Shown piece after piece: positions 1 to 64,000 of a stretch of DNA of 64,000 nucleotides; within the stretch, counting starts at the first letter, position 1, and each line of letters begins with the position of its first letter. The translations under genes and the position numbers were made by a program. The stretch covers positions 1 through 64,000 of the forward strand of contig NZ_JAAMPJ010000013.1 in the NCBI RefSeq assembly GCF_011067745.1. Direction: 5' to 3'. The notes under the pieces were generated by a model. That model searched no databases and was not told the origin of the DNA. It worked only from the letters and a program-made list of their open reading frames with translations. Origin of the DNA: Lentzea alba (GTDB lineage: Bacteria; Actinomycetota; Actinomycetes; Mycobacteriales; Pseudonocardiaceae).

Positions 1-1
1 A

Positions 2-127
2 GACATCCGCGCCTGGATCGCCGACTGGAACACCCACCCACGGCCGTTCATCTGGACCAAGACCGCCGAAGAGATCCTCGAGTCACTCGCACGCTTTTGT
101 AGGCGAATTTCTGGCGCAGGACACTAG
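2..127 (+). CDS. IS630-family transposase, C-terminal fragment (cut by window edge)
   Basis: An open frame runs in from the left edge and stops at TAG (125-127). The 41 visible residues contain WNTHPRPFIWTKTAEEILES followed by a RISGAGH ending. This is the typical C-terminus of IS630/Tc1-mariner-type DDE transposases, where the W-x-x-x-P-x-P-F-x-W-T-K stretch precedes a final helix. The catalytic DDE residues lie outside the window, so whether the element is intact cannot be judged. The element's right end should lie just after the stop. Family assignment is from motif recognition. Confidence 0.75.
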   Translation, partial: DIRAWIADWNTHPRPFIWTKTAEEILESLARFCRRISGAGH

Positions 128-184
128 TGGTGCGTCCCGGAACGTCGGCGAGGTAATCCACGCTCAGCAGGGCGCCTCGCGGCA

Positions 185-229
185 CCGCCCCCGCGCCCCC
201 ATACATCCAGTATGAAGGCGCGGGGGCGG
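185..229. terminator. Strong stem-loop between transposase and DUF779 gene
   Basis: A perfect 13-bp inverted repeat (ccgcccccgcgcc, 185-197; ggcgcgggggcgg, 217-229) encloses a second perfect 5-bp stem (catac 200-204 / gtatg 210-214) around a 5-nt loop. It lies between the transposase end and the end of the leftward DUF779 gene. It is placed to stop transcription from both sides. There is no U-tract, as is common in actinomycetes. Confidence 0.6.
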
Positions 230-286
230 CACCACGATGCACCCGTCTGACCGCGAATTCCCCCGGCAACGTTCCAGGCCACACCA

Positions 287-636
287 CTAGAGCTCGTCCT
301 CGTTCAGCAGCCGTGAACGCACCAGAAAACGTAACCCCATTGGTGCTTCCAGGGAGAAACCGCTCCCACGACCGGGTACGACGTCGATCGTCAGGTGCGT
401 GTGGCTCCAGTACTCGAACTGCGCCGCGGACATCCACACCGGAACGACGAACGCGTCCACCTCCAGGTCCCCGAGGTGCACGTCCGACGAGCCGGTCCGG
501 AACTCCCCGGCGGGGTAGCACATCGGGGCGGAGCCGTCGCAGCAGCCGCCTGACTGGTGGAACATCAGGTCGCCGTGGTCGGCCCGGAGGCGGCGGAGGA
601 CCTCCGCCGCCTCCGGCGTCAGTGCGACGCGGGGCA

Positions 637-637
<1 letters not shown>
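287..637 (-). CDS. DUF779 domain-containing protein, aldehyde dehydrogenase partner
   Basis: This 116-residue protein starts at ATG 637-635, overlapping the TGA of the upstream aldehyde dehydrogenase by one base (TGATG), so translation is probably coupled. It matches the DUF779 family: a central HQSGGCCDGSAPMCYP stretch rich in Cys, then a GDLEVDAFVVPVWMSAAQ block and FLVRSR near the end. DUF779 genes habitually follow acetaldehyde dehydrogenase genes in actinobacteria and proteobacteria. The biochemical role is not established; the conserved cysteines suggest metal binding or redox activity (inference). Confidence 0.88.
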
Positions 638-2160
<1,523 letters not shown>

Positions 2161-2207
2161 GGGCTTTGCCTCCCGCATCGTTGCGAAACCGGTGGCGACG
2201 CTAGGTA

Positions 2208-3401
2208 GTGCGACGTTTCACGCACGTTGCATCCGAAAGGAGTAACGCTCGGGTCCAGAAGGCCAGTCATCCTGGGGAGGTGACGGACCTCGGCGAAGCA
2301 ACGCGGCCGGTGATCGCCGAGTCGTGGCAGCGGTCTCTCGCGGCGCGCGTCGACCCCGACCGCCACGAGGCGCCGGTCGTCTACGCGCCCGACGAGATCG
2401 CGGACCTGCGCGGCACGCATCCGCTGGCAGCCGCCGTGCCGCTGCTCAAGCACACGCTGTCGATGGACGACACGATCATGATCGTCACCGACACCGGTGG
2501 CCACGTCCTGTGGTGCGAGGGCGACAACGGGGTGCGGCACAGCGCCGAACGCGTCCACCTGACCGAGGGCTCGCGCTGGAGCGAGGACGTCATCGGCACC
2601 AACGCGATGGGCACCGCTCTCGCGACCGGCAAACCCGTCACCGTGCACTCCCGCGAACACCTCGTGCGCACCTACCACGGCTGGACCTGCGCGGCGAGCC
2701 CGATCCGCGACCCCCACACGGGTCTGCTGCTGGGCGTTGTCGACGTCAGCGGGCCGCTGAAGACCATGCACCCGGCCGTCGCGCAGCTCGTGTCCGCCGC
2801 CGCCCGGCTGGCCGAGCACCACCTGCAGCAGTTCGCGCCACGCCAACACGTGCTGACGTTGAACTTCCTCGGCGGCCTGCACGCCGATCTCGACGGACGG
2901 CCGTTGGCGCTGACGTTGCGCAACGCGGAGGTCCTGGCGGCGCTCGCCCTGCACCCCAAGGGACTCACCGCCGAACAGTTCGCATTGTTGCTCTATGGTG
3001 AGAGAGGGAACCCGACCACGGTCCGTGCGGAGCTGCATCGGCTGCGTGCGCAGCTCGGTGGTGTCCTGTTGACGAGGCCGTACCGGCTCGATGCCGTGGT
3101 GCGCGGCGACTTCCTGGACGTGCGGACCGCGCTGAGGTCCGGCGACGCGGGCAAGGCGACCCGGCACTACCACGGCGAGTTGCTACCCCGTTCGGACGCA
3201 CCGGTGATCCGCGAGGAACGACTGGATCTCGCCGCCGCGGTGCGCAAAGGCGTGCTGGAGCGGGGAGATCTCGACGCGCTGCTGTCGTTCGCGGACAGCG
3301 GCGAGGACGCCGAAGTGCTCGAACGCCTCCGGTTGCTCCTTCCGTCCGCGGACCCTCGTCATGCTCTTGTCTCCTCGCGCCTGCGAAGGGCGCTGGAATA
3401 G
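2208..3401 (+). CDS. GAF-domain transcriptional regulator (AcoR-like sensor without the AAA domain)
   Basis: The 397-residue product has an [19 protein letters not shown] motif near residue 35 and a GAF sensor segment with the typical [19 protein letters not shown] motif. Further in are [10 protein letters not shown] and GVVDVSGPL, as in AcoR-type activators. The sigma-54 AAA module is absent. The C-terminal half instead has [25 protein letters not shown], a winged-helix-like stretch common in actinobacterial GAF regulators next to alcohol or aldehyde dehydrogenases. The start is uncertain: GTG 2208 is the only start codon upstream of the conserved region. GTG 2280 has GGGGAGG too close, and an orphan AAAGGAG sits at 2236-2242. 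It is divergent from the aldehyde dehydrogenase, its likely target. Confidence 0.85.
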
Positions 3402-3424
3402 GCTTTCCCAAGGGGGAGGGCGAA

Positions 3425-4174
3425 GTGAAGCAGTGCATCAACTGCATGACCCGGTTGCCGCGCAAAGAGGTCGCCGAGGTCGCGTGGTGTGCTTTGTGCG
3501 CACCGTGTCAGCAGGTTGTGGCCGACCAGATGAAGTTGTTGCACGACCGCCCCGGTGGCGCGCCGGTGCAGATCCACCAGTGCGGCTGGTGCGGTGTCGC
3601 GCGCTCGTGCGGCATCGGCTGGCGTACGAGGTGCCTGGTGTGCCTGGACGACAGGTCGGTGCCGGACCCGGCGGTGCAGAAGATCGCGCGCGGGTTGGAG
3701 CTCGACGGCACCTGGCGGGAGAACTCGGAGTTCATCGCCGCGACGACGGTGAAGATCCGGCTCGCGAAGTACTTCCAGCCCGGCTGGACCGTGCTCGCCA
3801 CCGACGTGCACGGGTTGCCCTGGACCGGGTTCCGGTGGCTGACGAGGTCGCACGGCACCTGGGGGCGCAACGACGAGACCGGTGAGGTGCAGCAGCTCAA
3901 GCACTCGCGCGGCGAGGCGAACCTGCTTTACCTGGTGCGGTACGGGAAAGTGCTCAAGTTCGGGCGCGGCAACACCGACCGGGTCGGCGCGCACGTCGCC
4001 CAGGGCGCGGTACCGGTGCTCGTGCTGTCGGCGTCGAGTCAGGAGATCTCGGTCGCCCGGGACCGTCTGAAGCGCCGGCACCGCAGCGAGATGGTGTCTT
4101 TGCGCACGCCCGTCGACCTCTTCGCGGTGCTGCCGGACGGGCTCGACGTCACCGACCAGCTTCCGCGGAACTGA
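3425..4174 (+). CDS. Hypothetical zinc-finger protein with GIY-YIG/T5orf172-like C-terminal segment
   Basis: A 249-residue protein starting at GTG 3425 behind GGGGGAGGG. The N-terminal third carries paired cysteine motifs (CINC, CALCAPC, CGWC, then CLVC), suggesting two zinc ribbons. The C-terminal part, LLYLVRYGKVLKFGRGNTDR followed by VGAH, has the layout of GIY-YIG-type (T5orf172) nuclease domains: a Y-L strand, a K-F-G-R turn, an arginine and a histidine. It stands alone between the GAF regulator and the PfkB kinase. The nuclease assignment is tentative. It could instead be a nonenzymatic nucleic-acid-binding protein. Confidence 0.6.
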   Translation: MKQCINCMTRLPRKEVAEVAWCALCAPCQQVVADQMKLLHDRPGGAPVQIHQCGWCGVARSCGIGWRTRCLVCLDDRSVPDPAVQKIARGLELDGTWRENSEFIAATTVKIRLAKYFQPGWTVLATDVHGLPWTGFRWLTRSHGTWGRNDETGEVQQLKHSRGEANLLYLVRYGKVLKFGRGNTDRVGAHVAQGAVPVLVLSASSQEISVARDRLKRRHRSEMVSLRTPVDLFAVLPDGLDVTDQLPRN

Positions 4175-4207
4175 CGCTGACGCGCCGGAGGTGCTGCGTT
4201 TGTGATC

Positions 4208-4221
4208 TGACAACGTTGTCA
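4208..4221. promoter_or_regulatory. LacI-family operator-like palindrome upstream of the PfkB kinase
   Basis: TGACAACGTTGTCA is a perfect 14-bp palindrome with the AACGTT core typical of LacI-family operators. It ends 37 bases before the GTG of the sugar kinase. No LacI-type gene is present in the window, so the repressor would act from elsewhere. Confidence 0.6.
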
Positions 4222-4258
4222 TCATCCCAGGCTGGCCGCGGCTGGGTAGCCCAGCGCG

Positions 4259-5122
4259 GTGGACGAGATCGTCGTGGTGGGACAGATAGCGCGGGACCTG
4301 GTCCTCGTCGTCGACGAGGTGCCGGGTCCCGGTGGCACGGCGCCGGTGCGGGAGCGGCGCGAGATGCTCGGCGGCAAGGGCGCGAACATCGCGGTCGGGC
4401 TGGCCCAGCTGGGCGCGCCGGTCCAGCTCGTGGGCGTGGTCGGGGACGACGACACCGGCGCACGGCTGATCGCGCGCGCCGCCGCGGACGGGATCGGCAC
4501 CGAGGGCGTCGTTCAGCGACAGGACTGCCTGACCGGGTTGATCGTCGACCTCGTGGCCGACGGCTGGCGCTATCTGGAGCACCTCCCGGACGGCGTACTG
4601 CTGCGCGAGGACGACGTGCCGACAGACCTCATCGCGCGTGCGGCGACCGTGGTGGTGCAGCTGCAACAACCGCCCGAGGTCGCACTCAAGGCAGCACGAG
4701 CGGCGCACGGCCGTGTGGTGCTCGACGGGGCACCGGAACGGCTGCGAGCCGAACTGCTGGCGTGCGCGGACGTCGTGCGCGCGGATCACCAGGAGGCCGA
4801 GCTGCTGTCCGGCCGCAAGATCGCCGACGCTGCGGAGGCCACGGCTGCCGCGCGTGACGTGATGAAGCACGGCCCTGGGCTCGTGGCGTTCGCCGTGGAC
4901 GGTGTGGGCAACGTGTTCATCTGGGACGAGGGTGAACTCGTGGTGCCCCTGGGGGACGTCGAGGTGGTCGACACGACCGGAGGCGGTGACGCGTTCGTGG
5001 CGGGGCTGACCTTCGCTCTCACGCGTGGAGACGGCCCGGCGGACGCGGCTCGGCTGGCCGTGGCGGCGTCCGGCGCCACCGTCACGCGGCCTGGCGGGCG
5101 GCCGGACCTCACCGGATGCTGA
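4259..5122 (+). CDS. PfkB/ribokinase-family carbohydrate kinase
   Basis: The 287-residue kinase uses ATP to phosphorylate a sugar or nucleoside; the substrate is not predictable by eye. It has the N-terminal VVVGQIARDLVL strand, the GGKGANIAVGLAQLG signature (PfkB signature 1) and the C-terminal VDTTGGGDAFVAGL signature with the DTTGGGD anion hole and catalytic aspartate. GTG 4259 fits the conserved start. It is monocistronic, behind the LacI-like palindrome at 4208-4221, so expression is probably sugar-inducible. Ribokinase itself is one possibility, but a 2-keto-3-deoxygluconate or adenosine kinase cannot be excluded. Confidence 0.9.
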   Translation: MDEIVVVGQIARDLVLVVDEVPGPGGTAPVRERREMLGGKGANIAVGLAQLGAPVQLVGVVGDDDTGARLIARAAADGIGTEGVVQRQDCLTGLIVDLVADGWRYLEHLPDGVLLREDDVPTDLIARAATVVVQLQQPPEVALKAARAAHGRVVLDGAPERLRAELLACADVVRADHQEAELLSGRKIADAAEATAAARDVMKHGPGLVAFAVDGVGNVFIWDEGELVVPLGDVEVVDTTGGGDAFVAGLTFALTRGDGPADAARLAVAASGATVTRPGGRPDLTGC

Positions 5123-5165
5123 TCAGGCGCGTTATCGTTGTTGGGTCCGGTGAGGGGAGGTCCGC

Positions 5166-5909
5166 GTGCGAGTGCTCGCTGTAGTGCTGTTGTTGCTGCT
5201 CTCGGCTGCGCCCGCGCACGCCGCGACGGGTACGTACGTCCGTCTCGGGCACTTCTCGATGGACCAGGCGCGCGTCGACGCCACGCTCGACGGGGTCAAG
5301 CTCGGCACCCTCGACTACGCCGAGCTCTACGACTACCGGCGGGTCGAGCCGGGGGACCACGTCGTCGAGTTCCGCGCGGCCGGGGCGGATCCCGGCTCGC
5401 CGGTGCTGCGGTCGGTGCTGGTGCGGGCGGGGACCGGGAAGGCGTACACCGTCCTCGACATCGCGTCGTCGATGAAGGTGCTGGAGGACGACGTCAGCCT
5501 GCCGCCGAACGGGCAGGCGCGGCTGCGGGTGGTCAACGCCGGTGACGCGGAGATGGATCTGTTGCGGGGCAGCGTGTTCGTGCATCGCAACGTGCAGGCG
5601 AACTCGACGACCGGGTACGTGGTGATGCTGCCCGGCAAGGATCCGCTGCAGGTGTTGCCGCGCGGCAAGGACTCCACGTCGCTCGACGTCGTGCTGGAGC
5701 CCGGCGGGGTCTACTCGTTGCTGGTGAGCGCGCGGCGGATCGAGCTGCGGACCGATGCCAAGGGAGCCGAGGTCGTGCCCGGCGGCGGGCAGGAGACCGG
5801 GTTCGGCGGCATGGCCGGAGGCTGGGACTGGCTGACCGCGCTGGTCATCGCGCTCATCGTGGGCGTCGCGATGTTCTCGGTGCGCGGCAGGCTGTTCCGG
5901 TTCGGCTGA
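5166..5909 (+). CDS. DUF4397 domain-containing secreted/anchored protein
   Basis: The 247-residue protein starts at GTG 5166. It has a Sec signal peptide (VLAVVLLLLLSAAPAHA), then DUF4397-type beta-rich repeats beginning TYVRLGHFSMDQARVDATLDG and including VVNAGDAEMDLL. Near the C-terminus a Gly-rich linker leads to a membrane helix (LTALVIALIVGVAMFS) and a short basic tail. The classical LPxTG motif is absent. Its TGA overlaps the ATG of the sortase gene, so the two are translationally coupled. DUF4397 proteins next to class F sortases recur in actinobacteria. A surface adhesion or cell-wall role is inference. Confidence 0.88.
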   Translation: MRVLAVVLLLLLSAAPAHAATGTYVRLGHFSMDQARVDATLDGVKLGTLDYAELYDYRRVEPGDHVVEFRAAGADPGSPVLRSVLVRAGTGKAYTVLDIASSMKVLEDDVSLPPNGQARLRVVNAGDAEMDLLRGSVFVHRNVQANSTTGYVVMLPGKDPLQVLPRGKDSTSLDVVLEPGGVYSLLVSARRIELRTDAKGAEVVPGGGQETGFGGMAGGWDWLTALVIALIVGVAMFSVRGRLFRFG

Positions 5910-6433
5910 TGAGCAAGGGCAAGCTCGCGATGGGCGCGGTGATCATCGTCGCGCTGATCTACATCGTGAAGGATCCGGGCGCGGAGAAGGCGCCGGAACC
6001 GGTGACGGTGCTCATTCCGTCGATCGGTGTCGACACGTCGCTCGAGGCGTTGAAGGTGGACGGTGCCGGGACCCTGGAGCCGCCCAGCCGTGCGGACAAG
6101 GCCGGTTGGTACGCCAAGGGAGTGGCGCCGGGGGACGCCGGGCCGGCGGTGATCGCGGGGCACGTCGACTCGAAGACCGGGCCGGGCGTGTTCTTCCGGT
6201 TGCCGGAGTTGCAGCCCGGTGCCGAGGTGCTGGTGGAGCGCGAGGACGGCAGCAAGCTCACGTTCGTCGTGAACCACACGTACTCGACGGAGAAGGCCGC
6301 GTTCCCGACGGCCGCGGTATACGCGCCGACACCGTTGTCTGAGCTGCGGCTCGTGACGTGCGGCGGTGACTTCGACCGGGTCGCGGGCAGCTACCGCAAC
6401 AACGTCATCGTCGAAGCGGTGCTGAAAGTCTGA
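5909..6433 (+). CDS. Class F sortase
   Basis: A 174-residue membrane-anchored transpeptidase starting at ATG 5909 inside the TGATG overlap. A single N-terminal helix (LAMGAVIIVALIYIV) is followed by the sortase beta-barrel. The catalytic residues are visible: His in VIAGHVDS, Cys in LRLVTCGGDFD and Arg in GSYRNNVIV. The short IPSIGVDTSLEAL opening is typical of class F enzymes. It probably acts on the coupled DUF4397 protein or another exported protein (inference). Its 3' end overlaps the convergent ABC ATPase gene by 29 bases. Confidence 0.93.
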   Translation: MSKGKLAMGAVIIVALIYIVKDPGAEKAPEPVTVLIPSIGVDTSLEALKVDGAGTLEPPSRADKAGWYAKGVAPGDAGPAVIAGHVDSKTGPGVFFRLPELQPGAEVLVEREDGSKLTFVVNHTYSTEKAAFPTAAVYAPTPLSELRLVTCGGDFDRVAGSYRNNVIVEAVLKV

Positions 6434-7034
6434 CCGTCTCGTCGGCCCACCTCGTGAGCAGCCTGTCGTCGTGCGAGATCGCGAGCACGCCCGCGTCCGT
6501 CTCCGCCTGGTACGCGCGGATCACGCCGACCAGCGCGGCCGTGCTGGAGGCGTCCAGCATCGTGGTCATCTCGTCGCAGATCAGGTAGCGCGGCCGCAGT
6601 GCGAGCGCGCGGGCGAGGCAGGCGCGTTGCAGCTGGCCGTCGCTGACCTCGTGCGGGCGGCGGTCGAGAAGATCGTCGGTGAGCATGACCAGGTCGGCGA
6701 GCTCGGTCACGCGTTCCTGGTTGCCCTTCAGCGGTTCCGCGATGACCCTTCTGAGGGTGAACCGGGGGTCGACGGACAGTCTGGGCTGTTGGAACAGCAC
6801 GCCGATCCGGGTGCGCTGGGTGGCGCCGAACCGGAACCTGGTGACGGTCTCGCCGTCGATGGTGACGCTGCCCGCGAAAGGCTTGTGCAGCAACGCGAGC
6901 ACGCGCGCCAAAGTGGACTTGCCGGAGCCGCTCGGGCCGGCCAGGCCGATGGTCTGTCCTGGGTGGACGGTCAGGCTGACGTCGGTGATCACCGGGTTCC
7001 GGTAGCCGGCGGTGATGCCGGTGCCGGTCAGCAC
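6405..7034 (-). CDS. ABC transporter ATP-binding protein (NikE/OppF-type)
   Basis: The second ATPase of the importer, 209 residues, starts at GTG 7034, which overlaps the preceding ATPase stop by 7 bases. Motifs are Walker A GPSGSGKST, a modified signature VSDGQLQRACLARAL in place of LSGGQ, Walker B YLICDEM and the switch histidine in ISHDD. It is short for an OppF/DppF protein and lacks the C-terminal oligopeptide-transporter extension, as in NikE-type ATPases. Last gene of a five-gene operon; energises uptake by heterodimerising with the partner ATPase. Confidence 0.88.
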   Translation of the reverse strand: MLTGTGITAGYRNPVITDVSLTVHPGQTIGLAGPSGSGKSTLARVLALLHKPFAGSVTIDGETVTRFRFGATQRTRIGVLFQQPRLSVDPRFTLRRVIAEPLKGNQERVTELADLVMLTDDLLDRRPHEVSDGQLQRACLARALALRPRYLICDEMTTMLDASSTAALVGVIRAYQAETDAGVLAISHDDRLLTRWADETVRLSAPLRR

Positions 7035-7930
7035 GGCAGGTGGCACGCGACGGCGTGCGGGTCGTCGGTGAGCACGGGGCGTTCCTCGCAGATCGGGGTG
7101 GCCTGGTCGCAGCGCGGGGCGAACGCGCAGCCCGCGGGCAGGTCGGTGAGCAGCGGTGGCTGGCCGGGTACCGGGGTGAATGCCCTGTCCGGCAAGGCGT
7201 TCGCGAGGCCGCGACTGTAGGGGTGGCGGGAGTTGTCCAGCACCTCGTGGGCCGGGCCGATCTCCACGATCCGTCCTGCGTACATGACCGCGATGCGGTC
7301 GGCGATCCGGTGCGCGGCCGCCAGGTCGTGCGTGATCAGCAGGACGGCGTGGCCGTCGTCGACCAGTCTGCGGAACTCGTCCAGCAGGCCGTCGACGAGG
7401 TCGCGGTCGAGGCCGGTGGTCGGTTCGTCGGCGATCAGCAGCCACGGGTTGCCGACCAGCGCCAGTGCGTTCGCCACGCGTTGTGCCATGCCGCCGGACA
7501 GCTCGTGCGGGTAGCGGTCGAGGTGTTCGGGTTCGAGACCCGCGCGTTCGGCCGCGGCCACGGCGTCGCCGCCCAGGACCCGCGCGGCTTCTTCGAGTTG
7601 AGAACGCGCGGTGCGGACCGGCGTGAGGTGGCTGGCCGGGCTTTGCGGAATGAGGCCGATCTGCCGGCCGCGGATCTTGGTCGCCAGCTCGTGGTCCGTG
7701 GCGGCGATCAGGTCGGTGTCGCCGAGCTTCGCGGTGCCCCGGGTTTCCGCGTTGCCGGGCAGGAAGCCGAGGAGTGCGGAGGCCAGCACGGTCTTGCCGC
7801 AGCCGGACTCGCCGACCAGCGCCACGCACTCGCCGGGGCGGATCCGCAGCGACACGTCGTTCACGGCCTCGACGGTCGCGCCGGTGAGCGCGAACCGCAC
7901 CGACAGCCGGTCGATCTCCAGGTTCACCAC
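7028..7930 (-). CDS. ABC transporter ATP-binding protein (NikD/OppD-type)
   Basis: A 300-residue ATPase beginning at tandem GTG GTG codons (7930, 7927); GGAG lies 5 or 8 bases upstream within the end of the permease gene. Visible motifs are Walker A GESGCGKT, Q-loop IPQSPASHLTP, signature LSGGMAQR, Walker B LLIADEPT and switch His in LITHDL. The C-terminal GCAFAPRCDQATPICEERP segment with its cysteines is the OppD/DppD-type cluster region. Coupled by overlap to both neighbours in the nikABCDE-ordered operon. Confidence 0.92.
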   Translation of the reverse strand: MVNLEIDRLSVRFALTGATVEAVNDVSLRIRPGECVALVGESGCGKTVLASALLGFLPGNAETRGTAKLGDTDLIAATDHELATKIRGRQIGLIPQSPASHLTPVRTARSQLEEAARVLGGDAVAAAERAGLEPEHLDRYPHELSGGMAQRVANALALVGNPWLLIADEPTTGLDRDLVDGLLDEFRRLVDDGHAVLLITHDLAAAHRIADRIAVMYAGRIVEIGPAHEVLDNSRHPYSRGLANALPDRAFTPVPGQPPLLTDLPAGCAFAPRCDQATPICEERPVLTDDPHAVACHLPC

Positions 7931-8808
7931 GTCAGCTCCGTGCGCCGCTTGGGGTTCAGCCGGTCCCGCCACACACCGCTCACCCCGGACACCGCCAGGG
8001 TCGTGATGATCAGCAGCAGGCCGGGTGCCAGGGACATCCACCAGCCGCCGATGAGCAGCGAGCGCTGGGCGTCGTTGATCATGTTGCCGACGCTGGCGGC
8101 GTGCGGGGGCAAACCCAGTCCCAGGAACGACAACGCCGTCTCGTGCCACACCGCGTGCGGCACCATCAGCGTGGTCGCGAGCAGCACCTGCGGGGCGACG
8201 TTCGGCAGCAGGTGCCGGGTGAGCACGCGGGTCCTGCTCGCTCCGCCCACGATCGCCGCGTCGATGAACGGCCTGGCGCGCAGCGAGAGCACCTCGGACC
8301 GCACGATCCTGGCCGAGGTGAGCCAGTGGGTCAGCGCGATCGAGATGATCACGGCGGTGAGGCTGGGCCGGAGGATCGCGACGATCACGATGCCCAGCAA
8401 CAGGTGCGGAACGGACGCGACCGCGTCGACCAGGCGCATCAGGATCCGGTCGAACCAGCCGCCGATCGAGCCCGCGAGCGCACCGACCGCCGTGCCGACG
8501 ACCGCCGAGATCACGGCGGCCACGATGCCGACGGTGAGCGAGACGCGCAGGGCGTAGACGCAGCGCAGCAGCACGTCCCGGCCGAGCTCGTCGGTGCCGA
8601 AGAGGTGCGCGGCGGACGGCGGCTGGTTCGCGATCGCGAGGTCGACGTACTGCTGGTTGAGGTCGACGACCAGCGGGACGACCAGCACGGTCAGCGCGAC
8701 GATCGCGAGGACGGTCGCGGAGGGGAGGAGTCGCCAGCGCGGGGAGCGTGGTGGGCCGGCTGCGGTGAGGCGGGAGCGGGGGACGGGTCGCCAGGTCAGG
8801 TCAGTCAT
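7924..8808 (-). CDS. ABC transporter permease (NikC/DppC-type)
   Basis: A 294-residue permease with an N-terminal helix (ATVLAIVALTVLVVPLVV), the GTDELGRDVLLR motif typical of DppC-type permeases, several further helices and a coupling loop around GGASRTRVLTRHLLPN. Its start region (MTDLTWRPVPR) is duplicated upstream in the fused relic ORF at 8801-8908, and the relic's TGA overlaps this ATG by context. Pairs with the permease at 8901-9875 to form the membrane channel. Confidence 0.92.
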   Translation of the reverse strand: MTDLTWRPVPRSRLTAAGPPRSPRWRLLPSATVLAIVALTVLVVPLVVDLNQQYVDLAIANQPPSAAHLFGTDELGRDVLLRCVYALRVSLTVGIVAAVISAVVGTAVGALAGSIGGWFDRILMRLVDAVASVPHLLLGIVIVAILRPSLTAVIISIALTHWLTSARIVRSEVLSLRARPFIDAAIVGGASRTRVLTRHLLPNVAPQVLLATTLMVPHAVWHETALSFLGLGLPPHAASVGNMINDAQRSLLIGGWWMSLAPGLLLIITTLAVSGVSGVWRDRLNPKRRTELTW

Positions 8809-8935
8809 TGTGCGTCACCCTCGGGTCGGCCGGCGTGACGGTCGTGTGGGCGGTTGCGGAGGGGAGGACCGGCCAGCGGGGGACGGGTCGCCAGGTCAGG
8901 TCAGCCATCGAGCGCCACCCTCGGGTCGGCCAGCG
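8776..8935. repeat. Imperfect 60-bp direct repeat at the permease-permease junction
   Basis: Positions 8776-8835 and 8876-8935 align at a constant 100-base offset with about six mismatches in 60. One copy spans the real start of the NikC-like gene. The other spans the real end of the NikB-like gene. A second short match (cggtcgcggaggggagga around 8712 and its near copy around 8851) has a different offset. This is the footprint of an old duplication followed by deletion. Confidence 0.85.
8801..8908 (-). pseudogene. Fused relic ORF: NikC-like head joined to NikB-like tail
   Basis: Between the two permease genes lies a 36-codon ORF. Its first residues (MADLTWRPVPR) copy the N-terminus of the downstream NikC-like permease (MTDLTWRPVPR). 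Its last residues (PADPRVTHND) copy the C-terminus of the upstream NikB-like permease (LADPRVALDG). The ATG (8908) lies within the NikB stop region, and the TGA (8803-8801) lies just before the NikC start. This is what remains if a second nikB-nikC pair lost everything between the head of one nikC and the tail of the next nikB. Whether it is translated as a coupling peptide is unknown. Confidence 0.7.
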
Positions 8936-9875
8936 CGTACAGGACGTCGGCCAGCAGGTTGCCCAGCAGCACCACGCCCGTCGCCATCACGGTCAGTGCC
9001 CCGAGCAGGGCGAAGTCGACGTTCAGCGCGGCCTCCACGGTCGCCCGCGCGATGCCCGGCCACGAGAACACCGTTTCCACCAGCAGCGCGCCCGTGATCA
9101 GCTCCGGCAGCCGGGCGCCCAGCAACGTGAGGAACGGCAGCAGCGACGTGCGCAACGCGTGCCCGGACACCACCAGGTGGTCCGGCAGGCCGCGGGCTCG
9201 CGCGCCGATCACGTGGTCCTGGGTGAAGGACTCCAGCAGGTTCTGGCGCACGAACAGCACGAACCACGGCGCCTGCGAGATCGCCAGCACCGCGACCGGC
9301 AGCACCATGTGCACGGCGACACCGCCCACCGACACCGGCTCGGATCCGGTCGTCACGCCGCCGCCCGGCAACCACCGCAGCTGCAGCGCGAACACGTACA
9401 GCACCGCCAGCCCGACCCAGAAGACCGGCGCGGCCTCCAACGCGTAACAGCCGCCCGTGATCAGCCGGTCGAGCCACGACCCCTGCCGCCACGCCGCCAG
9501 CGTGCCCAGCACGAGTCCCAGCAGGAGGGCCAGCGTGAAGCCGACCGACACCAGCAGCACCGTCCATCCGAGACGGTCACCGATCACGGCCGACACCGGT
9601 TGTTGCAACGACAGGGAATCGCCGAGGTCGCCGGCCACCGCGTGCCGCAGCCAGGCCCAGTACTGCGCGACGACGGGTTCGTCGACGCCCCAGTTCGCGC
9701 GCAGCTGGGCCACGCGCTCCGGGGAAGCGCCGATGATCCGCACACCGAAGTAGCGCTCGACCGGGTCGAACGGCGAGGCCTTCGCCAGCACGAACAACGC
9801 GAAGCTGACGACCAACAGCACCGGGACCGCGAAGGCCAGGCGGCGCAGGGTCAGCCGGCCGATGGAGCGGATCAC
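8901..9875 (-). CDS. ABC transporter permease (NikB/DppB-type)
   Basis: A 324-residue permease starting at GTG 9875 in a GTGA overlap with the solute-binding protein gene. It has the N-terminal helix (LAFAVPVLLVVSFALFVLAKASPFDP), the long periplasmic loop RANWGVDEPVVAQYWAWLRH and about five more helices. The ARARGLPDHLVVSGHALRTS coupling loop and a C-terminal DVLYALADPRV ending complete the DppB family pattern. Forms the pore with the NikC-like permease. A 92-base gap holding the fused relic ORF separates the two, unlike the tight overlaps elsewhere in this operon. Confidence 0.92.
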   Translation of the reverse strand: MIRSIGRLTLRRLAFAVPVLLVVSFALFVLAKASPFDPVERYFGVRIIGASPERVAQLRANWGVDEPVVAQYWAWLRHAVAGDLGDSLSLQQPVSAVIGDRLGWTVLLVSVGFTLALLLGLVLGTLAAWRQGSWLDRLITGGCYALEAAPVFWVGLAVLYVFALQLRWLPGGGVTTGSEPVSVGGVAVHMVLPVAVLAISQAPWFVLFVRQNLLESFTQDHVIGARARGLPDHLVVSGHALRTSLLPFLTLLGARLPELITGALLVETVFSWPGIARATVEAALNVDFALLGALTVMATGVVLLGNLLADVLYALADPRVALDG

Positions 9876-11440
9876 TGCTTGGGTGTCCAGCGCTCGAGGT
9901 TCCACCACACGGCGTGCACCAGGCCGTGGTCGTGCGGTTCGACCTGGGTTTCTTGGCCGTCCCACTTGTCGCGCAACACGTACGTGTGGTCGAGGAACAC
10001 CAGGAACGCCCAGGCGGGGTCGGCCGCGTAGGCCTTCTGGAAGTCGTCGTAGGCCTTCTTGCGGGCAGCCGGGTCGAGGCTGCGGCGCGCGGTGTCCAGC
10101 GCGGTGTCCACAGTGGAGTTCCGGTACAGCGTCATGTTCACGTAGCCCTGCTGGCCCGCGTAACGCGAGTGCAGCAACGTGTAGGCGGCGGTGTCCGGGT
10201 CGTACGGGTCGCCACCGCCCCAGATCGCCGCAGCTTCCTTCTGGCGCTGCAGCATGATCTCGAACGTGGTGGCCTCGACGGGCGCGTCGATGCCGAGCTT
10301 CGCGATGTCGGAGGCCGCGGCCAGGGCGAGTTCCTTGCGCAGCACGTCCGGCGCCGGGTAGAGCACGGGCAACCGGGCGGGCTGACCGTCCTTCGCGCGC
10401 TTGCCGTCGGCACCCTTGCGCCAACCGGCCTCGTCGAGCAGCTTCTCCGCCTCGGCGACGTCGTAGGCGAACGCGGAACCCGAGTCGTACCAGTCCTTCA
10501 GGTAGGGCGAGATCGGCGTGGCGGCGGGCTTGCCGGAGCCGGCCAGCACGGCGTCGATCATGGCCTGGCGGTTGATGCCCAGGTTGATCGCGCGCCGCAC
10601 CTGCGGGCTGGAGGTGAACGGCAGCTCGGACGGGATGCCGAGGCCGCGGTAGTCGGCGGACGGGTTCCGCACGACCCGGTAGCCCGACTTGTCGCGGTAG
10701 GTCTGGGCGAGCTTGGGCGGCAGCACGGTGCCGTCGAACTCGCCGGCCGCCATCCGGGTTGCGCGGGCGTTGTCGTCCGGCACGAACACCACGGTGACGG
10801 TCTTGATCGCGGGCGTGCCGCCCCAGTACTTCTCGTTGGCCTTCAACACCATCCGGTCGCCCTTGCGCCACGACTCGACCACGTACGGGCCGGTGCCGAT
10901 CGGAGCGGTGTTGAACGGCGCGCTGTTGATGTCCACGCCCGAGAGCTTCGCCGCGGGCACGATGCCGAGCGCCAGCTGCTGCACGAACGGGGCGTAGGGG
11001 TACGACAGCTTGAACTCGACGGTGCCCGCGTCCGGCGCCGTCACGTCGGCCAGCGCGTCGAAGCGGGAGGCGATCGTGGAGTTCACCTTCTTGTCCAGCA
11101 CGGACTTGTAGGTGAACACGACGTCCTGGGCGGACACCAGGGTGCCGTCGGAGAACGCGATGTCCTTGCGCAGCTTGGCGGTCCACGTCAGGCCGTCGGG
11201 AGACGCCGTCGGCAGTGCGGAGGCCAGGGCGGGCTTCAGGGCGAGCGAGGCGTCCCGCGTCACCAGGCCGTCGAAGATCTTCGCGGCACCGTCGGGCGCG
11301 TAGCCGAGCACCGGGTTGAGGTTCTCCGGCTCGCTGCCGGCGCCGATCACGATGGACGTCGCTGCTCCGGCCGTCGTCGAGCCGTCCGGTGACGAGCACC
11401 CCGCCAGCACGACGAGAGCCAGTAGAACCGCTCGGCGCAT
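9872..11440 (-). CDS. ABC transporter substrate-binding lipoprotein, family 5 (NikA/DppA-type)
   Basis: A 522-residue extracellular binding protein. A lipoprotein signal with lipobox LAGC (LLALVVLAGCSS) anchors it outside the membrane, followed by the SBP family 5 fold (GSEPENLNPVLGY, FSDGTLVSAQDVVFTYKS, GTGPYVVESW). The C-terminus carries an unusual histidine cluster, EPHDHGLVHAVWWNLERW. ATG 11440 has GGGGAGGAA upstream. The gene order binding protein, permease, permease, ATPase, ATPase matches nikABCDE. With the divergent His-rich protein and the TTGC/GCAA repeats upstream, a nickel or other metal-chelate substrate is plausible. Peptide uptake is the alternative. Confidence 0.9.
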   Translation of the reverse strand: MRRAVLLALVVLAGCSSPDGSTTAGAATSIVIGAGSEPENLNPVLGYAPDGAAKIFDGLVTRDASLALKPALASALPTASPDGLTWTAKLRKDIAFSDGTLVSAQDVVFTYKSVLDKKVNSTIASRFDALADVTAPDAGTVEFKLSYPYAPFVQQLALGIVPAAKLSGVDINSAPFNTAPIGTGPYVVESWRKGDRMVLKANEKYWGGTPAIKTVTVVFVPDDNARATRMAAGEFDGTVLPPKLAQTYRDKSGYRVVRNPSADYRGLGIPSELPFTSSPQVRRAINLGINRQAMIDAVLAGSGKPAATPISPYLKDWYDSGSAFAYDVAEAEKLLDEAGWRKGADGKRAKDGQPARLPVLYPAPDVLRKELALAAASDIAKLGIDAPVEATTFEIMLQRQKEAAAIWGGGDPYDPDTAAYTLLHSRYAGQQGYVNMTLYRNSTVDTALDTARRSLDPAARKKAYDDFQKAYAADPAWAFLVFLDHTYVLRDKWDGQETQVEPHDHGLVHAVWWNLERWTPKQ

Positions 11441-11482
11441 CCAGTTCCTCCCCAGTGTCCGTGTTGCCGGGTGCAGCTAACA

Positions 11483-11512
11483 GCAAGTAACTTGCAACAA
11501 GCAAGACCTTGC
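11483..11512. promoter_or_regulatory. Paired GCAAG/CTTGC inverted repeats in the divergent importer/His-rich intergenic region
   Basis: Two close palindromes, GCAAGTAACTTGC (11483-11495) and GCAAGACCTTGC (11501-11512), lie between the binding-protein gene (start 11440) and the His-rich gene (start 11553). Between them is TTGC-aacaa-GCAA. TTGC and GCAA half-sites are also found in the Streptomyces Nur (nickel-responsive Fur-family) box as I recall it, but the spacing here is not an exact match. Confidence 0.55.
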
Positions 11513-11552
11513 ACCACTGCGCGCTGGTCAGAGCCGTGCCAGGCTGCGCAAC

Positions 11553-11732
11553 ATGAGCGTCCACAACCACGAACACAGCCACGGTGACCTGTCCCACACA
11601 CATCCTCACGAGGCGCACGCGCACGACCACGTCGAGCACACGCACGAGCACACGCACGGCGGCGAAACGCACTCGCACACCCACGTGCACGACGCGGGGC
11701 ACGTCGAGGAACACGAGCACTCGCACTCCTGA
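11553..11732 (+). CDS. 59-residue histidine-rich protein, probable metal-binding
   Basis: An ATG at 11553 opens a 59-codon frame that ends at TGA 11730-11732. It is dominated by alternating His, such as HNHEHSH, SHTHPHEAHAHDH, THEHTH and THSHTHVH; over a third of residues are His and most others are acidic or small. No signal peptide is seen. Such peptides chelate Zn, Ni or Co and occur next to metal transporters, metal chaperones or Zur/Nur regulons in actinobacteria. It is transcribed divergently from the five-gene ABC importer and shares its control region. No strong ribosome site is seen (gctgcgcaac precedes the ATG), so translation may be weak or leaderless. Confidence 0.75.
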   Translation: MSVHNHEHSHGDLSHTHPHEAHAHDHVEHTHEHTHGGETHSHTHVHDAGHVEEHEHSHS

Positions 11733-11761
11733 ACCGGCCCGGCGAAATATCGGCGGCCGGT
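11733..11761 (+). terminator. Stem-loop directly after the histidine-rich gene
   Basis: A perfect 7-bp stem, accggcc (11733-11739) with ggccggt (11755-11761), begins at the base after the TGA of the histidine-rich gene and has a 15-base loop. Its position suggests a terminator. No U-tract follows. Confidence 0.4.
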
Positions 11762-11834
11762 CCGCGAGGCCGCCTGAGCCGCTACGCTTGCTCCATCTGC
11801 CGCCTTCCACGTTGACGCGGCAGGAGCAGTGCAA

Positions 11835-13418
11835 GTGTCTCGATTGGCGAAAGTCGTTGCCACGCTGGCTCTTCTGAGCGGTCTCACGCCGGTGGCGCAG
11901 GCGGCGCCCGCGTGCTGGCAGGAGTTCTGCGGCAAGTACCCACCGGCGCCTCAGGCCGGCCAGTGGTCGTCCGCCCACGTTTCCTACGACACGGCCGGAC
12001 GCCTGAAGTACGCCTCCGACTCGGCGCGCAACCGCGTGCCGGACTTCAGCTACGTCGGCTACCACCACGGCGAGAAGCCGCTGCCGGTCATGCCCGACGT
12101 CGTCACGATCAGTCCGGTGTCCGGCGACAACACCGCGCATCTCCAGAAAGCGCTCGACCAGGTCGGCGCCCGCACGCCCGACGCGAACGGCCATCGCGGC
12201 GCGGTGAAGCTCGCGGCCGGCCGGTACGAGATCCGCGGCACCGTGCGGATCAGGCACAACGGCGTGGTGCTGCGTGGATCCGGGGACACCACAACGTTGT
12301 TCGGCCGCGGCGACACGCCCCACCAGCGCACGGTCGTGGTGCTCGGGTCCGACTCGGGCAAGCCGTGGACGACCGGGGCGGCCGTCGAGGTGACCACGCC
12401 GTTCGTGCAGGTCGGGTCGTTGAGCCTGGAGGTCGCGAACGCCACCGGGTTCAAGGTGGGCCAGGAGGTCGTCGTCCGGCACCCGTCGTCGCAGAAGTGG
12501 ATCGACGCGGTCGGCGGTGGCGGCGTGGTGCAGGACGCCAAGTGGACGCCCGGATCCATGGACCTGCACTGGGTGCGCAGGATCAAGGCCGTCGACGGGC
12601 GCAGGCTCACGTTCGACGCGCCGATCTACAACCACCTCGACCGGTCGCTGACGATCTCCACGGTCGCGCCGGTGACCGCGCGGAACCTCGTCACCGAGTC
12701 CGGGGTCGAGAGCCTGCGCGTCGACGTCGAGACCAAGGGCGGCGAGGACGAGAACCACGCGTGGAACGCCATCGGCGTGTTCGGCGCGGACAACAGCTGG
12801 GTCCGTTCGGTCAAGACCCGCTACTTCGGTTACGCGGGCGTGGTCACCGAACGGTCCGTGCGCATCACGGTGAAGGACGCGCAGGCCACGGACCCGGTCG
12901 CGATCCGCACAGGTGGCCGCATGTACAACTTCGCCGCGAACACCAACTCGCACCTCGTCCTGTTCACCGGCCTGCACGCCACGAAGGCGCGACACGCGTT
13001 CGTCAGCAACGGCGCGAACTCTGTGGCCGGCGTGGTGTGGCATCGGGCCACTGTGGACGGTGGTGACGCCGAGGCGCACCGGCGGTGGAGCCAGGGACTG
13101 CTGTTCGACAACATCAGGGAGCTCAGCGGCGGCAACCAGGCCAAGCTGATCAACCGCGGCGACTACGGCACCTCGCACGGCTGGGGCGCCGCACACTCGG
13201 TGATCTGGGACTACAACAAGGAAATCGTCGTCCAGAAACCGCCGACCGCGCAGAACTACGCCGTGTCCGGCGAAGGCACGCGGCGCTCACAGCCGTACTT
13301 CCCCGGGCCGTGGGGCAGCATCGAGATCAAGACCGGTCCACTGGTTCCGGAGTCGTTGTACGAGGCACAGGTCGTCGACCGCCTCGCCGGGACGTCGGCT
13401 AGTGCGACTCGCGGGTGA
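11835..13418 (+). CDS. Secreted right-handed beta-helix (pectin-lyase-like) protein
   Basis: The 527-residue protein has a Sec signal peptide (VVATLALLSGLTPVAQA, cleavage before APAC). Its N-terminal region, YVGYHHGEKPLPVMPDVVTI with SGDNTAHLQKALDQV, is the usual opening of pectin-lyase-like beta-helix enzymes. Helix coils such as GVVLRGSGDTTTLFG and SLRVDVETKGG follow. Two cysteines near the mature N-terminus may pair. GTG 11835 is preferred because AGGAG sits 8 bases upstream; an in-frame GTG at 11829 is only 2 bases from it. It probably acts on an extracellular polysaccharide, but the substrate is unknown. Its end overlaps the convergent dehydratase gene by 20 bases. Confidence 0.82.
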   Translation: MSRLAKVVATLALLSGLTPVAQAAPACWQEFCGKYPPAPQAGQWSSAHVSYDTAGRLKYASDSARNRVPDFSYVGYHHGEKPLPVMPDVVTISPVSGDNTAHLQKALDQVGARTPDANGHRGAVKLAAGRYEIRGTVRIRHNGVVLRGSGDTTTLFGRGDTPHQRTVVVLGSDSGKPWTTGAAVEVTTPFVQVGSLSLEVANATGFKVGQEVVVRHPSSQKWIDAVGGGGVVQDAKWTPGSMDLHWVRRIKAVDGRRLTFDAPIYNHLDRSLTISTVAPVTARNLVTESGVESLRVDVETKGGEDENHAWNAIGVFGADNSWVRSVKTRYFGYAGVVTERSVRITVKDAQATDPVAIRTGGRMYNFAANTNSHLVLFTGLHATKARHAFVSNGANSVAGVVWHRATVDGGDAEAHRRWSQGLLFDNIRELSGGNQAKLINRGDYGTSHGWGAAHSVIWDYNKEIVVQKPPTAQNYAVSGEGTRRSQPYFPGPWGSIEIKTGPLVPESLYEAQVVDRLAGTSASATRG

Positions 13419-15102
13419 CCTCGCTGCCGCTGGAGCCGACCAGGAAGTCCAGGTCGGCTCCGGTGTCGGCGCCCAGCACGTGGTCGACGTAGAGCCGCTG
13501 CCAGCCTCGTCCTGGTTTGGCGAACGCCTCGGTCATCGCCGCACTGGGGGAGCGGTCGAGGAAGTCCGGTGCCTCCACGTCGATCCGCCGGTTCTCCACG
13601 TCCAGCACGATGACGTCGCCGGTGCGGACGAGCCCGAGCGGTCCGCCCGCCGCCGCTTCCGGTGCCACGTGCAGCACGACCGTGCCGTACGCGGTGCCGC
13701 TCATGCGTCCGTCGCAGATCCGGACCATGTCGCGCACGCCCTGTTCCAGCAGCTTCTTGGGCAACGGCATGTTCGACACCTCGGGCATGCCGGGATATCC
13801 GCGCGGCCCGCAGCCGCGCAGCACCAGCACGCTGTCCGCGTCGACGTCGAGGTCCGGGTCGTCGATGCGGGCGTGGAAGTCCTCGATGCTGTCGAACACC
13901 ACGGCTTTGCCGCGGTGCTGCAACAGGTTCGGTGACGCGGCGGCCGGTTTGACCAGCGCACCGGACGGCGCCAGGTTGCCGCGCAGCACCGCGATCCCGC
14001 CCTCGGCGATGATCGGCTCGGACCGGCTGCGGATCACCTCGGCGTCCCAGATCGGGGCGTCGTCGAGGTGGCCGACGAGGGGATTCCCGGTGACGCTCAA
14101 CGCTTCCGGGTCGAGCAGGTCACGAACTTCCCGCAGCACGGCCAGCAGCCCGCCCGCGCGGTGGAAGTCCTCCATCAGGAACCGGCCCGCCGGCTGCAGG
14201 TCCACCAGCAACGGCACGCCGGAGCCGATGCGGTCGAAGTCGTCCAGGGTCAGGTCGACGCCCAGGCGACCGGCGATGGCGAGCAGGTGCACGACGGCGT
14301 TCGTGGACCCGCCGATCGCGGCCAGCGCGACGATCGCGTTGTGGAAGTTGGCCTTCGTCAGGAACGTGCTGGGCCGCCGGTCCTTCTCGACCAGCTCGAC
14401 GATCAGCCGTCCGGTGCCGTGCGAGGCCTCCAGCAGCCTGCTGTCCGGCGCCGGGGTGCCCGCGACACCGGGGACGACGGTGCCGAGCGCCTCCGCGACC
14501 AGGGCCATCGTCGAGGCGGTGCCCATGGTGTTGCAGTGGCCGCGGCTGCGGATCATCGCCGACTCGGAGCGGATGAACGCCTCCTGCGACAGCGTGCCCG
14601 CGCGCACCTCCTCCGACAGCCGCCACACGTCCGTGCCGCAGCCGAGCGGAACCCCGCGGAACGTGCCGGTGAGCATCGGCCCGCCGGGCACCACGACCGC
14701 GGGGATGTCGACGGACGCGGCGGCCATCAGCAGCGCGGGAATCGTCTTGTCGCACCCGCCGAGCAGCACCACGCCGTCGACCGGGTTGGCGCGCAGCATC
14801 TCCTCGGTCGCCATCGCGGCCATGTTGCGCCACAGCATCGCGGTGGGGCGGACGTTGGTCTCGCCCAGCGACACCACGGGGAGGTTGAGCGGGATGCCAC
14901 CTGCCTCGTGCACGCCGTTCGACACCGATGCGGCGACCTCGTTCAGGTGCGCGTTGCACGGGGTGAGGTCGGACGCGGTGTTGGCGATGGCGATCTGCGG
15001 CCGGGCGAACGCCGAGTCCGGCGTGCCACGGCGCATCCAGGCGCGGTGGATGTAGGCGTTGCGGTCCTGTCCGGCGTACCAGTGCGCGCTGCGGAGGTTC
15101 AC
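13399..15102 (-). CDS. IlvD/Edd-family sugar-acid dehydratase
   Basis: A 567-residue Fe-S dehydratase. The cluster ligands are visible in LTPCNAHL, LGGCDKTIPA and RGHCNTMGTASTM, followed by the family blocks IGGSTNAVVHLLAIAGR, CDGRMSGTAYGTVVLHVAPE and a C-terminal EAPDF region. The N-terminus (LRSAHWYAGQDRNAYIHRAWMRRG) resembles aldonic-acid dehydratases (L-arabinonate or D-xylonate type) more than branched-chain dihydroxy-acid dehydratase, so a catabolic substrate is more likely. GTG 15102 directly abuts GGGAGG. No other start is available, so initiation is awkward. It is probably co-transcribed with the NTF2-like gene upstream. Confidence 0.88.
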   Translation of the reverse strand: MNLRSAHWYAGQDRNAYIHRAWMRRGTPDSAFARPQIAIANTASDLTPCNAHLNEVAASVSNGVHEAGGIPLNLPVVSLGETNVRPTAMLWRNMAAMATEEMLRANPVDGVVLLGGCDKTIPALLMAAASVDIPAVVVPGGPMLTGTFRGVPLGCGTDVWRLSEEVRAGTLSQEAFIRSESAMIRSRGHCNTMGTASTMALVAEALGTVVPGVAGTPAPDSRLLEASHGTGRLIVELVEKDRRPSTFLTKANFHNAIVALAAIGGSTNAVVHLLAIAGRLGVDLTLDDFDRIGSGVPLLVDLQPAGRFLMEDFHRAGGLLAVLREVRDLLDPEALSVTGNPLVGHLDDAPIWDAEVIRSRSEPIIAEGGIAVLRGNLAPSGALVKPAAASPNLLQHRGKAVVFDSIEDFHARIDDPDLDVDADSVLVLRGCGPRGYPGMPEVSNMPLPKKLLEQGVRDMVRICDGRMSGTAYGTVVLHVAPEAAAGGPLGLVRTGDVIVLDVENRRIDVEAPDFLDRSPSAAMTEAFAKPGRGWQRLYVDHVLGADTGADLDFLVGSSGSEVTRESH

Positions 15103-15144
15103 CCTCCCGTCGTACGGGGCAGCGTGCGGACGCGCAACCCCCGG

Positions 15145-15564
15145 CTACCGAATGCTCGCCAGGGCGTCCAGTGCCCGGTCGTCCAACGGGCTGCCGTGGC
15201 GGTGGACCATCTTCCACGTGCCGTCCTCGCGGCGGAACACCGTGGTGACGCGCAACGCGTAGGACTTCGTGGCCCCGGACGGGTCGAGGATCTCGGACCG
15301 TTCGATCGCGCACACGTACCCGATGTCACCGCTCGACTCCGCGGCCACGACCTCGATGTCGAGGGACCTGCTGCCGTGGAACCACTTCTCGATCGTGTCG
15401 AAGACCTGCTCGACCTCGGTCCAGCCGACGGCGCCCATGGCCGCGCCGAACAGCACCACGGGTTCGGCGTGCGACCACATCTGTTTGCGCGGTCCGGCGT
15501 CGCCGTTGTGCAGGTTCTCGACATCGCGCTGGAGCAGGGGCAGCACCTCGTCCTGGAAGCTCAT
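15145..15564 (-). CDS. NTF2-like (SnoaL/DUF4440-type) nuclear-transport-factor-fold protein
   Basis: This 139-residue protein starts at ATG 15564 and contains the layout of DUF4440/SnoaL-type proteins. There is an N-terminal helix (DEVLPLLQRDVENLHNGDAG), a VVLFGAAM strand, a WFHGSRSLDIEVVAAESSGDIGYV section and the closing LRVTTVFRREDGTWKMVHRHGSPL. Family members include ketosteroid-isomerase-like enzymes and small ligand-binding proteins. The function here is not predictable. It sits between the Rieske gene and the dehydratase on the same strand. Confidence 0.82.
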   Translation of the reverse strand: MSFQDEVLPLLQRDVENLHNGDAGPRKQMWSHAEPVVLFGAAMGAVGWTEVEQVFDTIEKWFHGSRSLDIEVVAAESSGDIGYVCAIERSEILDPSGATKSYALRVTTVFRREDGTWKMVHRHGSPLDDRALDALASIR

Positions 15565-15582
15565 CCGACCGGCCTTTCTCGT

Positions 15583-15623
15583 GCGGACCGGTCCGGACAG
15601 CATGACTGCCCGGACCGGTCCGC
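15583..15623 (-). terminator. Nested palindromic stem-loop between the Rieske gene and the NTF2-like gene
   Basis: Arms gcggaccggtccgg (15583-15596) and ccggaccggtccgc (15610-15623) are a perfect 14-bp inverted repeat with a 13-base loop, starting 7 bases after the Rieske stop. Each arm is itself a ggaccggtcc palindrome. It can act as a terminator or as a double operator for the NTF2-like gene, whose start is 19 bases further. Confidence 0.55.
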
Positions 15624-15629
15624 GCAGGC

Positions 15630-16064
15630 TCAGGCCACGACGATGTCGTCCCCCTTGATCTTCGTCTTGATCTGCGGCAACGGCTTCTTGGCCGGTCCGG
15701 ACCTCCGCTTGCCGTCGACGGAGCTGAACCGGCTGTCGTGGCACCAGCAGATGATCAGGTTCTGGTCGACCTCGCTGCACATGCAGCCGGCGTGGGTGCA
15801 TTTGGCGTCGAACGCCGTGTAGGTGTTCTTCTTCGGCTGGGCCACCACGACTGATGTCTCGTCGTCGAAGTAGACGACGACTCCGCCGTTGAGCGGCACG
15901 TCCGCCTTCTTCGCGAGGACCGTGCCGGGCGGCAGTGTGCCGCACGGCTGGGCGTCGGGGGCGGCCGCCGCGGTGCCGGTGGTGACGATCGTGGCGGCCG
16001 CGGCGCAGCCACCGATGAAACAGCGGCGGCTGACCGTGGTGGTGGGGTGGTCCGGGAGCTCCAT
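15630..16064 (-). CDS. Tat-exported Rieske [2Fe-2S] protein
   Basis: The 144-residue protein has a twin-arginine motif, SRRCFIGG, followed by an alanine-rich hydrophobic stretch and an AAAAP cleavage region. The Rieske domain shows CTHAGC and CWCHDSRF, the two Cys and two His ligands of the 2Fe-2S cluster plus cysteines for the disulfide, then GPAKKPLPQI. It is a small soluble exported electron-transfer protein rather than a cytochrome bc1 subunit. ATG 16064 is chosen because it leaves a short n-region. GTG 16118 is an in-frame alternative adding 18 residues; neither has a convincing ribosome site. It may carry electrons for an oxidoreductase encoded elsewhere. Confidence 0.88.
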   Translation of the reverse strand: MELPDHPTTTVSRRCFIGGCAAAATIVTTGTAAAAPDAQPCGTLPPGTVLAKKADVPLNGGVVVYFDDETSVVVAQPKKNTYTAFDAKCTHAGCMCSEVDQNLIICWCHDSRFSSVDGKRRSGPAKKPLPQIKTKIKGDDIVVA

Positions 16065-16152
16065 CTCGAAGCGCTCACTTCCTGCCGTACGAGTCGCGGC
16101 GGAGGCGGCACCACTCACCTTGGCAACCGAGTCACTTCATGACAAGCCTTGA

Positions 16153-16162
16153 CTCTTAAGAG
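16153..16162. promoter_or_regulatory. CTCTTAAGAG palindrome in the Rieske/DUF6292 divergent region
   Basis: A perfect 10-bp A+T-rich palindrome in the otherwise featureless 220-base divergent region. TTGACT precedes it on the plus strand. It could be part of a promoter or a small operator. No matching regulator is identifiable. Confidence 0.25.
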
Positions 16163-16283
16163 GAACTTCTGCGACTTCAGCGGAGAGTGAGCGTCTGAGG
16201 TTCGCACTCCGTCAACTGGGGTAACCGCTTCGTGCGTCAAGCAGCTGGCGTTGTTGCCCCGGTGGACGGAGGACGGTGACGAC

Positions 16284-16628
16284 GTGAAGACGCTTGCGCT
16301 CGACTACGCGCTGAGGGTCACGCGGGAACTCGGCCTGAGCGGCGAGTCGTCCTGCGTGGATCGGGACAGACCGTTGCGGGTGTACATCGCGGTGGACGGC
16401 ACGCTGCCCGACCACCCGGACTGCCTGGTGGCGCTGCTGTGGACCGAGCGCCGCGGGTGGGCGATCGCGGTCGAGGAACCCGGTGGCGCCGAGCTGACCG
16501 TGGTGGCGCACCTGGGCGGTGCGGTGGAACCGCCGCCGCGCACGGTGGCGCGATGGGTGCGCAGGTTGCTGACAGACCAGCGGCCGGCCCACGAGGTGGA
16601 CCGGCCGCTGGTGCGCAGGGTGGGTTAG
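16284..16628 (+). CDS. DUF6292 family protein
   Basis: The 114-residue product matches the DUF6292 pattern of actinomycete proteins: YIAVDGTLPDHPDCLVALLW, then ERRGWAIAVEEPGG, then LTVVAHLGGAVEPPPRTVARWVRRLL. GTG 16284 follows GGAGG at 11 bases. TTG 16251 is a longer in-frame alternative. No function is known for the family. It is encoded alone and convergently with the MMPL transporter, overlapping its stop codon (TAA/TAG) by 4 bases. Confidence 0.8.
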   Translation: MKTLALDYALRVTRELGLSGESSCVDRDRPLRVYIAVDGTLPDHPDCLVALLWTERRGWAIAVEEPGGAELTVVAHLGGAVEPPPRTVARWVRRLLTDQRPAHEVDRPLVRRVG

Positions 16629-18787
16629 CCGACCGCCACCGGCTCCCGCTTCTCCTTCTCGACTGCGGACAGCTCGTCGAGCGCCGTGCCCTCGACGTCG
16701 AGCTCCGGCAGCCACCGCAGCCACTTCGGCAGCCACCAGGCGCGCTCGCCGATCAGGGCCAGCGCGGCCGGCACCAGCACCATGCGGACCACGAAGGCGT
16801 CCACGAAGATGCCGACGGCCAGGGCGAACGCGATCGACTTCACGGTCGGCTCGCCCGCGGGGACGAAGCCGGCGAACACCGAGAACATGATCAGTGCGGC
16901 GGCCACGACGACCGGGGCGGCCTGGCGGAAGCCCGTGGTGATGGCCTCGATCGGCTTGGCACCGCGGTGGTGTGCCTCGTGCATCCGGGACACCAGGAAG
17001 ATCTGGTAGTCCATGGCGAGGCCGAACAGGATGCCGATCACCAGGATCGGGGTGAGGCTGATCAGCGGGCCGGTGCTGTCGAGGTTGACCGCGCCGGCGA
17101 GCCAGCCCCACTGGAACACGGCCACCGTGGCGCCGAGGGAGGCGCCGATGGTCAGCAGGAAGCCGAGCACGCCCACCAGCGGCACGAGCAGCGAGCGGAA
17201 CACGAGGATCAGCAGGACGAGTGCCAGGCCGACGACGACCGCGAGGTAGATCGGCAGGGCGCGGTCCAGGGACGTGGCCACGTCCACGCTCACGGCGGTG
17301 GCGCCGGTGACGTAGGCCTTGCCACCGTCCAGATCGGACAGTTCGGCGCGCAGGTCGGCCACCAGTTGTTCGGTGGCAACGCTGTCCGGGCCGGACTTCG
17401 GGATCACGGTGACCATCGCGGCGCTGCCGTCCGGGCTCGGCTGGGCCGGGGTCACCAGGGCGACGTCGGACATCTTCGCGATCGGCTCGGCGGCCTTGGT
17501 GGCGGTCGCGGCGGCGCCGTTGCCCTCGACGAGGACGATGATCGGGCCGTTGAAGCCCTCACCGAAGCCCTGCGCCAGGATCTGGTCGGCGCGTTCCTGG
17601 GTGGAGTTGGCCGGCGGCTTCTGGATCAGGGTGGTGTCCATGGACGCCACCGGGATCGCGACGATGCCCAGTGCCACGACCGACAGCAGCAGCGCGACGA
17701 CGCGGTTGCGGGTGATCGCACCGGCCCAGCCGCGGATGACGCCGCGGTCCTTCGGCTCCACGTCGGCGGCGGCGCGTTCCTTGCGGGTCATCACGCGGCG
17801 GCCGAGCATGCTCAGCACCGCGGGCACCAGCGTGATGGCGATCAGCACCGCGACGACGATCGTGGCGGCGGCCGAGACGCCCATCTGCGTCAGGAACGGA
17901 ATACCGGCGATCGCGAGGCCCACCAGTGCGATCACCACGGTCAGACCGGCGGTGACGACGGCGGAACCGGCGGTGCCCACGGCGGTCGCGACGGCGTGGC
18001 CGACGTCGGAGCCGCGGCGGAGTTCCTGGCGGTAACGGTTGATGATGAACAACGCGTAGTCGATGCCGACCGCGAGTCCCAGCATCGAGGCGAGGATCGG
18101 CGTGGTCGACTGCAGGTCCATGAACCCGGACACGATGGTGATGCCGAGCGTGCCGATGCCGACGCCGATGGCGGCGCTGAGCAGGTTCATGCCCGCGGTC
18201 ACCAGCGAGCCGTAGGTCAGCGCGAGCACGACCAGCGCCAGCACCACACCGATGATCTCGCTGGGCCCGCCGACGTGCGGCGTCTCCTGCATCGCGGTGC
18301 CGGTGACCTCGACGGTCAGTCCGGCGGCCCGTGCCTTGTCGACGGCCTTGAGCAGCTCGGACCGCTGCTCGGCGGTGACCTCACCGGGCTTCACGTCGTA
18401 GGTGACGGTGCTGTAACCGACGTCGACGTCGCGGTTCACGCTCGGCGCGGCGGGGTCGAGCGGGTTGGTCGCGGACGTCACGCCCTTGAGAGACGACTCG
18501 TCGGCCACCAGGTCGGTGATCGCCTTGACGTGCTGCGGCAGCTTCTGGCCGTCCGGCGCCTTCACCACGACCCGTGCGGTCGCGGTCTCGCCGGAACCGA
18601 ACTCCTGCTGGATGCGCTCGAGCGCGGTCGTCGACTCCTGGCCGGGGATGGACATCGAGTTGGACGTCTCACCGCCGAGGGTGAAAGCGCCGACACCGGA
18701 GCCGATCAGCACGAGCAGCCAGATCAGGACGACGGGGAGACGACGCCTGTGCGTCAGCATCCCCAGTCCGTAGAGCAGTTTCGCCAT
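16625..18787 (-). CDS. MMPL-family RND transporter
   Basis: A 720-residue membrane exporter of the MMPL type. Helix 1 (LPVVLIWLLVLIGSGVGAFTL) is followed by an extracytoplasmic loop with SMSIPGQEST. A first block of five helices contains the FMDLQSTTPILASMLGLAVGIDYALFIINRYR motif, and a second loop and helix block carry the matching GILFGLAMDYQIFLVSRMHEAHHRG copy. The two GxxxDY aspartates couple transport to protons. ATG 18787 with AGGAGG 10 bases upstream is chosen over longer frames. It lies 5 bases behind a TetR gene and is presumably drug- or lipid-responsive. Confidence 0.93.
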   Translation of the reverse strand: MAKLLYGLGMLTHRRRLPVVLIWLLVLIGSGVGAFTLGGETSNSMSIPGQESTTALERIQQEFGSGETATARVVVKAPDGQKLPQHVKAITDLVADESSLKGVTSATNPLDPAAPSVNRDVDVGYSTVTYDVKPGEVTAEQRSELLKAVDKARAAGLTVEVTGTAMQETPHVGGPSEIIGVVLALVVLALTYGSLVTAGMNLLSAAIGVGIGTLGITIVSGFMDLQSTTPILASMLGLAVGIDYALFIINRYRQELRRGSDVGHAVATAVGTAGSAVVTAGLTVVIALVGLAIAGIPFLTQMGVSAAATIVVAVLIAITLVPAVLSMLGRRVMTRKERAAADVEPKDRGVIRGWAGAITRNRVVALLLSVVALGIVAIPVASMDTTLIQKPPANSTQERADQILAQGFGEGFNGPIIVLVEGNGAAATATKAAEPIAKMSDVALVTPAQPSPDGSAAMVTVIPKSGPDSVATEQLVADLRAELSDLDGGKAYVTGATAVSVDVATSLDRALPIYLAVVVGLALVLLILVFRSLLVPLVGVLGFLLTIGASLGATVAVFQWGWLAGAVNLDSTGPLISLTPILVIGILFGLAMDYQIFLVSRMHEAHHRGAKPIEAITTGFRQAAPVVVAAALIMFSVFAGFVPAGEPTVKSIAFALAVGIFVDAFVVRMVLVPAALALIGERAWWLPKWLRWLPELDVEGTALDELSAVEKEKREPVAVG

Positions 18788-18792
18788 GATGG

Positions 18793-19344
18793 TCAGGCCT
18801 CCTGGTGCCCGAGTGCGTCGTAACAGGTAGCGAGGATCAAGGGGCGCCACGTCGTCTTGTCGCCTTCCTGGTTGGCCAGGAGGGTGAGCACGGCCATGAC
18901 GCTGAGCGCGGCGATGACCCGGACCGCGCGAGGCAGGTCCTTCTCGGGGTCGAGGACGAACATCTCGTTGATCATCAGTTCGTCCTGCGCCTGCTGCGGG
19001 TCTTCACCCGGCGCCGTCAACGCCCGGAACAGCAGTGAGACCAGGCCGGGACGGTCGAGCGCGACGTCGGTGAGCAGCTCCAGCGCACGCCGATCGCGGG
19101 CGGGGCCGGCCGGCATCGGGGCGACCTGCTCGGCCACCTGCCCGCTCAGCACCCGGCTCTGCGCCCAGGCTGCTTCGAAGAGAGCGTCTTTGCTCGGGAA
19201 GTGGTGCAGCAGGCCGGCTTTCGACAGACCGACAGCGTCCGCGAGCGACTTCAGCGAGGTCTGCTCGTAGCCGTGCCGCGCGAAGAGCGCGGCGGCGGCG
19301 TCGAGGATCGTCTCGTCGACTCCGGTCCTGGGCTGTCGTGGCAT
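18793..19344 (-). CDS. TetR-family repressor of the MMPL exporter
   Basis: A 183-residue TetR regulator. The DNA-binding region reads ILDAAAALFARHGYEQTSLKSLADAVGLSKAGLLHHFPSK, divided here by its helix-turn-helix, and is followed by a variable ligand-binding half. It starts at ATG 19344, 5 bases upstream of the MMPL gene in the same operon. The paired ACCGA-N5-TCGGT palindromes 22 bases upstream of its start are the obvious operators. That predicts autoregulation and joint control of the exporter. Confidence 0.92.
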   Translation of the reverse strand: MPRQPRTGVDETILDAAAALFARHGYEQTSLKSLADAVGLSKAGLLHHFPSKDALFEAAWAQSRVLSGQVAEQVAPMPAGPARDRRALELLTDVALDRPGLVSLLFRALTAPGEDPQQAQDELMINEMFVLDPEKDLPRAVRVIAALSVMAVLTLLANQEGDKTTWRPLILATCYDALGHQEA

Positions 19345-19365
19345 GCCGACGACTTTACGACGTTT

Positions 19366-19405
19366 ACCGACCAGTTCGGTAGGTTTACCGACCGAACTGG
19401 TCGGT
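19366..19405. promoter_or_regulatory. Double TetR operator
   Basis: ACCGACCAGTTCGGT (19366-19380) and its exact reverse complement ACCGAACTGGTCGGT (19391-19405) are separated by 10 bases. Each is also an ACCGA-N5-TCGGT palindrome. The pair lies just upstream of the TetR gene and is therefore most simply two TetR dimer sites. Confidence 0.8.
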
Positions 19406-19413
19406 GGCGTTCG

Positions 19414-21795
19414 TCACCCCAACGGGGGAATGGTGTGCCACTTCGACCGCACCCGATCGACCCCGAGCCACACCGCGCACCCCACCGCGACGCACACGAC
19501 CCACACGATCGGTGAGGGCACCTCTGGCTGCAGGTGCGGGAACACCGCGTAGTGCGTGAGGTAGATGGCGAGTGACGCGCTGGCCAGCAGGCTCACCGGG
19601 GTGAGCAGCCGGCGCGGCACCGGCACGCGGGCCAGTGACAGCAGCACGATCACGCCGGCGATCACGACGATCTCGCGCGACAGGTCCTCCATCCGGCCGG
19701 GCACCATCACGACCAGCACCACCACCACGAGGCACTTCTGCCACAACGCGGGGGAGCGGTGGGCGAGCCAGCCGAGGGCGACGAACCAGGCGGCGCCGAG
19801 CGTGGTCATGTTGCGCGCGAAGAAGTCGCCGTCGACGGTGAACCTCAGGGCCAGCGTGAGGCCGAGCAACGCCAGCGCGAACGCGTAGCCGTGCCGTTGT
19901 TCCCAGCGCCGGATCGCCGGTACGGCGAAGACCAGGGCGCACAGGAGAAGGACGTGCACCACGACCTCGACGAACCAGTACCCGGCCGCGCCGACGCGGG
20001 TGAAGTTGTTGACCAGCAACACGTTGTCGATGGTGACGTCGTCGGTGGCCGCGACCCGGTAGGTGAGCCAGAGCGACGTCGGGACCGCGATGAACGCCGC
20101 CGCCCGCAGGATCCGCGTTGGGGCGGCGGGCAGCAGGAAGCGGGCGAGGTTCCAGCCCGCGACCACGAGCAGCAGGTGGGCGCCGCCGAGCAGCTTGAAG
20201 AAGCCGACGTGCGACCCGACGATCAGCAGGATCGCCAACGCTCGCAGCACGATCGTGGTGTCGATCAGCGGCACGCGACGGTGCCTGGCGCGGAGTTCTT
20301 CCAACAACGACACCGGCATCGTCGGCCACGAGGACGGCAGATCGCCCAGCAACCGTTGCAGCTGAACGGTCATCTGGACGTAGCGCAGCGAGTCGCCGCC
20401 CAGCGAGTTGAACGTCGCGTCGGACGGCACCGGCCGCACACCGAGCACGGAGGCGAACACCTCGCGCACGGAGTTCGAGCCGCGTTCCGACGGTGCGGCA
20501 ACGGCCTTGTAGTCGATTTTGCCGTTGGACAGCAACGGAAGGGCTGTCACAGCGTAGGCGCGAACGGCGGTCGCGGGCAGACCGGTCAGCGCGCGGATCA
20601 GCCGCACCGCGCGGTCCGCGTCGCCGAGCACCGCGACGACGAGGCCGCTGTCGTCACCCGTGCAGGCCACGCGCAGGCCGTCGGCGGCGAGCGAGCGTTC
20701 GACCTGGTCCAGGTCGACGCGCAGCCCGAACGGCTTCACGAACCGGTTCTTGCGGCCGGTCACCGAGAACAGGCCGTGGGACTCCGCTCCCAGATCCCCG
20801 GTGCGCAGCTCGAACGTCGTGCGGCCCAACGCCAGGTCGTCCGGGGAACTGGCGTAGCCGAGCATCACGTTGGGGCCGCTGTAGACGAGCTCGCCGTCGT
20901 CGACGCGCAGCTTCCCGCCGGGGATCGCGACACCGATCGCGGACGGGTGCGAGGCGGCGAGCTCGGGCGGAAGGTAGGCCATGCGCGCGGTGGCCTCGGT
21001 CTGGCCGTACATCACGAAGAACCGCCAGCCGCGCGTGGCACCCAACGAGGCGTACCGGATCACGTCCGCGGGAGCCAGCCGGCCGCCGGCCTGCGTCACG
21101 TAGCGCAGTGACGGCAGTTCCATCGACTCGAAGCCGATGCCGTCCAGCAGCCCGAACGTGTGCGGCACGCCGTGCAGGCTGGTCACGCCGTGCTCCCGGA
21201 CCAGCTCCCAGAACTCCTGCTCGATCACTGACCGCCCGGTCAGCACCAGCCCGGCGCCGCGCGCGAGGTTGCTGTTCACGACCGAGAGGCCGTAGCAGTA
21301 GTGCAGCGGCAACGACGTGATCGCGCGGTCCGTCGAACGGATGTCCAGGTACGAGCCGATCGAGGCGGCGTTCGCGGCGAGGTTGTCCGCGCTCAGCCGC
21401 ACCAGCTTCGGTGACCCGGTCGTGCCGGACGTCGACAGCAACAGCGCCAGCTCGGGGTGCAGCGCGTGCGCGGTGCCTTCGCGCCGTTCGCTCCACTCAC
21501 CGGAGATCACCACGTCCGGGTCGTACGCGGCCGTCAGCGCGGGAAGCTGCGCCGTGGACGCGAGAACGACGGGATGCTTGCCGCGCAACGCGGCCAGATA
21601 CGCCACGATCGAGTCGACGTCGTTCTCCGCGGCGAGCAGCACCAGCCGCCGCGTCGTGCCGAGCCGTTGCGCCGCGGCGGTCACCCGCTGGTCCAGTTCG
21701 TGATAGGTCAGCGAGCCGTCCGGTGTCACCAGGGCGAGCCGGTCACCGTGCTCGGCGAGACGATCAGCGAACCCGAGGTCCGCCGTGGCCGTCAC
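19414..21795 (-). CDS. Adenylation-carrier-acyltransferase fusion (NRPS-like A-PCP plus membrane acyltransferase 3)
   Basis: This 793-residue protein joins three modules. Residues about 1-430 are an AMP-forming adenylation domain (LLLSTSGTTGSPKLV, MYGQTEATARM, ELRTGDLG, NRFVKPFG, LLSNGKIDYK). About 440-500 is a carrier domain whose phosphopantetheine serine is in SLGGDSLRYVQM. About 510-793 is an acyltransferase 3 (OafA-type) domain of about ten helices with VGSHVGFFKLLGG and YWFVEVVVHVLLL. The logical activity is activation of an acid, loading on the carrier and transfer by the membrane domain. It starts in a GTGA overlap with the ferric ABC ATPase gene, so it belongs to the iron-box operon. 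The substrate is unknown. Confidence 0.88.
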   Translation of the reverse strand: MTATADLGFADRLAEHGDRLALVTPDGSLTYHELDQRVTAAAQRLGTTRRLVLLAAENDVDSIVAYLAALRGKHPVVLASTAQLPALTAAYDPDVVISGEWSERREGTAHALHPELALLLSTSGTTGSPKLVRLSADNLAANAASIGSYLDIRSTDRAITSLPLHYCYGLSVVNSNLARGAGLVLTGRSVIEQEFWELVREHGVTSLHGVPHTFGLLDGIGFESMELPSLRYVTQAGGRLAPADVIRYASLGATRGWRFFVMYGQTEATARMAYLPPELAASHPSAIGVAIPGGKLRVDDGELVYSGPNVMLGYASSPDDLALGRTTFELRTGDLGAESHGLFSVTGRKNRFVKPFGLRVDLDQVERSLAADGLRVACTGDDSGLVVAVLGDADRAVRLIRALTGLPATAVRAYAVTALPLLSNGKIDYKAVAAPSERGSNSVREVFASVLGVRPVPSDATFNSLGGDSLRYVQMTVQLQRLLGDLPSSWPTMPVSLLEELRARHRRVPLIDTTIVLRALAILLIVGSHVGFFKLLGGAHLLLVVAGWNLARFLLPAAPTRILRAAAFIAVPTSLWLTYRVAATDDVTIDNVLLVNNFTRVGAAGYWFVEVVVHVLLLCALVFAVPAIRRWEQRHGYAFALALLGLTLALRFTVDGDFFARNMTTLGAAWFVALGWLAHRSPALWQKCLVVVVLVVMVPGRMEDLSREIVVIAGVIVLLSLARVPVPRRLLTPVSLLASASLAIYLTHYAVFPHLQPEVPSPIVWVVCVAVGCAVWLGVDRVRSKWHTIPPLG

Positions 21796-22793
21796 GGTGT
21801 GTCCGCGAAGAACAGGGCGGTCCCGTCGACCGACACCGAGATCGAGTCCCCGGCCCGCACCGGGACCCGGCCCTGCACGCGTGCGCGCACCCGCGTGCCG
21901 TCGGCGAGCCGCAGCAGGACCGTCGCGTCGTGCCCGTGGAACCGCACGTCGTCCACAGTGGACGGAACACCGGTGCTCCCGAGGATCAGCTGTTCCGGCC
22001 GCACCAGCACCGTGCCGGGACCGTCGCCGGACGTCCGCAACGTCCCGAGCGGCGTCTCCACCAGGCCGGCGCGGGCGACACCGGCGAACGTCACCGCCTC
22101 GCCCACGAACAACGCCACCCCGAGGTCGGCGGGGGAGGTGTAGATCGTCTGCGGCCGCGCGAACTGCGCCACGGCACCGTCGCGCAGCACCACCACGTGG
22201 TCCGCGATCCCCAGTGCCTCTTCCTGGTCGTGCGTCACGAGCAACGCCGTGGCGCCGGCCGCCTTCAAGGTCGCGCGAACGTCAGCCCTCAGTTCCTCGC
22301 GCAGACCGGCGTCCAACGCCGAGAACGGCTCGTCGAGCAGCACCACCGCGGGCCGTGGCGCCAGAGCACGCGCCAGCGCCACCCGTTGCGCCTGGCCGCC
22401 GGAGAGCTGGGCGGGCATCCGCGCGCCGAACCCGCTCAGTCCCACGAGGTCGAGCAGTTCCTCGACCCGGTCGCCGCGCTCACCCCGCCTGAGTCCGAAC
22501 CCGACGTTCCCCGCCACGGTGAGATGCGGGAACAGGGCGCCTTCCTGCGGCACGATCCCGATCCCGCGCCGTTCCGGTGGCACGTCGGAGGTCAGCAGCC
22601 GCTCGCCCAGCCACACCTCGCCGGAGGTGACCGGGTGGAACCCGGCGAGGACCCGCAGCAGCGTCGTCTTGCCGCACCCGGACGGCCCGAGCACGGCGAG
22701 CAACCCGCCTTCCGGCACCTCGAAGTCGACCTCGCGCAGCACGGGGTCGCCGCCGTAGCCCGCGACCAGGCGCTTCACCGTCAAGCCGCTCAC
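21792..22793 (-). CDS. Ferric iron ABC transporter ATP-binding protein (FbpC-like)
   Basis: A 333-residue ATPase with Walker A GPSGCGKTT, Q-loop VPQEGALFPHLTV, signature LSGGQAQRVALARAL, Walker B VVLLDEPFSALDA and switch His in LLVTHDQEEAL. A C-terminal TOBE-like extension (TVLVRPEQLILG) is characteristic of FbpC/PotA-type ATPases. It overlaps the permease gene upstream and the acyltransferase fusion downstream by GTGA junctions. It powers the importer with the permease at 22790-24235. Confidence 0.92.
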   Translation of the reverse strand: MSGLTVKRLVAGYGGDPVLREVDFEVPEGGLLAVLGPSGCGKTTLLRVLAGFHPVTSGEVWLGERLLTSDVPPERRGIGIVPQEGALFPHLTVAGNVGFGLRRGERGDRVEELLDLVGLSGFGARMPAQLSGGQAQRVALARALAPRPAVVLLDEPFSALDAGLREELRADVRATLKAAGATALLVTHDQEEALGIADHVVVLRDGAVAQFARPQTIYTSPADLGVALFVGEAVTFAGVARAGLVETPLGTLRTSGDGPGTVLVRPEQLILGSTGVPSTVDDVRFHGHDATVLLRLADGTRVRARVQGRVPVRAGDSISVSVDGTALFFADTP

Positions 22794-24235
22794 CGCTCAC
22801 CTCCCAAATAGCGGTCCAGGACGACAGCCGGAATCGCCGCCACCACGAGCAGAACGGCCGCGTAGGGCGCCGCCGCGGCGTATGCGGCGACCTCGGTGCG
22901 GGTCCACAGTTCGGTCGCCAGGGTGTCGACGCCGGTCGGCCGCAGCAGCAACGTCGCCGGCAACTCCTTGGCACAGGTCAGGAACACCAGCGCGGTGCCG
23001 GCCAGGATCCCCGGCGCGGCCAGCGGCACGGTGACGCGCAGCCCCGTGTGCCAGCGTCCGTGGCCGAGCGACCGCGAGACGTCCTCCAACACCGGAGGTG
23101 CCTGCGCCACACCGGTGCGCACGGCTCCCACCGCCAACGGCAGGAACAGCACCGCGTACGCGAACGCCAGCATCGGCGCGGTCTGGTACAGCCCCGGCGC
23201 GAACCTGATCCCGAAGAACACCAACGCCAAACCGACGGTGATGCCTGGCAGCGCGTGTCCGGCGAAACTGGCCAGTTCGACCCCTCGCGCGAGCCGGCCC
23301 CGGTACCGCGCTGCCAGGATCCCCACCGGCAGTGCCAGCAGCAGCGTCAGCACCGCGCCGAACGCCGACACCGCGACGGTGTTCCCGGTGGTCGCCAGCA
23401 CGTCGGACACCTCGACCGTCGAGGTCCCCGCCACCAGCCACCACACCAGGCTGACGACCGGAACCCCGAGCGTCAGCACGATCAACACCGCTGTCCCGGC
23501 CAGCGCGGGCAGGCGGGCTCGTCCCAGTGGGACGGTCAGCGGTTGACGACGACCGCGATGTGCAACCACACCGCGCGCCCGGCGTTCGCCGACGGTCAAC
23601 GCGACCGCCAGCACGACCAGGACCAGGCCGAGGATCGCGGCCGGGGTGCGGTCGAACGTCGCCCGGTAGCTGGTGTAGATGCCGAGGGTGAACGCCTCGT
23701 ACCGCATCAGCGACACGGCGCCGAAGTCGCTCAGCACGTACAACGCCACCAGCAACCCGCCGGCGAGCGCCGCGGGCCGGACCTGCCGCAGCGTCACGGA
23801 GAGGAACACCTGACGGCTCGTCCTGCCGAGCGACCTCGCGACCTCCTCCACCGCCGGGTCGGCCGTGCGCAACGCGGCGGCGACCGGCAGCAGCACGTAC
23901 GGGTACGACACCAGCGTCAGCACCACGAACGCACCCGCGAACCCGGTGAGGTCCGGTGCCACGGAGATCCAGGTGAACCCGGCGACGTACGACGGCACCG
24001 CGAGCGGCAGCACCAGCAACACCCCGAAAGCCCTGCGCCCGACCAGGTCCGAGCGGGTCACGAGCCACGCGCTGAGCACGCCGAGGACGAGGCACGCGGC
24101 CGTGACCGCCACCGCGAGCGAGAGGCTGCGCAGTGCCAGTTCCGCGGTCCGGGTCCGGGCCAGCACGTCCCACACGACGCCCCCGCCGCGTTCGAACGAA
24201 CGCACGGCCAGGTAGGCCAGCGGCAGCACGGCCAC
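22790..24235 (-). CDS. Ferric iron ABC transporter permease (FbpB-like, fused double permease)
   Basis: A roughly 480-500-residue protein with two homologous permease halves, each with a binding-protein-dependent loop (EVARSLGRTSRQVFLSVTLR in the first, DVSRSLGHGRWHTGLRVTVP in the second), as in FbpB/SfuB. About twelve helices are visible. GTG 24235 is the first canonical start, but it has no ribosome site. In-frame hydrophobic coding (ALTTLSLLVAA) extends upstream to a CTG at 24295-24293 that overlaps the binding-protein stop as CTGA. The true start may therefore be that CTG. Confidence 0.88.
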   Translation of the reverse strand: MAVLPLAYLAVRSFERGGGVVWDVLARTRTAELALRSLSLAVAVTAACLVLGVLSAWLVTRSDLVGRRAFGVLLVLPLAVPSYVAGFTWISVAPDLTGFAGAFVVLTLVSYPYVLLPVAAALRTADPAVEEVARSLGRTSRQVFLSVTLRQVRPAALAGGLLVALYVLSDFGAVSLMRYEAFTLGIYTSYRATFDRTPAAILGLVLVVLAVALTVGERRARGVVAHRGRRQPLTVPLGRARLPALAGTAVLIVLTLGVPVVSLVWWLVAGTSTVEVSDVLATTGNTVAVSAFGAVLTLLLALPVGILAARYRGRLARGVELASFAGHALPGITVGLALVFFGIRFAPGLYQTAPMLAFAYAVLFLPLAVGAVRTGVAQAPPVLEDVSRSLGHGRWHTGLRVTVPLAAPGILAGTALVFLTCAKELPATLLLRPTGVDTLATELWTRTEVAAYAAAAPYAAVLLVVAAIPAVVLDRYLGGER

Positions 24236-24291
24236 CGCGGCGACGAGGAGCGAAAGAGTGGTGAGAGCTGGTGCGGCCCGGTGTACGGGCC

Positions 24292-25302
24292 TCAGGACAA
24301 CCCCGCTTCCTGCAACAGCTTCACCGTGTCCTGCAGCGACGACAGCTTGGAGAGGTCGATGTCGGGTGCCTGGAGGTCCGTGATCGGCGGCAGCTGGTGC
24401 TTGCTCGACTTCACGCCAGGATTGGCCGGGTACTCGGCGGTCACGTCGGCGAAGTGCCGTTGCGCCTGCTCGGACAGCAGGAACCGCACCGCCTTCTGCG
24501 CCGCCTCGCTCTGGTTGGAGCCCTGGATGATCCCGACCCCGGCCACGTTGACCAGGGCGAGCGGATCACCGCTGCCGGACCGGTGCAGCCGCGCCTTGAC
24601 GTTGGCCTCGCCGCCCTTCTCCGCGACCATGGCGTACCAGTAGTAGTGGTTGATCAGTCCAAAGGGGAGCTGACCGTCGTCGACCGCCTTGAGGATGCTG
24701 TTGTTGTTGTCGAACCGCTTCGGCTCGTTGGCGGCGAACTTCTTGAGCCAGTCCCTGGCGAAGTCCTCGCCCTTGAGCACGCGCACGGACGTCACGAACG
24801 CCTGCCAGGACCCGTTGGTGGGCGCGTAGCCGATCTTGCCCTTCCACTTCGGGTCGACGACCTCCTCGATCGTCTTCGGCAGCGCGCTCTCGTCGACCAC
24901 GCGCGGGTCGAAGGCGATCACACGGGCCCGGGCGCTCGTCGCCACCCAGCGCTTGTCGCGCGCCTGGTAGTTCTCCGGCACCAGGCCGAGCACGTCGGCG
25001 GGCAACTCGGCCAGCCTGCCCTGCGCCCCGACGGCGCCGAGCGCGCCCGCGTCCTGCGAGAAGAACAGGTCCGCCTCGGTGCCCTGACCTTCTTCCAGCA
25101 GCTGCGCGGCCATTTCACCGCTGCCGCCGTAACGGACCTCGACGTCGATTCCCACGGCGTCCTCGAGCTGGTCCAGGAGGGCCCCGACCAATTGTTCGTT
25201 GCGGCCGGAGTAAATGATCAGGTCGTCTGCGGAACTGCAGGCGGTCAACGTCGACGCCAGCAGTGCTGCCACCAGCGTCACGGTGCGTGCACGACGCCTC
25301 AC
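24292..25302 (-). CDS. Ferric iron ABC transporter substrate-binding lipoprotein (FbpA-like)
   Basis: A 336-residue binding protein with a lipobox in LASTLTACSS and the FbpA-type sequence LIIYSGRNEQLVGALLDQLE. Further landmarks are YGGSGEMAAQLLEEGQGTEAD, FFSQDAGALGAV, IGYAPTNGSWQAFV and the Tyr-rich INHYYWYAM segment that can contribute iron-ligating tyrosines. It is the first gene of the operon that continues with permease, ATPase and the A-PCP-acyltransferase. An iron box lies at 25346-25364, so iron repression through an IdeR/DmdR-type regulator is expected. Confidence 0.93.
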   Translation of the reverse strand: MRRRARTVTLVAALLASTLTACSSADDLIIYSGRNEQLVGALLDQLEDAVGIDVEVRYGGSGEMAAQLLEEGQGTEADLFFSQDAGALGAVGAQGRLAELPADVLGLVPENYQARDKRWVATSARARVIAFDPRVVDESALPKTIEEVVDPKWKGKIGYAPTNGSWQAFVTSVRVLKGEDFARDWLKKFAANEPKRFDNNNSILKAVDDGQLPFGLINHYYWYAMVAEKGGEANVKARLHRSGSGDPLALVNVAGVGIIQGSNQSEAAQKAVRFLLSEQAQRHFADVTAEYPANPGVKSSKHQLPPITDLQAPDIDLSKLSSLQDTVKLLQEAGLS

Positions 25303-25345
25303 CAGCGGTCCTCCTCGACTCAGCCCAGGTCAGAACGGGCGTCGA

Positions 25346-25364
25346 CAAGGTAAAGCTAACCTAA
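25346..25364 (-). promoter_or_regulatory. Iron box (IdeR/DmdR-type) upstream of the ferric importer operon
   Basis: Read on the minus strand the site is TTAGGTTAGCTTTACCTTG. It matches 14 of 19 positions of the consensus TTAGGTTAGGCTAACCTAA, as I recall it. It lies 44-62 bases upstream of the binding-protein start, where a repressor would block transcription when iron is sufficient. Confidence 0.75.
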
Positions 25365-25404
25365 GGCGGCATTCAAGTCGTGATGCCATTACGTGATGCG
25401 ACGA

Positions 25405-25433
25405 CGGACACATCACCTGTTCGGCCCCATACT
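25405..25433 (+). promoter_or_regulatory. Promoter for a probably leaderless DUF1905 mRNA
   Basis: CGGACA (25405-25410) and CATACT (25428-25433) are separated by 17 bases. The ATG at 25440 lies 7 bases after the -10, where transcription would begin. No Shine-Dalgarno sequence precedes the start, consistent with a leaderless transcript. Confidence 0.45.
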
Positions 25434-25439
25434 GTGAGC

Positions 25440-25730
25440 ATGTTCGTCTTCGACGCCGAATTGTGGTTGTGGGACGCCCGCCGCATGGACACGTGGACTT
25501 TCGTGACACTTCCGGAGGACGTTTCGGAGCAAATCAGAGAACTCGCCACGCCCGGCGCCGGGTTCGGTTCGGTGAAAGTCCGCGTCGGCGTGGGCGCCAG
25601 CAACTGGTCGACGTCGGTGTTCCCGGACAAGCAGTCGGGCTGCTACGTGCTGCCGATCAAGGCCGCCGTGCGCAAGAAGAACGACGTGGGGCCCGGTGAC
25701 GTCATCGAGGTGACTGTCGACGTGGTTTAG
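25440..25730 (+). CDS. DUF1905 domain-containing protein
   Basis: The 96-residue protein matches DUF1905: FVFDAELWLWD at the start, WTFVTLPEDVSEQIRE, GFGSVKVRVGVG, WSTSVFPDKQSGCYVLPIKAAVRKK and GDVIEVTVDV at the end. Family members are small beta-barrel proteins of unknown function. ATG 25440 is preferred on promoter grounds; GTG 25434 is also in frame. Its last 4 bases overlap the convergent endonuclease-family gene. Confidence 0.85.
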   Translation: MFVFDAELWLWDARRMDTWTFVTLPEDVSEQIRELATPGAGFGSVKVRVGVGASNWSTSVFPDKQSGCYVLPIKAAVRKKNDVGPGDVIEVTVDVV

Positions 25731-26860
25731 AGCGACCAGTCGATGTCGGCGTAGATCGCGGCGTGGTCGCTGGCCGCGTGCACCTCGTTGGTCATGGTTT
25801 CGTAGACGTCCCAACGGTTCTTGGTCCGCGGCCCGCGCCACACCCCCTTGCGGAAGACACCGCCGCCGACCGCCTTGGCGAACAGCTCGGGGGTGAGCAG
25901 GACGTAGTCGATCTTGCCCTTCTCGTTCACGCCGCGGTACGTGCCGAGACGGTGGTCCCAGTCGAAGTTCTCGTGCTCGCTGATGTCGCGCAGGCCGGTG
26001 CGCTGGAACAACGGGCGCAGAGCCTCGCTGTCGGCGGTGTCGTTGAGGTCGCCGACGACCGCGATGTGCTCGTGGCCCTCGTCGCGCAGCCGGTTCACGA
26101 TGCGGGCGATGCGGACCGCCTGGCGGAACCGGCGGCGCGCGCCGATCGGGTCGCCGGGAGAGCCGTAACCCTTGGACTTCAGGTGGTTCACCAGCACGAC
26201 GACCTCGGGGCCAGCGGGCGTGCGGACGTGGTACTCGGCGCAGTCGCGGGAGAAGATGACGCCCGATCTGTCCTTCGCGTACACGTGCGTGCGGATGGTG
26301 ATGACCTGGTGCTCGTCGCGGGTCAGCAGCCCCACGTTGATACCGCGTTCGTCGTTGCCGTCGATGAGGTGGACCTCCTCGTACGGGGTCCAGCCGACGT
26401 GCTTGAGCATGCTGGCGGAGAACATGTGCAGCAGCTCGCGGGACTCCGCCTCGACGACGCCGAGCACGTGGGCGCCGACGTCGCGCATCACCTGGGCGGT
26501 GTGGCGGGTGGCGAGTTCGCTGATCGGTTCGGTGGTGAGCTCGACCCAGCCGACCCAGGACTCGCGACCGCTTGCCACGACGGTGGTTTCGCCGGTGCGG
26601 TGCCGCGCGAGGAACCGGCCGCGGATGCGCCGCAGGATCGCGTACCTGCTCCGGTCACTGCGCAGCAGTTCGAGCGTCGCCAGATGTTCCTTGAGTTCTT
26701 CCTTGACTTCCGGCGTGTAGGCCTCGGCGGCGATGAGCTCGTTGAACCGGGCGTGGGCGGCCAGGACCGGAGCCGCGTGCTTGGTCGCGTTGCGGCCCAT
26801 GACTTTGGGGCGCTCGAACATGTTCTCCACGTTGAACGACCCGATTCGCGTGGTGCTCAT
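25727..26860 (-). CDS. Endonuclease/exonuclease/phosphatase-family protein
   Basis: A 377-residue metal-dependent phosphoesterase fold. Motifs are the N-terminal RIGSFNVENMFERP, the glutamate in GVVEAESRELLHMF, VNHLKSKGYGSPG, the VVGDLNDTADSEALRPLF motif and KIDYVLLTPEL, with a closing AASDHAAIYADI. These are the metal and catalytic residues of the EEP (DNase I-like) superfamily. The N-terminal insert of about 90 residues and lack of a signal peptide suggest an intracellular nuclease or phosphatase. The substrate is not known. ATG 26860 matches the conserved start. Confidence 0.88.
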   Translation of the reverse strand: MSTTRIGSFNVENMFERPKVMGRNATKHAAPVLAAHARFNELIAAEAYTPEVKEELKEHLATLELLRSDRSRYAILRRIRGRFLARHRTGETTVVASGRESWVGWVELTTEPISELATRHTAQVMRDVGAHVLGVVEAESRELLHMFSASMLKHVGWTPYEEVHLIDGNDERGINVGLLTRDEHQVITIRTHVYAKDRSGVIFSRDCAEYHVRTPAGPEVVVLVNHLKSKGYGSPGDPIGARRRFRQAVRIARIVNRLRDEGHEHIAVVGDLNDTADSEALRPLFQRTGLRDISEHENFDWDHRLGTYRGVNEKGKIDYVLLTPELFAKAVGGGVFRKGVWRGPRTKNRWDVYETMTNEVHAASDHAAIYADIDWSL

Positions 26861-26936
26861 CGGTTCCAGGGTCGCATGTGGATATACGGGTCCGCCCAGG
26901 GCTGGTCGGGTGATCTTTCGCGGCGGAAGAGTGCGG

Positions 26937-26987
26937 GGAAGGCCCCTTCGGGCTGGGCTGCCGGTGTCTGGGTGACCGGGGCCTTCC
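26937..26987. repeat. 10-bp inverted repeat with a long loop in the EEP/SARP divergent region
   Basis: ggaaggcccc (26937-26946) and ggggccttcc (26978-26987) form a perfect 10-bp stem around a 31-base loop. It lies upstream of both divergent genes, so it is not a terminator of either. It could be a protein site or an mRNA structure of the SARP leader. Confidence 0.4.
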
Positions 26988-27020
26988 TGCGGGGAGGACG
27001 TTGCCCGTTCGATCAAGGAG

Positions 27021-27042
27021 GAACCTAGGATGAACCTAGAAT
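27021..27042 (+). promoter_or_regulatory. Tandem 11-bp direct repeat in front of the SARP regulator gene
   Basis: GAACCTAGGAT (27021-27031) is followed immediately by GAACCTAGAAT (27032-27042), one mismatch. An 11-bp period equals one helical turn, the spacing at which SARP proteins bind direct repeats. TAGAAT within the second copy resembles a -10 element and lies 14 bases before GTG 27056. Autoregulation is a hypothesis. Confidence 0.45.
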
Positions 27043-27055
27043 CCGCTGCTGAGGG

Positions 27056-29674
27056 GTGATCTTGGAGTTCGGGCTGCTCGGTGCGGTGGAGGTGCGCGAC
27101 CGGGGCGCGCTGGTCGACATCGGCCACGTCCGGCAACGATCCGTGCTGGTCGCGCTGCTGGTCGAGGAGGGCAGGCCGGTGCCCGTCGACCGGCTGCTGG
27201 ACCGCGTCTGGGGCGACCGGGCGCCGCTGAGAGCCCGCGAGACGCTCTACGGGTACGTGTCGAAGCTTCGCAAGCTGCTCGAACTGGACATCGAACGCAC
27301 GCCCGCCGGCTATGTGCTGACGGTGGCTCCGGAGCAGGTCGATCTGTTCCGCTTCCGCGCACTCGTGCGGCAGGGCGCGCTCGACGAGGCTCTCGGGTTG
27401 TGGCGGGGCGAGGCGCTGGAGGGGCTCGAGTCGGAGTGGTTCGACGCGCTGCGGGAGAGCCTGCACGCCGAACGCGCCGCCGCCGAGCTGGATCGCAACG
27501 ACGTCGCGCTCGCGGACGGCCGGCACGCCGTGCTGCTGCCGTCGTTGCGGCAGACGGCTGACGAACGGCCGCACGACGAACGCCTTGCCGCGCAACTGAT
27601 GCTGGCACTGCACCGGTCGGGCAACGACGCGGAGGCGTTGCGGCACTACGACACCATGCGCAGGCGGCTGGCCGACGAGCTCGGGGTGGACCCGAGCAAG
27701 CCGTTGCAGGACGTGCACCAGCTGATCCTGGCCGGGGAACCGAGGGGTGGCGGGCCGCGGCAGCTACCCGCGCCGCACCCGTGGTTCACCGGCCGCGCGG
27801 ACGAACTGGCCGCGCTGGAACCGGCCGGCACCGTCGTGATCACCGCGATCGGCGGCACGGGCGGCGTGGGCAAGACCGCGCTGGCGTTGCACTGGGCCCA
27901 CCGCAACCTGGAGGCGTTCCCGGACGGCCAGCTCTACGTGAACCTGCGCGGCTTCGACCCGTCCGCCGAGCCGACACCGCCGGAAACGGTGTTGCGCGAG
28001 TTCCTGGAGGCGCTGGGGGAGAAGACGATCCCCGCCGGCCTGGACGCGCGGGCCGCCCGGTACCGCGGCCTGGTCGCGGGCCGCAGGATGCTGGTGCTGC
28101 TGGACAACGCCCGCTCGACCGAGCAGGTCGTGCCGCTGCTGCCCGGCTCCGACGTGACGGTGCTGGTCACGAGCCGGCTCAAGCTGGCGGGACTGGTGGC
28201 TGCGCACGGCGCGCGCTCGGTGTCGATTGACGCGTTGCCCCCGGCGGACGCCCACGAGTTCCTCACGGCACGGCTCGGGCCCGCGCGGGTCGCGGCGGAA
28301 CCCGAGGTGGTCGCGGACCTGCTGTGCTGGTGCGGCGGGCTGCCGCTGGCGTTGTCGATCGTCGCCGCGCGGGCCGCGATGGAACCGGACTTCCCGCTGG
28401 CCGTGTTCGCCGAGGAACTGTGCGAGCAACCCCTCGACGCGCTCGACGCGGGTGAGATCGGCACCAACCTGCGGGCGGTCTTCTCCTGGTCCGTCGCCGC
28501 GCTGTCGGACGAGGCGGCGCGCGCGTTCGGCCTGTTCGGGACCGTCGGCACGGCGGACGTGAGTCTCGCGGCGGTGACGGCGCTGCTGGACCGGCCGGTC
28601 ACGCGGACCCGGATGGTGATGCGGGAACTGGAGAACGCCCACCTGGTGCAGCAACACGTGCCCGGCCGGTACCGGATGCACGACCTGGTCAGGCGCTACG
28701 CGGCGGATCTGCCGGTGGACGCCGGATCGCGGCTGGCCGACTTCTACGCCGCCACCGCGCGGGCCGCGGCGCTGGCGCTGGAGCCGTTCAAGGCGCTGCC
28801 GGAACACGAAAGCCGCCAAGCTCTGACCTTCGGCGGCAGTGCCGCGGCCATGGCCTGGTTCGACGCCGAGCACGCCTGCCTGATGACCGAGCAGCGGCAG
28901 GCGTTGGAGCGCGGTGCTTTCGACGTGGCCTGGATGCTCGGCCGCACGCTGAACCCGTACCACCTCCGGCGTGGCCGTGCCTCGGACGACGTCGACGCCT
29001 GGCTGGTGGCGTTGCGCGCCGCGGAAGCGTTGGGGGACGAGACGAAGCAGGCGAACGCGCACATGTGTCTCGGCACGGACCACGTCGAGCTGGGCGAGTC
29101 GGCGTTGGGGCACGACCACCTCGAACGCAGCCTGGAGCTGTTCGCCCGCCACGACGACCACACGGCCCACGGCGCCGCGCACCGGTCGATGGCGTGGGCG
29201 GCCGAGTTCGAGGGCGACCTGGAGAAGGCGCTGGAACACTCGTTGCGGGGACTGGAGAAGTTCCGCACGGCCGGGTCGGAGATCCGCGAGGCCGAGTCGC
29301 TGAACGAGGTCGGCTGGCGGTACGCGTGCCTGGGCCGTTACGCCGAGGCGCGGACGTTCTGCGAAGACGCCTTGCTGCTCAACAACAAGCTCGGTCACGC
29401 CGAGGGTATCGCGGCCACTTTGGACAGTCTCGCGCACATCGCCCACCACGACGGCCGGCACGCCGACGCCGTCGCGCACTACCGCGAGGCGCTGGCGCTG
29501 TACCGGGAGCTCGACAACTCAGCCGAGGAGGCCACCGTGCTGGAGCACCTCGGCACCGTGCACGCCGCGGCAGGCGAGGACGCGGAGGCGCGTGAACAGT
29601 GGGGACTCGCGTTGAGGCTGTACGAGAAGCAGGGCCGCACCTCGGAGGCGGCGGCCCTGTCCGCCCGGCTCTAG
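27056..29674 (+). CDS. AfsR/SARP-type regulator: winged helix, BTAD, NB-ARC NTPase, TPR
   Basis: An 872-residue regulator. The N-terminal OmpR-like DNA-binding domain begins FGLLGAVEVRDRGALVDIG, and a BTAD domain follows (residues about 95-240, including ALHRSGNDAEALRHYDTMRRRLADELGVDPS). An NB-ARC-type ATPase starts near residue 260 with P-loop IGGTGGVGKT and contains MLVLLDNA and LVTSR. The C-terminal third is built of TPR repeats. Members activate secondary-metabolite clusters. GTG 27056 is given; TTG 27062 has better spacing to the GAGGGG site. No biosynthetic cluster is obvious nearby, so its targets are unknown. It is convergent with the MFS gene. Confidence 0.92.
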   Translation: MILEFGLLGAVEVRDRGALVDIGHVRQRSVLVALLVEEGRPVPVDRLLDRVWGDRAPLRARETLYGYVSKLRKLLELDIERTPAGYVLTVAPEQVDLFRFRALVRQGALDEALGLWRGEALEGLESEWFDALRESLHAERAAAELDRNDVALADGRHAVLLPSLRQTADERPHDERLAAQLMLALHRSGNDAEALRHYDTMRRRLADELGVDPSKPLQDVHQLILAGEPRGGGPRQLPAPHPWFTGRADELAALEPAGTVVITAIGGTGGVGKTALALHWAHRNLEAFPDGQLYVNLRGFDPSAEPTPPETVLREFLEALGEKTIPAGLDARAARYRGLVAGRRMLVLLDNARSTEQVVPLLPGSDVTVLVTSRLKLAGLVAAHGARSVSIDALPPADAHEFLTARLGPARVAAEPEVVADLLCWCGGLPLALSIVAARAAMEPDFPLAVFAEELCEQPLDALDAGEIGTNLRAVFSWSVAALSDEAARAFGLFGTVGTADVSLAAVTALLDRPVTRTRMVMRELENAHLVQQHVPGRYRMHDLVRRYAADLPVDAGSRLADFYAATARAAALALEPFKALPEHESRQALTFGGSAAAMAWFDAEHACLMTEQRQALERGAFDVAWMLGRTLNPYHLRRGRASDDVDAWLVALRAAEALGDETKQANAHMCLGTDHVELGESALGHDHLERSLELFARHDDHTAHGAAHRSMAWAAEFEGDLEKALEHSLRGLEKFRTAGSEIREAESLNEVGWRYACLGRYAEARTFCEDALLLNNKLGHAEGIAATLDSLAHIAHHDGRHADAVAHYREALALYRELDNSAEEATVLEHLGTVHAAAGEDAEAREQWGLALRLYEKQGRTSEAAALSARL

Positions 29675-31521
29675 ACCCTGCTCAGTTGGCGGCCGCTCTC
29701 GATCAGTTCGTCGGTGAAGGAGTCGAGGGCCTGGGCGAAGTCGCGCTGGTCCGGCTCGTGCCAGTCCTCCAGGTGGTCGAGCAGCCAGCCTCGCCACGCC
29801 CGCACGAGCTGAGCGAACACGTCCGCGCCCTGGTTGGTGAACCGGTAGCCGTCGTCGCCGAACGCCAGGTGCCCGGACCGGACGAGCTCGCGCGCGGTCG
29901 GTTCGAAGATGCCGCCGGGCACCTTGGTCAGCTCGGCGATCTCGTCGAGCGTGGCGACGCCGTCGTCCGTCGAGGCCCGGTACACGCGGCCGAGCAGCCA
30001 TGCCTGTTCCAGTGGCAGGTCGACGCCCGAGCGCCGCAGCACGGCCAGGCCGGGGTCCTCCTCTGACTTCGCGACCACCGTCGAGACGAGTTTGCGCAGT
30101 TCGTCGTAGGAGTTCGACGGCGGCGCGGCGAAGCTCTCGCCCACGCCGCTGTTGCCGGTCGCTGCGGCGCGTGAGGTGTCCCTGAGCTGCACCTGCGGCA
30201 GGAAGAACGCGACCAGCAACGCGACGAGCCCGATCGGCGCGGCGATCAGGAACATCATCTGCACCGTCTCGGCGTAGCCGGCGACGATCGGCACCCTCAG
30301 CGCGTCGGGCAGAGCGTGCACCGCGGCCGGGCTGGCGATGGCGCGCGGGTCGACGCCCTGCGGTACCACCAGGTGCTGGGGCAGTTGGTTGGCGTAGATC
30401 GTGCCGAACATCGCCACGCCGAACGAGCTGCCCATCGTGCGCAGGAAGCTGATGCCCGAGGTGGCCACGCCGAGGTCGGAGTAGTTCGTGGTGCTCTGCA
30501 CGACGATCACCGGCACCTGCATCACCAGGCCGATGCCCGCGCCGAGCACGACCATGAACGCGCCCATGACCCAGTAGCTGGTGTCCGCGTCCAAATAGGA
30601 CAGCAGGAAGAGGCCGACGGTGAGTCCGACGGAACCGACCAGCGGGAAGACGCGGTACCTGCCGGTGCGGCTGATCACGTTGCCGGTCAGCAACGCCGTG
30701 GACATCAGCCCGGCGATCAGCGGCAGCATCCAGAGCCCGGACGAGGTGGCTGACTCGCCGCGCACGTACTGCAGGTAGATCGGCAGGTACGTGATGCCGC
30801 CGAGCATCGCGAACCCGACCACGAAGCTCAGGATGCCGGACACCGTGAACACCCGGCTGCGGAACAACCTCATCGGCAGCATCGGCTCGGCTGCGCGTTG
30901 CTCGACGAACACGAACGCCACGAGCAGCACGATCGACGCGGTCGCCATCCACAGGATCGTCGGCGACGTCCACGCGTACTCGGTGCCGCCCCAGCTCGTG
31001 ACCAGCGTCAACCCGGTCGCGGCCAGAGCGATCAGCGCGATGCCCGCGTAGTCGATCTTCGGGTGCCCGTCGGCCTTGATCGTGGGCAGCGCGGCGAGGG
31101 CCACCAGCACGACCGCGATGCCGAGCGGGATGTTCACGTAGAACGCCCACCGCCAGCTCAGGTGGTCCACGAACAGCCCGCCGAGCAACGGCCCGGCCAC
31201 CGTCGCGATGCCGAACACCGCGCCCGCGAACCCCTGGAACTTGCCGCGTTGTTTCAACGGCACGACGTCCGCGATGATCGCCGTCGAGGTGACCATCAAC
31301 CCACCCGCGCCGAGGCCCTGGACCGCGCGGAACGCGATGAGCATGCCCATCGACTCCGACCAGCCCGCGAAGAACGACCCGACCAGGAACAGCACGACGC
31401 TGATCACGAACATCTTCTTGCGCCCGTACAGGTCACCGAACTTGCCGATGAGCACCGTCATGATCGTCTCGGCGAGCAGGACGGCCGCGACGACCAGGTT
31501 CCGCCTGCGAGTGTCGATCAT
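29671..31521 (-). CDS. DHA2-type MFS exporter with C-terminal winged-helix-like extension; first helix missing
   Basis: The frame encodes about 616 residues of an EmrB/QacA-type drug exporter. It begins at the second helix (LVVAAVLLAETIMTVLIGKFGDLYGRKKMF) and contains motif A GDLYGRK, GLGAGGLMVTS and a further eleven or so helices. A C-terminal cytoplasmic part (about residues 490-616) looks like a winged-helix domain (ATLDEIAELTKVPGGIFEPTARELV). Intact relatives have another 40-60 residues with the first helix (the D-x-T-I-V-x-T-A-L-P region). Upstream bases read partly as that region in another frame (ATIT at 31535-31546), suggesting a deletion or frameshift. Start is nominal (ATG 31521). 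May be nonfunctional. Confidence 0.78.
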   Translation of the reverse strand: MIDTRRRNLVVAAVLLAETIMTVLIGKFGDLYGRKKMFVISVVLFLVGSFFAGWSESMGMLIAFRAVQGLGAGGLMVTSTAIIADVVPLKQRGKFQGFAGAVFGIATVAGPLLGGLFVDHLSWRWAFYVNIPLGIAVVLVALAALPTIKADGHPKIDYAGIALIALAATGLTLVTSWGGTEYAWTSPTILWMATASIVLLVAFVFVEQRAAEPMLPMRLFRSRVFTVSGILSFVVGFAMLGGITYLPIYLQYVRGESATSSGLWMLPLIAGLMSTALLTGNVISRTGRYRVFPLVGSVGLTVGLFLLSYLDADTSYWVMGAFMVVLGAGIGLVMQVPVIVVQSTTNYSDLGVATSGISFLRTMGSSFGVAMFGTIYANQLPQHLVVPQGVDPRAIASPAAVHALPDALRVPIVAGYAETVQMMFLIAAPIGLVALLVAFFLPQVQLRDTSRAAATGNSGVGESFAAPPSNSYDELRKLVSTVVAKSEEDPGLAVLRRSGVDLPLEQAWLLGRVYRASTDDGVATLDEIAELTKVPGGIFEPTARELVRSGHLAFGDDGYRFTNQGADVFAQLVRAWRGWLLDHLEDWHEPDQRDFAQALDSFTDELIESGRQLSRV

Positions 31522-31625
31522 CTCGGGCACCGGGTGATGGTCGCGCAGGTCGCGCGCCCTCGCAGGAGATGACCGCGCCGGCCGCACGCCATAGGGTTGA
31601 CGGCGCCCACGCGAAGGAGGCCGTC

Positions 31626-31958
31626 TTGATCTTCATCACCGCCAAGTTCCGCGTCCTGCCCGAACACGCGGAGGCCTGGCCCGAGATCTCCAGGAGCTTC
31701 ACCGACGCGACCCGAGCCGAGCCGGGCTGCCTGTGGTTCGACTGGTCGCGCAGCCTCGACGACACCAATGAATACGTGCTGGTCGAGGCGTTCCGGGACG
31801 GCGAAGCGGGTGGCGCGCACGTGCAGTCGGCGCACTTCAAGAACGCGCAGAAGGAGTTGCCGCCCTACCTCGCGGAGACGCCGCGCATCGTCAGCCAGGC
31901 CGTGGAGCAGGACGACTGGTCGCTGCTGGGCGAGATGGAGGTTCCGCCACGCGGGTGA
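31626..31958 (+). CDS. Antibiotic biosynthesis monooxygenase (ABM) domain protein
   Basis: A 110-residue protein starting at TTG 31626, chosen because AGGAGG lies 5 bases upstream. It has the ABM/YgiN-like ferredoxin-fold pattern: FITAKFRVLPEHAEAWPEI, EPGCLWFDWSRSLDDTNEYVLVEAFRD and a late HVQSAHFKNAQKELPPYLAETPRI. Members are small dimeric cofactor-free oxygenases or quinol oxidases. It is probably not part of the dehydrogenase operon, 51 bases downstream, but may share its expression. Confidence 0.85.
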   Translation: MIFITAKFRVLPEHAEAWPEISRSFTDATRAEPGCLWFDWSRSLDDTNEYVLVEAFRDGEAGGAHVQSAHFKNAQKELPPYLAETPRIVSQAVEQDDWSLLGEMEVPPRG

Positions 31959-32009
31959 GCCTTGCCCGGATCGTTTGGTGCAGACAGTTCCTCCGATGAG
32001 GATGGCCGG

Positions 32010-32288
32010 ATGGACGCCTTCGTGGAGTTGTCCGCCGAGCTGACCGGGTTCTCGGCGGAGGAGCTGAGGTCGACCGGACTGGTCGAGCAGTACCGCGCGC
32101 TGGCGCAGGACGCGTCGCACGCCGAGATCATCGAGCTCTGGTACACCGGCGTCTGGCGCGGGGTGATCCCCAGTTCCCGCGCCTACGCCGAAGGGCTCGC
32201 GTGGAAGGCCGTAGGGGTCGCTCCGCCAGGCACGCGCGCGCCGGGCTTCGGCAGCTGGGAGCACCGGCCCCGAAGAAGCTCGTTGTGA
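32010..32288 (+). CDS. Small subunit of a membrane FAD sugar/alcohol dehydrogenase (tentative)
   Basis: The 92-residue protein begins at ATG 32010 with GAGG 8 bases upstream. The sequence MDAFVELSAELTGFSAEEL, then AEIIELWYTGVWRG and a C-terminal WKAVGVAPPGTRAPGFGSWE, resembles the small subunit of FAD-dependent sorbitol/fructose/glucose dehydrogenases. Its GTGA junction with the large GMC subunit supports a complex. No Tat or Sec signal is visible, unlike proteobacterial small subunits; it could be exported with a partner or be cytosolic. Confidence 0.7.
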   Translation: MDAFVELSAELTGFSAEELRSTGLVEQYRALAQDASHAEIIELWYTGVWRGVIPSSRAYAEGLAWKAVGVAPPGTRAPGFGSWEHRPRRSSL

Positions 32289-33964
32289 GGGCCGTCGTCG
32301 TCGGCGCCGGGTTCGCCGGCTCGCTGATCGCGAAGGTGCTGGGGGACAACGGGTTCAGCGTGCTCGTGCTGGAGGCGGGTGCGGACACCGACCACGACGA
32401 GGCCGTCGAGAGGTTCCGGGCCAGTCGCGTCAAGTCACCGCTGCGGCCGTACCGCACGACCGTCGCCGCGCCGTCGAGCGACTACCTGATCAACACCGGG
32501 CCGTTCGACTACGCGAGCCCGTACCTGCGGATGAACGGCGGCACCGGCGCCGCGTGGACCGGGATCACGCCCCGGATGCACCCCGACGACTTCCGCACCG
32601 CGGACATCGGCCGCGGCCGCAACTGGCCGATCTCCTACGACGACCTGGAGCCCTACTACCGCGCCGCGGAGTGGGAGATCGGGATCGCGGCCGACGCCGA
32701 CGAGCAACGCCAGCACCTCCCCGTCGCGGAGGGCTACCGCTATCCCATGCACGCCTTGCCCCGCACGTATCTCGACCGCGTGGTCGCGTCCGTTGTGGAC
32801 GGTGCCAGCATCGACGGGCACGAGCTGCTGGTCGTCGGCACACCCCAGGCGCGCAACGGAAAACCGGTCGACGGGTACCGGCCGGACGGCAACCTGTGCG
32901 CCGGGTACGCGAGCTGCGTGCCGATCTGCCCGGAGCAGGCCAAGTACACGCCGCACCGGACGCAGAAACGCTGGTCCGGCACCGTCGAGCTGCGCACCAG
33001 ATGCGTCGTGAACCGGGTGCACGCGGACGAGTTCGGACGCGTCACCAAAGTCAGCTATCAGCGCTACGAGGACGACACGACCGGCAGACACACCAGGCAC
33101 GAGGAAGAGGCAGACGTCGTCATCCTCGCCGCGCACGCCATCGAGAACGCCAAGCTGCTGCTGATGTCCGGGCTCGCGAACAGCAGCGACCAGGTCGGCC
33201 GCAACCTGATGGACCACCCCGCGCTGCTCACCTGGGCGTTGATGCCGCAGCCGGTCGGCCCGTTCCGCGGACCGGGTTCGACGACGGGCATCGAGGCGTT
33301 CCGCGGGGGACCGGAACGCGGCAGACGGGCGCCGTTCCGGATCGAGATCGGCAACTGGGGCTGGGGCTGGTCGGCCGGAAGTCCCGACTCCGACACCGCG
33401 GAGTTCGTCGCGGCGGGTCTGCGCGGCACGGCATTGAGACGAGCCGTGGCGGAACGGGTCAGCCGGCAGTTCGCGCTCCAGGTCGAGGTCGAACAGGAAG
33501 CCGACCCCGCGAACCGGGTCACGCTGGCGGCCGAGCGGGACGCGCTGGGCAACCCGCGGCCGAGCCTCCACTACGGACTGTCGGACTACGTCAAGGACGG
33601 TCTGCTGGCCGCGAAACGGGTCTGCGACCAGCTCTTCGAGATGCTCAAGGCCGAGGACTACACCTCGTACAAACCGGACGAGGAACGGTACTTCGAGCAC
33701 AACGGCGAACCGCTGCGCTACTGGGGCGCCGGGCACGGCGGAGGCACCCACGTCATGGGTTCCAGTCGCCGGGACTCGGTGGTGGACCAGTGGCAACGGT
33801 GCTGGGACCACCCCAACCTGTACGCGGTGGGCTGCGGCAGCATGCCGTCGCTCGGCACGTCCAACCCGTCGATCACGATGGCCGCGCTGGCGTTGCGCAC
33901 CGCCGACCACCTCGTGTCCAGCCGGGTCGAGGGAGTTCTCGGCAAAATGTCGAAAGCTCCGTGA
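32285..33964 (+). CDS. GMC-family FAD dehydrogenase large subunit with a putative [3Fe-4S] site
   Basis: A 559-residue flavoprotein beginning at GTG 32285. The FAD-binding VVVGAGFAGSLIAKVLGDNG is followed by EAGADTD. The motif GNLCAGYASCVPICPEQAKY has the cysteine spacing that binds a 3Fe-4S cluster in FAD glucose, sorbitol and fructose dehydrogenases. The C-terminal active-site region includes GHGGGTHVMGSSRRDSVVD and GTSNPSITMAALALRTADHL. The substrate is probably a sugar or polyol, with electrons passing to the Fe-S cluster and then to a carrier. The small-subunit gene is coupled upstream; no cytochrome subunit is present. Confidence 0.85.
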   Translation: MRAVVVGAGFAGSLIAKVLGDNGFSVLVLEAGADTDHDEAVERFRASRVKSPLRPYRTTVAAPSSDYLINTGPFDYASPYLRMNGGTGAAWTGITPRMHPDDFRTADIGRGRNWPISYDDLEPYYRAAEWEIGIAADADEQRQHLPVAEGYRYPMHALPRTYLDRVVASVVDGASIDGHELLVVGTPQARNGKPVDGYRPDGNLCAGYASCVPICPEQAKYTPHRTQKRWSGTVELRTRCVVNRVHADEFGRVTKVSYQRYEDDTTGRHTRHEEEADVVILAAHAIENAKLLLMSGLANSSDQVGRNLMDHPALLTWALMPQPVGPFRGPGSTTGIEAFRGGPERGRRAPFRIEIGNWGWGWSAGSPDSDTAEFVAAGLRGTALRRAVAERVSRQFALQVEVEQEADPANRVTLAAERDALGNPRPSLHYGLSDYVKDGLLAAKRVCDQLFEMLKAEDYTSYKPDEERYFEHNGEPLRYWGAGHGGGTHVMGSSRRDSVVDQWQRCWDHPNLYAVGCGSMPSLGTSNPSITMAALALRTADHLVSSRVEGVLGKMSKAP

Positions 33965-34024
33965 CGTCGTTCGACGCAGGGGTGGCAGCGGCCGAACGCT
34001 GTCAGTCGACATCGAGGAGAGAAC

Positions 34025-34399
34025 ATGCGGTTCATGCTCATGCACCGGGTCCAGGAGGACGACCCGGCTTCGTGGGAGCCGAACGCCGAGCTCATCGAGC
34101 GGATGAACGGGTTCATCGACAAGCTGACCGCGAACGGCGCCCTGCTGACCGGTGACGGAGTGCAGAAGGCGGGTTCGGTGGTGCGCAGGCGCGGCACCGC
34201 GGTCACGTCGATCGACGGGCCGTTCGCCGAGGCCAAGGAGGTCGTCGGCGGGTTCCTGATGGTCAACGCGAAGGACCTGGCCGAGGCCACGGCCCTGGCG
34301 GAGGAGTACATCACCTGCTTCGCCGGCGTCGAGGAGATGTCGGTCGAGGTCCGTCAGCTGGTCGAAGCCGAGGACATCGAGCCCTACCTGAACAAGTAG
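34025..34399 (+). CDS. YCII/DGPF-domain protein
   Basis: The 124-residue protein has the N-terminal MRFMLMHRVQEDD strand, the middle TSIDGPFAEAKEVVGGFLMV segment (DGPF motif) and a helical C-terminus of the YCII-related family. Such proteins often travel with ECF sigma factors, but none is adjacent here. AGGAG (34013-34017) precedes the ATG by a few bases (gaggagagaac). Function is unknown. Its end overlaps the convergent cupin gene by 16 bases. Confidence 0.88.
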   Translation: MRFMLMHRVQEDDPASWEPNAELIERMNGFIDKLTANGALLTGDGVQKAGSVVRRRGTAVTSIDGPFAEAKEVVGGFLMVNAKDLAEATALAEEYITCFAGVEEMSVEVRQLVEAEDIEPYLNK

Positions 34400-34914
34400 G
34401 CCAGTTCGACGACGAACCACTCGCCGTCGAACTCGAAGGACCCTCCCGGATGGAGCCGCACGTCCTCGACGTCCAGAGCAGCGAGGACGTGCGGCCCCTC
34501 CAGGTCGAGGGTCGTGTCGAACACCGTGCGCACGCTGACGTCGTCAGCGCGGACGTCCAGCGGTTCCGGGAGGTGCTCGCCCAGGTCCTTCAGCTCGACG
34601 AGCCGGTTGCGGTAGAAGGACGTACCGATGTTCGTCAGCCGGTGCACGGGCGAGACCGGCCGGTAGACCGAGCCGCCGCGGTGCTCCGAGATGAACCTGG
34701 GTTCCCTGCCGTCGAGCCAGTCCATCCGGCCTTCCGAGCCGTCGATGCTCAGCACGACGTACGGGTTGTGGTGCAGGTGCCACGGATGGGTTTCGCCCGG
34801 TTCGAGCTGGACCTCCCACACCCTGATCACCGGGTCGTCGTACAGCACACGCTGGCCGACGTCGACGAGCACGATCTCCTCACCCGTCGGCGACACCACC
34901 ACGTCACCCCTCAT
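34384..34914 (-). CDS. Cupin-domain protein
   Basis: A 176-residue cupin. The first motif is ETHPWHLHHNPYVVLSIDGSEGR, with metal-binding histidines; the second, HRLTNIGTSFYRNRLVEL, contains a single His. Its ATG (34914) overlaps the end of the FAD monooxygenase gene by 11 bases, so both are probably expressed together. A role as oxygenase, isomerase or ligand-binding partner of the monooxygenase is inference. Confidence 0.8.
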   Translation of the reverse strand: MRGDVVVSPTGEEIVLVDVGQRVLYDDPVIRVWEVQLEPGETHPWHLHHNPYVVLSIDGSEGRMDWLDGREPRFISEHRGGSVYRPVSPVHRLTNIGTSFYRNRLVELKDLGEHLPEPLDVRADDVSVRTVFDTTLDLEGPHVLAALDVEDVRLHPGGSFEFDGEWFVVELAYLFR

Positions 34915-36433
34915 GGCACACCTCCCGCAGATACCAGTCGTGGACGTGCCGCCACGAGTCGGCGGTCCAGGGTTCGACGAACGCCACGTGCCCGTCCGGT
35001 CTCAACACCACCACCGCATCGCCGAGGCCGAAGCGTTCCCGCACGACCGAGCCGGGGTCGAAGTAGGCGCGGTCCCGCAGACCCGAGTCGTGCGGCGCGT
35101 CCCACCGGCTCACCACGACCTGGCGCAGACCGGCGAGGTCACCGGCCACCGGCGGTCTGCGGCGCGCGTCGGTGAGGTGCAGGGCCACGAACGAGTCGCG
35201 GCAGAGCTCGTGCAGGTGCACCGGGCCGCGCAGCCCGAAAACCCGCAGGTCCGGGACCCGGTCGCCGACCCGCAGCGGACCTGGCGGGCGCACCAGCGAC
35301 CAGTCCTCGCCCAGCCGCACGCCGAGCAACGTGCGGGTCATCGCGTCACTCCAGCCCGCCACCGAGTCCAGCCGACGGTCCATCACCGCCCGCGCGGCCT
35401 CGGCCATCGCGCCGGAACCGTTGATCGCCAGAGGTGCCTGTTCACGCTCGTAGCCCTGTAACAGCGCGTCAGAGGCCCACCCGCGGTACACCCACGCGAG
35501 CCGCCACGGCAGGTTGGACGCGTCGAGCACACCGGTGTTCAGACCGAGCGCCCACATCGGCGTGATCAGGTGCGCGGCGTCGCCCATCAGCAGCACGCGG
35601 CCGCGTTGCCACGACGACGCCACGCGGTGGTGCACGGTGTAGACGTTGCTGCCCAGCACCTTCAGCTCGTCCACCTCACCGATAAAGTGCAGCGCCTTGT
35701 CACGCAGCTCGTCGGACGTCGGCTCGGCGCGTCCGGGAGCCAGCGGGAACACGAACCGCCAGCAGTGCGGCTGCCGGACGAGGACCATCCACTCCTCGCG
35801 GTCGCCGAAGTAGGCGAGGTACGGGTAGTCGCGCGGGTTGCCGACGTCCAGGTCGCACACGAGGTCGACCAGCATGTACCGCTGCTCCAGCGTGTGCCCG
35901 CCGACCTCGACACCGAGCAGTTCGCGCACGGTCGAACGCCCGCCGTCGCAGCCGAGCACGTAAGCCGCTTCGAACTCCTCCGTCCCGTCGAACCGCAGCG
36001 TCACGCCGCCGGGGTGCTGCTCGAAGTCCACCAGTCGATGCTTCAGCCGCAACGCTCCGGGCGCGCGTCGCTCCAGCACGTCAGCGAGCACCGGCTCCAG
36101 CTCGTGCTGGGGGATGTTGATGACGAACGGGAACCGCGTCTCGTCCGCCAGCGCCGAGGTGAACACGCTCCCGGTCGACGTCCCGGTCGCCCGGTCGAGC
36201 TCACCGATCTCGTCGATGCGCAGCGACGCCGCCAGCACCGGGCCCAGCGCGTCGTACCGGTCGAGCACCTCCAGCGTCCGCGTCAGGATCGTGCCCGCCC
36301 TGGTCTCGCCGGACAGGTCGTCGGCCGCCTCGAAGACCACCACCGGCACACCGTGCGAGACCAGGCCCAATGCGGTGATCAACCCGATGGGGCCCGCGCC
36401 GATCACGGCCACGGGCAGATTGGTCGTGTCCAT
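34904..36433 (-). CDS. FAD-dependent aromatic monooxygenase (MhpA/PHBH family)
   Basis: The 509-residue enzyme begins at ATG 36433 behind GGAGG. It has the Rossmann motif VIGAGPIGLITALGLVSHG and the DG motif GCDGGRSTVRELLGV. Next come the GD motif LLMGDAAHLITPMWALGLN and a C-terminal thioredoxin-like domain with LRQVVVSRWDA and VVVLRPDGHVAFVEPW. This architecture is that of aromatic hydroxylases such as MhpA or TetX-distant PHBH relatives, which insert one oxygen atom using NAD(P)H. The cupin downstream is likely its operon partner. The substrate-binding protein gene divergent at 36488 may supply a related compound (weak inference). Confidence 0.9.
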   Translation of the reverse strand: MDTTNLPVAVIGAGPIGLITALGLVSHGVPVVVFEAADDLSGETRAGTILTRTLEVLDRYDALGPVLAASLRIDEIGELDRATGTSTGSVFTSALADETRFPFVINIPQHELEPVLADVLERRAPGALRLKHRLVDFEQHPGGVTLRFDGTEEFEAAYVLGCDGGRSTVRELLGVEVGGHTLEQRYMLVDLVCDLDVGNPRDYPYLAYFGDREEWMVLVRQPHCWRFVFPLAPGRAEPTSDELRDKALHFIGEVDELKVLGSNVYTVHHRVASSWQRGRVLLMGDAAHLITPMWALGLNTGVLDASNLPWRLAWVYRGWASDALLQGYEREQAPLAINGSGAMAEAARAVMDRRLDSVAGWSDAMTRTLLGVRLGEDWSLVRPPGPLRVGDRVPDLRVFGLRGPVHLHELCRDSFVALHLTDARRRPPVAGDLAGLRQVVVSRWDAPHDSGLRDRAYFDPGSVVRERFGLGDAVVVLRPDGHVAFVEPWTADSWRHVHDWYLREVCHEG

Positions 36434-36487
36434 CCGTCCTCCCCGACCTCTATGTTCGACCACGAGGGCGCCTTCGGGGGAGGGATC

Positions 36488-37486
36488 ATGCAGAAAGCGA
36501 TTTCATTCGTCGTGCTCGCGATCGTGCTGGCCGTCTCGGCCTGCGGTGGATCGCCGCAGTCCGTCGAGTACCAGCGGACCAAGGTCAACTATCTGACCTC
36601 GTTCAACACGTTCGGCCGGGACGCGTACGCGTACGTGGCGCAGGAGAAGGGATTCTTCGGGCAGGCCGGCCTCGACGTCACGATCACGCCGGGCACCGGC
36701 AGCGTCGACGTGCTGAAACTGGTGGCGGGCGGGCGCGCGGACTTCGGCATCGCGGACTTCACGGCCACCGCGATCACCGTCGCGAAGGAGAAGCTGCCGG
36801 TCACCGCGGTCGCGGCCGTGCACCAGAAGTCGCTCGCCGCGATCGTCGCGCTGGAGGGCAGCGGGATCTCGAAGCCCGCGGACCTGGTGGGCAAGAAGAT
36901 CGGTGACCAGCCGGGTTCCACGAACCAGGTGATGTTCCCGGTCTACGCCAAGGCGGCCGGCATCGATCCGGCGAAGGTCCAGTTCGTGCCGTCCGCCCCG
37001 CCCGCGTTGCCGCAGCTGCTGGCGGCCGGGCAGGTCGACGGGATCGGCCAGTTCGTGATCGGCAAGCCGTTGATCGAGGCGGCCGCGAAGGGCAAGAAGG
37101 CGGTCGTGCTGCCCTACGGCGACCTGGTGCCGGACCTCTACGGCAACGCGCTGGTGACGTCGAAGGAGATCGCGTCCACCAAGGCTGATCTGGTCGCCAA
37201 GTTCCGAGACGCGCTGCTCAGGGGCCTGGAGTACTCGATCGAACACCCGGACGAGGTCGGCGAGATCCTCAAGAAGTACCAGCCGACCCAGGACGCGGGC
37301 GTGGCGAGCGCCGAGATCGGGTTGATGGCGCCCTACGTGAAACCGAACGGGTTCAGCGGCCCGACCGGTGAGCTGACCCAGCCGCGCGTCGAGAAGATCA
37401 TCAGCACCCTCGTGGACGCGGGCGCGATCCCCGCCGGTTCGGTACGTCCCGACGACCTGGCCTCGTTCGGGCTGGCGCCGAAGTGA
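36488..37486 (+). CDS. ABC transporter substrate-binding lipoprotein (NMT1/SsuA/ThiY-type)
   Basis: A 332-residue binding protein with lipobox LAVSACGG, then VNYLTSFNTFGRDAYAYVAQ with EKGFFGQAGLDVTITPGTGS, the typical NMT1/SsuA-type opening, and a KLVAGGRADFGIADF segment. GGGGGAGGG precedes the ATG. It overlaps the ATPase gene by GTGA. Relatives bind pyrimidine precursors of thiamin, sulfonates, nitrate or taurine. The YVAQEKGFF motif is closer to ThiY-type than to nitrate binders, but no thiamin genes or riboswitch are present to support that. Confidence 0.88.
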   Translation: MQKAISFVVLAIVLAVSACGGSPQSVEYQRTKVNYLTSFNTFGRDAYAYVAQEKGFFGQAGLDVTITPGTGSVDVLKLVAGGRADFGIADFTATAITVAKEKLPVTAVAAVHQKSLAAIVALEGSGISKPADLVGKKIGDQPGSTNQVMFPVYAKAAGIDPAKVQFVPSAPPALPQLLAAGQVDGIGQFVIGKPLIEAAAKGKKAVVLPYGDLVPDLYGNALVTSKEIASTKADLVAKFRDALLRGLEYSIEHPDEVGEILKKYQPTQDAGVASAEIGLMAPYVKPNGFSGPTGELTQPRVEKIISTLVDAGAIPAGSVRPDDLASFGLAPK

Positions 37487-38217
37487 TCAGCCTGCACGGC
37501 GTCTCGCACACCTTCGGCAACGTCGAAGCGTTGGCGGGCATCGATCTGGAGGTGGGGGAGCACGAGTTCGTCGCGGTGATCGGGCGTTCGGGTTGCGGCA
37601 AGTCGACGTTGCTGCGCCTGATCGCCGGTCTGCTCACGCCGTCCGAAGGCCAGGTGCTCGTGGCGGGCGACCGGGTGGCGAAACCGCGGCGGGACGTCTC
37701 GTTCATGTTCCAGCAGCCGGCGTTGCTGCCGTGGCGGTCGGTGCTGTCCAACGTGTTGCTGCCCATCGAGATCTTCGGCTTCACCCGGCGCGAGTACCGG
37801 GACAGGGCGCACGAGCTGCTGGACCTCGTCGGGCTCGGCGGGTTCGAGAAACGGCTGCCGCACGAGCTGTCCGGCGGCATGCGGCAACGGGTGTCGTTGT
37901 GCCGGTCGCTGATCCAGAGTCCGCGGGTGATGTTGATGGACGAACCGTTCTCCGCACTGGACGCGATCACCCGTACCGAGCTTTCCGAGGAGCTGCAACG
38001 GGTTCAGCTGGAGCTGCCGCGCACGGTCGTGTTCGTGACGCACTCGATCGACGAGGCCGTGCTGCTCGCCGACCGGATCGTGGTGCTCAGCCCGCGCCCC
38101 GGCCGGATTCACAAGATCGTGGACGTCGACCTGCCCCGGCCACGGGCGCTGGGGCAGGTCGAGCTGGACCAGGTGAGCCGGGAGCTGCGCGGACTGCTGG
38201 CGGAGGTGACGGCGTGA
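37483..38217 (+). CDS. ABC transporter ATP-binding protein (SsuB/TauB-type)
   Basis: A 244-residue ATPase with Walker A IGRSGCGKST, Q-loop MFQQPALLPWRSV, signature LSGGMRQRVSLCRSL, Walker B VMLMDEPFSALDA and the switch His in FVTHSIDEAV. The LLPWRSVLSNV and C-terminal VDLPRPR stretches are typical of SsuB/TauB/ThiZ ATPases. Translationally coupled by GTGA overlaps to the binding protein upstream and the permease downstream. Confidence 0.93.
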   Translation: MISLHGVSHTFGNVEALAGIDLEVGEHEFVAVIGRSGCGKSTLLRLIAGLLTPSEGQVLVAGDRVAKPRRDVSFMFQQPALLPWRSVLSNVLLPIEIFGFTRREYRDRAHELLDLVGLGGFEKRLPHELSGGMRQRVSLCRSLIQSPRVMLMDEPFSALDAITRTELSEELQRVQLELPRTVVFVTHSIDEAVLLADRIVVLSPRPGRIHKIVDVDLPRPRALGQVELDQVSRELRGLLAEVTA

Positions 38218-38945
38218 AGGTCGTGCTGCCGGTGCTGGGCCTGCTGGCGATCATCGGCGCCTGGTGGCTCGCGACGATCGTGTTCGGGATCGAGCCGTTC
38301 CTGGTTCCCTCGCCCGCCGATGTGGTCGGTGAGTTCCTGGAGGTACCGGGCTATCTGCTGGAACAGGCGCTGATCACGTTGTGGGAGGCGGTGTCCGGGT
38401 TCGGGCTGGCCATCGTGATCGGAGTGCCGCTGGCGTTGCTGATCGTCGGGTCGACGGTGCTGGAGCGGATGTTCTACCCGTTGCTGGTGGCGTTGAACGC
38501 CGTGCCGAAGGTCGCCATCGCGCCGATCGTGGTGGTGTGGTTCGGGTTCGGCATCTCCTCGAAGGTGCTCATGGTGGTGCTGGTGTGCATCTTCCCGATC
38601 GTCATCTCGACCGCGTCCGGCATGAAGTCCACGCCGGGCGAGCTGGTCGAGCTGTTCCGGTCGCTGGACGCCGCGCGCCACCACGAGTTCTTTAAGCTGC
38701 GGCTGCCCTACGCGCTGCCGCAGGTCTTCGTCGGGCTGAAGGTGTCGATCACGCTGGCCGTCATCGGGGCGGTGATCGGCGAGTTCGTCGGCGCCAGTGC
38801 CGGACTGGGGTTCGTGATCTCCCAGTCCGGCGGCAACGCCAACACCTCGCTGGCCTTCGCGGCGATGACCCTGCTCGCGATCATGAGCGTCGCGCTCTTC
38901 TACGGGCTCAGCTTCGCCGAACGAAAGCTGCTGCCCTACGCCTGA
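38214..38945 (+). CDS. ABC transporter permease (SsuC/TauC/ThiX-type)
   Basis: A 243-residue permease with about six helices starting at GTG 38214 in a GTGA overlap. The family segments FLVPSPADVVGEFLEVPGYL, NAVPKVAIAPIVVVWFGFGISSK and the coupling loop LDAARHHEFFKLRLPYALPQVFVGLK are visible. It is the third and last gene of this importer. The 3' end overlaps the convergent FMN reductase by 10 bases. Confidence 0.92.
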   Translation: MKVVLPVLGLLAIIGAWWLATIVFGIEPFLVPSPADVVGEFLEVPGYLLEQALITLWEAVSGFGLAIVIGVPLALLIVGSTVLERMFYPLLVALNAVPKVAIAPIVVVWFGFGISSKVLMVVLVCIFPIVISTASGMKSTPGELVELFRSLDAARHHEFFKLRLPYALPQVFVGLKVSITLAVIGAVIGEFVGASAGLGFVISQSGGNANTSLAFAAMTLLAIMSVALFYGLSFAERKLLPYA

Positions 38946-39601
38946 CCGCCCGCGGCGAGCCGCATCAGGTCCGAGTCCAGGTCGATCGACAGCTCGGTGC
39001 CGCCCGCGCTGCCGAACTCGTGCTGGTAGCGGCCCCACGACTCGTCGCGCACGGTCTTCTCGAAGCCGGAGGCCATGAGCGCCACCAGTTCGAGGGCCGC
39101 GCGGTCGATGCGCTTGTTCAGCCCGGGGTCCGTCCAGTCCTCGGTGGCGGCGAACAGCGACGTCGGCACCACGACGGTGCGCAGATAGGCGAACAGGCCG
39201 CGCATCTGGTCGTCGACCACGAGCGCGTGCCGGGCCGTGCCGGCGGTCGCGGCGAGCACGACGGGCTTCGCGATCAGCAGGTCGTTGTCGAGGATCTGGA
39301 AGAACGACGTGAACAACCCGCTCGCGCCCGCCTTGTAGACGGGCGTGCTCGCGACGATGCCGTCGGCGTGCTGCAGGGCCGTGATCGCCTGCTGCAGCTT
39401 CGGGCCGATGTGGTTGGACACCAACGCGTTCGCGATCTCGCTCGCCAACTCGCGCAGCTCGATCGTCTTGATCTCGACGGTGAGCTCCTTCTGCAGGCCG
39501 AGCGTGGCCACGCGCTGGGAGACGCGGTCGGCGAGCAGACGCGTCGACGACGGGTCGCTCGTGCCGGCCGACACCAGGACGAGCTGCTTCTGGGTGGTCA
39601 T
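38936..39601 (-). CDS. LLM-partnered FMN reductase (CE1759 family)
   Basis: A 221-residue NAD(P)H:FMN reductase. It has LVLVSAGTSDPSSTRLLADRV, then HADGIVASTPVYKAGASGLFTSFFQILDNDLL split by its flavin loop, and the ATAGTARHALVVDDQMRGLFAYL segment seen in CE1759-type reductases. These supply reduced flavin to a partner luciferase-like monooxygenase, here encoded two genes upstream. A MarR gene lies between and overlaps its start by 4 bases, making a three-gene unit. The alternative is a general flavin reductase, but the pairing argues against it. Confidence 0.9.
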   Translation of the reverse strand: MTTQKQLVLVSAGTSDPSSTRLLADRVSQRVATLGLQKELTVEIKTIELRELASEIANALVSNHIGPKLQQAITALQHADGIVASTPVYKAGASGLFTSFFQILDNDLLIAKPVVLAATAGTARHALVVDDQMRGLFAYLRTVVVPTSLFAATEDWTDPGLNKRIDRAALELVALMASGFEKTVRDESWGRYQHEFGSAGGTELSIDLDSDLMRLAAGGQA

Positions 39602-40023
39602 TTCTCCTCGTTCTGCGCCAGCTTGCCGGTGATCGCGGCGAGCTGCGCGAGTTCTTCTGGCGTCAGCACGCTCAGAGCGCGCGTGACGCTGCGGGCGTGC
39701 GGGCGGCCGATCTCCCGCTGAATCTCGCGACCGGCCGGGGTGAGCGAGAGACGCACCCCCCGGCGGTCACCGGGGTCCTGGCAACGTTCGACCAGCCCGC
39801 GGTCGACCAGGCGGTCGACCATGCGGGACAGGGCGGGCTGACTGAGCAGCACGTGGCGGTTCAGCTCACTCATCCGAAGTGGACTGTCGCACTTGGACAA
39901 CGTGTAGAGGACGTCGTACTCCCGCATCGTCAGGTCGCCCCAGACGTCCTCCGCGTTGAACTGCTTCATCAGCACGGCGTAGGCCCTCATCAGGGACTCC
40001 CACGCCTCGTTGGCACGAGTCAC
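39598..40023 (-). CDS. MarR-family regulator
   Basis: A 141-residue winged-helix regulator with the MarR pattern: LTMREYDVLYTLSKCDSPLR, MSELNRHVLLSQPALSRMVDRLVDRGLVERCQDPGDRRGVRLSLTPAG broken by the wing, then a C-terminal dimer helix. GTG 40023 is preferred because GAGG lies 8 bases upstream and the start then falls 10 bases after the monooxygenase stop. GTG 40077, inside the monooxygenase gene, would add 18 residues. It probably regulates the surrounding LLM/FMN-reductase unit from the region upstream of 41191. Confidence 0.88.
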   Translation of the reverse strand: MTRANEAWESLMRAYAVLMKQFNAEDVWGDLTMREYDVLYTLSKCDSPLRMSELNRHVLLSQPALSRMVDRLVDRGLVERCQDPGDRRGVRLSLTPAGREIQREIGRPHARSVTRALSVLTPEELAQLAAITGKLAQNEEK

Positions 40024-40033
40024 TGTGTCGGCC

Positions 40034-41191
40034 TCATCGGGAGTCCTGGTAGGGGGAGCCACCCGTGACGTTGTCACCCCGGTTGGCGTTCGGCCTGGGC
40101 TGGCGGGCCGGCTGGTCGCCGTACTTCTCCTTGAGCCGCACCGCGTGCGTCGGCGGCTTGGCGGTCTCCGGGTCCTGGCGCGCCTCGATCTCCTTGCGCA
40201 GCACCGGGACGACCTCCTCGCCCAGCAGGTCGAGCTGGTTCAGCACGGTCTTGAGCGGCAGGCCGGCGTGGTCCATCAGGAACATCTGGCGCTGGTAGTC
40301 GCCGAAGTGCTCGCGGAAGGTCAGCGTCTTGTCGATGACCTCCTGCGGGCTGCCGACCGACAGCGGCGTCATCTCCATGAAGTCCTCCATCTTCGGCCCG
40401 TGGCCGTAGACGGGAGCCTCGTTGAAGTACGGGCGGAACTCCTTGATGGCGTCCTGCGACCGCTTCGCGATGTAGGCCTGACCACCGAGACCGACGATGG
40501 CCTGCTTCTCCGTGCCGTGGCCGTAGTGCGCGTACCGCTGGCGGTAGAACTTGATCAGCCGCATGTAGTGCTCTTTCGGCCAGAAGATGTTGTTCGCGAA
40601 GAAGCCGTCCCCGTAGAAGGCGGCCTGCTCGGCGATCTCCGGCGTGCGGATCGAGCCGTGCCACACGAACGGCGGCAGGTCGTCCAGCGGCCGGGGCGTC
40701 GAGGTGAAGCCCTGCAACGGCGTGCGGAACTTGCCCTCCCAGTCCACCACGTCTTCGCGCCACAACCGGTGCAGGAGGTTGTAGTTCTCCAGCGCCATCG
40801 GCAGGCTCTGCCGGATGTCCGCACCGAACCACGGGTAGACCGGCGCGGTGTTGCCGCGGCCCAGCATCAGGTCCATGCGACCCTTCGCCAGGTGCTGCAG
40901 CATCGCGTACTCCTCGGCGATGCGCACCGGGTCGTTGGTGGTGATCAGCGTCGTCGCGGTGCTGACGATCAGCCTCTTGGTCCTCGCCGCGATGTGGGCG
41001 AGCAGCGTGGTGGGCGCGGACGAGAAGAACGGCGGGTTGTGGTGCTCGCCGATCGCGAACACGTCCAGTCCCACTTCTTCGGCCTTCTCGGCGATCTGCA
41101 CGATCGCGTCGATGCGCTCGGCCTCGCTGGGGGTCTCGCCGCTCACCGGGTCCCTGGTGATGTCGCTCACCGAGAACACTCCGAACTGCAC
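40034..41191 (-). CDS. LLM-class flavin-dependent oxidoreductase (CE1758 family)
   Basis: The 385-residue luciferase-like monooxygenase begins MQFGVFSVSDITRDPVSG. It contains GLDVFAIGEHHNPPFFSSAPTT, split by the TIM-barrel motif, then LMLGRGNTAPVYPWFG and FVWHGSIRTPEIAEQAAFYGDG. The C-terminal QPARQPRPNANRGDN tail is a disordered extension. It uses reduced flavin from the FMN reductase encoded downstream and oxygen to oxidise an unknown substrate. The order LLM-MarR-reductase is conserved in corynebacteria and relatives (family knowledge). Confidence 0.92.
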   Translation of the reverse strand: MQFGVFSVSDITRDPVSGETPSEAERIDAIVQIAEKAEEVGLDVFAIGEHHNPPFFSSAPTTLLAHIAARTKRLIVSTATTLITTNDPVRIAEEYAMLQHLAKGRMDLMLGRGNTAPVYPWFGADIRQSLPMALENYNLLHRLWREDVVDWEGKFRTPLQGFTSTPRPLDDLPPFVWHGSIRTPEIAEQAAFYGDGFFANNIFWPKEHYMRLIKFYRQRYAHYGHGTEKQAIVGLGGQAYIAKRSQDAIKEFRPYFNEAPVYGHGPKMEDFMEMTPLSVGSPQEVIDKTLTFREHFGDYQRQMFLMDHAGLPLKTVLNQLDLLGEEVVPVLRKEIEARQDPETAKPPTHAVRLKEKYGDQPARQPRPNANRGDNVTGGSPYQDSR

Positions 41192-41223
41192 GGCACCCGC
41201 CTCCTTCTGTCTCGCTGAGATTC

Positions 41224-41235
41224 ATGCGTTTGCAT
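41224..41235. promoter_or_regulatory. Candidate operator upstream of the LLM-MarR-reductase unit
   Basis: ATGCGTTTGCAT contains ATGC-N4-GCAT, 33 bases before the LLM start. GCGTT at 41226 also pairs with AACGC at 41243. It is A+T-richer than its surroundings. It may be bound by the MarR protein, or serve the divergent ABC ATPase gene at 41283. Confidence 0.4.
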
Positions 41236-41282
41236 CTACCTTAACGCACCGGCCGCCGAGCTATTCCCATTAGGCTGATCAC

Positions 41283-41894
41283 ATGCTTGAGGTGCGGGAT
41301 CTCCGCAAGAGCTACGGCGACGACCCCGTGTTCGCGGGCCTGCGCTTCACCATCGCCGCGGGGGAGGCGGTGGCCGTCGAGGGCCGCAACGGTTCCGGCA
41401 AGTCCACGCTGCTCAAGTGCCTGGTCGGGGCCGAGACCCAGGACGCGGGCGAGGTGCTGGTCGACGGAGTCGTGCGCGACGAGGCGTCCGCGTCGTTCCG
41501 CGCGCTGACCGCGTCGCTGCTGGACGACGCCGATTACTTCCCGGACGTGTCGGTGGTGGAGCACCTGCGGCTGGTCGCCTGGCTGCACGGCACGCCGGAG
41601 CCCGAACGCGAGGTGCTCGACGTGCTGGGCGAGCTGGGGCTGTCCGAGGTGCGCGACCAGCTGCCGCCCACGTTGTCGAGCGGGCAGCGGCACCGGCTGG
41701 GCCTCGCCTCGTGCTTCGTGCGGCCCCGCGGCCTGCTGGTGCTGGACGAGCCGGAACAACGGCTCGACACGCAGGGACGCACGTGGCTGCGGGAGCGGCT
41801 GAAGGCGGAGAAGGCGGCCGGGGTGGCCGTGGTGTTCGCCTCGCACGACCGGGACCTCGTCGAGGCGGTCGCCGACCGGTCCGTGCTCCTGTGA
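41283..41894 (+). CDS. ABC transporter ATP-binding protein (CcmA/export type)
   Basis: A short 203-residue ATPase with Walker A EGRNGSGKSTL, a degenerate Q-loop region (ASLLDDADYFPDVSVVEH), signature LSSGQRHRLGLASCFV, Walker B LLVLDEPEQRLD and switch His in ASHDRDL. The layout is that of exporters with a separate membrane protein. It overlaps the DUF6297 gene by GTGA, so that protein is the presumed permease. The cargo is unknown. Confidence 0.9.
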   Translation: MLEVRDLRKSYGDDPVFAGLRFTIAAGEAVAVEGRNGSGKSTLLKCLVGAETQDAGEVLVDGVVRDEASASFRALTASLLDDADYFPDVSVVEHLRLVAWLHGTPEPEREVLDVLGELGLSEVRDQLPPTLSSGQRHRLGLASCFVRPRGLLVLDEPEQRLDTQGRTWLRERLKAEKAAGVAVVFASHDRDLVEAVADRSVLL

Positions 41895-43198
41895 TCGCCC
41901 CGGAAATGATCCCGACGGCAGGCCAGGTCCGACACCGGCTGAAGCGTCCGCCGCCACCGTGGCGGTTCCGGCTCGCCCGCCTCTACGGGCGGCTCGTCAG
42001 CGCGTTGATCGCCGGCGCGGTCGGCTGGGGCGTCGCGTTCAAGGGACTGCAGAAGACCGGGCACGAGGGCGCGAGCGACTGGACCGCGTTGTGGCTGTCC
42101 GTTTTGGCGGCGGTGGTGCTGCTCAAGGTGTTGCTGGCGTTCGGGCCGGTGTTCGCGGGCCGCGACCGGATGTTCTGGGTGCTGAGCTCGCCGGTGGACC
42201 GGGTCGCGCTGCTGATGCCCCGCTTCCTCGGCCTGCTCGGGTTCGGCGCGGTGGTGGGTGCGGTGTGGCCCGCCGCCGTCTTCGGGGTGGTGGGGGCGAC
42301 CTCGCCGCCGGGGCTCTCGCTGTTCGCCGGATCCGCCGCGGCCGGGATCGCGGTGGTGGCGGGTGCCGTTGTCCTGCAACGGTACCGGCTGCGTCCGCAG
42401 GCGTGGCTGAGCGTGCTGGCAGGGGTGGCCGTGCTCGCGTTGTTCCTGCGGCCCGGTTTCATTGCCGCCGAGGCGGTCTGGCTGACCCCGGTCGCGGTGC
42501 TTCTGGTCGTGGTCGCCGGATTGTCGGTGCGGCGGCTGACCCGCGTGGACCTGGCCGCCGGAGCGTCGCTCGCCGCGGTGGTGCGGGTGTCGGTGGCGTG
42601 GCTCGACCTGGCGTTGCTGGGCGCGATCCTGGCGGAACGCCGGGCGCGGCTGCTCGGTCGCGTTCGTTCCGCGCGGCTGCGCGGATCCCGGTTGACCGTG
42701 CTGGTGTGGACGGACGTGCTGCGCGCTCGGCGAGCACCGAACGCGGTGCTGGTCTGGGTCGGGCTGTTGCCGTTGCCCGCGCTGGTCGCACTCGGCGGTG
42801 AGGTCGACTGGGTGCCGGCGGTGCACCTGCTCGCCGCGTTCGTCGCTACCGATCGCCTGGCGGCCGGGCTCAAGGTCGTCTGCCGGTCCGCGGCGATCCG
42901 CCGGATGCTGGGGGCGCCGGACGGGTTCCTGCGGCTCGCGCATCTCGTGCTGCCGGTCGTGGGAGCCGTGGTGTGGTGCGTGGCGACCGTGCCGTTCACG
43001 CCGCACGTGTCCTGGCTCAACGGCGTGGTGTCCGCCATCGGGGCCGTGGCCGTGGTGTACCGGATCGCGACGCGGCCACCGCTCGACTACGGGGTCGCCG
43101 CGATCGACTTCGGGGTGCTCGGACCTGTGCCGATCGGGCTGGTCCTGCAGCTCGGCCGGGGCCGGTGCTGCTGTATTTGTTGTGCGTGCTGCAGGTGA
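41891..43198 (+). CDS. DUF6297 membrane protein, probable ABC permease partner, 3' frameshift suspected
   Basis: The 435-residue frame encodes about ten hydrophobic helices and an N-terminal cytoplasmic stretch (RLKRPPPPWRFRLARLYGRL). These are typical of DUF6297 proteins encoded next to a CcmA-like ATPase. The last residues read GRGRCCCICCACCR, which is implausible for a membrane protein. If one base in the G/C run near 43150-43165 is added or removed, the +1 frame continues as PVLLYLLCVLQVMLG and stops at 43209. That is the expected hydrophobic ending. Either a true frameshift or an assembly error is present. The first 415 or so residues are unaffected. Confidence 0.82.
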   Translation: MIAPEMIPTAGQVRHRLKRPPPPWRFRLARLYGRLVSALIAGAVGWGVAFKGLQKTGHEGASDWTALWLSVLAAVVLLKVLLAFGPVFAGRDRMFWVLSSPVDRVALLMPRFLGLLGFGAVVGAVWPAAVFGVVGATSPPGLSLFAGSAAAGIAVVAGAVVLQRYRLRPQAWLSVLAGVAVLALFLRPGFIAAEAVWLTPVAVLLVVVAGLSVRRLTRVDLAAGASLAAVVRVSVAWLDLALLGAILAERRARLLGRVRSARLRGSRLTVLVWTDVLRARRAPNAVLVWVGLLPLPALVALGGEVDWVPAVHLLAAFVATDRLAAGLKVVCRSAAIRRMLGAPDGFLRLAHLVLPVVGAVVWCVATVPFTPHVSWLNGVVSAIGAVAVVYRIATRPPLDYGVAAIDFGVLGPVPIGLVLQLGRGRCCCICCACCR

Positions 43199-43237
43199 TG
43201 CTCGGCTAGGGTCAGCCCCTTCGCAGAGGGGGAGGGC

Positions 43238-44761
43238 ATGTACGCGGGTGAGTTCGAGTTGCATCTGACCGGGTCGGAGTGGCAGGTCGACGAGCTGAGG
43301 GAGTTCGCCGAGCGCCACGGGCTCAAGTTCAGTCACATCGAGCTGCTGCAGGGTGAGGTGCCGTCACAGCCCATGCTGACGGTCGCGGCCAAGGGCACGA
43401 TCGACGAGGTCCGGGCGGTGGCCGAGGGCTGGCGCGCGAAGCTGTTCGAGGCGGAGCTCTACCTGGTGCGGGTGAAGATCGAGGCGGCGCCGTGGAACGA
43501 GGGCGTGCCGCGGACCGACGACGAGGCCGATCCCGCGCTGTACTTCGAGCACCACGTCAAAACTCTGATGACCGGGACGTGGCACAACTGGCACGCGCGC
43601 ATCCTCAAGGCGGTCGAGGGCCACGACGCGCAGGTGTCGCGCAACGCCCGCCGGAGGTATGACGACGGCTCGCAGGAACGGTTCATCACGCAGCGGTGCT
43701 TCGGGGTGGGGCGGAGCACCGCGAAGGCGAGGCTGGAGGCGTTGCTCGCGGACCTGAACGGGTTCGAGGTGCTCGAGGTCGAGGAGGAGTACGTCGTCCA
43801 CGACGACGCGCTGCACATCGACAACGGCTGGATCCACGGCGAGTCCGCACGAAGCGACGACGAGCGGCTGCGCCAGGCCCCGCGCTGGGTGCGGGGATTT
43901 CCGGCGACCTTCCACCCGCTGGAGATCAAGCCAGGACAGGACATCACGCAACGCGCGGTGTTCGACCCGGCGCTCAAGCAGTTCGACCACGCCTTCCGCG
44001 GCGGCGACCCGCGCTTCGGCGACCCCGCCGAGGGCGCGCGGTGGCTGGACGCGCGTCGCAAGGCGATGGCGCACGTCCTGCACCTGATCGGGAAGTCGGA
44101 CTGGCGCGAGAACCTGGTGCTGCGCGGCAGCGTCGTGATGCGGGCGTGGTTCGGCGACGCCGCGCGGGAGCCCGGCGACCTCGACTTCGTGGTCACGCCA
44201 CGCGACATCACCTTCGAGAGCCCGCGGGCGCAGCAGCTCATGGACGACATCGTGCAGGCGGTTCACGACGATCCCGGTCCCGGCCTGTGGGCGGCGGGAG
44301 CCGAGACCGCGCACATCTGGACCTACGAGCGGGTGCCCGGACGGCGGATCGTGTTCCCGTTCGACGTCCAGGGGCTGCCGGAGGGTGCCGTCCAGATCGA
44401 CCTGGTGTTCAACGAGGAACTGCCGATCGCGCCGGAACCCGTCGAGGTCGCCGGCACGACCCTGCTCGCCGCGAACCAGGAGCTGTCCCTCGCGTGGAAG
44501 CTCCAGTGGCTCGTGACGGACCGCTATCCGCAGGCCAAGGACCTCTACGACGCCGCGCTGCTCGCCCAGCACACCACCGTGGACACGGGTCTCGTCATCG
44601 ACCTGCTGGGGCCGGAGCTCGGCGACCGCGCGCTCGACTTCGACCGGAAGTCCGTGCTGGGCCTGGACGACGTCGACTGGGACAACGCGCCGACCGAGCT
44701 GCCGGTCACCAAGGCCGACGAACCGGCGCTGCTGCAACGGATCGCGGCGGCCCTCCGTTAG
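43238..44761 (+). CDS. AbiEii-like nucleotidyltransferase with a novel N-terminal domain
   Basis: A 507-residue protein with GTATG-type start ATG 43238 behind GGGGGAGGGC. The N-terminal 240 residues (GEFELHLTGSEWQVDELREF, LLQGEVPSQPMLTVAAKG, FEHHVKTLMTGTWHNWHARIL) are not recognisable to me. They may be a binding or sensor region. About residues 285-480 resemble AbiEii/AbiGii nucleotidyltransferases: LVLRGSVVMRAWFGDAAREPGDLDFVV has the G-S and paired aspartate motif. AANQELSLAWKLQWLVTDRYPQAKDLYD matches the conserved Lys and Asp segment. Such enzymes transfer nucleotides in abortive infection or toxin-antitoxin systems. No AbiEi antitoxin is adjacent. Confidence 0.72.
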   Translation: MYAGEFELHLTGSEWQVDELREFAERHGLKFSHIELLQGEVPSQPMLTVAAKGTIDEVRAVAEGWRAKLFEAELYLVRVKIEAAPWNEGVPRTDDEADPALYFEHHVKTLMTGTWHNWHARILKAVEGHDAQVSRNARRRYDDGSQERFITQRCFGVGRSTAKARLEALLADLNGFEVLEVEEEYVVHDDALHIDNGWIHGESARSDDERLRQAPRWVRGFPATFHPLEIKPGQDITQRAVFDPALKQFDHAFRGGDPRFGDPAEGARWLDARRKAMAHVLHLIGKSDWRENLVLRGSVVMRAWFGDAAREPGDLDFVVTPRDITFESPRAQQLMDDIVQAVHDDPGPGLWAAGAETAHIWTYERVPGRRIVFPFDVQGLPEGAVQIDLVFNEELPIAPEPVEVAGTTLLAANQELSLAWKLQWLVTDRYPQAKDLYDAALLAQHTTVDTGLVIDLLGPELGDRALDFDRKSVLGLDDVDWDNAPTELPVTKADEPALLQRIAAALR

Positions 44762-45414
44762 AGCAACGAGGCCACGCGGGCAGCGGTGGCCACAGTGGAC
44801 TGCGGGTTCTGACCCGTCACGAGCCCGCCGTCCACCACCACCGTGCTCGACCACGGCGCACCCGTCGCGAGCCGCGCGCCGAGTTCGGCCAACCTGCTCT
44901 CGACCGTGTAGGCGACGTTCACCCCGCCCTGGCGTTCCTCCTCGTCGGTGAACACCGTCATCTCCTTGCCGGCGAACACGAACGTGCCGTCCGCGCGGAC
45001 GGCGGAGAGCAGTCCGGCCGGTCCGTGGCACAGCGCCGCGACGATCTTGCCGTTGTCGTGGAAGTCGGCCAGCAACGCACCCAGGTCCTGGTCGAACGCG
45101 AGGTCCGCCATGGGGCCGTGGCCGCCGGGCAGGTAGATCGCGTCGAAGTCCGCGGCGTTCATCTCGCCGAGCGTCGCGGGAGCACGCAGATCCTCAAGGG
45201 ACGCGACGGCGTCGTCGAACCTGCCGTCCAGGCTGGCCTTGTCGACGGTGGGCACGACCCCGCCCGGCGTCGCCACGGTCACCTCGACACCGGCCTCGCG
45301 CAGCACGCGCACCGACTCGACCACTTCCTCGGCCCAGTACCCGGTGGGGTGGCTGGTGCCGTCCGCCAGCGTCAGCGAGTCGGCGCCGGACACGACCATC
45401 AGTAGCTTCTTCAT
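44758..45414 (-). CDS. DJ-1/PfpI-family protein (class I glutamine amidotransferase-like)
   Basis: A 218-residue protein of the DJ-1/ThiJ/PfpI type. The nucleophilic elbow IVAALCHGPAGLL contains the reactive cysteine. FDAIYLPGGHGPMADL supplies an acidic residue, and TGYWAEEVVES near the N-terminus matches Hsp31-like or type-1 GAT domain proteins. Relatives act on glyoxals or other electrophiles or as chaperones. It is convergent with the AbiEii-like gene and divergent from the LysR gene. Confidence 0.9.
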   Translation of the reverse strand: MKKLLMVVSGADSLTLADGTSHPTGYWAEEVVESVRVLREAGVEVTVATPGGVVPTVDKASLDGRFDDAVASLEDLRAPATLGEMNAADFDAIYLPGGHGPMADLAFDQDLGALLADFHDNGKIVAALCHGPAGLLSAVRADGTFVFAGKEMTVFTDEEERQGGVNVAYTVESRLAELGARLATGAPWSSTVVVDGGLVTGQNPQSTVATAARVASLL

Positions 45415-45456
45415 GAGGCCATACCATCACGAATCCTTCAGAGGCGTCGGCCGCGC

Positions 45457-45471
45457 TATAAGCTGCCTTAT
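45457..45471 (+). promoter_or_regulatory. -10 element and inverted repeat overlapping the start of the LysR gene
   Basis: TATAAG (45457-45462) is a good -10 box, and the ATG at 45470 falls where transcription would start. That suggests a leaderless mRNA. The same stretch is an inverted repeat, ATAAG-ctgc-CTTAT (45458-45471), so the LysR protein or another regulator could bind over its own promoter. Confidence 0.5.
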
Positions 45472-46366
45472 GGCTGCGAGCTTGACGGACCTGGATCTGC
45501 TGGCGACGTTCCTGGAGATCTACCGGAGCGGCTCGATCACGGCGGCCGCGACCAGGCGCGGGATCACCCAGCCGGCGGTGAGCGGTCAGCTGGCCAGGCT
45601 GGAGAAGAGCCTCGGCGAACCCCTGTTCGTCCGGGGCAGCCGCGGAGTCACGGCCACACCCCGGGCCGACGAGCTGGCCCGTCGCGTGGGACCGCACGTC
45701 GACCAGCTGCGCACCGCGCTCGACCCCGCACCCGCGCTCGACGGCACCGTGCGGATCGGGGGAGCGGCCGAGTTCATGACGGCCCGCGGCCTGCCCGCGC
45801 TGGCCCCGCTGACCCAGCGCGGCATCCGCTTCGAGATCACCCTCGGCCTGGCGAACGACCTGCTCACCGCTCTGCGGTCGGGGCAGCTCGACATCGTGCT
45901 GTCCGCGGTTCGCCCCGGCGCCGGACTCACCGTGACCCCGCTCACCGACGAGGAGTTCCTGCTGGTCGGGCCGCCACTGCTGGCCAGGACCGTGGACCAG
46001 GCGCTGCTCGCCGAAGACCCGGCGCGCGCCCTCGAACACCTGCCGCTGGTCGCCTACTCCGACGAGCTGCCGATCATCCGGAGGTACTGGCGCAGCGAGT
46101 TCGGCAAGCGCCCGAAGAACCCCACGGCGGTCGTCGTTCCCGACCTGCGTGCGTTGCTCGCGGCCGTGATCGCCGGAGCCGGGGTATCAGCGTTGCCCCG
46201 CTACCTCGTCGAATCCGCGCTCACCGCCGGTGCAGTCGAGCTGCTGCACCGACCGGAGGTACCTCCGCTGAACACGCTCTACTTGGCAACACGCACATCA
46301 ACAACCCACGTGGTTGTGAATGCGGTCGTCGCGCACCTGAAGTCACGCGACTGGGGCGTGCTCTAA
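45470..46366 (+). CDS. LysR-family transcriptional regulator
   Basis: A 298-residue LysR regulator. The winged-helix reads LTDLDLLATFLEIYRSGSIT, then AAATRRGITQPAVSGQLARL and EKSLGEPLFVRGSRGVTATP. The effector-binding domain follows with DGTVRIGGAAEFMTARGLP and LDIVLSAVRPGAGL. It is transcribed away from the DJ-1/PfpI gene, its likely target by the usual LysR divergent arrangement. Its start at ATG 45470 gives a standard LysR N-terminus. Confidence 0.92.
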   Translation: MAASLTDLDLLATFLEIYRSGSITAAATRRGITQPAVSGQLARLEKSLGEPLFVRGSRGVTATPRADELARRVGPHVDQLRTALDPAPALDGTVRIGGAAEFMTARGLPALAPLTQRGIRFEITLGLANDLLTALRSGQLDIVLSAVRPGAGLTVTPLTDEEFLLVGPPLLARTVDQALLAEDPARALEHLPLVAYSDELPIIRRYWRSEFGKRPKNPTAVVVPDLRALLAAVIAGAGVSALPRYLVESALTAGAVELLHRPEVPPLNTLYLATRTSTTHVVVNAVVAHLKSRDWGVL

Positions 46367-46372
46367 AAACGA

Positions 46373-47029
46373 TCAAACACTGCGCAGCACCGAGACCACG
46401 ATGCCGAGGATCACGGCCTTGTCGCCGTCGATCACCGGGTAGTCGGGGTTGCGCGGCTCCAGGTACACGTGGCCGTTGCGGCGCTGGTAGACCTTGACCG
46501 TCGCCTCTTCCTCGATCATCGCGGCGACGATCTGCCCGTTGTACGCCTCGTGCGTCTGCCGCACCACGACCATGTCGCCGTCGCAGATCGCGGCCTCGAT
46601 CATCGAGTCACCGCGCACGCGCAGCGCGAACACGTTGCTGCCGCGGCCGACCAGTCCGCGCGGCAGGTTCAGCACGTCGTCCACGTGCTCGACGGCGGAG
46701 ATCGGCGTACCGGCGGCGATGTCACCGACGACGGGCACGGAGATCGAGTCGTCGGGCACCGGGCCGGCCGACGGGGTCCCGGTGAGGAACACCCGCACGT
46801 CCATCGGCCGCGTCACCGAGGAGCCGCGCTTCAGGAAACCCTTGTCCTCCAAGGCGGACAGGTGCTTGGACACGCTGGAGGACGACTTCAGGCCGACTGC
46901 CTCGCCGATCTCGCGCGTGCTGGGGGAGTAGCCGTGCTCGACCACCCAGTCGCGGATGGCGACCAGGATCCTCTGCTGGCGTTCCGGCAGCACCGTCGTG
47001 TCGAGCTCAAGATCGTCGTAGGCGGTCAC
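46373..47029 (-). CDS. lexA: LexA repressor
   Basis: The SOS repressor, about 218 residues. Its winged-helix domain is LPERQQRILVAIRDWVVEHG, then YSPSTREIGEAVGLKSSSSV and SKHLSALEDKGFLKR. The self-cleavage Ala-Gly lies in VGDIAAGTP. The catalytic serine is in VRGDSMIEAAICDGD and the lysine in EATVKVYQR. GTG 47029 is preferred over GTG 47062 because a LexA-like box at 47062-47075 then lies in the promoter. Expected to repress itself and DNA-damage genes and to be cleaved with RecA. Confidence 0.95.
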   Translation of the reverse strand: MTAYDDLELDTTVLPERQQRILVAIRDWVVEHGYSPSTREIGEAVGLKSSSSVSKHLSALEDKGFLKRGSSVTRPMDVRVFLTGTPSAGPVPDDSISVPVVGDIAAGTPISAVEHVDDVLNLPRGLVGRGSNVFALRVRGDSMIEAAICDGDMVVVRQTHEAYNGQIVAAMIEEEATVKVYQRRNGHVYLEPRNPDYPVIDGDKAVILGIVVSVLRSV

Positions 47030-47061
47030 CGGGCTGATAGTAGTAATCCGGTTGCCGGACA

Positions 47062-47075
47062 CGAACGGGTGGTCG
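47062..47075. promoter_or_regulatory. Near-consensus LexA (SOS) box
   Basis: CGAACGGGTGGTCG differs from CGAAC-N4-GTTCG, the actinobacterial LexA palindrome, by one base. It lies 33 bases upstream of lexA GTG 47029 and 13 bases before the GNAT gene start at 47088, so it could control both. Confidence 0.6.
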
Positions 47076-47087
47076 TTTGATCAGGCG

Positions 47088-47654
47088 ATGGGGTCTTTCT
47101 GGGTAGGAGAACGCGTCCGGTTGCGTGGCATCGAACCGGAGGACTGGGAACTGCTCGCGAAGCGCGAGGAGAACACCACCGACATGCGGAGGGGAGACAA
47201 GATCCATTCGCCGTGGTCGGCCGCACGGCAACGCGAGGCCGCGCAGAAGGCCGCGCTCAAGCCGGTGGAAGGCGATCAGTTCGACCTGGCGATCGAGTCC
47301 CTTGAGGACGGTGCGCTCGTCGGCACGGTGGGAACGTTCTTGACGGACCATCGGGCCGGGCGGTTCGGCTACGGCATCGGCATCAATCCCGAGCACAAAG
47401 GACGCGGTTACGGGTCGGACGCGGTGCCGCTGCTGCTGAGCTTCATGTTCGGCGAGCGGCGGTTCAACAAGTGCGAGGCGACCGTGTGGGCGTTCAACGA
47501 GCCCTCTCTCGCGTTCCACCGCAAGCTCGGCTTCACGGAGGAGGGCAGGCTGCGTGAGCACGAGTTCTTCGCCGGACGCCATCACGACGTGGTCGTGTTC
47601 GGGATGACCGCGGCCGAGTTCGCGGCCCGGCACCCGTTCCCGAGCGAGATCTGA
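47088..47654 (+). CDS. GNAT-family N-acetyltransferase
   Basis: A 188-residue acetyltransferase of the RimJ/SpeG-like type. It opens VRLRGIEPEDWELLAKREEN. The acetyl-CoA loop is YGIGINPEHKGRGYGSDAVPLLL, and the C-terminal motif is KCEATVWAFNEPSLAFHRKLGFTEEGRLREHEF, split by the substrate strand. Target may be a protein N-terminus, a ribosomal protein or a small amine. ATG 47088 is preferred to TTG 47052, which overlaps the LexA-like box. Being opposite lexA, it may be weakly damage-inducible (inference). Confidence 0.88.
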   Translation: MGSFWVGERVRLRGIEPEDWELLAKREENTTDMRRGDKIHSPWSAARQREAAQKAALKPVEGDQFDLAIESLEDGALVGTVGTFLTDHRAGRFGYGIGINPEHKGRGYGSDAVPLLLSFMFGERRFNKCEATVWAFNEPSLAFHRKLGFTEEGRLREHEFFAGRHHDVVVFGMTAAEFAARHPFPSEI

Positions 47655-47724
47655 TCTCCGGCCCGACGATGTGGTGGTGAGCACACGCCGGGAACGCTCG
47701 TGGGGGCTGCGGCCAGGTGGTCAT

Positions 47725-48318
47725 GTGCGAAGCGACGTGGCGCCAGTGGCGCTGACCATCGACGACGAGCCGCCCGGCGTGCTGGACGAGGCCGCGCTGC
47801 TGACTCTCTACGAATCGACGGCCGAGCGGTTGCACCGCTACGTGGCCAGGCGGGTCGGCACCGACACCGCGCAGGACGTGGTGTCGGAGGCCTTCCTGGT
47901 GCTCTGGGACCAGCGGGCCGGGCAGACCTACGAGGCCGACGCGGTGCGTGCGTGGCTGTACGGCGTGGCGACGAACCTGCTGCGCGGCCACGTACGGGCA
48001 GAGGAACGCAAGCTGCGTGCGTGGAGCAAGGAGCACGCGGCCCGCACGGACGAGGCCGACATCGGTGACCGGGTGAGCGCCGCGGCGGACGCGGACGTGC
48101 TCGCCGGCCCGCTCACCGCCTGGCTCGCTGAACTCCGCATCGAGGAACGCGAGGTGCTGCTGCTCCACGCGTGGGCGGACTTCTCGCCGTCGGAGATCGC
48201 CGTGGCGCTCGACGTCCCGGTGGCCACCGTGCGCACCAGGCTGCACCGCGGCCGCGCCCGGCTTCGCACCCGTCTCGCCGCGACCGACCACGACCTCACC
48301 GGAGACAGCCATGTCTGA
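47725..48318 (+). CDS. ECF-type RNA polymerase sigma factor
   Basis: A roughly 197-residue sigma factor. Region 2 is in LLTLYESTAERLHRYVARRV, then DTAQDVVSEAFLVLWDQRA and VRAWLYGVATNLLRGHVRAEERK, and region 4 is in LLLHAWADFSPSEIAVALDVPVATVRTRLHRGRARL, split by its helix-turn-helix. GTG 47725 is preferred because AGGTGG lies 4 bases upstream; GTG 47671 or 47674 would add an unconserved stretch. It overlaps by 8 bases the next gene, a membrane-anchored CU044_5270 protein. That is typical for this sigma subgroup and may be its regulator. Confidence 0.9.
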   Translation: MRSDVAPVALTIDDEPPGVLDEAALLTLYESTAERLHRYVARRVGTDTAQDVVSEAFLVLWDQRAGQTYEADAVRAWLYGVATNLLRGHVRAEERKLRAWSKEHAARTDEADIGDRVSAAADADVLAGPLTAWLAELRIEEREVLLLHAWADFSPSEIAVALDVPVATVRTRLHRGRARLRTRLAATDHDLTGDSHV

Positions 48319-49363
48319 GCCGACCAAGTCCGAAACCCTCGACCGAGTGCTCGACGCGGCGCTGTCCCGTGCCGGTGACGAGCCCGTCCAGTTCGACGTC
48401 GCCGCCGGCAAGGCCGCGCTGGCGGCCGCGCTTCAGATGCGTACGCCGGTCGCTGCACACCGGCCTCGTCGCCGGGGCCGCTGGCTCGCCGCCGCGGCCG
48501 CCGTGACCGTGCTGGCCGGCGGTGGCCTGGTCGCGTCGACCGTCGACCTCACCGGTGTCGGCAGCAACTCGGCGACCGCCGCCGAGGAGCTGATCAAGGC
48601 CGCGGACCTCGCCTCCCGCGTCGTCGAACGCCCCATCGCCCCTGGTCAGTACTGGTACGTGCGCAGCCGGTACGAGGGGATCATGGCGGAGTACGGGGGC
48701 ACGAAGGCCTCGTACACCGACATGGTCCAGGAGGAGTGGGTTCCTGCCGATCGCCGCGACGAGTGGATGTTCCGGAACAAGATCAACTCGGTGAAGTGGC
48801 TGCCCGGTCACGAGGGCGACGGCAAGCCGGAAGCCGCCACGTCGTTCCAGGACGGCGCGGAGTTCCGCGCCAAGTGCGGCAACTACTCCTACTTCGCCGA
48901 GGGGCAGCCGGACCGCTGCACCGTCGCGTCGTTCCACAACCCGTCGCCGGAGTTCATCGCCGCGCTGCCGAAGGATCCGCGGGAGCTGTTGGCGAAGCTC
49001 AGGGCGGAGGGCCACGACAACGACGCGGGCGCGTTCATGGCGGCTGTCGAGGCGTTGCGAACGGGCCGGTACCCGGCGGAGGTGCGGGCGAACATCTTCC
49101 GCGCGCTCGCCCTGCTGCCCGGCCTGGTCGTCACCGACAAGCGGGCGAACCTCGACGGCAAGGAAGGCGTCGCGCTCGGCAAGAAGTACTACGACGACTT
49201 CGCCGAGATCATCATCGACCCGGCCAACGGTGACTTCATCGGCAACCGGAACGTCGTCGCCGAGGACCAGTCCCCGGACCAGGGCGGGCTCCCCAAGGGC
49301 ACGGTCCGCAGCTCCTCCGCGGTGACCACTTCGGTCGTCGGCGAGCTCGGCGCCCGCCAGTAG
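48311..49363 (+). CDS. CU044_5270-family membrane-anchored protein, likely sigma partner
   Basis: A 350-residue protein. The N-terminal cytosolic region (SETLDRVLDAALSRAGDEP) is followed by a basic stretch and one helix (RWLAAAAAVTVLAGGGLVAST), then an extracellular region with GQYWYVRSRYEG and LPKDPRELLAKLRAEG. These are landmarks of the CU044_5270 family, which is regularly encoded with ECF sigma factors. The extracytoplasmic portion suggests sensing outside the membrane while the N-terminus could hold the sigma factor (inference). It begins at ATG 48311, overlapping the sigma gene. Confidence 0.88.
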   Translation: MSEPTKSETLDRVLDAALSRAGDEPVQFDVAAGKAALAAALQMRTPVAAHRPRRRGRWLAAAAAVTVLAGGGLVASTVDLTGVGSNSATAAEELIKAADLASRVVERPIAPGQYWYVRSRYEGIMAEYGGTKASYTDMVQEEWVPADRRDEWMFRNKINSVKWLPGHEGDGKPEAATSFQDGAEFRAKCGNYSYFAEGQPDRCTVASFHNPSPEFIAALPKDPRELLAKLRAEGHDNDAGAFMAAVEALRTGRYPAEVRANIFRALALLPGLVVTDKRANLDGKEGVALGKKYYDDFAEIIIDPANGDFIGNRNVVAEDQSPDQGGLPKGTVRSSSAVTTSVVGELGARQ

Positions 49364-49367
49364 GACA

Positions 49368-49418
49368 TGCAACCCCAGAGTTGCGCATCGTCGGGGGATG
49401 TGCAACTCTGGGGTTGCA
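49368..49418. repeat. Nested 17-bp inverted repeat after the sigma operon
   Basis: tgcaaccccagagttgc (49368-49384) and gcaactctggggttgca (49402-49418) are perfect reverse complements separated by 17 bases. Each arm is itself a GCAAC-N6-GTTGC palindrome. Position 5 bases past the CU044_5270 stop suits a terminator. The paired symmetrical sites also suit a double operator for the SRPBCC gene 27 bases downstream. Confidence 0.75.
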
Positions 49419-49444
49419 CTTGTTGGCGGACTTCAGGAGTTGTC

Positions 49445-49873
49445 GTGACCGTGGACCGGATCGAACGCGAGACAGTGATCGAGGCGCCGCTGGAGCGGGT
49501 CTGGCGGCTGGTGACCGAGCCGGGGTGGTGGGTGGCCTCGGAGCCGTCGGGCGTCGCCGTCGAGGGTGAGACGACCCTCTGCGAGAACGAGCAGTACGGC
49601 GACTTCCCGGTGCTGGTCGAGACCGTGACGCCGCAGACGTTCGTGTCGTACCGCTGGGCCAGCGCGTTCGGCGGGCAGGAGCTGACCTCGGACAACACGA
49701 CGCTGGTCGAGTTCACCCTCACGCCGGAGGGCTCCGGGACGCGGCTGCGGGTCGTGGAGAGCGGGTTCGCGGCGCTGGCCGGCTCGGAGGAGCTGCGCGC
49801 CAAGGCCCACGAGGACAACTCGGGCGGGTGGGTCGAGGTCCTCGCCGCGTTTACGAAGAAGGCCGAAAGCTAA
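49445..49873 (+). CDS. SRPBCC (START/AHSA1-like) domain protein
   Basis: The 142-residue protein begins at GTG 49445 with AGGAG 5 bases upstream. It is of the AHSA1 type: RIERETVIEAPLERVWRLVTEP, then FVSYRWASAFGG, VEFTLTPEGSGTRLRVVESGFAAL and GGWVEVLAAFTKKAE at the end. These helix-grip proteins bind hydrophobic ligands. The TetR gene 10 bases downstream may form an operon with it. Confidence 0.88.
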   Translation: MTVDRIERETVIEAPLERVWRLVTEPGWWVASEPSGVAVEGETTLCENEQYGDFPVLVETVTPQTFVSYRWASAFGGQELTSDNTTLVEFTLTPEGSGTRLRVVESGFAALAGSEELRAKAHEDNSGGWVEVLAAFTKKAES

Positions 49874-49883
49874 TCTCGGGCGC

Positions 49884-50438
49884 GTGCCCAAGTCTGCCGA
49901 TCGTGGTCGCCGCACCCGTGAACAGCTGCTCGACGCCGCCGCCCAGCTCGTGGGTGAGGTCGGCTGGGGTGCGGTGACCACGCGGCTGGTCGCGGAACGG
50001 GCGGGTGTGAACGCCGCTCTCGTGCACTACCACTTCTCGTCGGTGCCGGAACTGCTGTCGACGGCCGCGCTGCAGTTCGCGTCGAAGGTGCTGGCCGAGT
50101 CCGCGGAGGCGTTGTCCGGCGATCCGGCGGACGGCATCGAACGGATGCTCGCCGAACTTTCCCGCTACACCGGCACCGATCCGGAGTCGTTGCTGCTGGC
50201 CGAGGCGTTCCTGGCCGCGCACCGGCTGCCCGAGCTGCGTGCCGGGCTGTCCGCGCTGGTCGCGGACTTTCGCGCGAGGGTCGCCGAGTGGCTGCGGAGT
50301 TCAGGCGTTGCGGATGCTGACGCGGTGGCGTTGTTGTTGGGTGCGGCCATCGACGGGTTGGTGCTGCACCGCGCGTTGGACGAGTCAGTCGACTTTCACG
50401 TGGTCGCGGGTCCGTTCCGGCGTCTCGTCGCGGGCTGA
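49884..50438 (+). CDS. TetR-family regulator
   Basis: A 184-residue regulator with the TetR helix-turn-helix: REQLLDAAAQLVGEVGWGAV, then TTRLVAERAGVNAALVHYHF. A variable ligand domain follows. It begins at GTG 49884 and lies 10 bases after the SRPBCC gene. The nested palindromes at 49368-49418 are a plausible operator for this pair. Its last 54 bases overlap the end of the convergent MarR gene, an unusually long tail-to-tail overlap. Confidence 0.9.
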   Translation: MPKSADRGRRTREQLLDAAAQLVGEVGWGAVTTRLVAERAGVNAALVHYHFSSVPELLSTAALQFASKVLAESAEALSGDPADGIERMLAELSRYTGTDPESLLLAEAFLAAHRLPELRAGLSALVADFRARVAEWLRSSGVADADAVALLLGAAIDGLVLHRALDESVDFHVVAGPFRRLVAG

Positions 50439-50873
50439 CCAGCGAGGTTCGCCGCCGGCCTCGGAGAACGCGTTCAGTGCCTCGACCAGGCCGTGCCGCA
50501 GGTGTTCCGGCATGCGCGCCACGATCGTGCTGATCTCGGCTCGCCGCCGGGTCATCACCTCGCCCACGACCCGGCGGCCTTCCTCCGTGACCACGACGAC
50601 GACCTCGCGTTTCGTGACCGGGTTCGGCTCGCGGTCGACCATGCCGGACGTGATCAGGCGGTCGATCATGCGCTTCGCGGTCGACGGGTTGACCTCGAGG
50701 AGGTCGGCGAGCGCGGTGAGCTTCATCGGGCCGCGGCTGTCGAGCAGCACGACCATCCGCAGCTGCGGCAGCGTGAGCGTCTCCTCGACCGCCGCGAGCG
50801 AGCGCGCCGACACGGCGATCAGCAGGCGGGACGCGGTGAGGACCGCGTCGGTCAGGTCGTCGACATCGCTCAC
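50385..50873 (-). CDS. MarR-family regulator
   Basis: A 162-residue MarR protein: SLAAVEETLTLPQLRMVVLL, then MKLTALADLLEVNPSTAKRM, IDRLITSGMVDREPNPVTKR and the wing EVVVVVTEEGRRVV. The C-terminus carries a charged tail (ARDETPERTRDHVKVD) that overlaps the TetR gene. It is divergent from the DUF4142 gene, with a 13-bp palindrome at 50919-50931 in between, and may repress both. Confidence 0.9.
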   Translation of the reverse strand: MSDVDDLTDAVLTASRLLIAVSARSLAAVEETLTLPQLRMVVLLDSRGPMKLTALADLLEVNPSTAKRMIDRLITSGMVDREPNPVTKREVVVVVTEEGRRVVGEVMTRRRAEISTIVARMPEHLRHGLVEALNAFSEAGGEPRWSARDETPERTRDHVKVD

Positions 50874-50918
50874 CCGTCAGTTCTACAGGGTTCGGTTCAG
50901 ATAACGAAACGATAAACA

Positions 50919-50931
50919 TTGCACTGTGCAA
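50919..50931. promoter_or_regulatory. Palindromic operator between the MarR and DUF4142 genes
   Basis: TTGCACTGTGCAA is a perfect 13-bp palindrome around a central T, 46 bases upstream of the MarR start and 37 bases upstream of DUF4142. It is preceded by an A+T-rich stretch (gataacgaaacgataaac) with a repeated GATAA, likely promoter sequence. Confidence 0.6.
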
Positions 50932-50967
50932 CGGTCGTCGGCTCGTCGTCTGTCCGTACCTCTCGGC

Positions 50968-51744
50968 ATGCGGATCCTCCTAGTCTCCTTGCTGATCATG
51001 CTGCTCGGTGCCCCGTCCGCGTTCGCCCAACAGGACCTGGGACCCGACTACGTCCAGACCCAGTTCGGGCCGATGGGCCCGGCCGGGCGCGACCTGTTGC
51101 AGAAAGTGGCCCTCGCCGGGCTGTGGGAGGGCCCCGCCGGGCGGATGGGCCTGGAGAAGTCGGCGAACCCGCTGGTGCAGGAGGCGGGCCGGCATCTGAT
51201 CGACGGCCACGCCGACCTGGACCGGCGCACCGTCGAGCTCGCCCGCACGCTGAACGTGCAGCTGCCCACGCAGCCCAGCGAGGCCCAGCAGGGCTGGCTC
51301 GACGAAATGCAGGCCGCGCCCGCCCGCAGCGCCGAGTTCGATCGCGTTTTCGCGAACCGGCTGCGCGCCGCGCACGGCGGTGTTTACAACTTCCTCGCCA
51401 CCGTGCGGACCGGCACGCGCAACACCGCGATTCGCGACTACGCCAAGGTGTGCATGGACACGGTGCTCGACCACATGACGGTGCTGGAGGCGACCGGGAT
51501 GGTCGACTTCAACGACACCAAGGCGATTCCGCTGGCCCTGGTCGCGCAGCCGGCGTCGGTCGCGCCCACCACTCCTCCCCGTGCTGTGCCCCAGGTCGTT
51601 CCGCAGAACTCCGCGCAGCAGCAACAGCAGCAGAACACCGGCGGTGTTCCGGACGGGCTGATCGGGTTGGGCGTGTTGGCGCTGGTCGTGGCCGGTATCT
51701 GGTTCTGGAGCAGTGGCCGGAGCAGCCGCAACATGCACCCGTAG
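50968..51744 (+). CDS. DUF4142 domain-containing secreted protein, membrane-anchored
   Basis: A 258-residue exported protein with signal peptide (RILLVSLLIMLLGAPSAFA), a DUF4142 helical domain (KVALAGLWEGPAGRMGLEKS, VQEAGRHLIDGHADLDRRTV, LARTLNV) and a Pro/Gln linker with a run of glutamines. A C-terminal helix (LIGLGVLALVVAGIWFWSSG) completes it. ATG 50968 is preferred; GTG 50926 would lie inside the palindrome. DUF4142 is a ferritin-like helical fold. The role is unknown. Confidence 0.85.
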   Translation: MRILLVSLLIMLLGAPSAFAQQDLGPDYVQTQFGPMGPAGRDLLQKVALAGLWEGPAGRMGLEKSANPLVQEAGRHLIDGHADLDRRTVELARTLNVQLPTQPSEAQQGWLDEMQAAPARSAEFDRVFANRLRAAHGGVYNFLATVRTGTRNTAIRDYAKVCMDTVLDHMTVLEATGMVDFNDTKAIPLALVAQPASVAPTTPPRAVPQVVPQNSAQQQQQQNTGGVPDGLIGLGVLALVVAGIWFWSSGRSSRNMHP

Positions 51745-51746
51745 TG

Positions 51747-51768
51747 TTAAATTGGGCATATGCCTAAG
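51747..51768 (+). promoter_or_regulatory. Leaderless promoter with an operator centred on the start codon
   Basis: TTAAAT (51747-51752) is a likely -10; ATG 51760 follows 7 bases later. TTGGGCATATGCCTAA (51753-51768) is a near-perfect palindrome (one mismatch per half) with GGCATATGCC in its centre, spanning the start codon. A repressor bound here would block initiation. Confidence 0.55.
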
Positions 51769-52914
51769 TCGAGTGCCCAACAAGCGTTGGTCGTAGGAGC
51801 CGGGATCGCCGGGCTTTCCACGGCGTGGTGGCTGGAACGCGCGGGATGGGAGGTGCTCGTCGTCGAGCGGGCACCGTCGTTCCGCGCGGGCGGCTACATG
51901 ATCGACTTCTTCGGGCCGGGTCACGAGGTGGCGCGGCGGATGGGGTTGCTGCCGGCGTTGGAGTCCCGTCGCGCGCCGATCTCCTCGGTGACGAGCGTGG
52001 ATGCTCGGGGGAACCGGCGGAGCGAGATTTCCGCGTCGGCCTACGAGTCGGTCGCCTCCGGGGTGATCAGCCTGTTGCGCGGCGATCTGGCCGACGTGAT
52101 CCGCGCGGACGTGCGCAGCTCGATCCGGTACGGGGTAACGGTTACCGCTCTCGACGACGGCCGGGTGACGTTCTCGGACGGTTCGGTTCGCTCGTTCGAC
52201 CTGATCGTGGGCGCGGACGGGGTGCACTCGACGGTGCGGAAGCTGGTGTTCGGGCCGGCGGCGGCGTTCGTGCGGTATCTGGGGCATCACACGGCGGCGT
52301 TCTCGTTCCAGGACGAGTCGTTGGCCGCTCGGATCGGTTACCGGTACCAGATGTTGACGGTGCCCGAGCGGATGATCGGCTGCTACGCCGTGCGGGACGG
52401 CGCGATGGCCGCGCTGATGTTGTACCGCTCGTCGTCGCCGGAGTTGCCCGCGGATCCGGCGGCGGAGCTGCGTTCGCGGTTCGGTGACCTGGGCTGGGTG
52501 GCGCCCGATCTGCTTTCCGTGGTGCCTGAGGACATCTACTACGACGAAGTGTCCCAAGTGGACATGCCGTCGTGGCATAGCGGGAAGGTCGTGCTGGTCG
52601 GTGACGCGTGCGGGGCCGTGTCGCTGTTCGCCGGCCACGGTGCGTCCCTGGCGATGACCGGCGCGTTCGTGCTGGCGGAAGAGCTTTCTGGTGGTGTCGA
52701 GGGTGCCTTCGACCGCTATCAGGCCCGGATGAAGCCCGCCGTCGAGCACACCCAGGCGTTCGGGCGGCGGTTCATCGGCTGGATGGCGCCCCCGTCCCGC
52801 TGGCGGATCTCGGTGCGCGACATGGCTTTCCGATTGTCCGGGCTGCCCGTCGTGCGGAACCTGATCCGCGGCTCGGTCATGCCGGACGTGGACGGCGTGC
52901 TCACGCCCGCCTAG
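51760..52914 (+). CDS. FAD-dependent monooxygenase (TetX/PHBH-like)
   Basis: A 384-residue flavoprotein: Rossmann motif VVGAGIAGLSTAWWLERAGWEV, RAGGYMIDFFGPGHEVARRM as in TetX-type enzymes, DG motif VGADGVHSTVRKLVFG and GD motif VVLVGDACGAVSLFAGHGASLAMTGA, split by the flavin loop. A C-terminal helix closes the fold. Relatives inactivate tetracyclines or hydroxylate polyketides and aromatics. The transcript is probably leaderless. An HxlR-type relic lies convergently at its 3' end. Confidence 0.9.
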   Translation: MPKSSAQQALVVGAGIAGLSTAWWLERAGWEVLVVERAPSFRAGGYMIDFFGPGHEVARRMGLLPALESRRAPISSVTSVDARGNRRSEISASAYESVASGVISLLRGDLADVIRADVRSSIRYGVTVTALDDGRVTFSDGSVRSFDLIVGADGVHSTVRKLVFGPAAAFVRYLGHHTAAFSFQDESLAARIGYRYQMLTVPERMIGCYAVRDGAMAALMLYRSSSPELPADPAAELRSRFGDLGWVAPDLLSVVPEDIYYDEVSQVDMPSWHSGKVVLVGDACGAVSLFAGHGASLAMTGAFVLAEELSGGVEGAFDRYQARMKPAVEHTQAFGRRFIGWMAPPSRWRISVRDMAFRLSGLPVVRNLIRGSVMPDVDGVLTPA

Positions 52915-53054
52915 CGAGCGTCGTACGCTTCGCGGTTCACCATGACCTCGGCGATGTGCGCCTCGGCCCAGCGGCACAGCACCAGCAACGGCTCGTGCAG
53001 GTGGCGGCCAGCACGCTCCAGTCCGGCATGGTCTGTGACATGGCGCACATCCAT
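52911..53054 (-). pseudogene. HxlR-family regulator remnant (C-terminal part only)
   Basis: A 47-codon frame opens at ATG 53054 and ends at TAG 52913-52911. Residues VTDHAGLERAGRHLHEPLLV, then LCRWAEAHIAEVMVNREAYD, match the end of HxlR winged-helix regulators (LTEAGRxLxPVLxALxxWGxxH). The DNA-recognition helices are absent; a TAA stop lies just upstream in frame. It is most simply the remnant of a deleted regulator gene. Confidence 0.65.
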
Positions 53055-53070
53055 CCATTAGTTACGTTGA

Positions 53071-53084
53071 GGTAATTGGTTACC
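53071..53084. promoter_or_regulatory. GGTAA-N4-TTACC operator-like palindrome
   Basis: GGTAATTGGTTACC is a perfect 5-bp inverted repeat; a second symmetry, TTAC-gttgag-GTAA (53062-53075), overlaps it. Such GTAAC/GTTAC repeats are the kind bound by HxlR-type regulators. It precedes the SnoaL-like gene by 40 bases, next to the HxlR remnant. Confidence 0.5.
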
Positions 53085-53124
53085 TTTGGTGAGCATAGGG
53101 CAACGCCAGCGAAAAGGAGAAGCC

Positions 53125-53520
53125 ATGACCACCCCGCTCACCGTCGTGACCACCTACTTCGAGGCCCTCGAGTCCGGCGACTTCGCCACCGTCGCCGCCC
53201 AGTTCGCCGACGACGTCGTGTGGCACCAGCCGGGTTCGAACCGCTTTTCCGGCGTCCACCACGGCCCTGACGCCGTGGGCGCGATGATCGGCGGCATGAT
53301 GTCGATCTCCGAGGGCGCCTTCACGCTTCACCGCAACGGTCCGTTGATGGTCAACGGGGACGTCGTGGCCGCGACCGTGCACTGGACCGGCAAGCGCTCC
53401 GGTGCCGAGATGGACGGTGTGGGCGTGGACCTGATGCGCGTGGCCGACGGCAAGGTGGCCGAGGTGTGGCTGTTCACCGCCGACCCGGCCGAGGAAGACG
53501 CTTTCTGGGGTGCTGCCTGA
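53125..53520 (+). CDS. SnoaL-like NTF2-fold protein
   Basis: A 131-residue protein with AAAAGGAG in front of ATG 53125. The pattern VVTTYFEALESGDFATVAAQ, then FADDVVWHQPGSNRFSGVHH, AVGAMIGGMMSISEGAF and MRVADGKVAEVWLFTADPA is typical of the SnoaL-like/ketosteroid isomerase-like family. It may act on small molecules; the function is not predictable. The HxlR remnant and its operator-like repeats lie just upstream. Confidence 0.88.
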   Translation: MTTPLTVVTTYFEALESGDFATVAAQFADDVVWHQPGSNRFSGVHHGPDAVGAMIGGMMSISEGAFTLHRNGPLMVNGDVVAATVHWTGKRSGAEMDGVGVDLMRVADGKVAEVWLFTADPAEEDAFWGAA

Positions 53521-53566
53521 CCCGTTCGGGTCGTAACGGCATCGGGCCGTGGCGCGAGATCTTTAC

Positions 53567-56476
53567 ATGTCCGCGCCACGGCAGTACCCCGGTGTGATGG
53601 TGTCGTCGACCTACGCCGACCTGCGCGAACACCGGGCGGCGCTGATGAGCGCGATCCAGGGACAGCAACTCCACGCCGTGGCGATGGAAGACGACACTGC
53701 CCGCCTGGTCACCGTCGTCGAGTCGTCGCTCGAGAAGGTGCGGGACGCGGCGGCCTACGTCGCGATCATCGGCCGCCGCTACGGCGCCGTGCCGGAGTGC
53801 GCCGCGAACCCCGACGGCCTTTCGCTCACCCACCTGGAATTCCGCGAGGCGGTGCGGCTGGGCCGGCCGATCCTGGTGTTCATCATGGGCGCCGGCCACC
53901 TCGTCACCGAGGACGGTGTCGAGCTCGACCCGGTCAAGCGGGCGAAGCTGGAGAAGTTCCGCGAGGAGGCCAAGTTCGCGGGCGGGGACGTGCACCAGGT
54001 CTACGACGAGTTCACGGACCTGGCCTCGTTCGCCACCGCGGCCACGAAGGCGGTGGCCGAGTTGCGCCGTGTGCTCGAAACGCCGCAACCTCGGTCCGAG
54101 AGCGAAGACCACATCCCGGCCGCGCCCGCCCTGTACGCGAAACCGCGCTATCTCGGGTCGCACGACTTCGTCGGCCGCGAGGCGCAGCTGGCGACGTTGA
54201 GCGACTGGGCCAAGCCCGCCGGACAGCACCCGGTGTTGTTGTTCGAGGCGATCGGCGGGTCCGGCAAGAGCATCCTCACCTGGGAGTGGACGAACCGGCA
54301 CGCGCCGGGTGTGCGCGGGGACTGGGCCGGCCGGTTCTGGTACTCCTTCTACGAGGCCGGTGCGGTGATGTCGGACTTCTGCCGGCACGCCCTCGCGTAC
54401 ATGACCGGGAAGCCGCTCAAAGCTCTTGCCGCCAAGAACCAACCGGAACTGACCGAGCTGTTGGTGCAGGAGCTGGAGTCCAGGCCGTGGTTGCTGGTGC
54501 TCGACGGGCTCGAACGCGTCCTGGTCGCCTATCACCGGCTCGACGCCGCCCAGGTGCGTGACGAACAGGCGGGAGGCTCGGACGAGATCGCGCACCGCGA
54601 CCCCACGACCGCCATCCGGCCGGAGGACGACGACCTGTTGCGGTCCTTGGCCGGTGCGGCGCCGTCGCGGATCCTGGTGACCTCGCGGCTCGTCCCGAGA
54701 GTGCTGCTCAACCAGTCCAGCCAGCCGATTCCCGGGGTGCTGCACGAGCGCCTGCCCGGCCTGCGGCCCGCCGACGCCGAGGCCCTCATGCGCAACTGCG
54801 AGGTGAGGGGCGACGCCGCGGCGATGCAGTCGTTCCTGCAGCGCCATTGCGACTGCCATCCGCTCGTCACCGGCATCGTGGCGGGCCTGGTGAACGACTA
54901 CCCGCCTGCCCGCGGCGACTTCGACAGGTGGTCGACCGACCTGAAACACGGCGGGAGCCTGGAGATCGGCGGGCTCGATCTCGTGCAGAAGCGCAACCAC
55001 GTCCTGAGCAAGGCGGTCCACAACCTGCCGAGGGCGAGCCGGAGGCTGTTGTCCACCTTGGCGTTGCTGTCGGGTGCGGTCGACTACGCGAGGCTCGACG
55101 TGTTGAACCGGCGGCGGTCCAGCGCGGCAGCGGTGTCGGATCTGGAACGCAGAGGCCTCCTCCAGTGCGACCGGCAAACCGGTCAGTACGACCTGCATCC
55201 GGTGGTTCGCGCCGTGGTGGCGGACGGCTTGGGTGCCTGGGACCGGAGACGTCTCGGCAACCTGGTGATCGACTACTTCTCCGCCCGCAGGACGACCCGG
55301 TACGAGGCCGTCAGCAGCCTGGACGAACTTCAGGACGACATCACGCTGGTCCGGACGCTGGTGCGCCGGGGCCGGCTGACCGCGGCCGCCGATGTCTACC
55401 TGGGAGGGCTGGACAGGGTGCTGAGGCACCAGTTCGAAGCCGTTGCCGAGATGTCGTCGTTGCTCCGTCCGTTCTTCGGCACGGAATGGTCATCGCCGTC
55501 GCCCAAGTTGCCGGCCGGCGTCGCCTCGGCTCTGGTGAACGACGCGGCCAGCACGTTGAGCCGCCTCGGAGACAGCGGCCAGGCGCGGAAGGCGTGGGAG
55601 ACGGCGTTCCGCCTGGCGATCAAAAGCGGTGACCAGAGAGAGGCTGTGGTGAACCTGTCGAACATCGCCCTCGCAGTGCACTCGGCCAACCGGGTGGCGG
55701 CATCGTGGCGCATCAGGCAGTTGAACCTGCAAGCAGCGGATCGCGTCGCAGACGTGAGGTACGTGCACTGCGCCCGGTTGGACGCTTTCGAATGGCTCGC
55801 CCAGGCCGGCCGGGGCGAGGAGGCGGAAGAGATGCGGAACACGCTGCCTCCCGGAGGCGGCGAAGACGACTTCATGCGGAGGCAAAGGTGTGAAGCCGCA
55901 CTTGTGCACGCCCTCTTCCAGGCCGACCGCGGCGTCCTGACCGACGACGAGCTGGCGAAGGTCGAAGCACAAGGCCGCCGGGCCAACCACCGGGAGGTGA
56001 TTCGGAGTGTGCGTCTGCTGCGCGGCTCGTTGCTCGCGCAGCGCGGTGATTGGCACGGTTCCGCGACCGAGCTGAGCGAGGCGGTGCGGATGGCACGGGA
56101 AGTCGGCATCCCCAGCCCCGCGGCGGAAACCAGGCTCGCCTTGGCGCAGTTCCACCTGGGCCAGCTGTCCGACCCGGCTCAAGTGGCCGGCCGGTTGGCC
56201 GACCAGCACGGCGGTTCGGATCACCAGGCGCTGGCCGAACTCTGGCTCGCCATCGGTGATGCCGACAAGGCCCGCGAACACGCGCTCATCGCCTGCCGGT
56301 GGGCCTGGGCGGACGGCGAGCCCTATGTCCGGTACTACGAGCTGGAACAGGCGAAGCGGTTGCTCGCCGAGTTGGGTGCCCCGATCCCGGTGTTGCCTCC
56401 CTACGACCCCGCCAACGACCCGGAACTGCCGATCGAGGCCGAGGCAAGGGCGTTCCTGAAGACGCTCCGGCGGTGA
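53567..56476 (+). CDS. DUF4062-STAND NTPase with C-terminal repeats; candidate immune sensor
   Basis: A 969-residue protein (GTG 53549 would add six). Residues about 1-110 are DUF4062 (GVMVSSTYADLREHRAALMS, VAIIGRRYGAVPE, LTHLEFREAVRLGRPILVF), a Toll-like or nucleotide-handling fold. About 200-440 is a STAND/NB-ARC-type ATPase: P-loop AIGGSGKSILTW near residue 229, Walker B WLLVLDGLE near 308, then ILVTSR. The remaining part has helical TPR-like repeats. DUF4062-STAND proteins occur in anti-phage and apoptosis-like systems. It is alone, with no Shine-Dalgarno sequence, which suggests low constitutive expression. Confidence 0.82.
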   Translation: MSAPRQYPGVMVSSTYADLREHRAALMSAIQGQQLHAVAMEDDTARLVTVVESSLEKVRDAAAYVAIIGRRYGAVPECAANPDGLSLTHLEFREAVRLGRPILVFIMGAGHLVTEDGVELDPVKRAKLEKFREEAKFAGGDVHQVYDEFTDLASFATAATKAVAELRRVLETPQPRSESEDHIPAAPALYAKPRYLGSHDFVGREAQLATLSDWAKPAGQHPVLLFEAIGGSGKSILTWEWTNRHAPGVRGDWAGRFWYSFYEAGAVMSDFCRHALAYMTGKPLKALAAKNQPELTELLVQELESRPWLLVLDGLERVLVAYHRLDAAQVRDEQAGGSDEIAHRDPTTAIRPEDDDLLRSLAGAAPSRILVTSRLVPRVLLNQSSQPIPGVLHERLPGLRPADAEALMRNCEVRGDAAAMQSFLQRHCDCHPLVTGIVAGLVNDYPPARGDFDRWSTDLKHGGSLEIGGLDLVQKRNHVLSKAVHNLPRASRRLLSTLALLSGAVDYARLDVLNRRRSSAAAVSDLERRGLLQCDRQTGQYDLHPVVRAVVADGLGAWDRRRLGNLVIDYFSARRTTRYEAVSSLDELQDDITLVRTLVRRGRLTAAADVYLGGLDRVLRHQFEAVAEMSSLLRPFFGTEWSSPSPKLPAGVASALVNDAASTLSRLGDSGQARKAWETAFRLAIKSGDQREAVVNLSNIALAVHSANRVAASWRIRQLNLQAADRVADVRYVHCARLDAFEWLAQAGRGEEAEEMRNTLPPGGGEDDFMRRQRCEAALVHALFQADRGVLTDDELAKVEAQGRRANHREVIRSVRLLRGSLLAQRGDWHGSATELSEAVRMAREVGIPSPAAETRLALAQFHLGQLSDPAQVAGRLADQHGGSDHQALAELWLAIGDADKAREHALIACRWAWADGEPYVRYYELEQAKRLLAELGAPIPVLPPYDPANDPELPIEAEARAFLKTLRR

Positions 56477-56527
56477 AAACGGCGGGTCTGCCACCCGTTC
56501 GGGCTAGATCAGGACAGACTGTGCGGC

Positions 56528-57673
56528 GTGGAACGGGAACGCAGGTGGGCGGACAAGGGTGAGGCCATCGGGCACGGCGTGAGCTGGCTCGCGCGGTGGA
56601 GTCTGCGGGTGGCGCTGGCGGCGCTCGGCTTCTGGATGGTCGTGTGGGTGATCGGCCAGCTCTGGGTGGTCGTGATGCCCGTGTTGCTGGGCTTGCTGAT
56701 CACGACGGTGTTGTGGCCGCCGGCGCGCTGGTTGATGTCCAAGGGGTTCAACTCGGCGTTGGCGGCGACGATCGTGCTGATCGTCGGCCTGGCGGTGCTG
56801 GGCGGGGTGATCGCGGCGATCTCCACGTCGATCGCGTCCGGTGTGCCGGAGATCGCGCAGAGCGCGCAGAAGGCCATCACGCAGTTGCAGGACTGGGCCT
56901 CGGGGCCGCCGTTCAACCTCAAGGACACCGACCTCGACCGGTTGATCGCTCAGGGCGTCGAGCAGGTCAAGTCGAGCATCGGGTCGATCGCCAACGGGTT
57001 GCTGACCGGCGCCGGCGCGGTGACGTCCGGTGTCGTCACCGGTTTGGTCGCGCTGCTGCTCGCGTTCTTCTTCGTCAAGGACGGCATGCGGTTCACGCCG
57101 TGGCTGCGCGGGCTCATCGGTGAGCGTGCGGGCGGGCACGTGACGACGGTGCTGGAGCGGGTGTGGGTCACGCTCGGCAGCTTCATCCGCAGCCAGGCGG
57201 TCGTGTCGCTCATCGACGCGGTGTTCATCGGGCTGGGCCTGGTGATCCTCGGCGTGCCGCTGGCGGTTCCGCTGGCCGCGCTGACGTTCCTCGGCGGGTT
57301 CATCCCGATCATCGGCGCGTTCATCGCCGGCGCCCTGGCGGTGCTGGTCGCGTTGGTCAGCAACGGTCTGACGACGGCCATCATCATGCTGATCATCGTG
57401 ATCGTGGTGCAGCAGGTCGAGGGCAACGTGCTGCAGCCCATCCTGCAGTCGCGCAGCCTGCGGTTGCACGCGGCGGTGGTGTTGCTGGTGGTCACCGCGG
57501 GTACCAGCATCTACGGGATCGCGGGCGCGTTCTTCTCGGTGCCGGTCGCCGCGGCCGTGGCCGTCGTCCTGCGCTACCTGGGCGAGGTCATCGAGGCGAG
57601 GTCGGTGCCCGTAATGGATACGTCACAACCTGACGGGGATGATGAGCCCGCCCCCGAACGTTCCCCTGAGTGA
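56528..57673 (+). CDS. AI-2E family transporter (TqsA/PerM-like)
   Basis: A 381-residue membrane protein: N-terminal helices ([20 protein letters not shown], then [16 protein letters not shown]), an extracellular amphipathic section with [20 protein letters not shown], and the AI-2E/UPF0118 block [20 protein letters not shown]. The C-terminal helices with [20 protein letters not shown] and [20 protein letters not shown] complete the family. Substrate is uncertain; some members are ion antiporters rather than signal exporters. Confidence 0.9.
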
Positions 57674-57699
57674 ACACCGAGCATCAGAGGAGAACCACT

Positions 57700-58197
57700 G
57701 TGACGGAGAAGGCTGTTCTCGCGGGCGGCTGCTTCTGGGGCATGCAGGACCTGTTCCGCCGCCACCCCGGAGTCGTCTCCACCCGCGTCGGCTACACCGG
57801 CGACCCCAGCACGCCGAACGCCACCTACCGCCGCCACGGCAACCACGCCGAGGCGATCGAGATCGTGTTCGACCCCGAGCAGCTGAGCTACCGGCAGATC
57901 CTGGAGTTCTTCTTCCAGATCCACGACCCGTCGACCCGCGACCGTCAGGGCAACGACATCGGCGCCAGCTACCGTTCGGCGATCTTCTACTCCGACGACG
58001 CGCAGAAGAAGGTCGCGGAGGAGACGATCGCGGACGTCGACGCTTCGGGGAAGTGGCCGGGCAAGGTCGTCACCGAGGTCACCCAGGCGTCGGACTTCTG
58101 GGAGGCCGAGCCGGAGCACCAGGACTACCTGGAGCGCTACCCGAACGGCTACACGTGCCACTACGTGAGGCCGGAATGGCAGCTCGGCGAGAAGTAG
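57700..58197 (+). CDS. msrA: Peptide-methionine (S)-S-oxide reductase MsrA
   Basis: A 165-residue enzyme with the active-site motif [15 protein letters not shown]. It continues with [10 protein letters not shown] and the conserved [17 protein letters not shown], then [20 protein letters not shown] and the C-terminal region with [14 protein letters not shown] 57700 with AGAGGAG 7 bases upstream is the start. It repairs oxidised methionine. The MOSC gene overlaps its end by 22 bases. Confidence 0.95.
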
Positions 58198-58673
58198 AGA
58201 TCGTCGCGCTGCACGCTTCACCCGTGCACGCCTACGAGGGTCGTCCGTCGGACGGCCCTCGTCCCGATCCGGGGCCGGTTTCGCAGGGCCACGTGGAGTT
58301 GCGGGCCGGCCTCGGGATCGTCGGTGACAGGTACTTCAACCACCCGGCGCATCGCAACGCCGCCGTCACGGTGCTCGCCGCCGAGTCGCTCGATCCCTGG
58401 TCGGTGGATCCGTTGGTGGCCCGGCGGAACATCGTCGTGCGCGGGTTCGACGTGGACTCATTGCCGCGCGGCACCGTGTTCAGTCTCGACACCGGCGACG
58501 GGCCGGTGCGGTTCGAGGTCCACCGGCAGGCCAACCCGTGCGCCTGGATGGACGTGGTCATCGCTCCGGGCGCGTTCAAGGGATTGCGCGGCAAGGGTGG
58601 CATCCGGACGGTGCCGCTCGATGACGGGGTGCTGCGCGTCGGCAGAGCGGCGCTCGACGTGGTCGGCGCGTGA
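58176..58673 (+). CDS. MOSC domain-containing protein
   Basis: A 165-residue protein with the MOSC core: [33 protein letters not shown] and [20 protein letters not shown]. The region with [20 protein letters not shown] contains the conserved cysteine for a molybdenum cofactor. Start ATG 58176 lies within msrA with GAGG 5 bases upstream, so the two are coupled. It may deliver sulfur to Mo/W cofactor enzymes or act on amidoxime substrates (family knowledge). Confidence 0.9.
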
Positions 58674-58740
58674 GGGAGTTGTCCCGCACGCAGACGACGG
58701 CCGTAGTGGGGGACAGGACAGCGCCACCACCGAGCCGGCC

Positions 58741-59589
58741 TCAGGAGGTCGGGGTCTCGCCGACCCAGGCGCCGGACAGCAGGTACCGGGGCAGGTAGTC
58801 GGACTCCACGCGCACTTCGATGCCCACTTCTTGGGCGAGCACGGCCATCGCCAGCGGCGCCAGCGCGATGAAACCGTCGGGATTCGTCGCCCGGTCAGCA
58901 GCGGACCAGTGCTGCCGGTGCAGGTCGAGCGCGCGTTCCAACGACTCGTTGAACCGGTCCGCGTCGCGGTCGAGCACGTAGTACAGCAGCTCCATGGGCG
59001 GGTAGATCAACCGCGTGATCAGTTCCTGCGGGGTGTCCGACGCGCTGTTCACCAGCTCCACGGTCGTGGCGAACTTCGCGTCGAGGTCCGGACCGTTGCG
59101 GAAGAAGGTCTGCAGGGTGTCGACCCAGGCGTACATGAAGTCGTCGTAGCCGACGTCCGCCGCGCGCATCACCTCCTCCGGGACCGAGGCCAGCGCCGTC
59201 AGCCGCTGCTCCTCGCGGCAGATGACCGCGAGCCACGTCGCGGTGAGCCAGTACCCGGCGCGGTTGTGCTGGCCCGGTGGGGTGGTCGAGATGCGCATCC
59301 TGCGGCCGACGGTGTACTCGATCGACTCCACGGACGTGTCGACCACCGCGAACAGCGCCGACGCGGCCTGCATCGCGGTGACCAGGTCGTCCCAGGTCAA
59401 CACGTCCTTGGCGGTGGGGTCGGGCACCGTGCGCAGTGCGGCCAGCTTCAGCGACCTGCGCAGCACGGAGGTCAACGCGAGCGGGGTCCGCTCCACCTGG
59501 TCGATGAACGTCGGCAGAATGGCGGATGTCTCCGCGATCATCTCCCCGGCCAGCTCGCGGTCGACTTCATGGCGCGGCAAGGTTGTCAC
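58741..59589 (-). CDS. Imm49-family immunity protein
   Basis: A 282-residue, mostly helical protein. It begins at GTG 59589 within a GTGA overlap with the toxin gene directly upstream. Recognised by GYWLTATWLAVICREEQRLT, ADVGYDDFMYAWVDTLQTFF and the C-terminal FIALAPLAMAVLAQEVGIEV, then SDYLPRYLLSG, as in Imm49 immunity proteins of polymorphic toxin systems. It should bind and neutralise the toxin's C-terminal nuclease. The overlap ensures stoichiometric expression. Confidence 0.88.
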   Translation of the reverse strand: MTTLPRHEVDRELAGEMIAETSAILPTFIDQVERTPLALTSVLRRSLKLAALRTVPDPTAKDVLTWDDLVTAMQAASALFAVVDTSVESIEYTVGRRMRISTTPPGQHNRAGYWLTATWLAVICREEQRLTALASVPEEVMRAADVGYDDFMYAWVDTLQTFFRNGPDLDAKFATTVELVNSASDTPQELITRLIYPPMELLYYVLDRDADRFNESLERALDLHRQHWSAADRATNPDGFIALAPLAMAVLAQEVGIEVRVESDYLPRYLLSGAWVGETPTS

Positions 59590-62500
59590 GATTCCGTCCC
59601 AGTGGTGGGGTACAGGTTGACGGGCTTGTAGTCGAAGCCTGCGTATGTCGCGGTTCTCGCACCGGTTTCCTGATCGACCCGCGCCCTGACCTCGACATAA
59701 TCCACTCGTCGATCGTTCAGTGCAATTTCGATCTGAGCCGCGAGGGCCCGCTTGTTCGGGTCCTTGTCGTTGGCCATCGCATCGAGCACGTCCTCCATGT
59801 AGTCGCGCCTGAGCTGGTTGACGCTGGTGCCGTCGGGAAGCGTGCGGGCGCTGTATTCGCCCTTCGGGCCCTTGGCCTCCTGGATGACGTAGCGCGGGTT
59901 GTCGGCCCCGCGTTCGTGGATCTCGAAGATCTGGTCGAACTCCCCGCTGCCCGCGCCGGTGTTGTGCAGCGGCCGGACCGTCGCCAGCGGCTCGCCGGGA
60001 TTGTTCGGATCGACCACGTCGAACACTTCGCGGCCAGGGTTGTCCGGATCGGCGCGCCGCACGAAGTCGACGTCGCCGCCGTACTCGCGGGCCAGCCGGT
60101 TGCGAAACGCTAGTTCGCCCGCCTCCTCGCCGAGCACCTCACCCGCGTCCCTCCGCCGGGACATCGCGTCCTTCATCTCCTGCGAACCGCCATCGAACGA
60201 TTTGGAGGTCTTCTCGTGGTGAGCAGCGGCGGCGTTGCGCTCCTCCATGGCCACGCGGATGCGCTCGCGGTGTTCTTCGCGCCACCCGCTCGTGCTGGGT
60301 CGTTCCGGAGCGGTTGCGGTGTCCTGCGGCGTGCCGGTGGTGTTCGCGGACGTGTCCGAGTGGTCCGGTGTGCGGGCGTCCTCCGGCTCCTTCGGCAACA
60401 CCCGCCTTTCGTTCTCGTCAAACCGCTCGTGCCTGCTCTTGTCGAAATCGGGGCGCAACGGGGGCGGAGCGTCCTTGGCGAACTCGAGCCTGCCGTTCCT
60501 CCAACGCAAATGGTGCGTTTCTTTCCCGTCCGAGTCCTCGCGTGCCCCAGGCCTGCGCGCGATGATGACTTTGCCGTCGTTGTCCTTGTACTTGATGTAG
60601 TGCTTGTCGAAGTAGCTCTGATCGTCGATCTTCTCTCGCGGGGTCTTCCCCGACGGTTGATCCGGTTTTTTCTGCCACGAGTCGTCCGGCTTGCCCCGGT
60701 CGCGGGCGCCGGCGGGGTCGAGGTCGGTTTTGTCGGTGTCTTTGGTGCCGGGGACGAAGCCGTCGTCACCGGCTTTGGTGGTGGTGCCGTCGGGACGGTG
60801 GGTTTGCCATTCGCCGTTGGGCGGGATTTTGGGTTGGCGGTTGCCGTCTGGGCCGATTTCGGCGTCGCTGGTGTAGACGCGGCCTGATGCATCGGTCCAG
60901 GCGGGTTTGGTGGGAGCCAGGACGTCGGCGCCGGTGTGGCGGGAGAGACGGTTGGCGAAGTCGTTGGAGCCGGCGTCGCAGCCGATGAGGCGGATGGGGG
61001 TTCTGCCGTCCCAGCCGTTGCGGCGCAGGAGGTCGCCGTATTCCTCGGGCGTGTAGGTGTGGTTGCCGATGCGGGCGCGTCCGTCGGGGGTGACGTGGAC
61101 GTCGGCGGTGAAGTAGCGCGGGTCGTGGGGGACGCGGTGCGGTAGGTCGCCCATGTCCGGGTCGCCGCGGTGGTGCGAGATGCCGGCGGGAGTGCTTTCG
61201 CCGTGACGGGCGTGTGCCTCGTCGATGTCCGGCCGGTCCGCGTCGCGATGGGGAGTGCCGTCCGGATCCTTGTGCGGGGTGCCGGGATCGGTGCCGTCGG
61301 GATCTCGCCGGGGTGGGGTCCCCTGCTCGGGGTCACGACGTGGGCCGGGCGTGCCGTCTGGCTCGCGGCGGGGTGCCGGAACGTCGTCGGGCGCACGGCG
61401 AGGCGGGTCGTGGTGTGGCGGTGAGGTGTCGTGGGGCCGGGTGCCCGGCACGTCGTGCTGGTGCGGTGGCACGGGGTTGCGGGCCGGAGCATCGGCGGCC
61501 CTGGGACGTGCGCCGTCCGGACGGGGGCCGGGTGCCGGCCCGTCCGGGCGGGCGTTGCCCGGTGTCGGTCCGGCGGGCCGGGTGCCGGGTGGTCCGGCCG
61601 GGCGGGGGCCGTCGGGCCGGGGGCCAGGGGGCGTTCCACCGGGGCGGGTGCCCGGTGCTGGTAGGTCCGGGCGCGACGAGCCGGAGCCCGCTCGCGATGG
61701 GCCGGTGTGCTGCGGTCCGCGCTGCGGTGGCGGGCTTGCGTGGGACTGATTCGCGTGCGGCGGGACCGACTGCGGTCCCCGCTGCGGCGGCTGACCCGCG
61801 TTGGTGTGCGGTGGTGTGTAGCTGGACGGGTCGGTGCTTCCAGGGCGGGCGTGGGTGGGATCGACTGCCCTCGGGGGCTGGCCGCCGGGTGCGCTTCCCG
61901 GGCCCCCGTGTGCGGCGGGCGAGGTGGGACTGGTGTAGCCGGGACCGTGCGCCGGCGGGCCCGCGTGAGGGGCGGCCGGGTGCGGGGTGGAGGCGGCGGA
62001 CGGGCTGACGGATGACGGGCGGGCGTTGTCGGGCGTGCGGGCCGACGGCGTGGAGGAGCCCAGGTCGCCTCGGCTCCCCGGAGTTCCGGTCCAACCGCCG
62101 CCGCCTGGCCGCGCGCCGCCACCAGCAGGTGCGCCACCACCGGATCCAGTCCCAGCCGGTGCACCTCCACCGGACGGTGCACCGCCGTGGGTCGGGTGCT
62201 GGGCGGGTGTGCCGGGCGGGGTGGAGTTCGGTGCGTTGGGGTGGGGTTGGCCGGGACGGCTTGGCGCTTCCGGGGCTGCGGTCGTGGCCGCTGAGGTGCT
62301 GTCGGTGCGGGACGGTGTCGGCGCGGTGGGCGAACCACCGCTGTTACCGCCACCATCAGCGCCTCCGCCGTGAGAACCGCCGCTGGTCGTGGGGCCACCT
62401 CCACCACCGGCGGTGGTGATCGGCTGTCCCGCCGGCCCGCTCCGGTGGCCGCCCGACGGCGTGGCGTCGCGCGGGGTGGTGGACGGGCCGGAAGCGGGCG

Positions 62501-63785
62501 CGGTGCCTCGCGGGACGTCGTCGACGTCGGTGCTGCTGGGGTGGCGCCCGGGACGCGGCGCCGTGGTGGGCGTGTCGGCGGGTTCGCTGCGTCCTGGCCG
62601 GGTGGCGGGGTCGGCCGTCGGGGTGCCGGTGCTGGAGGTCGAGGTGGTGTCGCGAGGGAGGTTGGAGGACGGCGAATCCGGGCTGGGCGTGTTCGGGCCG
62701 GGTGCGGACGAGCTGGACGTGTTCGGGCCGGGCGTGGCCGAGCCGGGTGTGTTCGGACCGGGTGAGGACGCGCCGGGTGAGGACGCGCTGGGTGTGTTCG
62801 GGCCGGGCGAGGACGACCCGGGCGCGTTCGGGCTGGGCGCGTTCGGATCGGGCGTGGCCGAGCTGGGCGTGGCCGAGCCGTCGTCTCCCCGACCGGCGGC
62901 GCCGGACGGCGCGTCGATGTCCGGCCGTCCGGTCTGCACGAACCCGCCAGGCCTGACGTTGCCCGAACTCAGCGCGTCCAGCCCGGTGACCTTGCGCGCG
63001 AGCTTGCCGACCGCCTTCATGATCTTCTCGAAGACCTCGACCAACCGCTTCAGCAGCGGGGAGACCTTCTTGATCGTGTTCAGCAGGTCCTGGACGATCT
63101 TCGCGATCTTGGCCGCCCACCTGGAGATCGCGGCCACGGCCTGCGCCACGATCACCGGCGTCCCGAAGCCCAGCGAGAACGCGGCTTCCAACACCCAGGC
63201 GATCAACTTGCCGACCAGGTCGGCGATCAGGTCGCGCACCATCTCGCGCACGAAGGCCACGACCATGCCCATCATGCCGACGACCGTGCCCACGGTCCCC
63301 GCCGCCGACGCCGCACCGGTCAACGCGTCCCCGTGAACCTTCGAGTTCTCCAGGTACTTCTCGGCCGCCGCGCCGGTCCAGCCCTTGGCCCCGGAGGCGA
63401 CCAACGCGCCGTACTCCTCGGCGATCTTGCCCAGCTCCTCGGAGACCTTCCCCCACGTCGCCGAGTACGACTCGATCACCGGAGGATCGCCCGCCAGCCA
63501 GTCCAGCATGTCCTTGAGCGGCTGCACGTGTTCCATCAGGAACGATGCCGCCGACGACATCAGCGTGCCGAACGGGTCGATGGCCATCGCCGCCGCGTCC
63601 GCGGCCAACCCGACCATCCCGAGGCCCGCCTCGACCCAGTTGCCGTCCTTGACGCCGTTGAACGTGTCCATCGCCGACTCCGCGATGGAGATCCCGGTCA
63701 TCCACCCGTTGTCACCGGTACCGGCGTTGACAAGGCCACCCGGTTCCGCATCGGGCTTGACCACCAGCTCGTTCGGTCCGGTCAC
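59586..63785 (-). CDS. Polymorphic toxin: WXG-type N-terminus, Pro/Ser-rich repeat linker, C-terminal restriction-endonuclease-fold nuclease
   Basis: A 1,399-residue secreted toxin starting at GTG 63785, inside a GTGA overlap with a 12-codon leader. Residues 1-280: helical ESX/WXG100-like segment (GWMTGISIAESAMDTFNGVK, KGWTGAAAEKYLENS) and several hydrophobic helices. Residues about 300-860: low-complexity Pro/Ser/Gly repeats (SPGPNTPS-type). About 880-990: a domain with DVHVTPDG and RLIGCDAGSNDFANRLSRHT, giving a His near 896 and a Cys near 935, reminiscent of autoprocessing modules. About 1205-1399: nuclease with FDQIFEI (Asp near 1283) and YVIQEAKGPKG (Glu and Lys near 1303-1305), a PD-(D/E)xK-like active site. 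Imm49 follows. Confidence 0.85.
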   Translation of the reverse strand: MTGPNELVVKPDAEPGGLVNAGTGDNGWMTGISIAESAMDTFNGVKDGNWVEAGLGMVGLAADAAAMAIDPFGTLMSSAASFLMEHVQPLKDMLDWLAGDPPVIESYSATWGKVSEELGKIAEEYGALVASGAKGWTGAAAEKYLENSKVHGDALTGAASAAGTVGTVVGMMGMVVAFVREMVRDLIADLVGKLIAWVLEAAFSLGFGTPVIVAQAVAAISRWAAKIAKIVQDLLNTIKKVSPLLKRLVEVFEKIMKAVGKLARKVTGLDALSSGNVRPGGFVQTGRPDIDAPSGAAGRGDDGSATPSSATPDPNAPSPNAPGSSSPGPNTPSASSPGASSPGPNTPGSATPGPNTSSSSAPGPNTPSPDSPSSNLPRDTTSTSSTGTPTADPATRPGRSEPADTPTTAPRPGRHPSSTDVDDVPRGTAPASGPSTTPRDATPSGGHRSGPAGQPITTAGGGGGPTTSGGSHGGGADGGGNSGGSPTAPTPSRTDSTSAATTAAPEAPSRPGQPHPNAPNSTPPGTPAQHPTHGGAPSGGGAPAGTGSGGGAPAGGGARPGGGGWTGTPGSRGDLGSSTPSARTPDNARPSSVSPSAASTPHPAAPHAGPPAHGPGYTSPTSPAAHGGPGSAPGGQPPRAVDPTHARPGSTDPSSYTPPHTNAGQPPQRGPQSVPPHANQSHASPPPQRGPQHTGPSRAGSGSSRPDLPAPGTRPGGTPPGPRPDGPRPAGPPGTRPAGPTPGNARPDGPAPGPRPDGARPRAADAPARNPVPPHQHDVPGTRPHDTSPPHHDPPRRAPDDVPAPRREPDGTPGPRRDPEQGTPPRRDPDGTDPGTPHKDPDGTPHRDADRPDIDEAHARHGESTPAGISHHRGDPDMGDLPHRVPHDPRYFTADVHVTPDGRARIGNHTYTPEEYGDLLRRNGWDGRTPIRLIGCDAGSNDFANRLSRHTGADVLAPTKPAWTDASGRVYTSDAEIGPDGNRQPKIPPNGEWQTHRPDGTTTKAGDDGFVPGTKDTDKTDLDPAGARDRGKPDDSWQKKPDQPSGKTPREKIDDQSYFDKHYIKYKDNDGKVIIARRPGAREDSDGKETHHLRWRNGRLEFAKDAPPPLRPDFDKSRHERFDENERRVLPKEPEDARTPDHSDTSANTTGTPQDTATAPERPSTSGWREEHRERIRVAMEERNAAAAHHEKTSKSFDGGSQEMKDAMSRRRDAGEVLGEEAGELAFRNRLAREYGGDVDFVRRADPDNPGREVFDVVDPNNPGEPLATVRPLHNTGAGSGEFDQIFEIHERGADNPRYVIQEAKGPKGEYSARTLPDGTSVNQLRRDYMEDVLDAMANDKDPNKRALAAQIEIALNDRRVDYVEVRARVDQETGARTATYAGFDYKPVNLYPTTGTES
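62689..62885. repeat. Imperfect tandem repeat in the toxin linker
   Basis: gtgttcgggccggg-type units begin at 62689, 62719, 62749 and 62794, with shorter variants (gcgttcgggctggg) to 62885. On the minus strand they encode SPGPNTPSA-like repeats. Spacing is mostly multiples of 15 bases, so length variation would keep the frame. Confidence 0.7.
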
Positions 63786-63820
63786 GGACACCACCGCGAC
63801 ACGTCGCCAAGACCAGCCAT
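63782..63820 (-). CDS. 12-codon leader ORF coupled to the toxin gene
   Basis: GGGAGGG (63828-63834) stands 7 bases before ATG 63820. The frame encodes MAGLGDVSRWCP and ends at a TGA overlapping toxin GTG 63785 as GTGA. The toxin's own GTG has no ribosome site of this quality. Either the toxin is translated by coupling, or a frameshift separates the true N-terminus. A leader with this spacing could tune the toxin dose (inference). Confidence 0.55.
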   Translation of the reverse strand: MAGLGDVSRWCP

Positions 63821-63889
63821 GGCGTAGCCCTCCCGTTTTCCGCCAGGCATTCGGTGCCCAACGATGACGGGAGGCGGACACGGCCGGTT

Positions 63890-64000
63890 TCAAAGCTCGG
63901 CGATGTCAATCAGTTGGAGTAATCCGATCAGGTGGAGACGGACACAGCCGACCAGGCGGGCGGCGTCCGCCGGGGAGCAGGTCCGACCAGTCGCGCCGTT
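63890..64000 (-). CDS. C-terminal end of an unidentified protein (window edge)
   Basis: An open frame enters from the right edge and ends at TGA 63892-63890. The 36 visible residues include CSPADAARLVGCVRLHLIGL and LQLIDIAEL. Codon use is mostly G/C-ending but includes one TTA. The protein is not recognisable from this piece. It would precede the toxin on the same strand. Confidence 0.4.
   Translation of the reverse strand, partial: NGATGRTCSPADAARLVGCVRLHLIGLLQLIDIAEL

Follow-up and report, generated by a model that had tools for sequence, protein, structure and literature searches.

The gene considered here lies in a window of 64,000 nucleotides of Lentzea alba DNA, the whole stretch that was analysed, and encodes a single chain in which a DUF4062 domain, a STAND-type ATPase and a long repeat region follow one another. 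Is this an immune receptor of the NLR-like kind, with effector, switch and sensor joined in one polypeptide? The effector-switch-sensor order proposed in a preliminary description of the locus is borne out by Pfam profiles, by alignment of relatives and by a structure model, which place a DUF4062 head before a STAND P-loop switch and a TPR superhelix (Table 1). The DUF4062 match lies well above the Pfam cut-off (65.3 bits against 24.7), and apart from it Pfam returns weak TPR matches and a trace of the P-loop. The model, with a pTM of 0.51, shows helices and a beta-wing at residues 477-554, where the confidence of the winged helix is 60-80, and then the superhelix. When the model is compared with solved structures the TPR part fills the list of matches and shows similarity to domain III of MalT and to peptide sensors of the Rap/NprR kind, while profiles of solved structures return weak TPR proteins as the sole matches of the core. 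A GTG at 53549 provides an alternative start that would add six residues. The gene immediately upstream is an intact SnoaL-like gene and not the HxlR remnant suggested earlier, which we reject; Pfam finds nothing, HxlR included, in the minus-strand frames at about 53083-53579 or at 52608-53072 on the plus strand.

Table 1. Positions in the window of the gene, its domains and motifs, and the flanking genes
Feature	Position	Strand	Details
SnoaL-like gene	53086..53520	+	Pfam; left flank of the Lentzea insertion site
11-bp inverted repeat	53546..53582	+	arms 53546-53556 and 53572-53582; ATG in the loop
DUF4062-STAND-TPR gene	53567..56476	+	969 aa, intact frame
TIR-like DUF4062 head	53567..54082	+	residues 1-172; Pfam match 10-95, E 5.9e-18; alpha/beta fold in the model
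E91	53837..53839	+	opposite chain position 84 of PDB 10wc
STAND P-loop NTPase region	54134..54901	+	residues ~190-445; alignment and model; weak Pfam matches
Walker A, AIGGSGKS	54248..54271	+	residues 228-235; invariant in 24/24 except residue 232
Walker B-like DGLER	54503..54517	+	residues 313-317; invariant in 24/24
Winged-helix region	54995..55228	+	residues ~477-554; HPVVR at 544-548; alignment and model
TPR superhelix	55235..56371	+	residues ~557-935; model; weak TPR Pfam matches
Most variable sensor part	55487..55966	+	residues 641-800; 28-43% identity, 4 Lentzea genomes; dN 0.50-0.89
Conserved WAWADGEP motif	56300..56323	+	residues 912-919; 914-919 invariant in 24/24
AI-2E family transporter gene	56528..57673	+	Pfam; right flank of the Lentzea insertion site

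The DUF4062 head and the STAND switch

A phmmer search of the PDB returns a single match, KpSwz from Klebsiella pneumoniae (10wc, E 3.2e-8), which is confined to the head, residues 7-155 of the query aligning with residues 6-146 of the 326-residue KpSwz chain. In the available excerpts of a preprint of May 2026, DUF4062 is described as a TIR-like NADase family acting in anti-phage defence, and KpSwz as an NADase that protects E. coli against phages through abortive infection, depends on E97 and is activated by the phage portal (PMC13174449). The effector position assigned to DUF4062 in the preliminary description is thus occupied by a known enzyme family, and the aligned catalytic glutamate is kept: E91 is invariant in all 24 aligned full-length DUF4062 proteins and lies opposite an alanine of the solved chain. 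On our inferred numbering that alanine, at chain position 84, is most simply the E97A site of KpSwz, a 15-C, E97A construct fitting with an offset of 13. One turn before E91 lies H89, a position at which most relatives have glutamate and which might instead correspond to E97; it was rejected, because counting along the solved chain sets the alanine at position 84, which faces E91. From homology to KpSwz and the conservation of E91, NADase activity is predicted for the L. alba protein.

KpSwz, a Swarozyc protein, shares with the L. alba protein a TIR-like DUF4062 head with its aligned catalytic glutamate, organization as a single gene and a sparse, apparently mobile distribution, but it is a chain of 326 residues that, according to the same excerpts, senses the portal through a winged or HTH-like auxiliary domain (PMC13174449). 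In the L. alba protein the head is instead mounted on a STAND NTPase and a TPR superhelix and the auxiliary domain is not matched; since the KpSwz sensor domain is missing, the protein does not belong to the KpSwz type of Swarozyc. In the human proteins TEP1, NWD1, NWD2 and NPHP3, too, DUF4062 stands next to a STAND-class (NACHT) ATPase, although these are eukaryotic and carry WD40 or other repeats; in layout the L. alba protein is the bacterial equivalent of TEP1, with its DUF4062 and NACHT domains. NADase activity is absent from three of the four human DUF4062-NACHT proteins for which the excerpts give tests, TEP1 alone being active (PMC13174449), so that the presence of a DUF4062 domain is in itself no proof of activity.

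The residues expected of a working switch are kept in the aligned relatives. GGxGKS and DGLER are present in all 24 aligned full-length proteins, so the P-loop has not been lost, and the motif H544-P-V-x-R548 is likewise invariant. Residues ~477-554 and HPVVR we take, from general knowledge of STAND proteins, to be a winged helix and an MHD-like motif. The protein thus has the Walker A and B motifs of a STAND NTPase followed by a winged helix with a conserved histidine motif and then by repeats.

Exchange of heads on a sparsely distributed core

A genome scan by exact peptide patterns gave 46 loci bearing the STAND-TPR core, many of them in metagenome bins with possible foreign contigs. Frames and profiles assign an intact DUF4062 head to 24 of these loci and a SIR2, caspase-like or calcineurin-like head to eight, the remaining 14 being broken in frame (L017, L037, L040 and L043) or truncated (ten loci). 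The SIR2 head occurs at four loci (L030, L044, L049, L052), a calcineurin-like phosphoesterase (metallophosphoesterase) at two (L032, L042) and a caspase-like head at two, identified by Pfam in L035 and by PADLOC only in L039. Inspected by eye, the L039 head appears to have a tyrosine at the place of the expected histidine. Further domains are added in L022 (TIR_2, on a protein with a DUF4062 head) and as HATPase_c_4 in L025, also with a DUF4062 head, and in L030. Outside the 46 loci, one metagenome-derived genome that holds a DUF4062 copy (L033) carries another copy, L089, whose head is a phosphoesterase. The core is also borne by a mobilizable Nostoc plasmid, where its short head is HTH-like by eye and is not called by Pfam.

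In a rapidly built tree of 40 cores, ten of 37 inner branches are well supported, and the exact number of head changes is accordingly unsure. Head type changes ten times on it, against a mean of 10.8 when shuffled (as low in 34 of 200 shuffles). The well-supported branches alone force at least five changes for DUF4062, while the two caspase-like rows stay together. These changes indicate that heads have moved many times. Interchangeable TIR, caspase, calcineurin and SIR2 heads on a constant core are described for STAND/NLR-like conflict proteins in the available parts of two papers (Kaur et al., 2020, 2021; PMC7159879, PMC8195603), so the principle of head exchange is already known; the word DUF4062, however, occurs in neither paper, and those parts do not identify this core. 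What is new here is that DUF4062 takes its place among several exchangeable heads of a STAND-TPR core with no family in the libraries searched.

That statement rests on searches of several kinds. The L. alba protein has no PADLOC or NCBIfam family at E <= 1, 35 cores compared with PADLOC at E <= 0.01 gave two unrelated weak matches, and no account of this core was found in the open-licence PMC literature. AVAST (Avs) proteins have the same effector-STAND-repeat layout, but the Avs models of PADLOC do not match the protein at E <= 1, and by the profiles searched it is not an Avs. The heads of L032 and L042 (metallophosphoesterase) and of L055 (DUF4062) weakly match different models of the PADLOC candidate PDC-S60 (E 6.5e-9 to 2.3e-4), whereas the core does not match PDC-S60. 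A newly recognised NADase family is found here joined to a bacterial STAND-TPR receptor that is absent from the defence and family libraries searched.

The core is sparse and yet spread over many phyla among the 46 loci. With two to three candidates scored per genome, matches at E <= 1e-30 were found in eight of 297 Pseudonocardiaceae genomes, all of them Lentzea; the L. alba genome stands alone among 296 Actinomycetota at E <= 1e-60, and five of 392 Planctomycetota genomes match, two of the five being among the loci already known. Within Lentzea, eight of 24 genomes have any match, six at full length, one to the C-terminal part only (G266) and one to the head only. The cores in records labelled Lysobacterales, Verrucomicrobiaceae and Planctomycetaceae share 84-87% identity, which suggests transfer, although the records are metagenome bins. 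No relative was found in 50,697 phage records or in a scan of viral contigs.

The preliminary description proposed, as a test, that relatives should be enriched close to established defence genes; no such enrichment was seen. At E <= 1e-10 PADLOC finds seven families, one gene each, in 118 neighbour genes of relatives at 13 loci, and 83 families in the 121 control genes, a large share of them profiles for one type of reverse transcriptase. The sample is small: the scan took in the nearest 118 of 175 called neighbour genes and 121 of 189 control genes, the controls being taken from the beginnings of contigs in these 13 genomes and genes being called by a simple longest-frame script, and it leaves aside 170 called genes of 16 further loci. 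Around the 13 relatives lie assorted metabolic genes that have no family in common. Together these observations suggest that within this sample the gene acts alone and is not a defence-island gene; the available excerpts of the preprint place about 20% of DUF4062 genes in predicted defence islands (PMC13174449).

A variable sensor at an optional site, and its probable function

Conserved genes allow the locus to be followed through the genus. The AI-2E gene is present in 23 of 24 Lentzea genomes and an FAD monooxygenase gene in 20. At the SnoaL/AI-2E site of 20 Lentzea genomes, that of L. alba included, the receptor is present in four (L. alba, G272, G282 and G290, the last with DUF4142 as the other neighbour), a 691-residue DUF4062-KAP_NTPase gene in one (G156) and neither in 15; this count leaves aside G170 and G230, which have a copy elsewhere, G266, and G182, in which AI-2E is not matched. 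The gap between the SnoaL and AI-2E matches is 57-108 bases, in most cases 61, at the 11 empty sites for which it was measured. The receptor gene is thus an optional insert in Lentzea between housekeeping-like flanks. One conserved housekeeping locus, which would have argued against an immune role, was not seen across phyla. The G+C content of the gene (0.692) equals that of its surroundings (0.696); if the gene was inserted recently, its donor had a similar genome or its composition has since adapted.

Among the four Lentzea genomes the receptors differ chiefly in the sensor. The head is 71-83% and the NTPase region 73-85% identical, against 28-43% for residues 641-800, while the adjoining AI-2E protein retains 87-95%. 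Per residue the sensor differs 2.5-3.7 times as much as the NTPase, and between pairs of genomes its dN is 0.50-0.89 against 0.09-0.19. Since dS is also raised in the sensor (0.84-1.12 against 0.47-0.89) and dN/dS stays below 1 (0.54-0.90 in the sensor, 0.15-0.48 in head and NTPase), the divergence could result from relaxed constraint or from recombination. Positive selection was looked for, and dN/dS exceeds 1 in none of 36 domain-by-pair comparisons; we therefore report the change in the sensor as divergence only, which diversifying selection, a relaxation of constraint or the swapping of segments within the sensor could each have produced. A core that can be aligned across phyla, with heads that are swapped and a sensor that diverges at one site in one genus, offers a natural series in which to see how detection and killing change in a receptor.

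We consider it probable that the protein is an NLR-like abortive-infection receptor contained in a single chain, with an NADase head that would deplete NAD+. This reading is favoured by the homology of the head to KpSwz with its aligned E91, the conserved switch residues, the exchange of heads, the patchy distribution, the optional site, the plasmid copy and the divergent sensor, and it is weakened by the lack of defence neighbours, of a good PADLOC match and of phage carriage in the collections scanned, by dN/dS below 1, by the equal G+C, by the inactive human DUF4062 proteins and by the pTM of the model. The immune role proposed in the preliminary description thus stands on layout, residues, heads, distribution and site, and loses the support that a defence-gene neighbourhood would have given. 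By analogy with known STAND proteins, the TPR superhelix and winged helix would at rest keep the NTPase closed. A trigger, most likely a phage protein, would bind the variable part of the TPR region, upon which the NTPase may oligomerise and bring the TIR-like heads together. The clustered heads would then hydrolyse NAD+, as KpSwz and the conserved E91 lead one to expect, and the infected cell would stop or die ahead of phage release.

The resemblance of the superhelix to MalT domain III and to the Rap/NprR sensors also suggests a rather unlikely alternative, a STAND regulator of physiology or development of the MalT or AfsR type, in which the TPR region binds a metabolite or peptide and DUF4062 relays the signal by protein contact. 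The HTH-like short head of the Nostoc plasmid relative, the lack of association with defence genes among the 118 neighbours and the three human DUF4062 proteins without activity (PMC13174449, as excerpted) would fit such a regulator. MalT-type regulators, however, have a DNA-binding domain; Pfam finds no HTH or other DNA-binding family in the L. alba protein at E <= 1, and an enzyme-like head stands there instead. The catalytic glutamate is moreover invariant in 24 of 24 proteins, the other heads that this core carries are enzymes of the kinds that typically serve as effectors in killing cells or in attacking nucleotides, and a sparse, optional occurrence ill suits a core regulator.

Slightly less likely again is a role directed at something other than phages, either as a defence protein against plasmids or other mobile elements or as a killer serving kin or self-recognition in multicellular bacteria. 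The available parts of PMC7159879 and PMC8195603 consider functions of this sort for related conflict systems in multicellular prokaryotes, one copy of the core is itself on a plasmid, and sensors that diverge between species suit recognition of self and non-self. Against this, the only tested bacterial DUF4062 system in the excerpted preprint senses a phage portal (PMC13174449), and relatives also occur in phyla whose sampled members are not known as multicellular. The four broken frames among relatives and the match to the C-terminal part alone in G266 might suggest that the gene is an insert in decay, or an inactive one that now has no function. This is very improbable, since its frame runs uninterrupted through 969 codons, every key residue is present and dN/dS is 0.15-0.48 in head and NTPase among the Lentzea genomes.

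An inverted repeat around the start codon

The start codon of the receptor is enclosed by an inverted repeat (Table 1). The repeat surrounds the ATG in all five genes at the Lentzea site, the DUF4062-KAP gene included, and is absent from the two copies elsewhere. Its right arm lies inside the coding sequence, and the CCA that it contains is the only CCA among the 111 proline codons of five genes. The folding energy of the hairpin is moderately unusual (-35.9 against -28.6 +/- 3.2 for shuffled sequences, 12 of 500 being as low); conservation in five of five genes together with the sole CCA is the stronger argument for it. In the mRNA the hairpin may mask the start codon; alternatively, the repeat may serve as the operator of a regulator, and a constraint at the protein level could also account for the conserved repeat.

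Tentatively, the site can be pictured as a fixed chromosomal slot that is empty or holds either a DUF4062-STAND-TPR gene with a species-specific sensor or a DUF4062-KAP gene, always under the same 11-bp hairpin. In this doubtful but possible arrangement hairpin and head would stay constant while NTPase and sensor cassettes are swapped behind them by recombination, and the hairpin would keep a lethal protein scarce or regulated. Elsewhere it is the core that is constant and the head that is swapped, so that both ends of such a receptor would be modular. In a version with 8-bp arms the pattern occurs at two places in the genome, as does the reversed control.

DUF4062 proteins and relatives of the receptor core

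Besides the window receptor, three DUF4062 proteins of the Lentzea alba genome lie above the cut-off, one of which also has NB-ARC and repeats. Additional DUF4062 proteins in two same-genus genomes (loci L141 and L142) present, by eye, a P-loop GGPGSGKS and an FDGLDE motif, features in which they resemble DUF4062-NACHT proteins. The STAND-TPR core of Nostoc sp. ATCC 53789 is carried by a mobilizable plasmid, where a RelE/ParE toxin gene lies about 1 kb downstream of it.

Features by locus
Feature	Location	Strand	Remarks
Two TIR-type heads in tandem, DUF4062 then TIR_2	L022:1296-2282	+	relative
Core with short HTH-like head (by eye)	L061, NZ_CP046715.1, 14728-17880	+	Nostoc plasmid
DUF4062, NB-ARC, TPR_10/TPR_12 repeats	L114:7376-10186	-	own genome
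DUF4062 protein, 1207 aa	L115:9300-12920	+	own genome; AAA match weak
DUF4062 protein, 402 aa	L116:8211-9416	+	own genome
DUF4062-KAP_NTPase, 691 aa	L097:1211-3283	-	Lentzea genome G156
CHAT-TPR	L111:11957-14461	-	adjoins receptor copy of G170
Imm49 immunity protein	window 58741-59589	-	Imm49 match, E 2.6e-58
Pro-rich protein, 1435 aa	window 59589-63893	-	N-terminus weakly PPE/WXG100-like

Receptor site and surroundings of the G170 copy

The receptor ATG lies inside an 11-bp inverted repeat (window 53546-53582) which is kept in five genes at this site. The DUF4062-KAP_NTPase gene of G156 occupies the receptor's site and presents this start-codon hairpin too. In G170, a Lentzea genome with its receptor copy elsewhere, the CHAT-TPR gene lies in some 4 kb of sequence missing from the otherwise similar G230 locus.

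Imm49 gene and its neighbour

Within the window the Imm49 gene immediately adjoins that of the Pro-rich protein, and the two are likely to form a polymorphic toxin-immunity pair.
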